This document shows positions 1 to 38,071 of a DNA stretch of 38,071 nt, piece after piece. The notes beneath the pieces were generated by a model, which saw only the letters and a program-made list of their open reading frames with translations, was not told where the DNA came from and ran no database searches. Each line of letters begins with the position of its first letter. Positions within the stretch are counted from its first letter, which is position 1. This DNA comes from Phycisphaerales bacterium (GTDB lineage Bacteria > Bacteroidota > Bacteroidia > Chitinophagales > Chitinophagaceae), in NCBI GenBank assembly GCA_030053995.1, contig JASGCP010000006.1:1-38071 (forward strand), written 5' to 3'. The translations under genes and the position numbers were made by a program.

Positions 1-66
1 AAATATAATGCAGTAAATTCGCCAAAATGTTGCATTAAAAACTTGTTTGTACCAATATATTATATT

Positions 67-420
67 ATGAGTAAGAAAGACCTGACTATTCGCCGTGCAC
101 AAGAAATAGTGGATGCATGGATAAAAAAATATGGCGTTCGTTATTTTAATGAACTAACAAATTTAGGTATGCTTATAGAAGAAGTAGGCGAGCTATCTCG
201 TATTATTGTACGAAAATATGGTGAGCAATCGTCTAAAAAATCAGATAAAAGCTACGACCTCGGTGAAGAAATGTCCGATATTTTATTTGTGCTCATTTGT
301 TTAGCAAATCAAACTGGGGTTGATCTAACGAAGTCTTTCGAAAATAATTTATCTAAAAAAACAAAAAGAGATAAACAAAGGCATAAACAAAATAGTAAAT
401 TGTTAAAAAATAATCACTGA
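67..420 (+). CDS. MazG-like nucleotide pyrophosphohydrolase
   Basis: The 117-residue product is a single-domain MazG-like protein. It carries the EEVGEL motif and, after a short linker, DLGEEMSDILF, the paired acidic helices that bind Mg2+ in all-alpha NTP pyrophosphatases. The family hydrolyses (d)NTPs to monophosphates plus pyrophosphate; the substrate cannot be told from sequence. The tail is Lys/Asn rich and looks disordered. I prefer the ATG at 67 over an in-frame TTG at 43, because the family starts just before the helix that holds RRAQEIVDAWI. A thioesterase gene follows after 21 nt on the same strand and may be co-transcribed. The family call is firm, the physiological role is not. 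Confidence 0.85.
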   Translation: MSKKDLTIRRAQEIVDAWIKKYGVRYFNELTNLGMLIEEVGELSRIIVRKYGEQSSKKSDKSYDLGEEMSDILFVLICLANQTGVDLTKSFENNLSKKTKRDKQRHKQNSKLLKNNH

Positions 421-441
421 TATAGTTATCCAATTTTATAT

Positions 442-903
442 ATGCCTAGAACGACTATTAATTTACCCGAGCAATTTCCATTTAGTACAGTCTATACGGT
501 TTTAGTTACCGATTTAAACTATGGCAATCATGTTGGCAATGATCGATATTTAGGCATTATACATGAAGCCCGATGTAGATACTATCATTGGTTAGGATAT
601 GAAGAAAGTAACTTTGGGGGCACGGGTATTGTATTGTTTGTTGCTTCGGTTAGTATTGAATATAAAAAAGAGCTAAAATACCCTGATATTGTTTCGATAT
701 CAGCAATCTCTGTAAATCATCGCGAACACAGTTTTGACATGAAGTATCTTATTGAAAAAGAGGAGGATGGAAAAAAAGTTATCGTTGCCCGAGTAGAGCA
801 AAGTTTAGTATCGGTTGATAAGGCGACCAAAAAGATAACACAACTGCCCATAGCCACTATAGAACATATTAAAACAAAACAAGGTCAGCTACCTAATAAG
901 TAA
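442..903 (+). CDS. Acyl-CoA thioesterase, hotdog fold (4HBT/YbgC type)
   Basis: A 153-residue hotdog-fold thioesterase. The signature is VTDLNYGNHVGNDRYL near residues 22-37, where the Asp at about 24 is the expected catalytic residue and the segment leads into the long central helix (HEARCRYYHWLG). Members hydrolyse acyl-CoA thioesters in the cytoplasm; chain length preference cannot be read from sequence. The gene sits 21 nt after the MazG-like gene, and its stop overlaps the 3' end of the convergent feoA by 11 nt. Similar stand-alone thioesterases are common in Bacteroidota. Confidence 0.85.
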   Translation: MPRTTINLPEQFPFSTVYTVLVTDLNYGNHVGNDRYLGIIHEARCRYYHWLGYEESNFGGTGIVLFVASVSIEYKKELKYPDIVSISAISVNHREHSFDMKYLIEKEEDGKKVIVARVEQSLVSVDKATKKITQLPIATIEHIKTKQGQLPNK

Positions 904-1141
904 TTGAATTGTTTAATCCTTCTACTACAATATTTTCTGCTTCATTGAGTCTGAGACTTAGTAAATAGCCACTTACTTTAATACAAATAGGATCACCCAA
1001 GGGGGCTATTTTTTCGAGCGTAATGATTTCACCAGGCATGCACCCCAGTTCCATTAACTTAACAGATAAGGTATTATTGCTACCTATATCTAAAATTTTA
1101 ACTCTTGAGCCCGCCGGAATTTCACTAAGTAACTTTTTCAA
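893..1141 (-). CDS. feoA: FeoA-domain protein
   Basis: An 82-residue SH3-like FeoA domain protein: an N-terminal segment (IPAGSRVKILDI), the central LMELGCMPGEIITL motif typical of FeoA/DtxR C-terminal domains, then LGDPICIKVSGYLLSLR and an acidic end. FeoA proteins act at the cytoplasmic face of the FeoB ferrous iron transporter. No FeoB gene is adjacent, which is unusual because the two are normally neighbours or fused. The 3' end overlaps the thioesterase gene by 11 nt in convergent orientation. It lies downstream of the LolA-like gene on the same strand with a 105 nt gap, so read-through transcription is possible. Confidence 0.85.
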   Translation of the reverse strand: MKKLLSEIPAGSRVKILDIGSNNTLSVKLMELGCMPGEIITLEKIAPLGDPICIKVSGYLLSLRLNEAENIVVEGLNNSITY

Positions 1142-1246
1142 TATTGTAAAGACTGTGGTAAAATAGATGAAGGTCGATGATAGAAAATATACATAAAAAA
1201 AATGACTGCTACATTAATTTTATCCTATCAAATAAAATAGATGTTA

Positions 1247-2098
1247 TTAACCATCATTGCCATCACCAACATAGCCACCATTGCCGGGATCTTGATTATT
1301 GTTATCTTGAGGTGGTGCGTACTGTTGTTGCTGTTGCTGCAATTCGTCTTCTGTTGGTGGCACTACTTTAAAAATACTTTCATCGATGGGTACATTAACA
1401 GAAATTTTGTCAAAATGAATATTACCAAATCCTACTTGATTAATATTGTAAGGGAACATAACCCCGTCTGAAAGCCTGAAATCTGAATATGAATTTTCAG
1501 TTACAACATCTTTACCATCAACCTTTTGTTTTGTAAATTCTTTCACAGTTAAATAAGATGTTGTGTCTATATAATATGCTTTTTCTAGATCACCGGTACT
1601 TTTACTTTTAACTTTATAACAAACTTGATTGTTTATAGTTTGTACGCCTAAAAATTCTAGTTTTACTTTATTTTCTGGGTAGCCAAAAAAATCATCATGT
1701 AAATTTAATTCGTCTTGCGATTTTTCAACGGCATCAGCTGATGCCGGTTGCGGATTTGTTTGGCCTTGGAAAGGCATATACGACCATCCTTCTGTTTTAG
1801 TCATAATTTGATACCCTGTTTTACCATTAAAAGTAACTTCTAATTTGAATGCCTTGTCTTGTAATCGATATAAACTTAAAGGAATGGTTTGCGTTTTTTT
1901 ATCTACGGTAACGGTTACAGAACCAGTCATAACAACACTATTGAGGTTTTTTAGATTAGTGAGCCCTCCCATGGCGGTATTATGCCTTTCTACAATTTGT
2001 TCTATTAGCGGTTGATTTGTTTGATTGCTACTAAAAGGAGCCGTAGCTGCCACAAAAACTACAGAAATAATAGTAAGTATTGCCCATTTGAATTTCAT
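1247..2098 (-). CDS. LolA-like periplasmic lipoprotein-sorting family protein
   Basis: A 283-residue exported protein. Residues 1-20 form a signal peptide (MKFKWAILTIISVVFVAATA). The body has the pattern of Bacteroidota LolA-like outer-membrane lipoprotein-sorting proteins: an early helix with IVERHNTAMGGLTNLKNLNSV, then beta strands including GKTGYQIMTKTEGWSYMPF, YYIDTTSYLTVKEF and DFRLSDGVMFPYNI. The C-terminal ~35 residues are low complexity, with a run of six Gln followed by Pro/Asn/Gly/Asp-rich sequence. Such proteins bind lipids or lipoproteins in the periplasm; the cargo is unknown. A promoter box lies at 2135-2142. It is probably not the housekeeping LolA, because the lineage usually has several paralogs. 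Confidence 0.75.
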   Translation of the reverse strand: MKFKWAILTIISVVFVAATAPFSSNQTNQPLIEQIVERHNTAMGGLTNLKNLNSVVMTGSVTVTVDKKTQTIPLSLYRLQDKAFKLEVTFNGKTGYQIMTKTEGWSYMPFQGQTNPQPASADAVEKSQDELNLHDDFFGYPENKVKLEFLGVQTINNQVCYKVKSKSTGDLEKAYYIDTTSYLTVKEFTKQKVDGKDVVTENSYSDFRLSDGVMFPYNINQVGFGNIHFDKISVNVPIDESIFKVVPPTEDELQQQQQQYAPPQDNNNQDPGNGGYVGDGNDG

Positions 2099-2134
2099 AA
2101 TAGATTATATTATTTATTTTTATATGTTTGCAAT

Positions 2135-2142
2135 CAAAGGTA
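2135..2142 (-). promoter_or_regulatory. Bacteroidota -7 box for the LolA-like gene
   Basis: On the minus strand the sequence reads TACCTTTG, an exact match to TAnnTTTG, with TTTC 20 nt upstream (2163-2166) as a -33 candidate. It lies 36 nt before the start codon at 2098. Confidence 0.6.
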
Positions 2143-2277
2143 CTCTTTTTATTTTATCAATAGAAATTATTGCTTGGTGGATGTTGTAGAAAATAGTTTG
2201 GTTTTTATAATAATAACAGATAGCTAATCTAACCAAACTATTGGATTCAGTAAAAAATGTGTGTTTAAATTTATGGT

Positions 2278-2820
2278 ATGCAAAAATTGTCGATGAGTGC
2301 GTTAGAAAGAAAATCAATCAATGACTTCCAAAATGCTGATAAACAGCCCATTATTCTTATTTTGGATAATGTAAGAAGTATGAATAATGTTGGCAGTATT
2401 TTTAGAACGGCTGATGCATTCTTAATAGAAGCAATTTATTTGTGTGGTTTAACACCTTGTCCGCCTCATCGCGATATTCATAAAACTGCATTAGGTTCAA
2501 CCGAAAGTGTTTGCTGGTATTATTTTAAGGATATTCAAACGGCGTTAGATGATTTAGGACAAAAAAAATATGCCATTTATGCGGTTGAACAGGTTGCTGG
2601 GAGTACTTATTTGCAGGATTTTAAAGTACCCGATGATCCCATAGCCCTGATTATTGGTAATGAGGTTGATGGCGTGCAAGATACAGTACTTTCAAGGATC
2701 GATCGAGCCATTGAAGTTCCTCAATTTGGTACAAAACATTCCTTAAATATTACGGTTGCCACCGGTATTGTGCTTTGGCAGTGTACACAACAATATCTAA
2801 CAAAACGACCTACTATATGA
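2278..2820 (+). CDS. TrmH/SpoU-family RNA 2'-O-methyltransferase
   Basis: A 180-residue SPOUT methyltransferase. The three SpoU motifs are visible: motif 1, NVRSMNNVGSIFRTADAF (residues 31-48, with the conserved Asn36 and Arg43); motif 2, IALIIGNEVDGV (122-133); motif 3, VPQFGTKHSLNITVATGI (147-164), which forms the knot that binds S-adenosylmethionine. It methylates a ribose 2'-OH in tRNA or rRNA; the target cannot be decided from sequence. The length fits the short TrmH-like class without an N-terminal substrate-binding domain. The stop codon overlaps the ATG of the next gene (ATGA), indicating translational coupling with ruvX. Confidence 0.85.
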   Translation: MQKLSMSALERKSINDFQNADKQPIILILDNVRSMNNVGSIFRTADAFLIEAIYLCGLTPCPPHRDIHKTALGSTESVCWYYFKDIQTALDDLGQKKYAIYAVEQVAGSTYLQDFKVPDDPIALIIGNEVDGVQDTVLSRIDRAIEVPQFGTKHSLNITVATGIVLWQCTQQYLTKRPTI

Positions 2821-3248
2821 GCAGTCCAATTGGTAGGATTATTTGCTTAGACTACGGAAAAAAAAGAACAGGGGTTGCAGTTACTGATTCTTTACAGATA
2901 ATCGCCGTTCCTTTGGAAACAGTTGATACCGTAAAACTATTGCCGTTTTTAATTAACTATGTACAGAAAGAACGGGTGGTCTTATTAATTATTGGGTTTC
3001 CTTTAAATATAGATCATACACCTACACATGCAACAGCATTGGTAGAGCAATTTATTAAACTACTTAATAAAAAACTACCTAGTTTACCGGTTAAAAAACT
3101 GGATGAGTCTTTCTCATCAAAAAATGCTAGTAAGGCGTTAGTTGAGATGGGGGCAAAAAAGAAATCTCGTCAAAAAAAAGGTAATATTGATTTGATCGCA
3201 GCTACTATGTTATTGCAAGATTATTTGCTCAATCGAACTGAAGAGTAG
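2817..3248 (+). CDS. ruvX: Putative pre-16S rRNA nuclease / Holliday junction resolvase YqgF (RuvX)
   Basis: A 143-residue RNase H-like YqgF protein. The first strand holds RIICLDYGKKRTGVAVTD with catalytic Asp12. Further family landmarks are LIIGFPLNID, DESFSSKNA (normally DERFTT-like) and the C-terminal NIDLIAATMLLQDYL with the last acidic residue. In E. coli the ortholog processes the 5' end of 16S rRNA, and it was also proposed to be a Holliday junction resolvase. I chose the ATG at 2817 because it overlaps the upstream TGA; a TTG at 2775 would add 14 residues that do not fit the family. Confidence 0.85.
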   Translation: MSSPIGRIICLDYGKKRTGVAVTDSLQIIAVPLETVDTVKLLPFLINYVQKERVVLLIIGFPLNIDHTPTHATALVEQFIKLLNKKLPSLPVKKLDESFSSKNASKALVEMGAKKKSRQKKGNIDLIAATMLLQDYLLNRTEE

Positions 3249-3251
3249 TTT

Positions 3252-3428
3252 GCTCTATGACGGAATGAGTGGGCTTATGAGTGGGTAAGTTAGTTACATT
3301 TTATATTTGATTACCGTTGAGGATATAGGCAAAAAGCCCTCAAATGAAGGGCGTTCCGAATATATTCTCAATCGTGTAATCAATATGAAATTGAGATAAG
3401 CTACCCACCCTTTTTGTCATAGAACCAT
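3252..3428. repeat. Palindromic intergenic repeat, copy A
   Basis: Two long inverted arms flank a ~32 nt core. The left arm starts GCTCTATGACGG near 3252 and runs through TTTGATTACCGTTGAGGATATA (broken here: TTTGATTACC, then GTTGAGGATATA) to about 3328. The right arm, read on the minus strand from about 3425, starts GTTCTATGACAAAAAGGGTG and runs through TCAATTTCATATTGATTAC to GATTGAGAATATA. The core has GCCCTcaaatgaAGGGC. The right arm matches the start of copies at 14326 and 31986. The whole could fold into a hairpin with arms of about 65-75 nt. Confidence 0.75.
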
Positions 3429-3450
3429 GCAATTTAGAACTATTAATCAT

Positions 3451-3493
3451 CAACTATTAAACATTAATTAGTGTCCTTTTTCGTCATAGAGCC
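3451..3493 (-). repeat. Repeat end-copy near dnaK
   Basis: Read on the minus strand from 3493 it begins GGCTCTATGACGAAAAAGGA, the same end sequence as the copies at 31984 and 37994. The adjoining TTAAACATTAATTA (3457-3470) recurs at 14690-14703 next to another end-copy, so the two share more than the terminal motif. Confidence 0.65.
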
Positions 3494-3526
3494 AAATATG
3501 CTATCTTGTTTATACTGACAATTAAT

Positions 3527-3560
3527 GACAAAATGCACGCCAATAGGCTGACATTTTGTC
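3527..3560. promoter_or_regulatory. Inverted repeat upstream of dnaK, possible heat-shock operator
   Basis: GACAAAATG (3527-3535) and CATTTTGTC (3552-3560) are perfect 9-nt inverted repeats separated by 16 nt. The right half is itself near-palindromic (GACATTTTGTC). The element lies 107 nt before the dnaK ATG. No CIRCE element (TTAGCACTC-N9-GAGTGCTAA) and no convincing TAnnTTTG box is present here, so dnaK may be controlled through this site. That role is inferred from position only. Confidence 0.4.
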
Positions 3561-3666
3561 GCACTAAAGCGATAAACGCCTAAAAAATGACACTATTTAA
3601 TAATTTTAGCTTGATTAATATCATGGGAATTAATATTGATAGGTGCAAAACAAAATCTTAAAAAAT

Positions 3667-5583
3667 ATGGAAAAAATTATTGGGATCGACTTGGGTACAA
3701 CAAATAGTTGCGTATCCGTTATGGAAGGTAATGAACCTATTGTTATAGCAAACGATGAAGGTAGAAGAACAACGCCTTCAATAATTGGGTTCTTAAAAAA
3801 TGGTGAACGAAAGGTAGGGGACCCTGCAAAAAGACAAGCAATCACCAATCCTGTGAATACCATCATGAGCGTTAAGCGATTTATGGGACGACAGTATAAT
3901 GAGGTTACCGAAGAAATTAGCCACTGGAGTTACAAAGTAGTTAAAGGTGATAATAATACTGTCCGCGTTGATATCGATGGCAGACCTTACACGCCACAAG
4001 AAATATCAGCAATGGTATTGCAAAAAATGAAAAAAACAGCCGAAGATTATTTAGGTCAGACAGTAACCGAAGCGGTTATAACTGTTCCAGCTTATTTTAA
4101 TGACGCACAAAGACAAGCTACTAAAGAAGCGGGAGAAATTGCAGGACTTAATGTTAGAAGAATCGTTAATGAACCAACAGCGGCAGCGTTAGCTTATGGA
4201 CTTGATAAAAAACATAAGGATCAGAAAATTGCCGTTTTTGATTTAGGTGGCGGTACTTTTGATATTTCTGTATTAGACCTCGGCGACGGCGTATTTGAAG
4301 TAAAATCAACTAATGGCGATACGCACTTAGGCGGTGATGATTTCGATAAAGTGATCATGGATTATTTAGCAGATGAGTTTAAAAAAGATGAAAATATTGA
4401 TCTCAAGAAGGATCCAATGGCACTGCAACGCCTTAAAGAAGCATCTGAAAAAGCTAAAGTTGAATTGAGCTCATCAACAGAAACAGAAATCAATTTACCC
4501 TATATTACGGCTGTTGACGGGGTTCCAAAACACCTTGTAAAGAAACTCACACGCTCTAAATTTGAACAATTAAGCGACAAGCTATTTGAGCGATGTTTAA
4601 AACCTTGTGAATTAGCACTTAAGGATGCGAATTATTCCGTTTCACAAATTGATGAAGTAATCCTCGTAGGTGGTTCAACTCGTATTCCTAAAGTACAAGA
4701 GATCGTAGAAAAGTTCTTTAACAAGAAACCCAATCGTAGCGTTAACCCTGATGAAGTAGTTGCTATTGGTGCTGCTATACAAGGGGCGGTTTTAACTGGC
4801 GAAGTGAAAGATGTATTATTGTTAGATGTTACGCCTCTGAGCTTAGGTATTGAAACCTTAGGCGGTGTTATGACAACAATGATTCCGAGCAACACAACAA
4901 TTCCTACAAAAAAATCAGAAATTTATTCAACGGCGAGTGATAATCAGCCAGGTGTTCAGATTCATGTTTTACAAGGTGAACGAGCAATGGCAAAGCAAAA
5001 CAAAAGTTTAGGTATATTTAATCTTGATGGTATTCCACCAGCACCAAGAGGTGTCCCACAAATTGAAGTTACCTTTGATATTGACGCCAACGGCATTCTT
5101 CATGTTTACGCAAAAGATAAAGGAACGGGCAAAGAACAAAAGATAAGAATTGAAGCTGGTAGCGGTCTTAGCAAGGAAGAAGTAGAAAAAATGAAGGCTG
5201 ATGCTAAAGCTAATGAGGCATCTGATAAAGTAGAAAAGGAAAAAATAGATAAATTGAATTTAGCAGATAGTACCATATTTCAAACAGAAAAACAAATAAA
5301 GGAATTTGGTGATAAACTGTCAGCTGATCATAAGAGTAAAATAGAGGCTGAACTTACCAATCTGAAGGTTGCACATAAAAATCAAGACATTCCTAGCATC
5401 GAAGTTGCTCTAAAATCATTAAATGAAGTATGGACAGAAGCGGGTGCCGACCTTTATAGTGCAGCACAACAAGGTGGTAACCCTCCTGGTGGTAATCAGC
5501 AAGCAGGTGGCGGTGCTTCGCAAAATCAGACACAGGACAATGCCCAAAATGTTACGGATGCAGATTTTGAAGAAATAAAGTAA
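3667..5583 (+). CDS. dnaK: Molecular chaperone DnaK (Hsp70)
   Basis: A 638-residue full-length Hsp70. The N-terminal ATPase domain begins [16 protein letters not shown] (phosphate 1) and contains [28 protein letters not shown] and [11 protein letters not shown]. The substrate-binding domain starts after [17 protein letters not shown], and the protein ends with a Gly/Gln/Asn-rich linker and the conserved DADFEEIK tail. DnaK folds and disaggregates proteins with DnaJ and GrpE; neither partner is nearby. The ATG at 67 nt into the local reading frame (3667) is preferred to an upstream GTG at 3643, because [10 protein letters not shown] is the family N terminus. The upstream region holds an inverted repeat at 3527-3560. 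Confidence 0.98.
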
Positions 5584-5951
5584 AATTGGTTCTGTAAAGA
5601 CAATGCATACATTTTATATACGATAATTGGGGCTATTTATAAACCCTGCTGGGATATGAAAACCCGGCAGGGACATATAAAGATTAAAAAAACATTAGCA
5701 AATTATTGCACTATTAAATGAAGTTATTTTTTATAGATTTTTGACACCTTTTAAAAGCCGTTTTACACACTTTCATGGACAGTATCAAATAACCTTATAA
5801 AACTTTAAATGGTCGTTTGGAAAAGCAACTTTTTAGCCCATAATTTATGAGTATATTTAAGCACTCTTTTTTACTTTAAAATTTAGATTTTACAGGCTTA
5901 CTCCCCACAAAATAAACTTGACCCAGTAAAACTTATACACTGAAGCATATC
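5584..5951. other. Convergent intergenic region between dnaK and glpD
   Basis: This 368 nt stretch lies between two genes that converge. Apart from the GC-rich hairpin at 5644-5672 I see no gene, promoter or repeat copy in it. Confidence 0.5.
5644..5672. terminator. GC-rich hairpin after dnaK
   Basis: CCCTGCTGGG (5644-5653) pairs with CCCGGCAGGG (5663-5672) through ten pairs, one of them G-U, around a 9 nt loop. It is 61 nt beyond the dnaK stop. There is no U-tract directly after it, so an intrinsic terminator is possible but not typical. Confidence 0.4.
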
Positions 5952-7469
5952 CTACCCCAGCGTATAAATCGGTAGTAAGTCCTTAATAAATTGGCATTGT
6001 TGTTGAATCCATTGATCATCCTTTTGGAGCTCTTGTGCCATAATTTTTGCGATCTTAGGAGCACACGAAAAAGCTACACGGGGATTAAGAAAGAACATGC
6101 GTGTTCTTCGAAGCAATATATCTTCAACCTGCATGGCCATTTCGTAGCGGATGGCATAATAAACATCAATTAGTTGATAATGAAAATCAGGATGAATGCG
6201 TTCTGTTAGTTCTGGATGTTGTTGCAACAAATCTTTATATTCTTTTGTATCGGCAGGGTTAATGATTAGTAAGTTATCTGTAATACATTTACTATCAGGT
6301 AGTTTACATGTAGCAATAGCTTTATCAATCACTTGCTCGGCCATAAATCGGTAGGTTGTCCATTTACCGCCTGTAATTGTAATAAAATTTGTATTAGAAA
6401 TATGAATGGTATGGTCTCTTGGTAATGCGGATGTTTTCATACCAGCATTTTTAAGTTTTACTAATGGTCGTAACCCCGCAAAAACTGCATTAACATCTGC
6501 TCGTTGAAGTACTTTAGTGGTATAATGATTAAAATGATCTAAGATAAATTGCACCTCTTTTTCCATGGCATGGGGCTCTATATCAATCGTTGGTACAGGA
6601 TTATCAGTCGTACCTAAAATGATATAATGTAGCCAAGGCACAGCAAACAAAACGCGACCGTCATTTGTTTTAGGAATAATCAAGGCAAAATCAGAAGGAA
6701 AAAAATCACGATGAACAACAAGATGGATACCTTGAGCGGGTGCAATAAAATCTTTTATGGTGTCGTCATCCATTTGCATAATTTTTTCTGCATAGACTCC
6801 TGTTGCATTAACAATAGCTTGAGCGGCTACCTCATAAGTTTGTTGATTCAACGTGTCTATAAAAGTCAACCCGTGCACTTTTCCATCTTGAGTCTTCAAA
6901 CTAACTACTTGAGCATAGTTTAATATTACTGCTCCCTGCTTGGTAGCGGTTAGTGCCATATCGACACACATACGCGTATCGTCAAATTGACCGTCATAAT
7001 ATAAAACGCCACCTTTTAAATGTTTTTGTTGTGCCGTGGGCATGAGTTCAACAACTTTTTTTTTAGAAAGCAGTTTTGTGTTACCAATACTATATTTGCC
7101 TGCTAACAATTCATATATCCAAAGTCCAAAGCCATAGAACACTTTTTGAAATAGTGTATAAACGGGCAAAATAAAAGGTTGCTTATGCGATAAATGCGGT
7201 GCGTTCTTTAGAAAAATATATCGTTCTCTCAAAGAATGTTTTACCAAACTAACATTACCTTGGGCAAGGTATCTGACTCCGCCGTGTACTAACTTAGTTG
7301 CTTTACTTGAAGTACCTTTTGCAAAATCATATTGTTCTAATAATAAAGTTTTCAGGCCTCGTGAAGCCGCATCTACTGCTGCACCGAGTCCTGTTGCACC
7401 GCCACCGATAATAATAATATCCCATTGCGAAATTTCTTTTACCTTTTTTAGCGATTCGTGTCGATTCAT
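5952..7469 (-). CDS. glpD: FAD-dependent glycerol-3-phosphate dehydrogenase
   Basis: A 505-residue aerobic glycerol-3-phosphate dehydrogenase. The Rossmann motif DIIIIGGGATGLGAAVDAA lies at residues 17-35, followed by LLEQYDFAKGTSSKATKLVHGG and VRYLAQGN, the FAD-binding signature of GlpD. Later landmarks are VNATGVYAEKI, GRVLFAVPW and ITGGKWTTYRFMAE. The enzyme oxidises sn-glycerol 3-phosphate to dihydroxyacetone phosphate and passes electrons to the quinone pool at the inner face of the membrane. The start is 11 nt after the glpK stop, so glpK-glpD form an operon for glycerol use. No GlpF facilitator is in view. Confidence 0.95.
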   Translation of the reverse strand: MNRHESLKKVKEISQWDIIIIGGGATGLGAAVDAASRGLKTLLLEQYDFAKGTSSKATKLVHGGVRYLAQGNVSLVKHSLRERYIFLKNAPHLSHKQPFILPVYTLFQKVFYGFGLWIYELLAGKYSIGNTKLLSKKKVVELMPTAQQKHLKGGVLYYDGQFDDTRMCVDMALTATKQGAVILNYAQVVSLKTQDGKVHGLTFIDTLNQQTYEVAAQAIVNATGVYAEKIMQMDDDTIKDFIAPAQGIHLVVHRDFFPSDFALIIPKTNDGRVLFAVPWLHYIILGTTDNPVPTIDIEPHAMEKEVQFILDHFNHYTTKVLQRADVNAVFAGLRPLVKLKNAGMKTSALPRDHTIHISNTNFITITGGKWTTYRFMAEQVIDKAIATCKLPDSKCITDNLLIINPADTKEYKDLLQQHPELTERIHPDFHYQLIDVYYAIRYEMAMQVEDILLRRTRMFFLNPRVAFSCAPKIAKIMAQELQKDDQWIQQQCQFIKDLLPIYTLG

Positions 7470-7480
7470 AGAAATAAGAA

Positions 7481-8974
7481 TTAATAATTAGCCCAAAATA
7501 TTGTAGTATCAACGGCTCGCCTCCATCCGTGTAAAAAAGATTTGCGGACTTCTGTGTCCATCATAGGAATATAACAATTTTCAACCACCCATGTATTTTT
7601 AATAGCATCAATATTTTCCCAGTACCCTACGGCGAGTCCAGCAAGATAAGCGGCACCCAAAGCGGTGGTTTCAATTACACGCGGTTTGATAACCTGCGTT
7701 TCCATGACATCCGCTTGAAATTGCATCAGTAAATTATTCACACAAGCACCGCCGTCAACACGAAGCGAATCGATAGCAATACCAGCATCATGTTTCATAC
7801 TGTTCAGCAAGTCATTTGTTTGAAAGCAAATACTTTCTAAAGCGGCACGAGCAATATGAGCCATACTACTACCTCTTGTTAGTCCAACGATTGTCCCGCG
7901 TGCTGATTGATTCCAATAAGGAGCCCCCAATCCTGCAAAAGCGGGAACTATGTAAACACCATCAGATGTAGATACTTGTCGTGCCAATTGTTCCACTTCT
8001 TCAGAAGTAGTAATTCCTTTCAGTCCGTCTCTTAGCCATTGTACTACGGCACCACCAATAAACACACTACCTTCGAGGGCGTAATGAACAGTTTCACCAA
8101 TTTTCCATGCAACCGTAGTAATCAGATGATTATTAGATATGATTGGTTTTTCACCAACATTCATCAGCATAAAACAGCCGGTACCGTATGTGTTTTTTGT
8201 CATCCCTTTATCAATACACAGTTGCCCAAATAATGCAGCTTGTTGATCACCGATAATACTTGCTATTTTAATATTATTTAATGCTATCAATCCTTCTGTT
8301 ACCCCCAACAGTTCACTCGAAGAACAAACTTCGGGCAGGAGTGAAGATGGGATATCAAATAGTTGTAAGAGTTCAGTATCCCAACTTAAAGTATGGATGT
8401 TAAACAACATAGTACGAGACGCATTACTAACATCAGTAACATGTTTTTTCCCTTTTGTAAGATTCCAAACCAACCAAGAATCGATGGTACCAAAACAAAG
8501 TTCACCTTTTTGAGCTCTTTCGCGTGCATGGGGGATCACATCGAGCAACCATTTCAGTTTAGTAGCGGAGAAATAAGCGTCCACAACCAATCCTGTTTTT
8601 TCCTTAATCATTCTATCGAGTCCTTGTAGCTTCAACTCATCGCAAAAATGAGCCATGCGTTTATCCTGCCAAACAATAGCATTATAAATAGGTTTACCGG
8701 TTATACGATCCCAAACAACCGTAGTTTCTCGTTGATTGGTAATACCGATACAAGCCACCTGTTCAGCCTTATAGCCTGCTTTTTGTAGTGCTTCAGTTGC
8801 TACCAGCAATTGCGAGTTCCATATTTCTTGGGGGTCGTGTTCTACGAATCCTGGTTGCGGAAAATGCTGTTTAATCTCGCGTTGTGCTTTTGCAAGTATT
8901 CTTCCTTCCTCGTTAAAAACAATTGCTCGACTACTCGTAGTACCCTGATCAAAAGCTAATACCACCGGTTTCAT
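7481..8974 (-). CDS. glpK: Glycerol kinase
   Basis: A 497-residue FGGY kinase of the usual GlpK length. It begins [20 protein letters not shown] (ATP-binding phosphate 1), continues with [25 protein letters not shown] and [10 protein letters not shown], and has the second ATPase half with [23 protein letters not shown] and [11 protein letters not shown]. It phosphorylates glycerol to sn-glycerol 3-phosphate with ATP in the cytoplasm, feeding GlpD encoded 11 nt downstream. I find no clear TAnnTTTG box in the 51 nt between it and the secDF stop, so it may be transcribed from a weaker promoter or by read-through from secDF, which lies upstream on the same strand. Confidence 0.96.
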
Positions 8975-9025
8975 ATACTTACACTATTTTACATTTATAA
9001 TGACTAGCATCCATAGTCAAGAGCC

Positions 9026-12025
9026 TTATTGCAACTTCGGGTGTTCATCCTTAACTTGATGTTGTCCTAAAGGTTTTTTTCTATTAAAATCGACCAATAT
9101 TGGTGCAGCTACAAATATGGATGAATAAGTACCGGTGATAACACCCACAAGCATTGCAAAGGCAAAACCACGCGTTACTTCACCACCAAAAATAAACAAA
9201 ATGAGTATCGTTAAAAACACGGTTAAAGAGGTCATCACCGTACGGCTTAAAGTTTGATTAATAGCGGTATTAATCACTTGCTCTTTAGAATAGCTTGGAT
9301 ACAATTTGCTATCCTCACGGATTCTATCATAAACAATAACCGTATCATTCATTGAAAATCCAATAACGGTCAGCACGGCGGCGATAAAATTTTGATCTAT
9401 TTCTAATGGGAAAGGTACAATCTTTCTAAAAAATGAGAAAACGATGAGTGTAACAAACACATCATGCAGTAGTGATACAATCGTACCAATAGAATAACGC
9501 CAATCTCTAAATCGAATGAAAATATAAAAGCAAATAATAAACATAGCAATAATTGCCGCTTTCACTGCCCCTGCTTTTAAATCATCAGAGATAGAAGGCA
9601 ACACCGTTTGCGAACTCTCCTTATAATTTTTATCGAAATCAGCAAAACTTGTGCCGGCTGGTAAATTAGGCAACAAACCTTGATATAATTTTGTTTCTAC
9701 TAAACTATCGACATTATGACTCGCAAAATCATGAATTTTATAGGCTGTAGTAATATTTAATTGATTATTTGTTCCTATAGTTTTAATGATGGGCGTTTCC
9801 CCCTCAAATATAGCTTTCAGATTATCTCTTATAGCATCAGGGGTAATTGGTTTATCAAATCGTATTGTATAACTTCGACCGCCTGAAAATTCAACCCCTT
9901 TATCAAACCCGTTAAAGAAAGAAGCTATTCCTAAAACAAGCACTACGGCAGATATGATATAGGTATATTTTCTATACTCAATAAATTTAAAGTGTGCATG
10001 TTGAAATATCTTTCTAGAAAAGCTCGTAAAATACTCACGATGTTTTCCACTTTTATTCATGAATAAATCCGTAACCAAGCGGGATACCAATATACCGCAG
10101 AATAAGCTCAAGGCGATACCAACCATTTGGGTTGTTGCAAAACCTAATATAGGTCCTAATCCAAATATAAACAAGATCATCGCTGTTAAAAAGGTTGTTA
10201 CGTGTGCATCCAAAATTGGTGCTAACGATCGTTGATACCCCTGATTCAGTGCAACAAGGTATCCTTTTCCGCGGCTGAGCTCTTCTTTAATTCTTTCAAA
10301 AATGATAACATTCGTGTCCACGGCCATACCGATCGTTAATACAAGCCCTGCAATACCAGGTGCTGTCAAGGTCAAGCCCAAGGCTGCCAAAATGCCCACA
10401 GTAAATAGCAAATTTAATATCAAGGCTATGTTAGCTACCCAACCGCCCGAGTTATAGTATAACAACATCAGAATAAAAATAACCAAGAAAGATATACCAA
10501 AAGCCATCAAACCGCCATGAACAGCTTTAGCACCTAAAGTAGGTCCAATAATTTGTTCTTGAACAATTTTAGCTGGAGCGGGTAATTTACCACTTTGCAG
10601 AATGTCCGCTAAATCTTGAGCTTCTGCTAAAGTATAGTTACCTGTAATTTCTGAATTGCCTTCTGTAATAGGTGTATTCACGTTAGGGGCAGAGTAAACT
10701 GTGTTATCCAGAACGATAGCTATTGGTTTACCTACATTTTTGGTAGTTAAATCAGCCCATAGCTTCGTACCAATTCTATCCATCGTCATTTTAATAGCAA
10801 CGCGTCCGCTTTCATCATAATCTTGCGTAGCAGAAGCAACATGGTCGCCTTCTAAAGGTGCTAGACCATTATCTAAAGTTTTGATAGCATACAACATCAA
10901 AACATTACTAGCGCGCGGGTCTTTACTATCCATTTTACCGTATAAGAACACGCAATTATCTGGTAAGAAGTTCTTAACAAAAGGCGTATTAAGATAGTTG
11001 TCAATTTGTGGTGTATCCTTAGCCAACACATAACCGATGTTAGCAGGCGTATAAGTCTTACCACTCTTATCTTGACTTTGCTGTGCAAACTGTATCAACT
11101 TTTCAATCGGGTATTCATTGGCTTTAAGAACGGTACTATCCATTCGTTGCGTTGCCGTCAATTGCTCATCTAAAGAAGTTTGCAGAGCCTTTTCGCCTTT
11201 TATCAAACTAGCACCTATATCGGCAATTGTATAAACCTCAAAGAACTGAAGATTAGCGGTTGATTGTAAATATTTTCTAATCCTTTCAGGATCATTAACC
11301 CCTGCTAGCTCAATATTAATAATTCCTTTTTGCGGATCAGGATTAATATTCGGTGATGAAAGTCCGTATTTATCAATACGGCGTCTTAAAATTCTAAAAG
11401 TATTATTAAAGGCATTATCACCTTCACCATGTAAGTAGCTTAATACTTTTTCATTATTATCATCTGTTGTGAGTTTACCATTACTTCTTACTAAGAAAAA
11501 TGGTAGCAACCTACCTTGCGGTGCTATTTGTTTATATTCTTGAGCAAAGAGGGTTATTAAATCAGCACGGCTATTGGCTTTAAGTGCAATTGCTCTATCT
11601 AATGCCGTATTAAAAGCAGTATCCTTTGTATAATTAGCCAGTGAACGAATAAGTCCGTCCATACTCACTTCCATAGTAACACTCATACCGCCTTGTAAAT
11701 CTAATCCTAGCACAAGCTCTTTATCTTTAGCTTGTTGATAAGTCGTTAAATGTAAGAAGCCAACTTTTTTATTTTTTGTACTGTCTAATACCCATTGATA
11801 GCGTTGCTTTTTTATATTATCTAAAGTATCGGCATACAAACTTTGTAAATCTTTATTATCAGGGTACTTTACCTGAGGAGACAAATATTTATTTTGAGCC
11901 CATTTATTTACTTGCAATTTAACCGTACCCTCATACTGTTTAGCAATAAGGGTAAACGACAATTGATAAACACAAATAAGAATCAAGGCTATGGTAAAAA
12001 ATTTGATAATTCCTTTAAGTTGCAT
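9026..12025 (-). CDS. secDF: Protein translocase subunit SecDF (fused SecD-SecF)
   Basis: A 999-residue fusion of SecD and SecF, the normal form in Bacteroidota. The SecD half has one N-terminal membrane helix (about residues 8-27), the LGLDLQGGMS motif (106-115), a large periplasmic P1 domain, and a five-helix membrane block from about 503 with GIAGLVLTIGMAVDTNVIIF and ERIKEEL. The SecF half begins near 680, with GVEFSGGRSYTIRF at 710-723 and, near 900, VIGFSMNDTVIVYDRIRED. SecDF uses the proton motive force to pull preproteins through SecYEG. A promoter box lies at 12060-12067. No yajC neighbour is present. The tail is Lys/His/Gln rich. Confidence 0.97.
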   Translation of the reverse strand: MQLKGIIKFFTIALILICVYQLSFTLIAKQYEGTVKLQVNKWAQNKYLSPQVKYPDNKDLQSLYADTLDNIKKQRYQWVLDSTKNKKVGFLHLTTYQQAKDKELVLGLDLQGGMSVTMEVSMDGLIRSLANYTKDTAFNTALDRAIALKANSRADLITLFAQEYKQIAPQGRLLPFFLVRSNGKLTTDDNNEKVLSYLHGEGDNAFNNTFRILRRRIDKYGLSSPNINPDPQKGIINIELAGVNDPERIRKYLQSTANLQFFEVYTIADIGASLIKGEKALQTSLDEQLTATQRMDSTVLKANEYPIEKLIQFAQQSQDKSGKTYTPANIGYVLAKDTPQIDNYLNTPFVKNFLPDNCVFLYGKMDSKDPRASNVLMLYAIKTLDNGLAPLEGDHVASATQDYDESGRVAIKMTMDRIGTKLWADLTTKNVGKPIAIVLDNTVYSAPNVNTPITEGNSEITGNYTLAEAQDLADILQSGKLPAPAKIVQEQIIGPTLGAKAVHGGLMAFGISFLVIFILMLLYYNSGGWVANIALILNLLFTVGILAALGLTLTAPGIAGLVLTIGMAVDTNVIIFERIKEELSRGKGYLVALNQGYQRSLAPILDAHVTTFLTAMILFIFGLGPILGFATTQMVGIALSLFCGILVSRLVTDLFMNKSGKHREYFTSFSRKIFQHAHFKFIEYRKYTYIISAVVLVLGIASFFNGFDKGVEFSGGRSYTIRFDKPITPDAIRDNLKAIFEGETPIIKTIGTNNQLNITTAYKIHDFASHNVDSLVETKLYQGLLPNLPAGTSFADFDKNYKESSQTVLPSISDDLKAGAVKAAIIAMFIICFYIFIRFRDWRYSIGTIVSLLHDVFVTLIVFSFFRKIVPFPLEIDQNFIAAVLTVIGFSMNDTVIVYDRIREDSKLYPSYSKEQVINTAINQTLSRTVMTSLTVFLTILILFIFGGEVTRGFAFAMLVGVITGTYSSIFVAAPILVDFNRKKPLGQHQVKDEHPKLQ

Positions 12026-12059
12026 AAAAAATATGATAAATAATTGTTGGCAAAGTATG

Positions 12060-12067
12060 CAAAGGTA
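12060..12067 (-). promoter_or_regulatory. Bacteroidota -7 box for secDF
   Basis: The minus strand reads TACCTTTG, a full match to TAnnTTTG, 34 nt before the secDF start codon. I see no good -33 TTTG at the expected distance. Confidence 0.5.
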
Positions 12068-12432
12068 ATGAAAAAAAAGTACTTTTGAAAAAGGGGGAAT
12101 GAAAAAGGTGTTTTTAGAAACAGAATCAAAAAATAGTACAGTGCTTATTTGAAAAAGCTATAGCCCACCCAAAAAAGTGATTTGGGATTTATTCGTTCAA
12201 AATTTCTATTGGCACCAACAAATTTTTAATGCACCATTTAGCCAAATTTACTACATTAATCTTTTTAAGAGGTAAAGGCTAAATGCAATATGTAAGTGTG
12301 CCCAAAAAAGTTGCATTTATTACTTGAATATAAGATGTTAGTAATTACCAAACATTAACTACTGCTTTTTTCAATTCTGTTCCAATTTTTTTAATCATGA
12401 TTGTGGGCTATCTAAAAACTATTAATTATAAT
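12068..12432. other. Intergenic region between mrp and secDF with nested inverted repeats
   Basis: No gene is evident here. CATTTAGCC (12235-12243) can pair with GGCTAAATG (12277-12285), or TAAATGCAA (12280-12288) can pair with TTGCATTTA (12311-12319). The two pairings share bases and exclude each other. A 21-codon frame on the minus strand at 12251-12316 covers part of the same segment. Function is unknown; see findings. Confidence 0.3.
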
Positions 12433-13500
12433 TTACATCCCCGCCAGCTTAGCAATACTTCGAACGGTTAAGCCAGAAAAGTTTAAGAAAGCATTTTTAG
12501 AAATAGGATCAGTTTCAGATAAAATAATTGGCTTTCCTTCATCACCTGCCTCGCGAATGGTTTGTACAATAGGAATCTCTCCAAGAAATGGCATGTCATA
12601 TTCAACGGATAAATTATAGCCACCTTGTTTTCCAAAGATGTAGTATTTATTGTTGGGTAGTTCGGCGGGGGTAAAATAAGCCATATTTTCAACGATACCC
12701 AGAACGGGTATTTTATTAGGCAATTGTGCGAACATGGCGATTGCTTTTTTAGCATCAATTAAGGCGACAGGTTGCGGTGTCGTCACTACTACGGCACCTG
12801 TAAAAGGTAAGGTTTGCATTAAAGTAAGATGAATATCGCCTGTACCCGGTGGCATGTCAATGATTAAGTAATCTAAAGCCCCCCAATCGACCTCTGAAAT
12901 AAACTGTTTCACGGCACTACTCACCATTGGTCCGCGCCAAACTACAGCGTCCTTTTCATCAATCAATAATCCTATACTCATCAATTTAATGTTATGCTTT
13001 TCTATGGGAACTATAAATCCCTTCCCGTCAATCGTTCTCATTTTGGGTCGCTCCCCTCTTATACCAAACATAATTGGTACACTGGGACCGTAAATATCTG
13101 CATCCATTAGCCCAACTGAAGAACCGGAAAGTGCCAAAGACAAGGCTAAGTTTGCTGCCACCGTACTTTTTCCCACCCCACCCTTACCGCTCACAACGGC
13201 TATAATATTTTTGATTTGAGGTAGTAATTGTTGAACATCTTTGCGGTGCGACAACACATTCGATTCAAAATTAATATCCACCGTAGCTGATTCTGAAACC
13301 AATAAGCGAATAGCCTGTTCACAGGCCTTCTTCATCATATCCTTCATAGGACAAGCGGGCGTTGTCAGTACAATAGTAAACTCAATACGAGTATCCTTAA
13401 TAGTTAAATTCTTGATCATCTTGAGCGTAACCAAATCGCTTCCTAAATCGGGCTCTTGTACTTGACTAAGTGCTTTCAATACCATTTCTTCAGTAATCAT
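12433..13500 (-). CDS. mrp: Mrp/ApbC-family iron-sulfur carrier P-loop ATPase
   Basis: A 355-residue Mrp/NBP35-type protein. Residues 1-90 form the MIP18/DUF59-like domain (with TTPACPMKDMM). The ATPase domain starts with VVSGKGGVGKSTVAANLA, the deviant Walker A at 105-112, then LMDADIYGPSVP, IIDMPPGTGD and VVTTPQPVALIDA. The family carries [4Fe-4S] clusters to apoproteins. The CxxC pair present near the C terminus of E. coli Mrp is absent: the segment reads VENMAYFTPAELPNNKYYIF instead. From memory this replacement is shared by Bacteroidota orthologs. A TAACTTTG promoter box lies at 13517-13524, 16 nt upstream. Confidence 0.93.
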   Translation of the reverse strand: MITEEMVLKALSQVQEPDLGSDLVTLKMIKNLTIKDTRIEFTIVLTTPACPMKDMMKKACEQAIRLLVSESATVDINFESNVLSHRKDVQQLLPQIKNIIAVVSGKGGVGKSTVAANLALSLALSGSSVGLMDADIYGPSVPIMFGIRGERPKMRTIDGKGFIVPIEKHNIKLMSIGLLIDEKDAVVWRGPMVSSAVKQFISEVDWGALDYLIIDMPPGTGDIHLTLMQTLPFTGAVVVTTPQPVALIDAKKAIAMFAQLPNKIPVLGIVENMAYFTPAELPNNKYYIFGKQGGYNLSVEYDMPFLGEIPIVQTIREAGDEGKPIILSETDPISKNAFLNFSGLTVRSIAKLAGM

Positions 13501-13516
13501 ATCCTAATATTTTATA

Positions 13517-13524
13517 CAAAGTTA
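13517..13524 (-). promoter_or_regulatory. Bacteroidota -7 box for mrp
   Basis: The minus strand reads TAACTTTG, an exact TAnnTTTG match, ending 16 nt before the mrp ATG. A short 5' leader is implied. Confidence 0.6.
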
Positions 13525-13679
13525 GCAGATTTTATGGATTAGTAAGTTTGAAAAATTGATTTAGCCCAAAACCAAAATAGGAAATTTATAGGGCATAAAG
13601 ACGGTAAATTCATACCTTGATACAAGGATGAGTTTTTTTAAGACATAAAAATATCCAGTATAGCTAATTAAATAAAAAA

Positions 13680-13699
13680 GGCAACTTATACAAGTTGCC
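13680..13699 (-). terminator. Intrinsic terminator downstream of the RiPP-like gene
   Basis: GGCAACTT (13680-13687) and AAGTTGCC (13692-13699) form a perfect 8-bp stem with loop ATAC. On the minus strand the hairpin is followed by TTTTTTATT, a good U-tract. It lies about 200 nt beyond the stop of the peptide gene at 13897 and upstream of mrp. Apart from this hairpin and the mrp promoter, the 396 nt gap 13501-13896 shows no gene. Confidence 0.7.
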
Positions 13700-13896
13700 T
13701 TTAGAATTAGCTGATACTATCCATTATCATATATTATCCCTAATAGGTTACTATCCAACGGATACTATGTCCGTTTATATGATTGACGAGTGTATGAATA
13801 AAAACAAGAAAATATAATTTTTGAAAAATAAAAACCATTCTTTTTGTCCATTACGCCACAATTTTCGGTAGCTAACTTATTTAGGATAATGGATGA

Positions 13897-14184
13897 CTAA
13901 TTATCTTGTACCCAAGTTAAACCTCTCATGTGCATGCATGGTGACGTTGGGCACGGATCCTGATCATTATTCGAACATGAACAGGTACCCCCACTAACCA
14001 TAGTGTGCCATAATATCCATGAAGCAAAAAAATTACCACCTGACTTTGTTCTACATGAGGATTGATTTGGTGTTTTGGAGCAAGAGTTGCCATCCTTACC
14101 ACTACCTACAAGATATCTCATTTCGGTTTTTTTTAGGCTAATCCTTAATAATGTAATACCTAAATTTGCTAATTGCTTTGTCAT
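13897..14184 (-). CDS. Putative RiPP (natural product) precursor peptide
   Basis: A 95-residue peptide starting at the ATG at 14184; an in-frame GTG at 14211 would add nine residues. The N-terminal 29 residues look like a Bacteroidota natural-product leader: a short helix (KQLANLGITLLRISLKKTEM) followed by RYLVGSG, where VGSG stands where such leaders usually have a double-glycine. The rest is rich in Cys, Ser, Thr and Gly, with six Cys at 35, 44, 68, 70, 78 and 83, including TCSC and the tail DPCPTSPC. No modification enzyme, peptidase-transporter or immunity gene is adjacent. The class is unknown; it could also be a small secreted Cys-rich protein. No homolog is recalled with certainty. Confidence 0.55.
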   Translation of the reverse strand: MTKQLANLGITLLRISLKKTEMRYLVGSGKDGNSCSKTPNQSSCRTKSGGNFFASWILWHTMVSGGTCSCSNNDQDPCPTSPCMHMRGLTWVQDN

Positions 14185-14324
14185 AAAAAAATTTAATTTA
14201 TTAATAACCACGATAAAATCATATTCCTACTATCCATAAGTTAGACATCATAGACGGCATAAAGTTAAAATAATGTTAAAATGTATTTATGTTTTCTCAA
14301 ATCAACAGTACATGGAATCTTGGG

Positions 14325-14530
14325 GGTCTATGACGAAAAGGGGTGGTAAGTTAGCTCAATTTCATATTGATTACCATTAAGTACCATTAAGCATATAGTC
14401 GTAATGCCCTCTGAGGAATGGCGTTGCAAAACAAGATGAACGAATTGCCCCTTGAAAATGGTGAAGGCAAATATATCAAAGAAAGCTATTGGTAGCGACA
14501 GGACAATAATAAATAAGAGAATATTGGTAA
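14325..14530 (+). repeat. Intergenic repeat, copy B
   Basis: It begins GGTCTATGACGAAAAGGG and continues with TTAGCTCAATTTCATATTGA, then a 10-nt tandem (TACCATTAAG twice, 14372-14391) missing from copy C, then AATGCCCTCTGAGGAATGGC, GTTGCAAAACAAG and GAAAGCTATTGGTAGCGACA. Aligned to copy C at 31984 the two are clearly homologous over about 160 nt, with scattered substitutions. Confidence 0.8.
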
Positions 14531-14598
14531 GCCACAACTAATTAATCATTAAACATTGATAATTAAGCATTAGTCCCGCAGGCTTGATTTTTTCTTTA

Positions 14599-14632
14599 TT
14601 TCTTTCTTTTGTATCAAGACAAAAGAAAGAAA
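14599..14632. repeat. Perfect 14-bp palindromic hairpin
   Basis: TTTCTTTCTTTTGT (14599-14612) and ACAAAAGAAAGAAA (14619-14632) are perfect inverted repeats around the loop ATCAAG. From memory, very similar TTTGTATCAAGACAAA hairpins, often preceded by a GC-containing stretch like the CCGCAGGCTTGA here, are dispersed in intergenic regions of many Bacteroidota. It may also serve as a terminator, since the arms are T- and A-rich. Confidence 0.7.
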
Positions 14633-14684
14633 AATAAGTTTAGAAAACTGAAATACCATTTTTAAGAGGCAATTCGTTAACCAT

Positions 14685-14729
14685 AATCATTAAACATTAA
14701 TTAAGTCCTCCCTGTTGGTCATAAAACCC
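14685..14729 (-). repeat. Repeat end-copy before dapF
   Basis: On the minus strand from 14729 it reads GGGTTTTATGACCAACAGGG, a diverged form of the GGCTCTATGACGAAAAGGG end, then runs into TTAATTAATGTTTAATGATT. The same neighbour sequence adjoins the end-copy at 3451-3493. Confidence 0.5.
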
Positions 14730-14773
14730 AATCTTTTTAGTAAATTGTTTCTTTGTAATCTATGTTATTTTTT

Positions 14774-15559
14774 ATGACACTGAATTTTTCAAAATACACT
14801 GGTGCGGGGAATGATTTAATACTCATTGATAATCGCACGCAAAATATTAAACTTTCAACCCAACAAATTAACAATCTGTGTGATCGTCATTTTGGCATTG
14901 GTGGTGATGGGTTAATGTTACTAGAGAATATAAAAGACTATGACTTCAAAATGACTTATTACAATGCTGATGGATTAGAAAGCACAATGTGCGGTAATGG
15001 CGGTAGATGTATGGTCATGTTTGCCAAGCATCTTGATATAATAAAAAAAACCTGCTCTTTTTACGCAATTGATGGACCGCACGATGCCCATATCATAGAT
15101 GATACAACAGTTGCCCTATCCATGTGTGCTGTCGATATAATCTTACAAAAAAACAACCAATTTATACTCAATACGGGTTCACCCCATCTTGTTACAATGA
15201 CGCAAAACATCGACTCTTTGGATGTATTTACAAAAGCACGCACAATTCGTTATAGTCCTGAATTTGCAAAAGATGGGATCAATGTAAATTTCGTAGAAAA
15301 AATTAATGATCAAGCTATCAAGATTCGTACTTACGAACGCGGTGTTGAAGCCGAAACGCTATGTTGTGGCACCGGTGTTACCGCAGCATCTTTATCACAA
15401 GCAGTAAATTTACCAATTGGACAATATCGTTATTTGATCAAGGCTGTAGGTGGTGAACTACAAGTAACATTTGATAAAATCGACACTAATAAATACAGAA
15501 ATATCAAACTAATTGGCAGTGCCCTTCATGTTTTTTCTGGTACTATATCATTATTATAG
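14774..15559 (+). CDS. dapF: Diaminopimelate epimerase
   Basis: A 261-residue DapF that converts LL- to meso-diaminopimelate for lysine and peptidoglycan synthesis. The N terminus NFSKYTGAGNDLILID is the family start. The two catalytic cysteines are seen in STMCGNGGRC and ETLCCGTGVTAAS, and GIGGDGLM sits between. The two halves are the usual pseudo-symmetric domains. I prefer the ATG at 14774 to the one at 14762, because MTLNFSKYTG fits the family better. A weak TTTCTTTG box (14748-14755) lies 18 nt upstream. No other lysine genes are adjacent. Confidence 0.93.
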   Translation: MTLNFSKYTGAGNDLILIDNRTQNIKLSTQQINNLCDRHFGIGGDGLMLLENIKDYDFKMTYYNADGLESTMCGNGGRCMVMFAKHLDIIKKTCSFYAIDGPHDAHIIDDTTVALSMCAVDIILQKNNQFILNTGSPHLVTMTQNIDSLDVFTKARTIRYSPEFAKDGINVNFVEKINDQAIKIRTYERGVEAETLCCGTGVTAASLSQAVNLPIGQYRYLIKAVGGELQVTFDKIDTNKYRNIKLIGSALHVFSGTISLL

Positions 15560-15581
15560 ACCATTCAATTTTTATAAAAAA

Positions 15582-16148
15582 TTAGTTTTGAAATATACTC
15601 TTCAAAGCAGTCCATATCAGCTTCTTTTCGGCAATAACATGTTCATTAGTATGAAGAAGTCCCTTTAAACTGGGGAACTGCATTACTTTAACCTTATTAA
15701 TTGTATGGAGATGATAATTTACTATGTTTTCTAAATCAGGCTTCAGCGTAGATTTTAATAAAGACCCGAAAATAAGAATTGTATTACTTGCGAAATATTC
15801 AAGAATAGTACTAACCTTAGTATGTTTAGGATTATCCAACAAACTAATCAAGGCAACATCATCGATCGTTAATTGACAACTTAGTAAAATCTTGAGCAAT
15901 AGTTGATATTCAGGTAAGGACATATCAAAAAATTCTTTAATATCAACAAAAACAAGCACCTTCTTACGATGAAGTCCATAATGCGTAAATGTTTTTACGG
16001 TATTATCTTCTTGAATATCGACTTGATCTTGTGTCTTCTTTAATTGATCTGTTTGTTGAACTTCAATTAGCTTATAGAGTCCTTTTTTATACAACAAAGC
16101 AAGTGTACCAGTAGATAAACTATTAGTTTTAGAATTATTTATATCCAT
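15582..16148 (-). CDS. Conserved Bacteroidota protein of unknown function
   Basis: A 188-residue soluble protein with no recognised domain. The N-terminal ~60 residues are polar and low in structure (Gln/Asp/Lys rich). The second half has an ordered pattern: KKVLVFVDIKEFFDMSLPEY, then LLLKILLSCQLTIDDVALIS, ILIFGS, and a C-terminal VMQFPSLKGLL. The motif LLxxCxLxxxDVALI, a strand-helix arrangement followed by an IFG turn, resembles hypothetical proteins I remember from Chitinophagaceae, but I cannot attach a function. It is divergent from ilvE (starts 42 nt apart) and convergent with dapF. Confidence 0.6.
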   Translation of the reverse strand: MDINNSKTNSLSTGTLALLYKKGLYKLIEVQQTDQLKKTQDQVDIQEDNTVKTFTHYGLHRKKVLVFVDIKEFFDMSLPEYQLLLKILLSCQLTIDDVALISLLDNPKHTKVSTILEYFASNTILIFGSLLKSTLKPDLENIVNYHLHTINKVKVMQFPSLKGLLHTNEHVIAEKKLIWTALKSIFQN

Positions 16149-16190
16149 AGTGCTTTTTTTATTGTTAATTTGTACAAATTTATAATAATA

Positions 16191-17261
16191 ATGATCGCGA
16201 TAACAAAAAGTACAAATAATAAATTATCAAAATATAATCTACTGAATGAGCCTATTACATTCGGAACTATTTTTACAGATCATTATTTTGAAGCCACTTA
16301 TGCAAACAGCAAATGGCAGGATGCACATATTAAACCTTTTACAAAATTTTCAACAGACCCTACCCTATCAATATTTCACTACGGGCAGTCTATTTTTGAA
16401 GGATTAAAAGCTTTTAAAACACATGACAACAAGATCAATCTATTCAGACCTTACGAAAATTTTAAAAGGATTAATAGATCAGCCGAGCGCATGGCTATGC
16501 CAGCAATACCAGAGGAGTACTTTATAGAGGGGGCTAAAAAATTAGTGGCATTAGATAGAGATTGGATGCCCAATAAGCCTAATCATTCTTTGTATATCCG
16601 TCCCTTTATGTTTGCCGCTGATCATATTGTTAAAGTAAGGCCGTCTGATACTTTTCAGTTCTTCATTGTTTTGAGTCCTGCTGGACCTTATCATGGTGGC
16701 AACATGAAAATTTTAGTAGAGGATGTTCACACGCGATCGGCACCGGGTGGAACTGGTAGTATTAAGAACGGTGGTAATTACGGATGCAGCATGTTAGCAA
16801 TGAAGAATGCTATGCAAAAGGGATTTGATCAAGTATTATGGATGGATGCTTTTGAACATAAATGGATACAAGAAGTAGGCATGATGAATGTCTTTTTCAT
16901 TATCAACGGCGTTGTTATAACACCAGCCTTGAATGACGGGACTATTTTGCCCGGTGTTACAAGAGATAGTCTTATTACGATCTTTACCAAGATATTACAT
17001 CTCAAAGTAGAAGAAAGAAATATTCATATCGATGAAATCATTGAAAGTTACAAAAACAATACGCTTCAAGAGATTTTTGGTGCTGGCACCGCCGCCGTTA
17101 TTAGTATCATTGACGAACTCAAATACAAAGATGTTCATATTAAATTAAATATCGATGAGCATGACGACCGACTTTATTCAAATAGGGCAAAAAAGATTTT
17201 AAATGATATACGATTAAATATTATGCCCGATACGCACGAATGGTTAGTTCCTGTCTGCTAA
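16191..17261 (+). CDS. ilvE: Branched-chain amino acid aminotransferase
   Basis: A 356-residue fold-type IV PLP enzyme. Landmarks are IFHYGQSIFEGLKAFK (61-76), RPYENFKRINRSAERM, and the PLP lysine in GSIKNGGNYGCS (Lys192), followed by QVLWMDAFEHKWIQEVGMMN and LPGVTRDSLI. It transfers the amino group between Leu, Ile or Val and 2-oxoglutarate in the cytoplasm. The length and the layout match the eukaryote-like BCAT group common in Bacteroidota. I chose the ATG at 16191; a TTG at 16170 in the same frame is less likely. Its products could feed a branched-chain 2-oxoacid dehydrogenase such as the fused E1 at 24101, though the genes are 7 kb apart. Confidence 0.94.
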   Translation: MIAITKSTNNKLSKYNLLNEPITFGTIFTDHYFEATYANSKWQDAHIKPFTKFSTDPTLSIFHYGQSIFEGLKAFKTHDNKINLFRPYENFKRINRSAERMAMPAIPEEYFIEGAKKLVALDRDWMPNKPNHSLYIRPFMFAADHIVKVRPSDTFQFFIVLSPAGPYHGGNMKILVEDVHTRSAPGGTGSIKNGGNYGCSMLAMKNAMQKGFDQVLWMDAFEHKWIQEVGMMNVFFIINGVVITPALNDGTILPGVTRDSLITIFTKILHLKVEERNIHIDEIIESYKNNTLQEIFGAGTAAVISIIDELKYKDVHIKLNIDEHDDRLYSNRAKKILNDIRLNIMPDTHEWLVPVC

Positions 17262-17465
17262 GTATCCTATTATATTGTTGTTTTTTTACTAATAAGAGGC
17301 TTACCAAACTACAAGTAGATACACCGAGTAACGTTCCCATAACAATTAACACCCCGATAATTTTTATTATAAAAGAATAACACCAGTCTTTTACTAATTC
17401 TTCTTAATATATTAACTTTACAAACAGTTACATTCCAAATTTGCATATAGCATTTAATATAATTT

Positions 17466-18194
17466 ATGATTGTACAATCTTTGTACGAAAACACTTATAC
17501 TGTTGGCGTGGATAGAGTTTTTATCCCGTTTGATAAAAACAAAGATGATTTGTATAGTTGCCCTAAGGGAAGCATAATAATTGACATACAACCATTTTTG
17601 GTAGTTACTAAAAATGATAAAATATTATTAGATACAGGATTAGGGAATACCTATAATAACAACATGCACATCCATACAATTCTTAAAAAAAATATGGTTA
17701 ATCCTAATGACATTACGAAAGTTTTTATTAGTCATTTACACAAAGATCATTCAGGCGGAATTTTTAATTCCATCATGCCGTCTGAATTATCTTTCCCTTA
17801 TGCAACCTACTATATACAAAAAAAAGAATACGAATGGGTAATGAGTACCCAAGGGGGAAATTATCCCAGAAATTTACTTATACAATTAGCCCATCATCGG
17901 CAGATTAATTGGATTGATGGATATGGTACTATTGATAATATCCTTACTTATGAAATTTCTGGAGGTCATACACCGTTTCATCAAGTTTGTTGGATTAAAG
18001 AAGATGAAAAAACCATTTTTTATGGTGCCGATGAATTAGCCGGAGCACAACAGTTAAAATATCAATACTTAGCGAAGTACGACTACAATCCGCGCGTTGC
18101 ATACAACAATAGAATTAAATGGAAAACAACTGGTGAAAAAGAAAACTGGAAATTTTTATTCTATCATGACCAGCAAGCATCATCTGTTTATTAA
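17466..18194 (+). CDS. Metallo-beta-lactamase-fold hydrolase
   Basis: A 242-residue single-domain MBL-fold protein. The zinc signature is ISHLHKDHSGG (88-98), preceded by LLDTGLG (54-60) and followed by SGGHTPFHQ (His168) and FYGADELAG (Asp189), which supply the remaining metal ligands. No signal peptide is seen, so it should be cytoplasmic. The N-terminal region (PFDKNKDDLYSCPKGSIIID) is not diagnostic of glyoxalase II or RNase Z. The substrate is unknown. A near-consensus box TAACTTTA at 17413-17420 lies 45 nt upstream. The next gene starts 31 nt after its stop. Confidence 0.85.
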   Translation: MIVQSLYENTYTVGVDRVFIPFDKNKDDLYSCPKGSIIIDIQPFLVVTKNDKILLDTGLGNTYNNNMHIHTILKKNMVNPNDITKVFISHLHKDHSGGIFNSIMPSELSFPYATYYIQKKEYEWVMSTQGGNYPRNLLIQLAHHRQINWIDGYGTIDNILTYEISGGHTPFHQVCWIKEDEKTIFYGADELAGAQQLKYQYLAKYDYNPRVAYNNRIKWKTTGEKENWKFLFYHDQQASSVY

Positions 18195-18246
18195 CTATCA
18201 CAATTAGATTATAAGCATCAATAAAATGTTTACCTTAGACAAGGAT

Positions 18247-19332
18247 ATGAAATTAAATATTCCCTATTATCATACAGTTTTTTTCATAGTGTTATTTGTG
18301 TCTTGTGCAAAAGTTACAGTAACAAAGTTCCCCTATTCTAATGATATAATTTATGCCGTTGGTGGTGATGGCTTGTTGACTGGAAGCAATGGTTTAATTT
18401 TCAGATCAACTTCTGGAGGAGAAACTTGGAGTACACAATCTATTGGCGACAATACGGCGGTTTATACAGGTATCGATTTTGCTAATAATAGCACAATTGG
18501 GTACATATCGGGGTATGACTTTGTGAATAATCCCAATTATTGTGCCATTCTTAAAACTACCGATGGGGTTAATTGGAATAATATCAGCCCTATTGGACCT
18601 GTATATGGCAAACTACAAGCAATACAAGTACTAACCCCAGATACAGTAATTACAGTAGGGGCATCTTTAAATAATCAAGCCCTCATACTTAAAACTTATG
18701 ATGGTGGCATAACATGGAATAATGTTACCCCTAGTTTCTTTATCAATGTTACGATTACAGCAATAAATTTTTGGAACAATCAACAAGGCGTAATTACCAT
18801 TAAAAATCAGAATAATAATAGCGGAATTTTTAAGACAATTGATGGGGGCAATAATTGGACTGATATATCACCTGCAACCATTCCGCCGGGTACTTATTAC
18901 AATGATATAAGATTCATCAACGATACGACTATTTTTGCGGTGGGTACTAATAGTATTGTTTTAAAATCCACTAAATCAGGTAATTCATGGCAAACAACTG
19001 CCATCACCCCCAACCAATACATTCTAAATTCAATCAGTTTTATTAGCCCAACAGTAGGTTTTATCGCTACTCGTTTAGATAATAATCAATCATCAGGGGC
19101 ATTGTTAGAAACAACAGACGGCGGTGCAACCTGGTTACCGATAAATCCTATTTCGTCAATAGTAGGCTTAAATAAAGTTGTAGTGAGTGCAAGCAATAAT
19201 GCAGTATATTGTGCAGGTTTACAAGGATATTTTTACGTTGGTCGTTTAAATTTTAGTCTATGGAATTCGATCAACTATTTTTCTACAGGCGTCCTCAATG
19301 ACCTTTATATAGCGACCCAAAAACCAAATTAA
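18247..19332 (+). CDS. YCF48/Asp-box repeat lipoprotein
   Basis: A 361-residue predicted lipoprotein: residues 1-20 are a hydrophobic signal ending in the lipobox LFVSC. The mature part is a series of about 45-residue repeats, each with an Asp-box-like turn: SGGETW, TDGVNW, YDGGITW, DGGNNW and TDGGATW. Such repeats build YCF48 or BNR beta-propellers. In cyanobacteria YCF48 assists photosystem II assembly, but in Bacteroidota these are surface or periplasmic proteins of unknown role. The ATG at 18247 is preferred because it directly precedes the signal peptide; an ATG at 18226 adds seven residues. It ends 16 nt from the convergent LutA-like gene. Confidence 0.8.
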   Translation: MKLNIPYYHTVFFIVLFVSCAKVTVTKFPYSNDIIYAVGGDGLLTGSNGLIFRSTSGGETWSTQSIGDNTAVYTGIDFANNSTIGYISGYDFVNNPNYCAILKTTDGVNWNNISPIGPVYGKLQAIQVLTPDTVITVGASLNNQALILKTYDGGITWNNVTPSFFINVTITAINFWNNQQGVITIKNQNNNSGIFKTIDGGNNWTDISPATIPPGTYYNDIRFINDTTIFAVGTNSIVLKSTKSGNSWQTTAITPNQYILNSISFISPTVGFIATRLDNNQSSGALLETTDGGATWLPINPISSIVGLNKVVVSASNNAVYCAGLQGYFYVGRLNFSLWNSINYFSTGVLNDLYIATQKPN

Positions 19333-19348
19333 AATATCAATTAAGTGA

Positions 19349-20044
19349 CTAATATCCCATTGATAGCACTTCAGCAATATGTATAAATTTTAATGATTGT
19401 TTCTGTTGCATACTTCTATGCTGTAAGTGCATCAAGCAACTCATATCAGTACTAATAACATACTCTGCTTCGGTAGCCATTGCTTGCGTAATTTTATTAT
19501 CGGCCATTGATACACTAATTGAATCATATTTAACGGCAAAACTTCCACCAAAACCACAACAAACATCGGTATGCTGCATTTCCTTAATAATAAGACCTTG
19601 TACTTGATTCAATAACATTCTAGGTTCCTTAAAGATATTGCATTCGCGCAATCCCGCACAACTATCATGATAGGTAGCTGTAGCTTCAAATTTTGCAGAC
19701 AAATCTGTAATCTGCATTTTATTAACTAGAAAATCACTAAGTTCAAAAATAGAGAATGTAGGTTTAAGCCCCATTTGGTGATAATAATTTCTCACAAACC
19801 CTACACAACTAGCACTGGGGACTACTACCATAGAAGCATCTGAAAAATCACCTATAAACTTCTTGCATACTAATTCTGCTTCCTTAACAAAGCCCGCATT
19901 AAAAGCGGGTTGACCGCAACATGTTTGATTGGGATTATAAACAACTTCTTGACAACCAGCCTTTTTTAATACTTTAATCATACTAAATCCTATCTCTGGA
20001 AACAACTGGTCTATAAAACAGGGAATAAAAATATGAACAGTCAT
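19349..20044 (-). CDS. LutA/YkgE-like (Fe-S) cysteine-rich CCG-domain protein
   Basis: A 231-residue protein with two cysteine-rich CCG domains. The first has NQTCCGQPAFNAGF (CCG at 42-44) after an N-terminal FIPCFID. The second has TYHDSCAGLREC (124-135) and VCCGFGGSFAVKY (161-173). This architecture is that of LutA/YkgE, one of three subunits of L-lactate dehydrogenase LutABC; CCG domains also occur in GlpC and heterodisulfide reductase. No lutB or lutC lies next to it, so the annotation as lactate dehydrogenase subunit is only a family inference. The neighbour upstream on the same strand is the TPR gene, 89 nt away. Confidence 0.85.
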   Translation of the reverse strand: MTVHIFIPCFIDQLFPEIGFSMIKVLKKAGCQEVVYNPNQTCCGQPAFNAGFVKEAELVCKKFIGDFSDASMVVVPSASCVGFVRNYYHQMGLKPTFSIFELSDFLVNKMQITDLSAKFEATATYHDSCAGLRECNIFKEPRMLLNQVQGLIIKEMQHTDVCCGFGGSFAVKYDSISVSMADNKITQAMATEAEYVISTDMSCLMHLQHRSMQQKQSLKFIHIAEVLSMGY

Positions 20045-20133
20045 AATTATTAAATATACTATTTACGATCAATGTACTACTAAATAATAGCAAACGAACA
20101 CCAATTAACAATCGGTTTTATGAACGATGGTGA

Positions 20134-20847
20134 TTAGTTATAGTCATTAGGCAAATATTTAAGTCGATAAATATATTTATTAATTTGAAATCCTCTATCG
20201 GTGATAGGATAATCATGCTGAATAAGTTGATAATACTCTATAGCTTGTTTTGTATTGCCAATCGCCTCCGATAACAAGCCCGCTCTAAATAAATACTCGG
20301 CACTCATTTTTTCATCTTTGGGGAAAGTTGTGCCCGCTTTTTTATAATAAGTTATAGCATCATTATTATTACCCAATTCACTATAAGCATCTGCCAATGA
20401 ACCATAAGCAAACATTTGTATTTGTTGAGCCCCTGTACTAAATTTTTTAAGATAGGTTACTGCATTTTTGAATTCGCCTAAATGTAAACAGCATAATCCG
20501 GCATAGTAATTAGATAAATTGCCGGCTTTGGTGCCTGAATAAACTTGAGCGATAGAACTAAACCCCTTATTAATTCCGTCACCGTTGAGTGCTAATCTAA
20601 AAGAATCCACCGAAAAATATTTTTTAGCACCAAACATAAGGGCGTTAGCTTTTGTTTCCTTAGGCTCTTGAACAAAATGATAATATCCCCAAATAGCAAG
20701 ACATATAAGAACAAGTACGATCAATACATTCGTAATAATACTTTTTCGTGTATGCCATAGCGTTACAATCTTCGTCCATACTGGATTAGCATCATTAACA
20801 TCTTTGTGAATATGATGAAAAGGCTCTGTTGTGTTCATCTGTGTCAT
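20134..20847 (-). CDS. TPR-containing membrane-anchored protein
   Basis: A 237-residue protein with one N-terminal membrane helix (about 38-57, LIVLVLICLAIWGYYHF) after a polar start, and a C-terminal tetratricopeptide region: SNYYAGLCCLHLGEFKNAVT, SLADAYSELGNNNDAITYY and RAGLLSEAIGNTKQAIEYYQ. The topology resembles YfgM-like ancillary proteins of the Sec/BAM machinery, but the match is to general fold only. It lies 35 nt after the pdhA stop in the same direction and is probably in one operon with pdhA. An alternative start at Met4 is possible. Confidence 0.8.
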   Translation of the reverse strand: MTQMNTTEPFHHIHKDVNDANPVWTKIVTLWHTRKSIITNVLIVLVLICLAIWGYYHFVQEPKETKANALMFGAKKYFSVDSFRLALNGDGINKGFSSIAQVYSGTKAGNLSNYYAGLCCLHLGEFKNAVTYLKKFSTGAQQIQMFAYGSLADAYSELGNNNDAITYYKKAGTTFPKDEKMSAEYLFRAGLLSEAIGNTKQAIEYYQLIQHDYPITDRGFQINKYIYRLKYLPNDYN

Positions 20848-20882
20848 AATGAATAATTAAATCGTTATATCTATATAAGTTA

Positions 20883-21878
20883 TTAATCAGTAATAAATTG
20901 ATAATGTGGATCAGTACTAACATGGGTTAATAAATCATCATCAGGTGGAAAAGGACTTTCATCAGCAAACTTGACTGCTTCTTGTACTATATTATCAACT
21001 TTAGAGGCAATACTATCTAAATCCTCTTGCGTGCACATATTAGTACTAAGCATTTTTCGTTCTAATTGAGTTATAGGATCATGGCTTTTATATTCTTCAA
21101 CTTCTGCTTTGGTTCTGTACTTTTGAGGATCAGAAATCGAATGCCCTTTATAACGATACGTTTTTAATTCCAACAAGGTTGGTCCGCCATTTGTCCTTGC
21201 TCGTTTTACAGCTCTAGAAACTTCTGTATGAACTTTTTCTACATCCATAGCATCTACTTTATCTGATGGCATTTCATAAGCCTCACCTAATTTATGAATT
21301 TCAGTAACATTACTTGAGCGTGCAACTGATGTACCCATAGCATAAAAATTATTTTCGCACAAAAAAACAATGGGTAAATTCCAAAGCATTGCTAAATTAA
21401 AAGTCTCGTGCAACATACCTTGTCTTGCTGCACCGTCTCCAAAAAAGCAAAGGACAACATTATCGGTATTTTTATATTTTTCCGCAAATGCGAGCCCTGT
21501 TCCAACGCCTATCTGAGCACCAACAATACCATGCCCTCCAAAAAAATTATTTTTCACATCAAAAAAATGCATACTACCACCTTTACCAGAAGCACAGCCC
21601 GTTTTTTTACCATATAATTCGGCCATACATTCATTGGGCGTAGTTCCTTTAGCCAGTGCTAGTCCATGATCTCTATATCCCGTAATGAACAAGTCGGATG
21701 GTACCGTAGCAGTCATACATCCGGCTGCGATTGCTTCCTGTCCTATATACGCATGAAAAAATCCTCTAATATTTCCCTTCATTTTGTACTCTTCTTCGGC
21801 TTTTAACTCAAATTGCCGGATCAAAGTCATCAATTCATACCAGTAAAAATAAGTCTCCTTTGAAAAATTATTAGCCAC
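20883..21878 (-). CDS. pdhA: Pyruvate dehydrogenase E1 component, alpha subunit
   Basis: A 331-residue E1 alpha subunit. Landmarks are RGFFHAYIGQEAIAAG, ITGYRDHGLALAKG, GKGGSMHFFD, and the thiamine diphosphate motif VVLCFFGDGAARQG ending in CENNFYAMG. It decarboxylates pyruvate together with an E1 beta partner, which is not in this window. The open frame continues upstream to a TTG at 21941, but the start is better placed at the GTG at 21878 (VANNFSKETYFYWYEL), which matches the typical N terminus of Bacteroidota PdhA as I recall it. A TATCTTTG box sits inside the extra stretch, 19 nt before the GTG, so the upstream residues cannot be translated from that promoter. Confidence 0.94.
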   Translation of the reverse strand: MANNFSKETYFYWYELMTLIRQFELKAEEEYKMKGNIRGFFHAYIGQEAIAAGCMTATVPSDLFITGYRDHGLALAKGTTPNECMAELYGKKTGCASGKGGSMHFFDVKNNFFGGHGIVGAQIGVGTGLAFAEKYKNTDNVVLCFFGDGAARQGMLHETFNLAMLWNLPIVFLCENNFYAMGTSVARSSNVTEIHKLGEAYEMPSDKVDAMDVEKVHTEVSRAVKRARTNGGPTLLELKTYRYKGHSISDPQKYRTKAEVEEYKSHDPITQLERKMLSTNMCTQEDLDSIASKVDNIVQEAVKFADESPFPPDDDLLTHVSTDPHYQFITD

Positions 21879-21897
21879 AGGATAAGGTGTTTTGGTG

Positions 21898-21905
21898 CAA
21901 AGATA
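21898..21905 (-). promoter_or_regulatory. Bacteroidota -7 box for pdhA
   Basis: The minus strand reads TATCTTTG, an exact TAnnTTTG match, 19 nt upstream of the GTG at 21878. It argues for that start rather than the TTG at 21941, which lies upstream of the box. A weak TTTAGG at -33 is the only candidate. Confidence 0.65.
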
Positions 21906-22036
21906 ATAGAAAAAAAGGTTTATACCTAAATTTTGGGTCAAGTTTATTTAGTAAAGGGCAATATTTCTTTGTGGTAAAAATCATGATATAAAAATATGGT
22001 TTTAGTTATATGCTTAAAGCAAAGCCATTGCTCATC

Positions 22037-22750
22037 TCAATACTTCTTCGTATCAACATAGTAGATATTGGTATAATAGGGATTATTTCCTCCGGGTCTT
22101 AAATAACTAACGAATTGAATAATACCAACATTAGGGGCAAAATATACTGTATCAGCAAAATATACTGAAGATGCACTCCCATCATTAGGAACTAAATTAA
22201 CTTTAAGCACGGTGCCATATACTTGGTTATACACTTTATTATTATTCGGCGTTGTAAAAGTGCCATTAACCATAATCGTTGTAGTAGTCGTGCTAATATT
22301 TCCCAATGTTCTATGTTCATTCGTGTCAGTATAAGTGCCCGCTTGCGTATTAGTGTAAGGCTGATTTAATGCCCACCGCGTATCTAATATCTCATAGAAA
22401 TAATTGAGTAACACGGTATGATTAATTCCATATAAATTTGTATCGTAATTAGAAATTCCTTCATAATAAGTTGGTGAATTAGAATAGACATAATAACTAT
22501 CTACAAGATTGCTTAAAATACTTACATATTTAACAATATAAAAAGGTAAGTTATTAAAATTAACAGTTGTGTTTAATACAAAAGCTGAGTCATAGGGTTG
22601 CGTTGGCAGTGCATTATACTTTTGCCACAATATAAGATTACCAGGATAAACGGGATAATAATTAGGAATAACAGCAAGGTTAGCGTTTCTATTACAAGAA
22701 ACTATGAGTAAATAGGCTATGGTAATAAAAATAAAAAATATTCTGCTCAT
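22037..22750 (-). CDS. Predicted lipoprotein of unknown function
   Basis: A 237-residue predicted lipoprotein: a hydrophobic N terminus ends in the lipobox LIVSC (Cys19). The mature sequence is rich in Tyr, Asn and Thr, with the strands expected of a beta-rich extracellular fold, such as FADTVYFAPNVGIIQFVSYL near the end. The VYFAPNVGIVxF-like segment is seen in other Bacteroidota lipoproteins with a lipocalin- or DUF-like shape, but I cannot name a family. It is flanked upstream by a terminator and the YCF48-type gene, downstream by pdhA. Confidence 0.55.
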   Translation of the reverse strand: MSRIFFIFITIAYLLIVSCNRNANLAVIPNYYPVYPGNLILWQKYNALPTQPYDSAFVLNTTVNFNNLPFYIVKYVSILSNLVDSYYVYSNSPTYYEGISNYDTNLYGINHTVLLNYFYEILDTRWALNQPYTNTQAGTYTDTNEHRTLGNISTTTTTIMVNGTFTTPNNNKVYNQVYGTVLKVNLVPNDGSASSVYFADTVYFAPNVGIIQFVSYLRPGGNNPYYTNIYYVDTKKY

Positions 22751-22806
22751 CAGTTTTTTGAATTATTATTCAGTAAGAAAAAGGTAATCTATTAAAGCCC
22801 AAATAT

Positions 22807-22856
22807 ATAAAAAAAAGTCCAAAAGCCTATTTTACAATAATGAGCTTTCGGACTTT
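22807..22856 (-). terminator. Intrinsic terminator of the YCF48-type gene at 22885
   Basis: AAAGTCCAAAAGC (22814-22826) pairs with GCTTTCGGACTTT (22844-22856) through 12 pairs and one mismatch, loop 17 nt. On the minus strand the hairpin is followed by eight T. It lies 28 nt after the gene's stop. Confidence 0.85.
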
Positions 22857-22884
22857 AAAATTATTAGTAACTACTAAGTGTTAT

Positions 22885-23979
22885 CTAAAGAGCACTTTTA
22901 GCGAAAGTAATGTGTGTTATATTATTACAACCACTTACCTTGGTAATAGGTGTCCAATGTGCACCGCCGTCTGAAGTTGTTGAATAGCCTCCTTGACTTT
23001 CCAAATTCATCCCTACCACAAAACCATTGTTTGGCGAGGCGAAGGCAATATCAAATACCATATACATGTCGCTTATGGGTTGTGCACTGGTCCAATTTTG
23101 CGTCAGATCATTCGTACAACTATATACCGCTTGTGGTAATACTGAGCCAGAACCGGTCGCCACATTATTACTTGATGAACAAGATAGTGCGTTAATTAAA
23201 TAAAAACCATTCAATGTTGTTGGCACTGACCAATTTTGTCCACCATCCTTAGTATATGAATATAACACGGACTCCCCTGATTGTGATTTACCTATCATGA
23301 TGCCATCGTTAGGTCCATTAAAAGCCACATCCGTAATATTATAAACCCCAGCAATAGTTTTGGGTACATCCCAAGAATTGCCACCATCATGCGTACAAGC
23401 ATAACTATTTCCACCTGTAACAATACCATTGTTAGCAGAGCTAAAAGCAACTGCTTGGATTTCGAAATTAAAACCAGTTATCTGTTTGGCATCAGACCAA
23501 GTTTTACCACCATCAGCGGTGCGTGCATACATACCAACTAATGATTCATTTGATCCTACTATTAATCCATTACTATCGGAAGAAAATGCTACGGCATTAA
23601 TATGGGAATTAAATCCATCAATAGCTTTTGCAGTTGACCAAGACTGTCCGCCATTCGTTGTATAGGCATAATAGCCTATTGAGCTTTTTCCTTCGCCGCC
23701 AACTGCTACAGCATTAGTGGCAGTTGAAAATTGAACAGAATTAACATAGGTCAGATTAGTATTATTGCCTTCATTGATCCAAGACTCACCACCATTGCTT
23801 GTATAAAAAAAACTAATATTTTTACCAGAAGTACTTCCAATCATTACCCCATTCAAATTATTAGTTCCCGTAGTAGTTATTTTGTTACTACTGTTACTCA
23901 AGAGATTGTTCGGTTCCTGAATTTGTTTTGTACAAGAAAATAGCAAACAAATAAGTGTAATAAAAATTGAATTTTTCAT
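22885..23979 (-). CDS. YCF48/Asp-box repeat lipoprotein
   Basis: A 364-residue predicted lipoprotein: MKNSIFITLICLLFSC ends in the lipobox LLFSC (Cys16). The mature part consists of about seven repeats of 45-50 residues. Six carry an Asp-box-like turn (NGGESW, NGGQSW, DGGKTW, DGGNSW, DGGQNW, DGGAHW); one unit has NDLTQNW instead. Alternating VAFSSxNNGIVxG segments lie between. This is a beta-propeller, probably exposed at the cell surface. The open frame extends upstream to 24129, but the signal peptide starts at 23979, and a TATCTTTG box lies just before that ATG. The strict repeat and the separate terminator indicate a monocistronic unit. Confidence 0.8.
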   Translation of the reverse strand: MKNSIFITLICLLFSCTKQIQEPNNLLSNSSNKITTTGTNNLNGVMIGSTSGKNISFFYTSNGGESWINEGNNTNLTYVNSVQFSTATNAVAVGGEGKSSIGYYAYTTNGGQSWSTAKAIDGFNSHINAVAFSSDSNGLIVGSNESLVGMYARTADGGKTWSDAKQITGFNFEIQAVAFSSANNGIVTGGNSYACTHDGGNSWDVPKTIAGVYNITDVAFNGPNDGIMIGKSQSGESVLYSYTKDGGQNWSVPTTLNGFYLINALSCSSSNNVATGSGSVLPQAVYSCTNDLTQNWTSAQPISDMYMVFDIAFASPNNGFVVGMNLESQGGYSTTSDGGAHWTPITKVSGCNNITHITFAKSAL

Positions 23980-23985
23980 TTTTTG

Positions 23986-23993
23986 CAAAGATA
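23986..23993 (-). promoter_or_regulatory. Bacteroidota -7 box directly before the lipoprotein ATG
   Basis: The minus strand reads TATCTTTG, an exact TAnnTTTG match, only 6 nt before the ATG at 23979. Transcription starting a few bases downstream would give an almost leaderless mRNA. Confidence 0.55.
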
Positions 23994-24100
23994 TGCTATT
24001 TTTAACAAAAAAAAAGCACAAATACACACAGCGAGATTTTATTTTTTTGTTTAGTTTAAGTTTATAACCGTCTTCAAAATAGATAATAACTGACAATAAA

Positions 24101-26482
24101 TTATTCAGACACGAGTGCTTTAATAGCATCCATTATAGAATAAAAATTAGGTTTTGAAAAATAATCACCATCGCTACCATAAGGGGTTCTGTGTTCTTGA
24201 GCCGACATAGTTTTGGGTGGTGCATCTAACCATTGATACCCTTTTTGATGATGAATAACTTGTTCGAACATAAAAGCGGTGGCACCACTAGGTACATCTT
24301 CATCGATAAAAATAATACGATTTGTTTTCTTTAGAGAAGCAACAATAAGGTGATCTTTATCAAAAGGTAACAGCGTGCGCACATCTATTACTTCACAAGA
24401 AATATGTTCATCTTCTAAACTGTTTGCAACTTCTAATACAATACGCAAAGTAGAACCATAGGATACCACCGTCACATCAGCACCTTCCTTTAAAACTTCA
24501 GGAACGCCCATTGCTACAGAAATATCTAGTAAATTAGTCGGACAATCTTCTTTTAACCGATAACCATTTAAAGGTTCAATAACGAGTCCCGGAACATTAC
24601 CCGACAATAGTGTATTATACATTCCTACGGCTTCAACCATATTGCGAGGAACACAAATATACATACCTCTTAGGGAATTAATAAGCAAACCTAAAGGCGA
24701 GCCTGCATGCCATATTCCTTCTAATCGGTGTCCACGCGTTCTAATGATCAGTGGGCAAGCTTGGGTACCGGCCGTTCTATAGCACAGGGATGCTACCTCA
24801 TCACTTAATAATTCAAGACCAAATAACAAATAATCTAAATACTGAATTTCAGCGATAGGTCTTAATCCCCTTAATGCCATGCCGATCGCCTTACCTACAA
24901 TAGATGCTTCGCGAATACCGGTATCAAAAATTCTATCCGATGAATATTTTTCCTGCAAGCCTACGAATCCTTGGTTAACATCACCAATCATTCCTACATC
25001 CTCCCCAAATGCAAAAACCAATGGATTTCTTGCAAATAGTTGATCAAAATACTTATTCAAAATTTCAGAACCATTCACACGCATTTCAGAACCATTATTC
25101 AAAATGAAAATTGGTTTTTTCTCTGTAACAACAATAGGGTTTTGCTGACCTACTGCATACAAAAAAGAATTAAAACGCTTAGTAGTATCATTATTCCATT
25201 GAGCTATAAATTCAGATAACTGCGGTGATGAAAGATTATATTTTCGAGACAACGATAGCAACTTATCAACATGCAATCTAAAGACTGTGGGTTCTAATAA
25301 GATTGCTTCAATAGATTGCTGTATCAGCGACTTTAATGAAACATGGTGTTCGACACAATCGTTGACAATTTCAATAACTTGATTCAATTTTTCACGAATG
25401 GGTATTTGATAAGCGTTCCATGATATTTCCTTAGCGATTGCTATTGCTTCTTTAGCTTGCAATTCCAGCTTAACTAAATTTGCTTCATCAGACAAATTGG
25501 CTTCTAAAATCCAGTTACGCATCAAAGTAATACAATCCATTTTTTTTTCCCAGAACAAGCGATCGGTAGATTTGTATCGTTCATGACTCCCCGATGTTGA
25601 ATGACCTAAAGGTTGCGTAACCTCATCGATATGAAAAATTGCTGGGGTATGTGTTTCACGCATTTTTTTTATAGCAACCTCAATTATTTCAATCAAAGTA
25701 GAGTAATCCCCTGCATGTAACTTATAAATATCAACACCCGTGTCATCATTATTTTTTGCCAAACCCCGCAAGGCAAGACTAATAGACTGTTTTGTAGTTT
25801 GCAGTTTTTTTTCCACTGAAATACCATATCCATTATCATAAACAAACACTGCGAGGGGAACTTGTAATACCCCCGCAGCATTTATAGTCTCCCAAAAATA
25901 TCCTTCACTCGTAGAAGCATCACCAATTGTACAAAAGCAAACTTCATTGCCCTTGATAGATAAGTCAGGTCTGATGATTGTATGCTGTAATCTTCTAAAA
26001 CATTTTGAAGCAAAAGCCAAACCCAATGCTTTAGGCATTTGTGCACTAGTAGGTGATAAATCGCTCGCAACATTTTTTAGTTGGGTGAGTGGCAACCATT
26101 GCCCTGCTTGATCAACAAATGGTGATGAGAAATGATTATTCATCTGCCGACCTTGGCTCACCGGATCGTTTTCAGTATCACCATACAACTGAGCGAACAA
26201 TTGCTCTATTGTAATCATACCCGTCGCCAACATAAAAGTCTGATCACGATAATATCCTGCACGAAAATCACCTTTATTAAAAAAGCGAGCCATCACAACT
26301 TGAGGCACTTCAACACCATCGCCAAATATGCCAAATTTTGCCCGTCCCATCAGGACTTCTTTTCTACCTACAATACTAAATTCCCTACTTAACAAACAAG
26401 TGTAATAGTCTTTTAGTACCTGTTCACAAAAAAACTCGAAACTCAAGGTATTTAGTTCAGCATTATTTTCGGATAAGCTCAT
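24101..26482 (-). CDS. 2-oxoacid dehydrogenase E1 component, fused alpha-beta subunits
   Basis: A 793-residue fusion of both E1 subunits. The alpha half has QTFMLATGMI, the thiamine diphosphate motif TIGDASTSEGYFWETINAAG with the matching YDNGYGIS (Asp188, Asn217), and GHSTSGSHERYKS. A linker of about 100 residues leads to the beta half from ~465, with NPLVFAFGEDVGMIGDVNQG, IFDTGIREASIVGKAIGMAL, AEIQYLDYLLFG and IIRTRGHRLEG. The fusion is frequent in Bacteroidota and most likely acts on branched-chain or other 2-oxoacids with E2 and E3 encoded elsewhere. It is separate from PdhA at 20883, whose beta partner is not here. The 5' region carries no obvious promoter box. Confidence 0.9.
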   Translation of the reverse strand: MSLSENNAELNTLSFEFFCEQVLKDYYTCLLSREFSIVGRKEVLMGRAKFGIFGDGVEVPQVVMARFFNKGDFRAGYYRDQTFMLATGMITIEQLFAQLYGDTENDPVSQGRQMNNHFSSPFVDQAGQWLPLTQLKNVASDLSPTSAQMPKALGLAFASKCFRRLQHTIIRPDLSIKGNEVCFCTIGDASTSEGYFWETINAAGVLQVPLAVFVYDNGYGISVEKKLQTTKQSISLALRGLAKNNDDTGVDIYKLHAGDYSTLIEIIEVAIKKMRETHTPAIFHIDEVTQPLGHSTSGSHERYKSTDRLFWEKKMDCITLMRNWILEANLSDEANLVKLELQAKEAIAIAKEISWNAYQIPIREKLNQVIEIVNDCVEHHVSLKSLIQQSIEAILLEPTVFRLHVDKLLSLSRKYNLSSPQLSEFIAQWNNDTTKRFNSFLYAVGQQNPIVVTEKKPIFILNNGSEMRVNGSEILNKYFDQLFARNPLVFAFGEDVGMIGDVNQGFVGLQEKYSSDRIFDTGIREASIVGKAIGMALRGLRPIAEIQYLDYLLFGLELLSDEVASLCYRTAGTQACPLIIRTRGHRLEGIWHAGSPLGLLINSLRGMYICVPRNMVEAVGMYNTLLSGNVPGLVIEPLNGYRLKEDCPTNLLDISVAMGVPEVLKEGADVTVVSYGSTLRIVLEVANSLEDEHISCEVIDVRTLLPFDKDHLIVASLKKTNRIIFIDEDVPSGATAFMFEQVIHHQKGYQWLDAPPKTMSAQEHRTPYGSDGDYFSKPNFYSIMDAIKALVSE

Positions 26483-26628
26483 ATTTGTAAAAATAATATT
26501 TTTTTACATTTAATCATTGATCCCTTAAATTATTCATCTCTTACAAAGTGTGTGCCGATACAAAATCATATATCTAATTTTAAAAAAGTGTTTTACAGGC
26601 TAACTATACAATAATGCTTAAAAAATAT

Positions 26629-26636
26629 TAGCTTTG
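26629..26636 (+). promoter_or_regulatory. Bacteroidota -7 box for tonB-folC
   Basis: TAGCTTTG matches TAnnTTTG and ends 23 nt before the TonB start. A -33 partner is not clear. Confidence 0.55.
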
Positions 26637-26659
26637 TAGATTATACTAATGATTTTTTT

Positions 26660-27505
26660 ATGAACACCGTTAGTTTTGAACAAGAAAAGAATGCAAAAGC
26701 ATTAATACTCACCATTGTTTTTTGTGGTGCCATCTTTTTATGTTTCATTTTAATTAGATGGACTTTACCCAATTTAACACCGGCATCAACTGGTGAAGGA
26801 ATAGAGATAAATCTTGGCAATTCAGATATGGGATTAGGTGAAGCCCCCGTTTCTGCACCCGCTCCAATTAATGAGGAACGCACCGTTGCTACTAGTGCCG
26901 CGACCCCACCTACAGCAAGTAAAACAGAAGATATTCAGGCAAGTCAAGATGAACAAGAAGACATCGTACACACACCTATTAAAACAGAAAAAAAAACATC
27001 CCCCAAAAAACAAATTACTAAAGTGGTTGTTCCAGTAGCTCCTAAACCCAAGGCTATATTTAAGTTGGGCGATATGAGCACGCAAAAAAGTGGCACGGCA
27101 CAAGACGGCTATACAAATAATCATAGTCAGGGGCTTGTTATGGGTAAAGGTATTCAAGGAGCAAAAAATGGTACTCCGAACAGCGACTCTTATTCCGGCA
27201 ATATGGGGCAAGGCGGGAATGGAAGCAGTAATGGCATTAAGATGAGCAACAATTTATTACAACGCGGTACAGCTTATATTCCTAGCCTGTCAACAGATGA
27301 AAACTGGCGTGGCACGATTGTATTACGAATCACGGTTGACGGACAAGGACAAGTTGTAGCAGCAGAAAAAGAAACAAAAGGTACATCACCTACCTTATCG
27401 GAAGCAGCGATTCAGTTTGCTATTCAAAAAGTCAAAAGTTTTAAATATAATCCCTCGAATAACGATTTAGAAGTAGGTCAAGTTTACTTACAATTTAGAT
27501 ATTAA
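26660..27505 (+). CDS. TonB-family energy transducer
   Basis: A 281-residue protein with one N-terminal membrane helix (about 13-33, ALILTIVFCGAIFLCFILI), a long Pro/Lys/Thr/Ala-rich and then Gly/Asn/Ser-rich periplasmic spacer, and a C-terminal TonB domain (about 205-281) with GTIVLRITVDGQGQVVAAEK and the final VGQVYLQFRY. TonB passes energy from the ExbB-ExbD motor in the inner membrane to outer-membrane receptors; neither exbB nor exbD is adjacent. It lies 29 nt before folC on the same strand, and both may use the promoter at 26629-26636. Confidence 0.88.
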   Translation: MNTVSFEQEKNAKALILTIVFCGAIFLCFILIRWTLPNLTPASTGEGIEINLGNSDMGLGEAPVSAPAPINEERTVATSAATPPTASKTEDIQASQDEQEDIVHTPIKTEKKTSPKKQITKVVVPVAPKPKAIFKLGDMSTQKSGTAQDGYTNNHSQGLVMGKGIQGAKNGTPNSDSYSGNMGQGGNGSSNGIKMSNNLLQRGTAYIPSLSTDENWRGTIVLRITVDGQGQVVAAEKETKGTSPTLSEAAIQFAIQKVKSFKYNPSNNDLEVGQVYLQFRY

Positions 27506-27534
27506 CCTATTAACGGTGCTCTTTAAAACTAATT

Positions 27535-29001
27535 ATGAACTATCAAGAAACACTTACTTTTCTTAATTCTTTTCCAAATTTTATTTCAGATGGAGCATTA
27601 GCTTATAAAAAGGGATTAGATAATATAAAAAAAATATCTACCTACCTTGGTAATCCACAAGATAAATATCCCTGTATCCATATAGCAGGCACCAATGGCA
27701 AAGGCTCTGTAAGCCATATTTTGTCGGCCATATTTCAAATAGCTGGTTACAAAGTAGGACTTCATACATCCCCACACATCAAAGATATTCGTGAGCGATT
27801 TAAAATTAATGGTCATTATTGTAGCCGAGATTTTTTAATAAAATTTGCTGATAGTCATCATGATTTTTTAAAAAGCATCAATCCTTCATTTTTTGAAGTT
27901 ACCGTTGCAATGGCTTTAGAATTATTTGCTACCGAACAAGTAGATATTGCCATTATAGAAACGGGACTTGGTGGCACTTATGATAGTACCAACATTGTAA
28001 AACCGCTCTGTTCGGTTATCACCAATGTAAGCTTTGATCATCAAGAAATTTTAGGGGAAACATTAGGAGCAATTGCAAAAGAAAAGGCAGGTATTATCAA
28101 AGAACAAACACCCGTTGTCATTGGAACAGACACCCCTACTACTAAATTAGTATTTATCAATAAAGCACAAATGGTACAGGCACCGCTTTATTTTTCATCC
28201 GATTTATTTCGTGTTTTAGAGCACCGTCTAACTGAAAGTGGCATGGATTTAACGATTATAGAAAAAGACACACAACACTACTACGGCTATCATTCTGATT
28301 TGGGGGCTCATTATCAAATCAATAACATAACAACAGCTTTATCGGTAATTAATGTATTACGGAAACATGAATTAATAGAGCAATTAACAAAAGAGCCTGA
28401 AGTCATAGGAAAAGAGACAGACACATCTTTAGGTAACCATTCAACCGTGCGTGCAAATTCTACACTTACCCCCCCCTATAAAAACAGAAGAGAACACAAA
28501 TATCCTCATCAAGATAACATCAAAAAAAAACTAATCGTAGAGGAAGTGGATATTGATTTAGCACTACAACAGATTTATACAACCACCAATTTTCAAGGAC
28601 GATGGCAGACCTTGCGCGAAAGCCCCAAAACAATTATCGATGTCGGTCATAATACCGCGGGCTGGTTGGCAATTATTAAGCAGATCAATCAATTACCCTA
28701 CCGCAATTGGCATATCATTGTTGCGGTGTCAAAAGATAAAAGTATCCATGACATGCTTTCTTTGTTACCTAAAAAGGCATACTATTATTTCACCCAATAC
28801 CCATCGCCCCGATCATTGACTTGTTCGGCACTTAAAGAAAAAGCACAGCTTTATCAGTTGCAAGGAGCAGATTTTAATAATGTTAATGAAGCCTTAGAAG
28901 TTGCAACACACAATTGTCAGCCTCAAGAAGCAATACTCATCATGGGTAGTTTATATCTAATGGGTGATATATTTATGGAAGATGGTATTGAGATTAAATA
29001 A
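27535..29001 (+). CDS. folC: Bifunctional folylpolyglutamate synthase / dihydrofolate synthase
   Basis: A 488-residue Mur-ligase-like FolC. The P-loop is IAGTNGKGSVSH (50-61), followed by GLHTSPHIKDIRERFKING, IIETGLGGTYDSTNIV, ITNVSFDHQEILG and AKEKAGIIK, and the C-terminal domain has IIDVGHNTAGW (367-377). It adds glutamates to folates, and may attach the first one to dihydropteroate. The protein is longer than the usual ~430 residues because a polar stretch at about 283-336 (with TKEPEVIGKETDT and PPYKNRREHKYPHQ) separates the ATPase domain from the C-terminal domain. It is co-oriented with tonB, 29 nt upstream. Confidence 0.92.
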   Translation: MNYQETLTFLNSFPNFISDGALAYKKGLDNIKKISTYLGNPQDKYPCIHIAGTNGKGSVSHILSAIFQIAGYKVGLHTSPHIKDIRERFKINGHYCSRDFLIKFADSHHDFLKSINPSFFEVTVAMALELFATEQVDIAIIETGLGGTYDSTNIVKPLCSVITNVSFDHQEILGETLGAIAKEKAGIIKEQTPVVIGTDTPTTKLVFINKAQMVQAPLYFSSDLFRVLEHRLTESGMDLTIIEKDTQHYYGYHSDLGAHYQINNITTALSVINVLRKHELIEQLTKEPEVIGKETDTSLGNHSTVRANSTLTPPYKNRREHKYPHQDNIKKKLIVEEVDIDLALQQIYTTTNFQGRWQTLRESPKTIIDVGHNTAGWLAIIKQINQLPYRNWHIIVAVSKDKSIHDMLSLLPKKAYYYFTQYPSPRSLTCSALKEKAQLYQLQGADFNNVNEALEVATHNCQPQEAILIMGSLYLMGDIFMEDGIEIK

Positions 29002-29089
29002 TGCTAACCTTATTCTGTAATCCATAAATTTAATGCTAAACAATAGCTTTCTAAAAGATTGATTGTGCCGTTATAAAAAATATTATACA

Positions 29090-29123
29090 ATTTATAATAC
29101 CCACAAATTTATAATACCCACAA
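29090..29123 (+). repeat. Tandem duplication, 17 nt twice
   Basis: ATTTATAATACCCACAA occurs twice in perfect head-to-tail array (29090-29106 and 29107-29123), 94 nt upstream of the PAP2 gene. Confidence 0.85.
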
Positions 29124-29217
29124 GTTATTCAAAAATAAAATGCTACCTTGTTTCGAGAAAGCATTAATTTTTTGTTATAGCCATTATTAACCCTAACCAT
29201 TTTAAATGTTATAGTGT

Positions 29218-29811
29218 ATGCGTTTTGTTTTTTGCTTTATTCAACAGTTGATCAATTGGGATAAACGAGCTTTTTTAACGGTTAATACAAAATGGGTATT
29301 CGCTTGGTTAGATATGGTTGCCCCCATTTTACGAAATGCTATTACTTGGGTACCGCTTTATGTTTTTTTATTTTTCTTTGTAGTTATCAACTTTAGAAAA
29401 AAATCTATTTTATGGATTGTATTTTTTTTACTAACCATTGCTTTTAGTGACCAAATGAGTAGTAATTTATTCAAGAATATAGTGGTACGAACGCGACCTT
29501 GCCAAGATCAAACGATTAGTAATTTAGAAATATTGCGCATAGATGGGTGCCCAGCAAATTATAGTTTTCCGTCTTCTCATGCCTCCAATCATTTTGCTAT
29601 GGCCACTTTTATATTTTTCACATTGTATCCTTTCTTTAAAAAATTTTCGTATCTTTTCTTTATTTGGGCTTTTGCAATTTCTTACGCACAAATTTATGTT
29701 GGTGTTCATTACCCATTAGATGTCATCATTGGTTCACTATTGGGTTTATCTATTGGTGGATATATGTCCTATTTTTATCTGCACCACTTTAAAAAATTAC
29801 GTCTCAGTTAA
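29218..29811 (+). CDS. PAP2-family phosphatase, membrane protein
   Basis: A 197-residue integral membrane protein with about five hydrophobic segments. The PAP2 motifs are KNIVVRTRP (Lys86 to Pro94, KX6RP), FPSSHASN (PSxH, 118-121) and AQIYVGVHYPLD (His164, Asp168). The third motif reads AQ where the family has SR; I recall this variant in other Bacteroidota. The family removes phosphate from lipid phosphates such as undecaprenyl diphosphate or phosphatidate at the periplasmic face. The substrate cannot be inferred. No conserved neighbour suggests a pathway. Confidence 0.88.
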   Translation: MRFVFCFIQQLINWDKRAFLTVNTKWVFAWLDMVAPILRNAITWVPLYVFLFFFVVINFRKKSILWIVFFLLTIAFSDQMSSNLFKNIVVRTRPCQDQTISNLEILRIDGCPANYSFPSSHASNHFAMATFIFFTLYPFFKKFSYLFFIWAFAISYAQIYVGVHYPLDVIIGSLLGLSIGGYMSYFYLHHFKKLRLS

Positions 29812-29986
29812 TTGATTTGAAGCAGTAATAAATAATTAAGCCGTGACAATTAAACGATCAACTAAATTCGATATTCTAGCCAATTTAAGAGTTTCCGCTT
29901 AATGCATACTACAATAAAACCAGTAGCAAGTTTAAAGATCATTTAACGAGTTGCTATACAAGATAAGATTAAATGCCCTGCCAATA

Positions 29987-30039
29987 AAAAACTACAACCA
30001 GTTCAATAAAAACTTATTATTAAACTGGTTATAGTTTTT
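29987..30039. terminator. Bidirectional terminator between the PAP2 gene and rpmE
   Basis: AAAAACTACAACCAGTT (29987-30003) pairs with AACTGGTTATAGTTTTT (30023-30039): 16 pairs and one A-C mismatch, 19 nt loop. It has a T-run on both strands. It lies 27 nt beyond the rpmE stop (minus) and about 175 nt beyond the PAP2 gene (plus), so it clearly serves rpmE. Confidence 0.8.
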
Positions 30040-30066
30040 AAATAATTCTATGTTTAAAGATTGCCC

Positions 30067-30402
30067 CTATTTTTTACTTTTTTTCTTTTCTACAACAGGT
30101 GCAACTTCTTGTGCTACTGGTGCATTTTCAACAGTTGCATTTTTAGTAATACTTTCTTTTTTAGCATACCGTTTATTAAACTTATCGATACGACCAGCAG
30201 TATCCAACAACATGCTTTTACCTGTATAAAAGGGGTGAGATGTGTTGGATATTTCTAATTTAATGAGCGGATAATCTTGTCCATCATCCCACTTCACCGT
30301 TTCTTTAGACTGTGCGGTAGAACGACTCAAAAATGAATATCCATTACTCATATCTTTAAAAACTACAAATCGATAACTTTCAGGGTGAATACCTTTTTTC
30401 AT
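30067..30402 (-). CDS. rpmE2: 50S ribosomal protein L31, type B
   Basis: A 111-residue L31. The N terminus [18 protein letters not shown] and the core [29 protein letters not shown] and [11 protein letters not shown] are those of the cysteine-free type B form, which does not bind zinc. Beyond the usual ~85 residues it carries a Val/Ala/Glu/Lys-rich extension ([19 protein letters not shown]). L31 bridges the large and small ribosomal subunits. It is transcribed divergently from lpxA from an excellent promoter (TTTG at 30454-30457, 20 nt, TAACTTTG), and ends just before a strong terminator. Confidence 0.95.
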
Positions 30403-30425
30403 GTCAGAATATATTTTTTATTACA

Positions 30426-30457
30426 CAAAGTTAGTTAAAAAAAATAGTTTACCCAAA
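30426..30457 (-). promoter_or_regulatory. Full Bacteroidota promoter for rpmE
   Basis: On the minus strand TTTG (30454-30457) is followed after 20 nt by TAACTTTG (30426-30433), the best -33/-7 pair in the window. The -7 box ends 23 nt before the rpmE ATG. Confidence 0.85.
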
Positions 30458-30473
30458 ACATAAAAAAAAAAAT

Positions 30474-30481
30474 TAACTTTG
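30474..30481 (+). promoter_or_regulatory. Bacteroidota -7 box for lpxA
   Basis: TAACTTTG, an exact match, 34 nt before the lpxA ATG. TTTA at 30448-30451 is a -33 candidate with 22 nt spacing. The two divergent promoters overlap in the shared 30434-30473 region. Confidence 0.75.
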
Positions 30482-30515
30482 CCTCCAAAATATTATTTTT
30501 TATAGATAAGAAAGT

Positions 30516-31322
30516 ATGATTCATCCCCATGCACTTGTAGACAAAGATGCCAAAATCGGTAACAATGTAATCATTGAGCCGTTTTCGGTCATTCATAAAG
30601 ATGTAGAAATTGGGGATGGTACCTATATTGCTAGTAATACTACGATTATGAGTGGCTCTAGAATTGGTAGTAATTGCGAAATATTTAACAACAGTGTAAT
30701 CGGGGGCATTCCACAAGACTTAAAGTACAAGGGCGAATATACTACGGTAGAAATAGGGAGTCATACCAAGATAAGAGAATTTGTTACGGTTAACAGAGGT
30801 ACAGAGCATAGAGGTAAAACAAAAATAGGTAGCAATTGTCTTTTGATGGCGTATAGTCATATTGCACATGATTGCATTATTGGTAATAATTGCATTCTAA
30901 GTAATAGTACGCAAATGGCAGGGCATGTAGTACTAGGTGATTTTGCTATTGTAGCCGGTGTATGTGCCATTCATCAATTTGTAACGATTGGCCGACATGT
31001 TTATGTAGCGGGCGGAAGTTTAGTCAACAAAGATATTCCACCGTTTATAAAAACGCTCAGAAATCCTATAAGTTATGGGGGGGTTAATAGTGTAGGACTA
31101 AAAAGAAGAGATTTCACCAATACACAAATCAATCAAATATTAGATATTTATAGAATCCTTTTTAATCAAGGACTCAATACCTCGCAAGCATTAACTTATT
31201 TAGAAGGTGATTTCGAAGCTAGTGATGTTAAAGATGAAATTGTGGAATTTATTAAAACAAGCGGTAGTGCCGGACGAGGGATTATAAAAGGAAATAGTAA
31301 AAATGCAATCTCAGAAGATTAG
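30516..31322 (+). CDS. lpxA: Acyl-ACP-UDP-N-acetylglucosamine O-acyltransferase
   Basis: A 268-residue LpxA. The N-terminal part is a left-handed beta-helix of hexapeptide repeats (IGNNVIIEP, IGDGTYIAS, IGSNCEIFN), with the catalytic region LLMAYSHIAHDC, where His118 corresponds to E. coli His125. It continues with TQMAGHVVLGDFAIVAG and IHQFVTIG, and ends in a helical domain that starts at GLKRRDFTNTQI. It transfers the 3-hydroxyacyl chain to UDP-GlcNAc, the first step of lipid A synthesis, so the organism makes LPS-type outer membrane. An ABC ATPase gene follows after 17 nt. Confidence 0.96.
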   Translation: MIHPHALVDKDAKIGNNVIIEPFSVIHKDVEIGDGTYIASNTTIMSGSRIGSNCEIFNNSVIGGIPQDLKYKGEYTTVEIGSHTKIREFVTVNRGTEHRGKTKIGSNCLLMAYSHIAHDCIIGNNCILSNSTQMAGHVVLGDFAIVAGVCAIHQFVTIGRHVYVAGGSLVNKDIPPFIKTLRNPISYGGVNSVGLKRRDFTNTQINQILDIYRILFNQGLNTSQALTYLEGDFEASDVKDEIVEFIKTSGSAGRGIIKGNSKNAISED

Positions 31323-31339
31323 TACCATAAATTTGTGAT

Positions 31340-31957
31340 TTGAAATCATTATTAACGTTCAACCTGCTATCAGTAGGCAAAGAATTTAGCAATCATTGGG
31401 TTTTAAAAAATATAAACTGTACACTTCAATCAGGACAATCCTGTGCGATAATCGGGAATAATGGTAGTGGCAAAAGCACCCTGTTACAGATAATTATCGG
31501 TAATTTATCATCTTCAACTGGTACAATAGATCGAAAGTTAAATAATATCCCCATTGATTTACAAAAACTATATAAGCATATTTGTGTTGTTGCACCTTAT
31601 TTGCAGCTTATAGAAGACCTAACAGCAATAGAATTTCTGCGATTTCATGCGACCTTCCGTCCTTGGTACGAGGGCATCAATGAATATTCTATTCTTCAAA
31701 AAACGGGGCTCGATAGGGTAGCCCATATACCTATAAAAAAGTACTCTTCAGGAATGAAACAAAGACTTAAAATAGCTCAAGCAGTTTTTAGCCAATCCCT
31801 AGCATTATTTTTAGATGAGCCTTGTTCACATTTGGATAGTGCGGGCGTTATATGGTATCAAAATCTTATTAACGATTGTCGGCAAGACAAATTAATAGTC
31901 GTATGCAGTAATAATCCTATTGAATATGATTTTTGTGAAAAATATATCCGTCTCTAA
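31340..31957 (+). CDS. ABC transporter ATP-binding protein
   Basis: A 205-residue stand-alone ABC ATPase. Walker A is GNNGSGKST (39-47), the signature is YSSGMKQR (135-142, a YSSGM variant), and Walker B is LALFLDEP (154-161) followed by CSHLD. No permease is adjacent. The size and layout fit single-domain ATPases such as CcmA; linkage to lpxA is 17 nt, so co-transcription is likely. The start must be the TTG at 31340: the frame opens after a TAA at 31328, and no ATG lies before Walker A. A function in lipid transport is possible but not shown. Confidence 0.85.
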   Translation: MKSLLTFNLLSVGKEFSNHWVLKNINCTLQSGQSCAIIGNNGSGKSTLLQIIIGNLSSSTGTIDRKLNNIPIDLQKLYKHICVVAPYLQLIEDLTAIEFLRFHATFRPWYEGINEYSILQKTGLDRVAHIPIKKYSSGMKQRLKIAQAVFSQSLALFLDEPCSHLDSAGVIWYQNLINDCRQDKLIVVCSNNPIEYDFCEKYIRL

Positions 31958-31983
31958 CCGCATCCGTACAATCGCTTTTATGT

Positions 31984-32154
31984 GGCTCTATGACGAAAAG
32001 GGTGTGTAACCTAGCTCAATTTCATATTGATTACCCTTCCGCCTGTAGCCTAAATGCCCTCAGAAGAAGGGCGTTGCAAAACAAGGCGAACGAAGTGCCC
32101 ATCGAAAATGGGCGAAGGCGAGTATGGTAAAGAAAGCGAGTAGTAGCGATACTA
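31984..32154 (+). repeat. Intergenic repeat, copy C
   Basis: It begins GGCTCTATGACGAAAAGGGT, continues CTAGCTCAATTTCATATTGA, then AAATGCCCTCAGAAGAAGGG and CGTTGCAAAACAAGGCGAAC, and contains two hairpins: GCCCTcagaagaAGGGC (32055-32071) and GCCCATcgaaaATGGGC (near 32097-32113). It aligns with copy B over about 160 nt, lacking the 10-nt duplication found there. It fills most of the 284 nt gap between the ABC ATPase gene and fhs. Confidence 0.8.
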
Positions 32155-32241
32155 AAATTGTACAGAAGTATGCAAGTAAAATCTATTTACACAATCTTTT
32201 TTACACTCCCTCTCTACTATTTCATGGTTATCATTTTTTTT

Positions 32242-33927
32242 TTAAGACAACCCATAAATATCACCTTCCTTATTAATCCCCATATTCTCTAATAAGGGAT
32301 GTGCTGGTAATCCTGGCATACGCATAATATCACCAATTATAGGAATTATAAATTTTGCTCCCATAGCAACTTCAAACTCTCTAACCGATATAGAAAAGTT
32401 AGTGGGGGCACCTAATTTTTGTTCATCATCTGAAAATGACTTCTGTGTTTTTGCCATGCAAATAGGAAATGTGGACGCATTTTTTAATTTATTCAGTGCT
32501 TCTAATTGTTCTGATGCTTTTTTAGAATAGATAACATCGTTTGCACCGTATATTTCAGTTGCTATTTTAAAAATTTTATCTTTTATGGGTAAATTCCAAT
32601 CATACAATTGACGATACTGATTCTTACCATGATCAATAGAATGAAGAACTGCTTGTGCCAAATCAACACACCCGGCAGCGCCCATAGACCATCCTTTAGA
32701 TAAAACGGCACGAATATCTAATTGATGACATGCTTCTTGTACCCATTTTATTTCATCTTCCGTATCTGTTAAAAAATAATTTATAGCTACAATCGGATAA
32801 AAACCATACTTTTTACAATTATCAATGTGTTTATGTACATTAGCAAACCCCATTTTCACCTTATCAAGACAAGGTTCATTAATGGATGCGGAATGAGCAC
32901 CGCCATGATACCTTAAAGCACGAATAGTTAATACGAGAACTATGGCCACCGGTTCTATTTCTGCAACAGGACATTTAATATTTATAAATTTTTCCGCTCC
33001 GAGATCGGCGCCAAATCCTGCTTCTGTAACAACATAATCCGCCAAAGAAAGAGCCATTGTTGTTGCAACAATTGAATTAGTTCCTTGAGCTATATTGGCA
33101 AAAGGTCCGCCGTGTATTAAAGCGGGCGTTCCCTCTATTGTTTGGACTATATTTGGTTTTAGTGCATCTTTTAATAAAACCACCATGGCATTGGCTACCT
33201 TTAAATCTTTAACAAAAACTGGCTTTTTATCAAATGAATAGCCAACTAAAATATCTTCTAATCGTTCGTGTAAGTCATTGAAATTTTTGGATAAACACAA
33301 TATAGCCATTACTTCAGATGCAGCTGTAATGTTAAATCCCGACTCGCGTGGAATACCGTGTGTTTTCCCCCCTAAACCAATAATAGTATGTCTAAGACTT
33401 CTATCATTAACATCTAAAACACGCTTCCATGTTATTGTTCGAGCATCTAAATTAAGATGTTTGGTGCCATGATATAATTCATTATCAATTGCAGCTGCCA
33501 ATAAATTGTTAGCTTTCTCAACGGCTGAAAAATCACCGTTAAAATGTAAATTAATATCATCCATTGGTAAAACTTGGGAATAGCCACCACCAGTTGCCCC
33601 GCCTTTCATAGCAAAAACTGGTCCTAATGACGGCTCTCGTAAAACAATCGCCGTTTTTTTACCGAGTTTAGATAACCCATCCCCAAGCCCAATAGATAAG
33701 GTTGTTTTACCCTCACCTGCCGGTGTCGGGGTAATAGCGGTAACCAAAATAAGTTTTTTATTTTTGTACTGATCTGCATTTATAAATTGTAAAGGCAATT
33801 TTGCTTTATGCTTACCATACAATTCTAAATCATCTTCAGCGATTCCCAATTTATTGGCTATATCACGAATATGCTTCAAAGAAGATTGATGTGCTATTTC
33901 TATGTCTGAAAGTATAGGCATCGTCAA
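32242..33927 (-). CDS. fhs: Formate-tetrahydrofolate ligase (10-formyl-THF synthetase)
   Basis: A 561-residue Fhs of the usual length. The nucleotide-binding segment is AITPTPAGEGKTTLSIG (64-80), followed by REPSLGPVFAMKGGATGGGY, NLHFNGDFSAVEKANN, HGGPFANIAQGTNSI and VVTEAGFGADLGAEKF. It makes 10-formyltetrahydrofolate from formate, THF and ATP, which supplies purine and initiator fMet synthesis. The C terminus has IIPIIGDIMRMPGLPAHPL, as expected. No folD neighbour is present. I saw no TAnnTTTG box in the short upstream sequence I could examine. Confidence 0.95.
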   Translation of the reverse strand: MTMPILSDIEIAHQSSLKHIRDIANKLGIAEDDLELYGKHKAKLPLQFINADQYKNKKLILVTAITPTPAGEGKTTLSIGLGDGLSKLGKKTAIVLREPSLGPVFAMKGGATGGGYSQVLPMDDINLHFNGDFSAVEKANNLLAAAIDNELYHGTKHLNLDARTITWKRVLDVNDRSLRHTIIGLGGKTHGIPRESGFNITAASEVMAILCLSKNFNDLHERLEDILVGYSFDKKPVFVKDLKVANAMVVLLKDALKPNIVQTIEGTPALIHGGPFANIAQGTNSIVATTMALSLADYVVTEAGFGADLGAEKFINIKCPVAEIEPVAIVLVLTIRALRYHGGAHSASINEPCLDKVKMGFANVHKHIDNCKKYGFYPIVAINYFLTDTEDEIKWVQEACHQLDIRAVLSKGWSMGAAGCVDLAQAVLHSIDHGKNQYRQLYDWNLPIKDKIFKIATEIYGANDVIYSKKASEQLEALNKLKNASTFPICMAKTQKSFSDDEQKLGAPTNFSISVREFEVAMGAKFIIPIIGDIMRMPGLPAHPLLENMGINKEGDIYGLS

Positions 33928-34368
33928 AAAATATTATAAAATAATGAATAAAATCTAATCTTAAAGTAGATAATATCTAACGAAAAAGAGTTGGCATAAC
34001 CTTAAATTGCAAGTTAAAAGTAATATCTATAAAAATGGACAAATATTTTTGATACAATAAGAGCAATAGACTAAATCATTTGTTTGATGTGTTAAGATGT
34101 TTTAGGGGCAGTAGAAAAATATTGTAGTTTTTGTATGGTAATTGTTCTTTTGTCTGAACCACAGATTTTACTAATTGCTTCCACATTTATCTGGCGGACA
34201 AATAAATTTAATAAAAAAAGTACTTCATCGACTGAATTATAGCGTTTAATGGTTGCACCCCAATAGCACAAATAAAAGATTACCACTCACTTCGTTAGAA
34301 AGCTATTTTTCATCTTTGAGCATTAAATCTTACATCCTTTAGCACCTCAAAAAAATGATTTAGCCAAA
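33928..34368. other. Intergenic region before sucC with a possible transposase remnant
   Basis: About 440 nt separate fhs from the sucC promoter. Apart from the degenerate frame at 34092-34286 I find no gene, hairpin or repeat copy in it. Confidence 0.4.
34092..34286 (-). pseudogene. Possible degenerate transposase fragment
   Basis: A 64-residue frame, GTG start. Its centre LFVRQINVEAISKICGSDKR has the look of the helix-turn-helix of IS1-type transposases (LYxxGxSxxAIAxxLGVSxxT), and a Cys-Tyr-Trp-Gly stretch precedes it. Nothing similar extends in the other frames, and there are no terminal repeats that I could find. It may equally be a chance frame. Confidence 0.22.
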
Positions 34369-34402
34369 TTTATGGGTGAGTTGTAATTATTATGTAACTT
34401 TG
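34369..34402 (+). promoter_or_regulatory. Bacteroidota promoter for sucC
   Basis: TTTATG (34369-34374) and, after 20 nt, TAACTTTG (34395-34402), an exact -7 box. The ATG of sucC is 33 nt downstream at 34436. Confidence 0.75.
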
Positions 34403-34435
34403 CAACATTCTATTCTATATTACAAATATCTCGTT

Positions 34436-35647
34436 ATGAATTTACATGAATATCAAGCCAAAGAATTACTAAAAAAATACAATGTTGCCGTTCAAGACGG
34501 TATTGCTGTTGAAGATGTTAAGTCTGCAGATGATGCTTACAGACACATAAAAAATAAAACAAATAATCCTTTTGTGGTGATAAAAGCACAAATACATGCG
34601 GGCGGGCGTGGTAAGGGGCGGTTTGTGGGAACTGATGTACCGGGTGTTAAAGTTGTTAAAAATATCGATGAAGCAACCCGTCTTGCCAAAGATATGTTGG
34701 GAAATGTTTTGGTAACAAAACAAACCGGCAAAGATGGTAAAAGGGTTAACAAAATATTCATTGCAGAGGACATGTATTACAAAGGCATTTCAGATATCAA
34801 AGAATATTATTTATCAATTCTCTTGGACAGAAGTACGAGTCAGTATGTTATTGTTTACTCGCAACAAGGGGGCATGGATATAGAAGAAGTATCTGCTAAT
34901 CAACCCGATAAAATATTAAAAGAATATATTGATCCTACTGTGGGACTTCAACCGTTTCAGATTAGAAGAATGGCTTTTGCCTTAGGACTTACAAGCGATG
35001 CGTTTAAAAGTTTTCAAAAGTTTGTTACCAATCTTTATAATGCATTTATTGATATTGACTGTGCCATGCTTGAAATTAATCCTTTATTTAAAACAAGTGA
35101 TAATAAAATAGTAGCGGTTGACTGTAAAATGAATATTGATGATAATGCTTTAACAAGGCATCCAGAATTACTAAACCTGCGCGATACGAATGAAGAAGAT
35201 CCTACCGAAGTTGAAGCAGGACAATATAATCTCAATTATGTAAAATTAGAGGGTAATGTAGGCTGTATGGTTAATGGTGCTGGTCTTGCCATGGCTACTA
35301 TGGATATGATTAAACTCAGTGGCGGTGATCCAGCTAATTTTCTTGATATTGGTGGCGGGGCTAATGCACAAACAGTAGAAGCGGGTTTTAAAATAATTTT
35401 AAAAGACCCTCATGTACGAGCTATATTAATTAATATTTTTGGAGGCATTGTTCGTTGTGACCGTGTTGCTACTGGTATTATTGAAGCCTATAAAAAATTA
35501 GGTAATATTTCAGTGCCTATTATCGTTCGCTTACAAGGTACCAATGCAGAAGAAGCAAAAAAAATCATTCAAGATAGTGGACTTAAAGTTACTTCAGCTA
35601 TATTATTAAGTGAGGCATCACAACTAGTAAGACAAGCAATCTCTTAA
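34436..35647 (+). CDS. sucC: Succinate-CoA ligase, ADP-forming, beta subunit
   Basis: A 403-residue ATP-grasp subunit. The N terminus MNLHEYQAKELLKKYNV is typical; further landmarks are KAQIHAGGRGKGRF, MLEINPLF, VKLEGNVGCMVNGAGLAM, FLDIGGGA and INIFGGIVRCD. With SucD it interconverts succinyl-CoA and succinate plus ATP in the TCA cycle. No sucD follows; from memory the two subunits are often unlinked in this phylum. The open frame extends to a GTG at 34376, but that lies upstream of the -7 box at 34395, so 34436 is the start. Confidence 0.96.
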   Translation: MNLHEYQAKELLKKYNVAVQDGIAVEDVKSADDAYRHIKNKTNNPFVVIKAQIHAGGRGKGRFVGTDVPGVKVVKNIDEATRLAKDMLGNVLVTKQTGKDGKRVNKIFIAEDMYYKGISDIKEYYLSILLDRSTSQYVIVYSQQGGMDIEEVSANQPDKILKEYIDPTVGLQPFQIRRMAFALGLTSDAFKSFQKFVTNLYNAFIDIDCAMLEINPLFKTSDNKIVAVDCKMNIDDNALTRHPELLNLRDTNEEDPTEVEAGQYNLNYVKLEGNVGCMVNGAGLAMATMDMIKLSGGDPANFLDIGGGANAQTVEAGFKIILKDPHVRAILINIFGGIVRCDRVATGIIEAYKKLGNISVPIIVRLQGTNAEEAKKIIQDSGLKVTSAILLSEASQLVRQAIS

Positions 35648-35708
35648 CACTAATTGCACAGTATTTTTTGGATATCAATCACTTTTGACTATTCTTGATG
35701 ATCAAGAC

Positions 35709-37961
35709 ATGTTTATAAATATTAAACGCTATATCTATTTAATATCAAGATTATTTTTACTTTTTTGTATTCCTACCCTGTTCGCCATTAGTTGCAAAAA
35801 GACACCGCCTACAAAAAATGATACGAACTCATTTTCAGTTGTTCTTAACACAACTTATAATCTTGTAACGAATATTCCGGATACTATATTTTTAAGTATT
35901 GCTGGTTCCAATTCATCAGCAAACTATCGGTTGAATGCAACAATTCCCCTACAGTTTAACGATCAATCGTTTAATGGTGATAATACACCCATACTATTAG
36001 GCAATTCAAATCGTTATCAGCTTATTTACAAACCACAGAGTACAGGGATTGTTCCAGCTACACTGATCATATCAGATAATTATGGCAATCAAATTTCAGA
36101 AAAAATAAACTTTAATATACAGTCTTACTTTGCCGTCAACCTTAGAACTAATTTTTCCAATCTCTTACAAACAGACACCGGTAATATTTTAATAGACATA
36201 GTAACTGATGGAACTAATAGAAACTATAAATTATATACCTATAGTAACGACACCATAATTTATAATAACACAAAAGATGTATATACGCAATCAATGCCGC
36301 TAAACTTAGGGATTTTTCAGTTGCCGAGTAACCGCTTTTCTTTTCAATACATTCCCAAATTACCCAACCAATTAAACTATAAGTTTGTAGTTGATATAAT
36401 TGATGATTTAGGCAACGATCGTTCGGATACGCTGTTGTTTAATTTGCTTGATACCATTAACACCCAAATAATGCGAACGCCCCCCTATCCTATTGTGGGC
36501 TATAATGATACGCTGTTGATTAATATCAATAGACCTGAAAATATAGGGGCTTATTATTTTACATCTCAAAATGCACCATTTATTTTTAACAATATATTCT
36601 ATTCAAGTGGGGCAACAATTAATTTAGGTGTAACAAATAACATATACCCAATCGTTTATGCCACATCTCTTGTTGGTAACACGCAAACAATCAACTTTAC
36701 GGTTACAGACTCTCTACCCAAAACGCCCATTATAAAAAGAATGACTACAACAATACAACCTGTAGAACTTTATACTGTATCAATAGTTCCGACAAGTCCG
36801 TCTTTTATTTATGGAACTTTAGATACACTGAAGTTGAAAATTAATCAATCGGCCAATATTAATACCGTATATACCGTTACTAATAATTCGCCTGATCTAC
36901 AATTATCCTACAATAATAAAACATATAATCCAGGTGACACAATGCGGTTTTACAATAATGTCAATGTTAATATTCTATTGTTTCCTCTACGATCAGGAAA
37001 TATTAAAGTGGTATTAAATGTATATGATTCTGCAACAGAAATGAATCAGATTGTACAAACCAATTTAACCGTGCTACCCTTGGATTATATATGGGTAGTA
37101 GGTGATAACGGAACAATACTCAAATCTACTAATGGGGGCATTTTATGGAACGCAATAGCACCAAATGGCATTAGTAATTTTGATTTAACTTCTGCCTATT
37201 TTATAAATATCGATACGGGGTATGTGGTTGGTGTAGCAAATGATGGCACAACAAATACTATTATTCTCAGTACGGTTGACGGAGGGGGGACATGGACAAC
37301 ACAAAATAATCTTACCAATAATCGATTAAAAGCCGTTTATTTTAATAGTCCGCAAAATGGTTTTGCAGTAGGTGATTTAGGTACCATTCTTTCTACTAAT
37401 AACGGTGGGCAGTCTTGGGCAATTATTCCTTCTAATACGCTACAAAATTTATCAGCTGTTTATTTTGTTAATGCACAAATAGGCTATATTGTTGGGGCTG
37501 CGGGAACCTTATTAACAACCACCAATGGTGGACGTACTTGGACTACTCAAACAATTAGTAATGATAGTCTCACCGGCATTCAATTTGTAACGCCTGAAAT
37601 TGGCTTTATTACAAATGGTAGCGGTGCCATTCTAAAAACCGTTAATGCTGGAAATACTTGGTCCACTATTGCAGTTATTAATGACGCCTTATTGGGTATT
37701 TCTTTTCCTACTACTACCCAAGGATATATTTGTAGTGCGTTAGGATATATATTAAAATCGGTTGATCAGGGTAATGTGTGGATTTTTCAAAAATATATAG
37801 GGTCACTAAATGATATACTATTCACAGATGTTAATAATGGATACATCGTGGGCAAGAATGGACTTATTCTAAAAACTACGAATGCCGCAAATAGTTGGTA
37901 CCAACTCAATTCTAACACCACCAATAATCTATCATCCATATCAGCTATCAGAATAAAATGA
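35709..37961 (+). CDS. Large lipoprotein with Ig-like repeats and a C-terminal YCF48 propeller
   Basis: A 750-residue predicted lipoprotein. A signal peptide ends with the lipobox FAISC (Cys29 from the ATG at 35709). About four repeats of ~100 residues follow, beta-rich with SIAGSNSSANYRL- and TDGTNRNYKL-like strands. They are reminiscent of the TraQ/DUF3872-type Ig-like domain, but this match is weak. From about residue 460 it turns into some six 42-residue units with VVGDNGTILKSTNGG, AVGDLGTILSTNNGGQSW and IVGAAGTLLTTTNGG, which form a YCF48 propeller. A TTG start at 35685 would add eight residues. The gene follows sucC after 61 nt with no visible terminator. Confidence 0.8.
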   Translation: MFINIKRYIYLISRLFLLFCIPTLFAISCKKTPPTKNDTNSFSVVLNTTYNLVTNIPDTIFLSIAGSNSSANYRLNATIPLQFNDQSFNGDNTPILLGNSNRYQLIYKPQSTGIVPATLIISDNYGNQISEKINFNIQSYFAVNLRTNFSNLLQTDTGNILIDIVTDGTNRNYKLYTYSNDTIIYNNTKDVYTQSMPLNLGIFQLPSNRFSFQYIPKLPNQLNYKFVVDIIDDLGNDRSDTLLFNLLDTINTQIMRTPPYPIVGYNDTLLININRPENIGAYYFTSQNAPFIFNNIFYSSGATINLGVTNNIYPIVYATSLVGNTQTINFTVTDSLPKTPIIKRMTTTIQPVELYTVSIVPTSPSFIYGTLDTLKLKINQSANINTVYTVTNNSPDLQLSYNNKTYNPGDTMRFYNNVNVNILLFPLRSGNIKVVLNVYDSATEMNQIVQTNLTVLPLDYIWVVGDNGTILKSTNGGILWNAIAPNGISNFDLTSAYFINIDTGYVVGVANDGTTNTIILSTVDGGGTWTTQNNLTNNRLKAVYFNSPQNGFAVGDLGTILSTNNGGQSWAIIPSNTLQNLSAVYFVNAQIGYIVGAAGTLLTTTNGGRTWTTQTISNDSLTGIQFVTPEIGFITNGSGAILKTVNAGNTWSTIAVINDALLGISFPTTTQGYICSALGYILKSVDQGNVWIFQKYIGSLNDILFTDVNNGYIVGKNGLILKTTNAANSWYQLNSNTTNNLSSISAIRIK

Positions 37962-37993
37962 TTGTGGGAAGAAAAGAATAGCCATATTTTTTA

Positions 37994-38071
37994 GGCTCCA
38001 TGACGAAAAGGGTGGATAAAATGTTAGAAGTTTGATGACTTTAAAAATGATAATTTGGTATTTTATAATGT
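37994..38071 (+). repeat. Partial intergenic repeat at the window edge, copy D
   Basis: GGCTCCATGACGAAAAGGGT (37994-38013) matches the repeat end, then the sequence diverges (GGATAAAATGTTAG). The remainder lies outside the window or is a decayed copy. Confidence 0.6.

Follow-up and report, generated by a model that had tools for sequence, protein, structure and literature searches.

A short cysteine-rich peptide encoded in the 38,071-nucleotide window that we analyzed is, by sequence comparison, one of more than 100 paralogues in its own genome. We propose, with a probability of about 0.8, that these paralogues constitute a genome-wide library of disulfide-bonded miniproteins, which would share a conserved leader, be exported by a PCAT and be oxidized by a VKOR-containing protein. 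The genome is a MAG of 2.28 Mb (203 contigs; completeness about 90%, contamination 0.65%), and the window is its contig C146.

A double-glycine-type precursor among housekeeping genes

The precursor gene, recognized by homology to its paralogues, lies on the minus strand at 13897-14184, where an ORF with an ATG start encodes 95 residues (reading MTKQLANLGITLLRISLKKTEMRYLVGSGKDG...); the plus strand of the same interval contains stops throughout. The initial annotation had described a 95-residue peptide with Cys at 35, 44, 68, 70, 78 and 83 and an intrinsic terminator downstream. Translation of the minus strand gives the same peptide with the same six Cys, and a hairpin resembling an intrinsic terminator (11-pair stem, 4-nt loop and T tail) lies about 200 bases downstream of the ORF on the same strand, at 13677-13702. 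Because G27-S28, a degenerate double-glycine site, aligns with the GG of the family, we assign residues 1-28 to the leader (14101-14184, minus strand). From alignment and core comparison, residues 29-95 form the core (13900-14100, minus strand), with its even number of Cys. The earlier reading of the gene as a precursor with a GG-type leader and a Cys-rich core is thus borne out by the paralogue alignment. An ECF-sigma-like promoter element, TTTAACTTT-N12-ATGTCTAA, is located at 14241-14269 on the minus strand (motif score 20.8). Between the peptide gene and dapF there is also an AT-rich inverted repeat (14589-14634), which is tied to neither.

Neighboring genes in the window are of housekeeping type and encode a Mrp/NUBPL-type ATPase, dapF, an aminotransferase class IV protein and secDF; no modifying enzyme or exporter was present among the ten window proteins scanned. 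Pfam and NCBIfam gave no match to the window peptide even at E 10, a solved-structure search returned nothing meaningful, and phage and plasmid searches gave no match. An AlphaFold model of the peptide alone was uninformative (pLDDT 42).

One leader shared by more than a hundred scattered genes

When the window peptide alone was used as query against its own genome, seven other places were recovered (E 1.5e-4 to 0.009), each of them a short ORF whose N-terminus is of the same type and whose remainder is rich in Cys. Alignment of these eight sequences revealed a leader conserved at M1, G9, R14 and G27, and cores with little in common beyond some Cys. With a profile of the eight members, 85 genomic sites scored at E<=10, and an iterated HMM search gave 107 ORFs at E<=0.001 (across 61 own-genome stretches, about 754 kb). 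A leader model of 52 members matched 139 places at E<=1, of which 116 reached E<=0.001; nearly all are open frames and a few hold internal stops. We estimate the total at about 110-130 scattered genes with this type of leader and with unrelated cores rich in Cys. The search for paralogous leaders with variable Cys-rich cores that the initial annotation had proposed was therefore positive within this genome, and its description of the gene as an isolated orphan does not survive: the paralogues are accompanied by one apparent export and oxidation operon.

Because the leader model was trained on members from the same genome, its E-values are not independent, and related genomes provide the control. 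Across 60 relatives of the same family or order, the same model found four matches in total, in two genomes (0-3 each), both of which also have the C39-VKOR fusion described below. Among other Bacteroidota, 15 of 394 genomes had matches, numbering one to eight among the best 19 candidates per genome; full scoring at E<=0.1 gave 23 and 14 in two genomes of another genus in the same class versus 134 in the own genome. In these two genomes (G473 and G256) the copies have a similar leader and Cys-rich cores, a smaller expansion. With the window peptide left out of the leader model, it still scored best (E 0.0055) of the 1044 window ORFs and reversed decoys; next came a decoy (E 0.6).

The family leader follows the type L-G-x2-L-x-R-x-E-x-K ... 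GG/GA/GS and is predominantly 23 or 28 residues long, the window peptide being of the 28-residue type with GS. In 99 members the site is GG in 62, GA in 19 and GS in 8, and the family has the conserved N-terminal leader ending in GG, GA or GS that is expected of PCAT-exported double-glycine peptides. Leader and core differ sharply in the iterated-HMM set, with Cys making up 0.1% of leaders versus 14% of cores. The cores are highly diverse: 99 of them have 92 distinct Cys spacings, clustering at E<=0.001 yields 70 core groups, and the window core has no sequence similarity to any other core of the family set. In close paralogue pairs pN/pS was 0.43 for leaders and 0.74 for cores, and core pN exceeded pS in some of these pairs.

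Some precursors occur as tandem copies that are identical or nearly so, in places beside broken ones (L039 on C12, 347-1556; L040 on C112, 2205-3281), which suggests birth and death through local duplication. Similar precursor pairs with similar upstream DNA and diverged cores were also seen near the ends of contigs C144 (L045) and C120 (L046), and between C143 (L044) and C131 (L083); they reflect either recent duplication or strain variation within the assembly.

An ECF-sigma-like promoter in many members

Words over-represented upstream of family members resolve into a motif, TTTAACyTT-N12-TTGTCTAA, found mostly 20-60 bases before the start and with a strong preference for the spacing of 12. 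An AAC and a GTC about 17 bases apart are typical of ECF-sigma promoters. At a score of 11 the motif was present in 41% of members versus about 1% of random genome windows; in a held-out test, a motif model trained on half of the members recovered 39% of the other half versus 1.2% of random genome windows. The site of the window gene, 56 bp upstream, is among the better ones, and about 60% of members have no clear motif. Given this shared ECF-sigma-like promoter, many of the scattered precursor genes probably form one regulon. The maturation operon described below has only a weak match to the motif, so the machinery may be regulated separately.

The motif also precedes several lipoproteins, two of them resembling YCF48/BNR-type repeats, and a possible SusD-like ORF, all from ORFs read by eye (L092:4379-4407, L098:4204-4232, L073:73-101, L041:18159-18187). 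For this reason the regulon may extend beyond the peptides.

A candidate export and oxidation operon

Only two C39 matches were found in the genome, and both lie in one operon on contig C113. This operon encodes, in order, a 553-residue fusion of C39-like, VKOR and thioredoxin domains, a 741-residue C39-ABC exporter that aligns with PCAT1 from end to end, a 456-residue HlyD-type protein, an 82-residue family member and a 667-residue DsbD-like protein. The genome thus contains a C39-ABC transporter that is unlinked to the window gene and linked to another member of the family, in keeping with the initial annotation's placement of the machinery elsewhere in the genome. Because the MAG is fragmented and about 90% complete, it may lack additional exporters or modifying enzymes.

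In an alignment of 22 fusion sequences, the four VKOR Cys and the thioredoxin CxxC are invariant; the C39-like domain lacks the catalytic Cys, His and Asp and keeps an HPDYPSLLS motif. We modelled the homologue from Mucilaginibacter segetis, for which confidence was confined to the two soluble domains and the membrane part was poor (mean pLDDT 59). At its N-terminus the model matches LahT, a double-glycine protease whose solved structure includes its leader (6mpz), and at its C-terminus it matches DsbA-like proteins of the BdbD/ScsC kind. From this predicted fold, together with the lost catalysis, we read the first domain as a likely leader-binding or docking domain. A literature search on C39-VKOR fusions, with most subscription journals outside its reach, found nothing.

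Relatives of the fusion occur in 27 of 149 genomes of the family, this one included. In most relatives examined, a GG-leader Cys-rich ORF lies near the fusion gene, typically directly after it, and such adjacency extends over many genera, Mucilaginibacter included; a few neighborhoods (for example L108, L109, L113 and L115) lack such an ORF by the pattern used. Six named records combine the fusion with a nearby PCAT homologue of roughly 51-66% identity, mostly with HlyD: a Chitinophagaceae MAG, two Bacteroidetes MAGs, Mucilaginibacter segetis, M. phyllosphaerae and M. limnophilus. The Chitinophagaceae MAG contains the closest named relative of our fusion, and on this basis we call the genome Chitinophagaceae-like. 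A Prevotella locus (L137) considered as a further fusion was rejected as an ordinary active PCAT. In some relatives (L132:8998-11166; L131:500-2109; L104 in G101) a frameshift or stop interrupts the gene for the exporter or the fusion, reflecting either sequencing error or decay.

Taken together, we suggest the following route. The leader would be recognized by the C39 peptidase domain of the one PCAT exporter on C113, which would cut after GG, GA or GS and export the core with the HlyD adaptor. The fusion, comprising an inactive C39-like domain, a quinone-linked VKOR oxidase and a DsbA-like thioredoxin, would bind or follow the same leaders and oxidize the exported cores until every Cys is in a disulfide. 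The leader family, the even Cys counts, the operon with its conservation, the domain composition and the promoter motif are read directly from sequence; within this route we infer the leader binding by the inactive C39 domain, the order of oxidation and export, and the use of one exporter by all members.

Even cysteine counts favor disulfides

Of 99 members, 91 have an even number of core Cys; among all counts, six Cys occur in 18, seven in 3, eight in 35, nine in 3 and ten in 25. Evenness persists with one representative per core cluster (64 of 70, p about 1e-13). The same held in 50 of 51 peptides of a relatives' set, drawn from C39-VKOR neighborhoods and other leader-model matches, and in 14 of 15 peptides from other genera. 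Unrelated small ORFs gave 19 even and 8 odd, a control sample too small to use that itself leaned even; more weight rests on the fact that counts of 7, 9 and 11 hardly occur between the peaks at 6, 8 and 10. As lanthionine chemistry does not require evenness, the even counts point to disulfides rather than lanthionines, and together with the VKOR-DsbA fusion they argue against Ser/Thr-Cys thioethers. An even core Cys count and a thiol oxidase fusion beside the peptides in most relatives examined are both what would be expected of disulfide peptides.

The initial annotation had called the leader RiPP-like and had proposed a genome search for lanthipeptide or radical-SAM enzymes. We found no LanC domain in this genome, about 90% complete as assembled, and on this negative search the lanthipeptide class was rejected. 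A single SPASM radical-SAM protein was detected (L220 on contig C126, 416-1636, minus strand). It is a distant rSAM_ACGX match, no precursors were detected on its contig, and a radical-SAM RiPP was rejected because this sole SPASM protein is unlinked to any precursor. The leader and core layout of a RiPP stands; thioether chemistry is not supported, given the even counts, the fusion and the negative LanC search. An orphan RiPP precursor of lanthipeptide, radical-SAM or other cross-linked class, with its maturation enzyme elsewhere in the genome, could draw on the resemblance of the leader to Bacteroidota RiPP leaders (a weak TIGR04149 match in one paralogue) and on the SPASM protein itself, but the points just given weigh against it and we regard it as improbable. 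Still more remote, to the point of being negligible, is the notion of chance ORFs or decaying repeats with spurious leaders. The few copies with internal stops would fit it; nearly all other frames are open, however, and follow the even-Cys rule behind a shared promoter, and the family is nearly absent from 60 related genomes.

Possible targets of the peptides

Disulfide-bonded, exported miniproteins of this kind would most likely serve antagonism, against other bacteria or against eukaryotic microbes, and either target is compatible with the maturation route proposed above. They may be narrow antibacterial toxins like the bacteroidetocins, made by a PCAT and thiol-oxidase route, a tentative view to which we lend somewhat less than even credence. 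The similar locus layout (PMC6671954) and the NCBIfam label 'bacteriocin-like' for a related Chryseobacterium leader family speak for such a role, whereas the leader lengths (mostly 23 or 28 versus 15-16 residues), the longer cores with usually 6-10 Cys and the presence of more than 100 different cores in one genome, unlike any bacteroidetocin locus, speak against it. Doubtful, yet worth considering, is a conotoxin- or defensin-like arsenal that a bacterium living with a host or by predation would direct against eukaryotic microbes or hosts. A conserved leader with hypervariable Cys-framework cores (the 92 spacings in 99) and the pN/pS of 0.74 for cores versus 0.43 for leaders would suit this idea, as would a genome smaller than those of most family members; but small size in an incomplete MAG is a weak hint, and some low-copy relatives are ordinary cultured Mucilaginibacter.

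Independently of target, the odds seem to us about even that the system is a conotoxin-like library in the full sense: more than 100 hypervariable disulfide miniproteins built on one leader template, largely under one ECF sigma factor, and exported and folded by oxidation through one leader-guided module, whose inactive protease domain would bring a VKOR-DsbA oxidase to the exporter.

If the disulfide-library reading is right, this would be among the largest one-leader precursor families in a bacterial genome, exceeding the 79 substrates of SyncM, and would have been made with the simplest chemistry, disulfides. Nature would then provide, in genetically encoded form, a library of folded scaffolds rich in Cys, and with it a dedicated leader-linked export system that forms disulfides and could serve to make such peptides. 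The combination of GG leader, even Cys and C39-VKOR-Trx fusion also offers a sequence rule for finding many more peptides of this kind, which current family models would miss, since Pfam and NCBIfam give the window gene no match.

Comparison with known systems

By analogy of locus and peptide, the nearest characterized case is the bacteroidetocins, proposed class IIf bacteriocins of Bacteroidetes with a GG leader of 15-16 residues and a core of about 42-48 residues that has four similarly placed Cys, probably disulfide-bonded (PMC6671954). A region of four genes, for peptide, thiol oxidoreductase, five-TM protein and PCAT, is enough to give activity in E. coli (PMC6671954), and the peptides act on BamA (PMC8546649). 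Both systems would combine a GG leader, a PCAT, a core with paired Cys and a locus that includes a dedicated thiol oxidoreductase as well as a membrane protein, in a Bacteroidota host; a PCAT and an oxidase/TM fusion are present in our genome. Unlike in bacteroidetocins, leaders here are mostly 23 or 28 residues and cores are longer with usually 6-10 Cys, the window peptide (leader of 28 residues, core of 67, six Cys) lying outside the class IIf dimensions. The oxidase is also fused to VKOR and an inactive C39 domain, and more than 100 genes are scattered over the genome.

Among leader families, NCBIfam NF047798 (leader_Chryseo, 'bacteriocin-like protein') likewise has a short N-terminal leader ending in GG, several scattered copies per genome and Cys-rich cores. 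The best match in our genome, however, reached 18.0 bits (E 0.016), below the curated cut-off of 23.5 bits, and the copy number here is several times higher. TIGR04149, the leader family of GG-Bacteroidales rSAM-modified RiPPs, is also a Bacteroidota GG leader; it matches one paralogue, weakly and below threshold, and no linked radical-SAM enzyme was found.

The predicted fold of the N-terminal domain of the fusion matches the LahT/PCAT C39 peptidases (PDB 6mpz; PMC6363468) and the C39-like domain 3zua, from which the domain differs in having no catalytic Cys, His or Asp and in being joined to VKOR and a DsbA-like domain. In its logic, one promiscuous machinery acting on many precursors with a conserved leader and a variable core, the system recalls the prochlorosins and SyncA peptides with ProcM and SyncM, the latter a lanthionine-forming enzyme for which as many as 79 substrates are reported from a single strain (PMC9872173). 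ProcM and SyncM, however, are cyanobacterial class II synthetases that form lanthionines, whereas here the sequences read as disulfide peptides and LanC was not found. Many peptides on one template is also the plan of the cone snail toxins.
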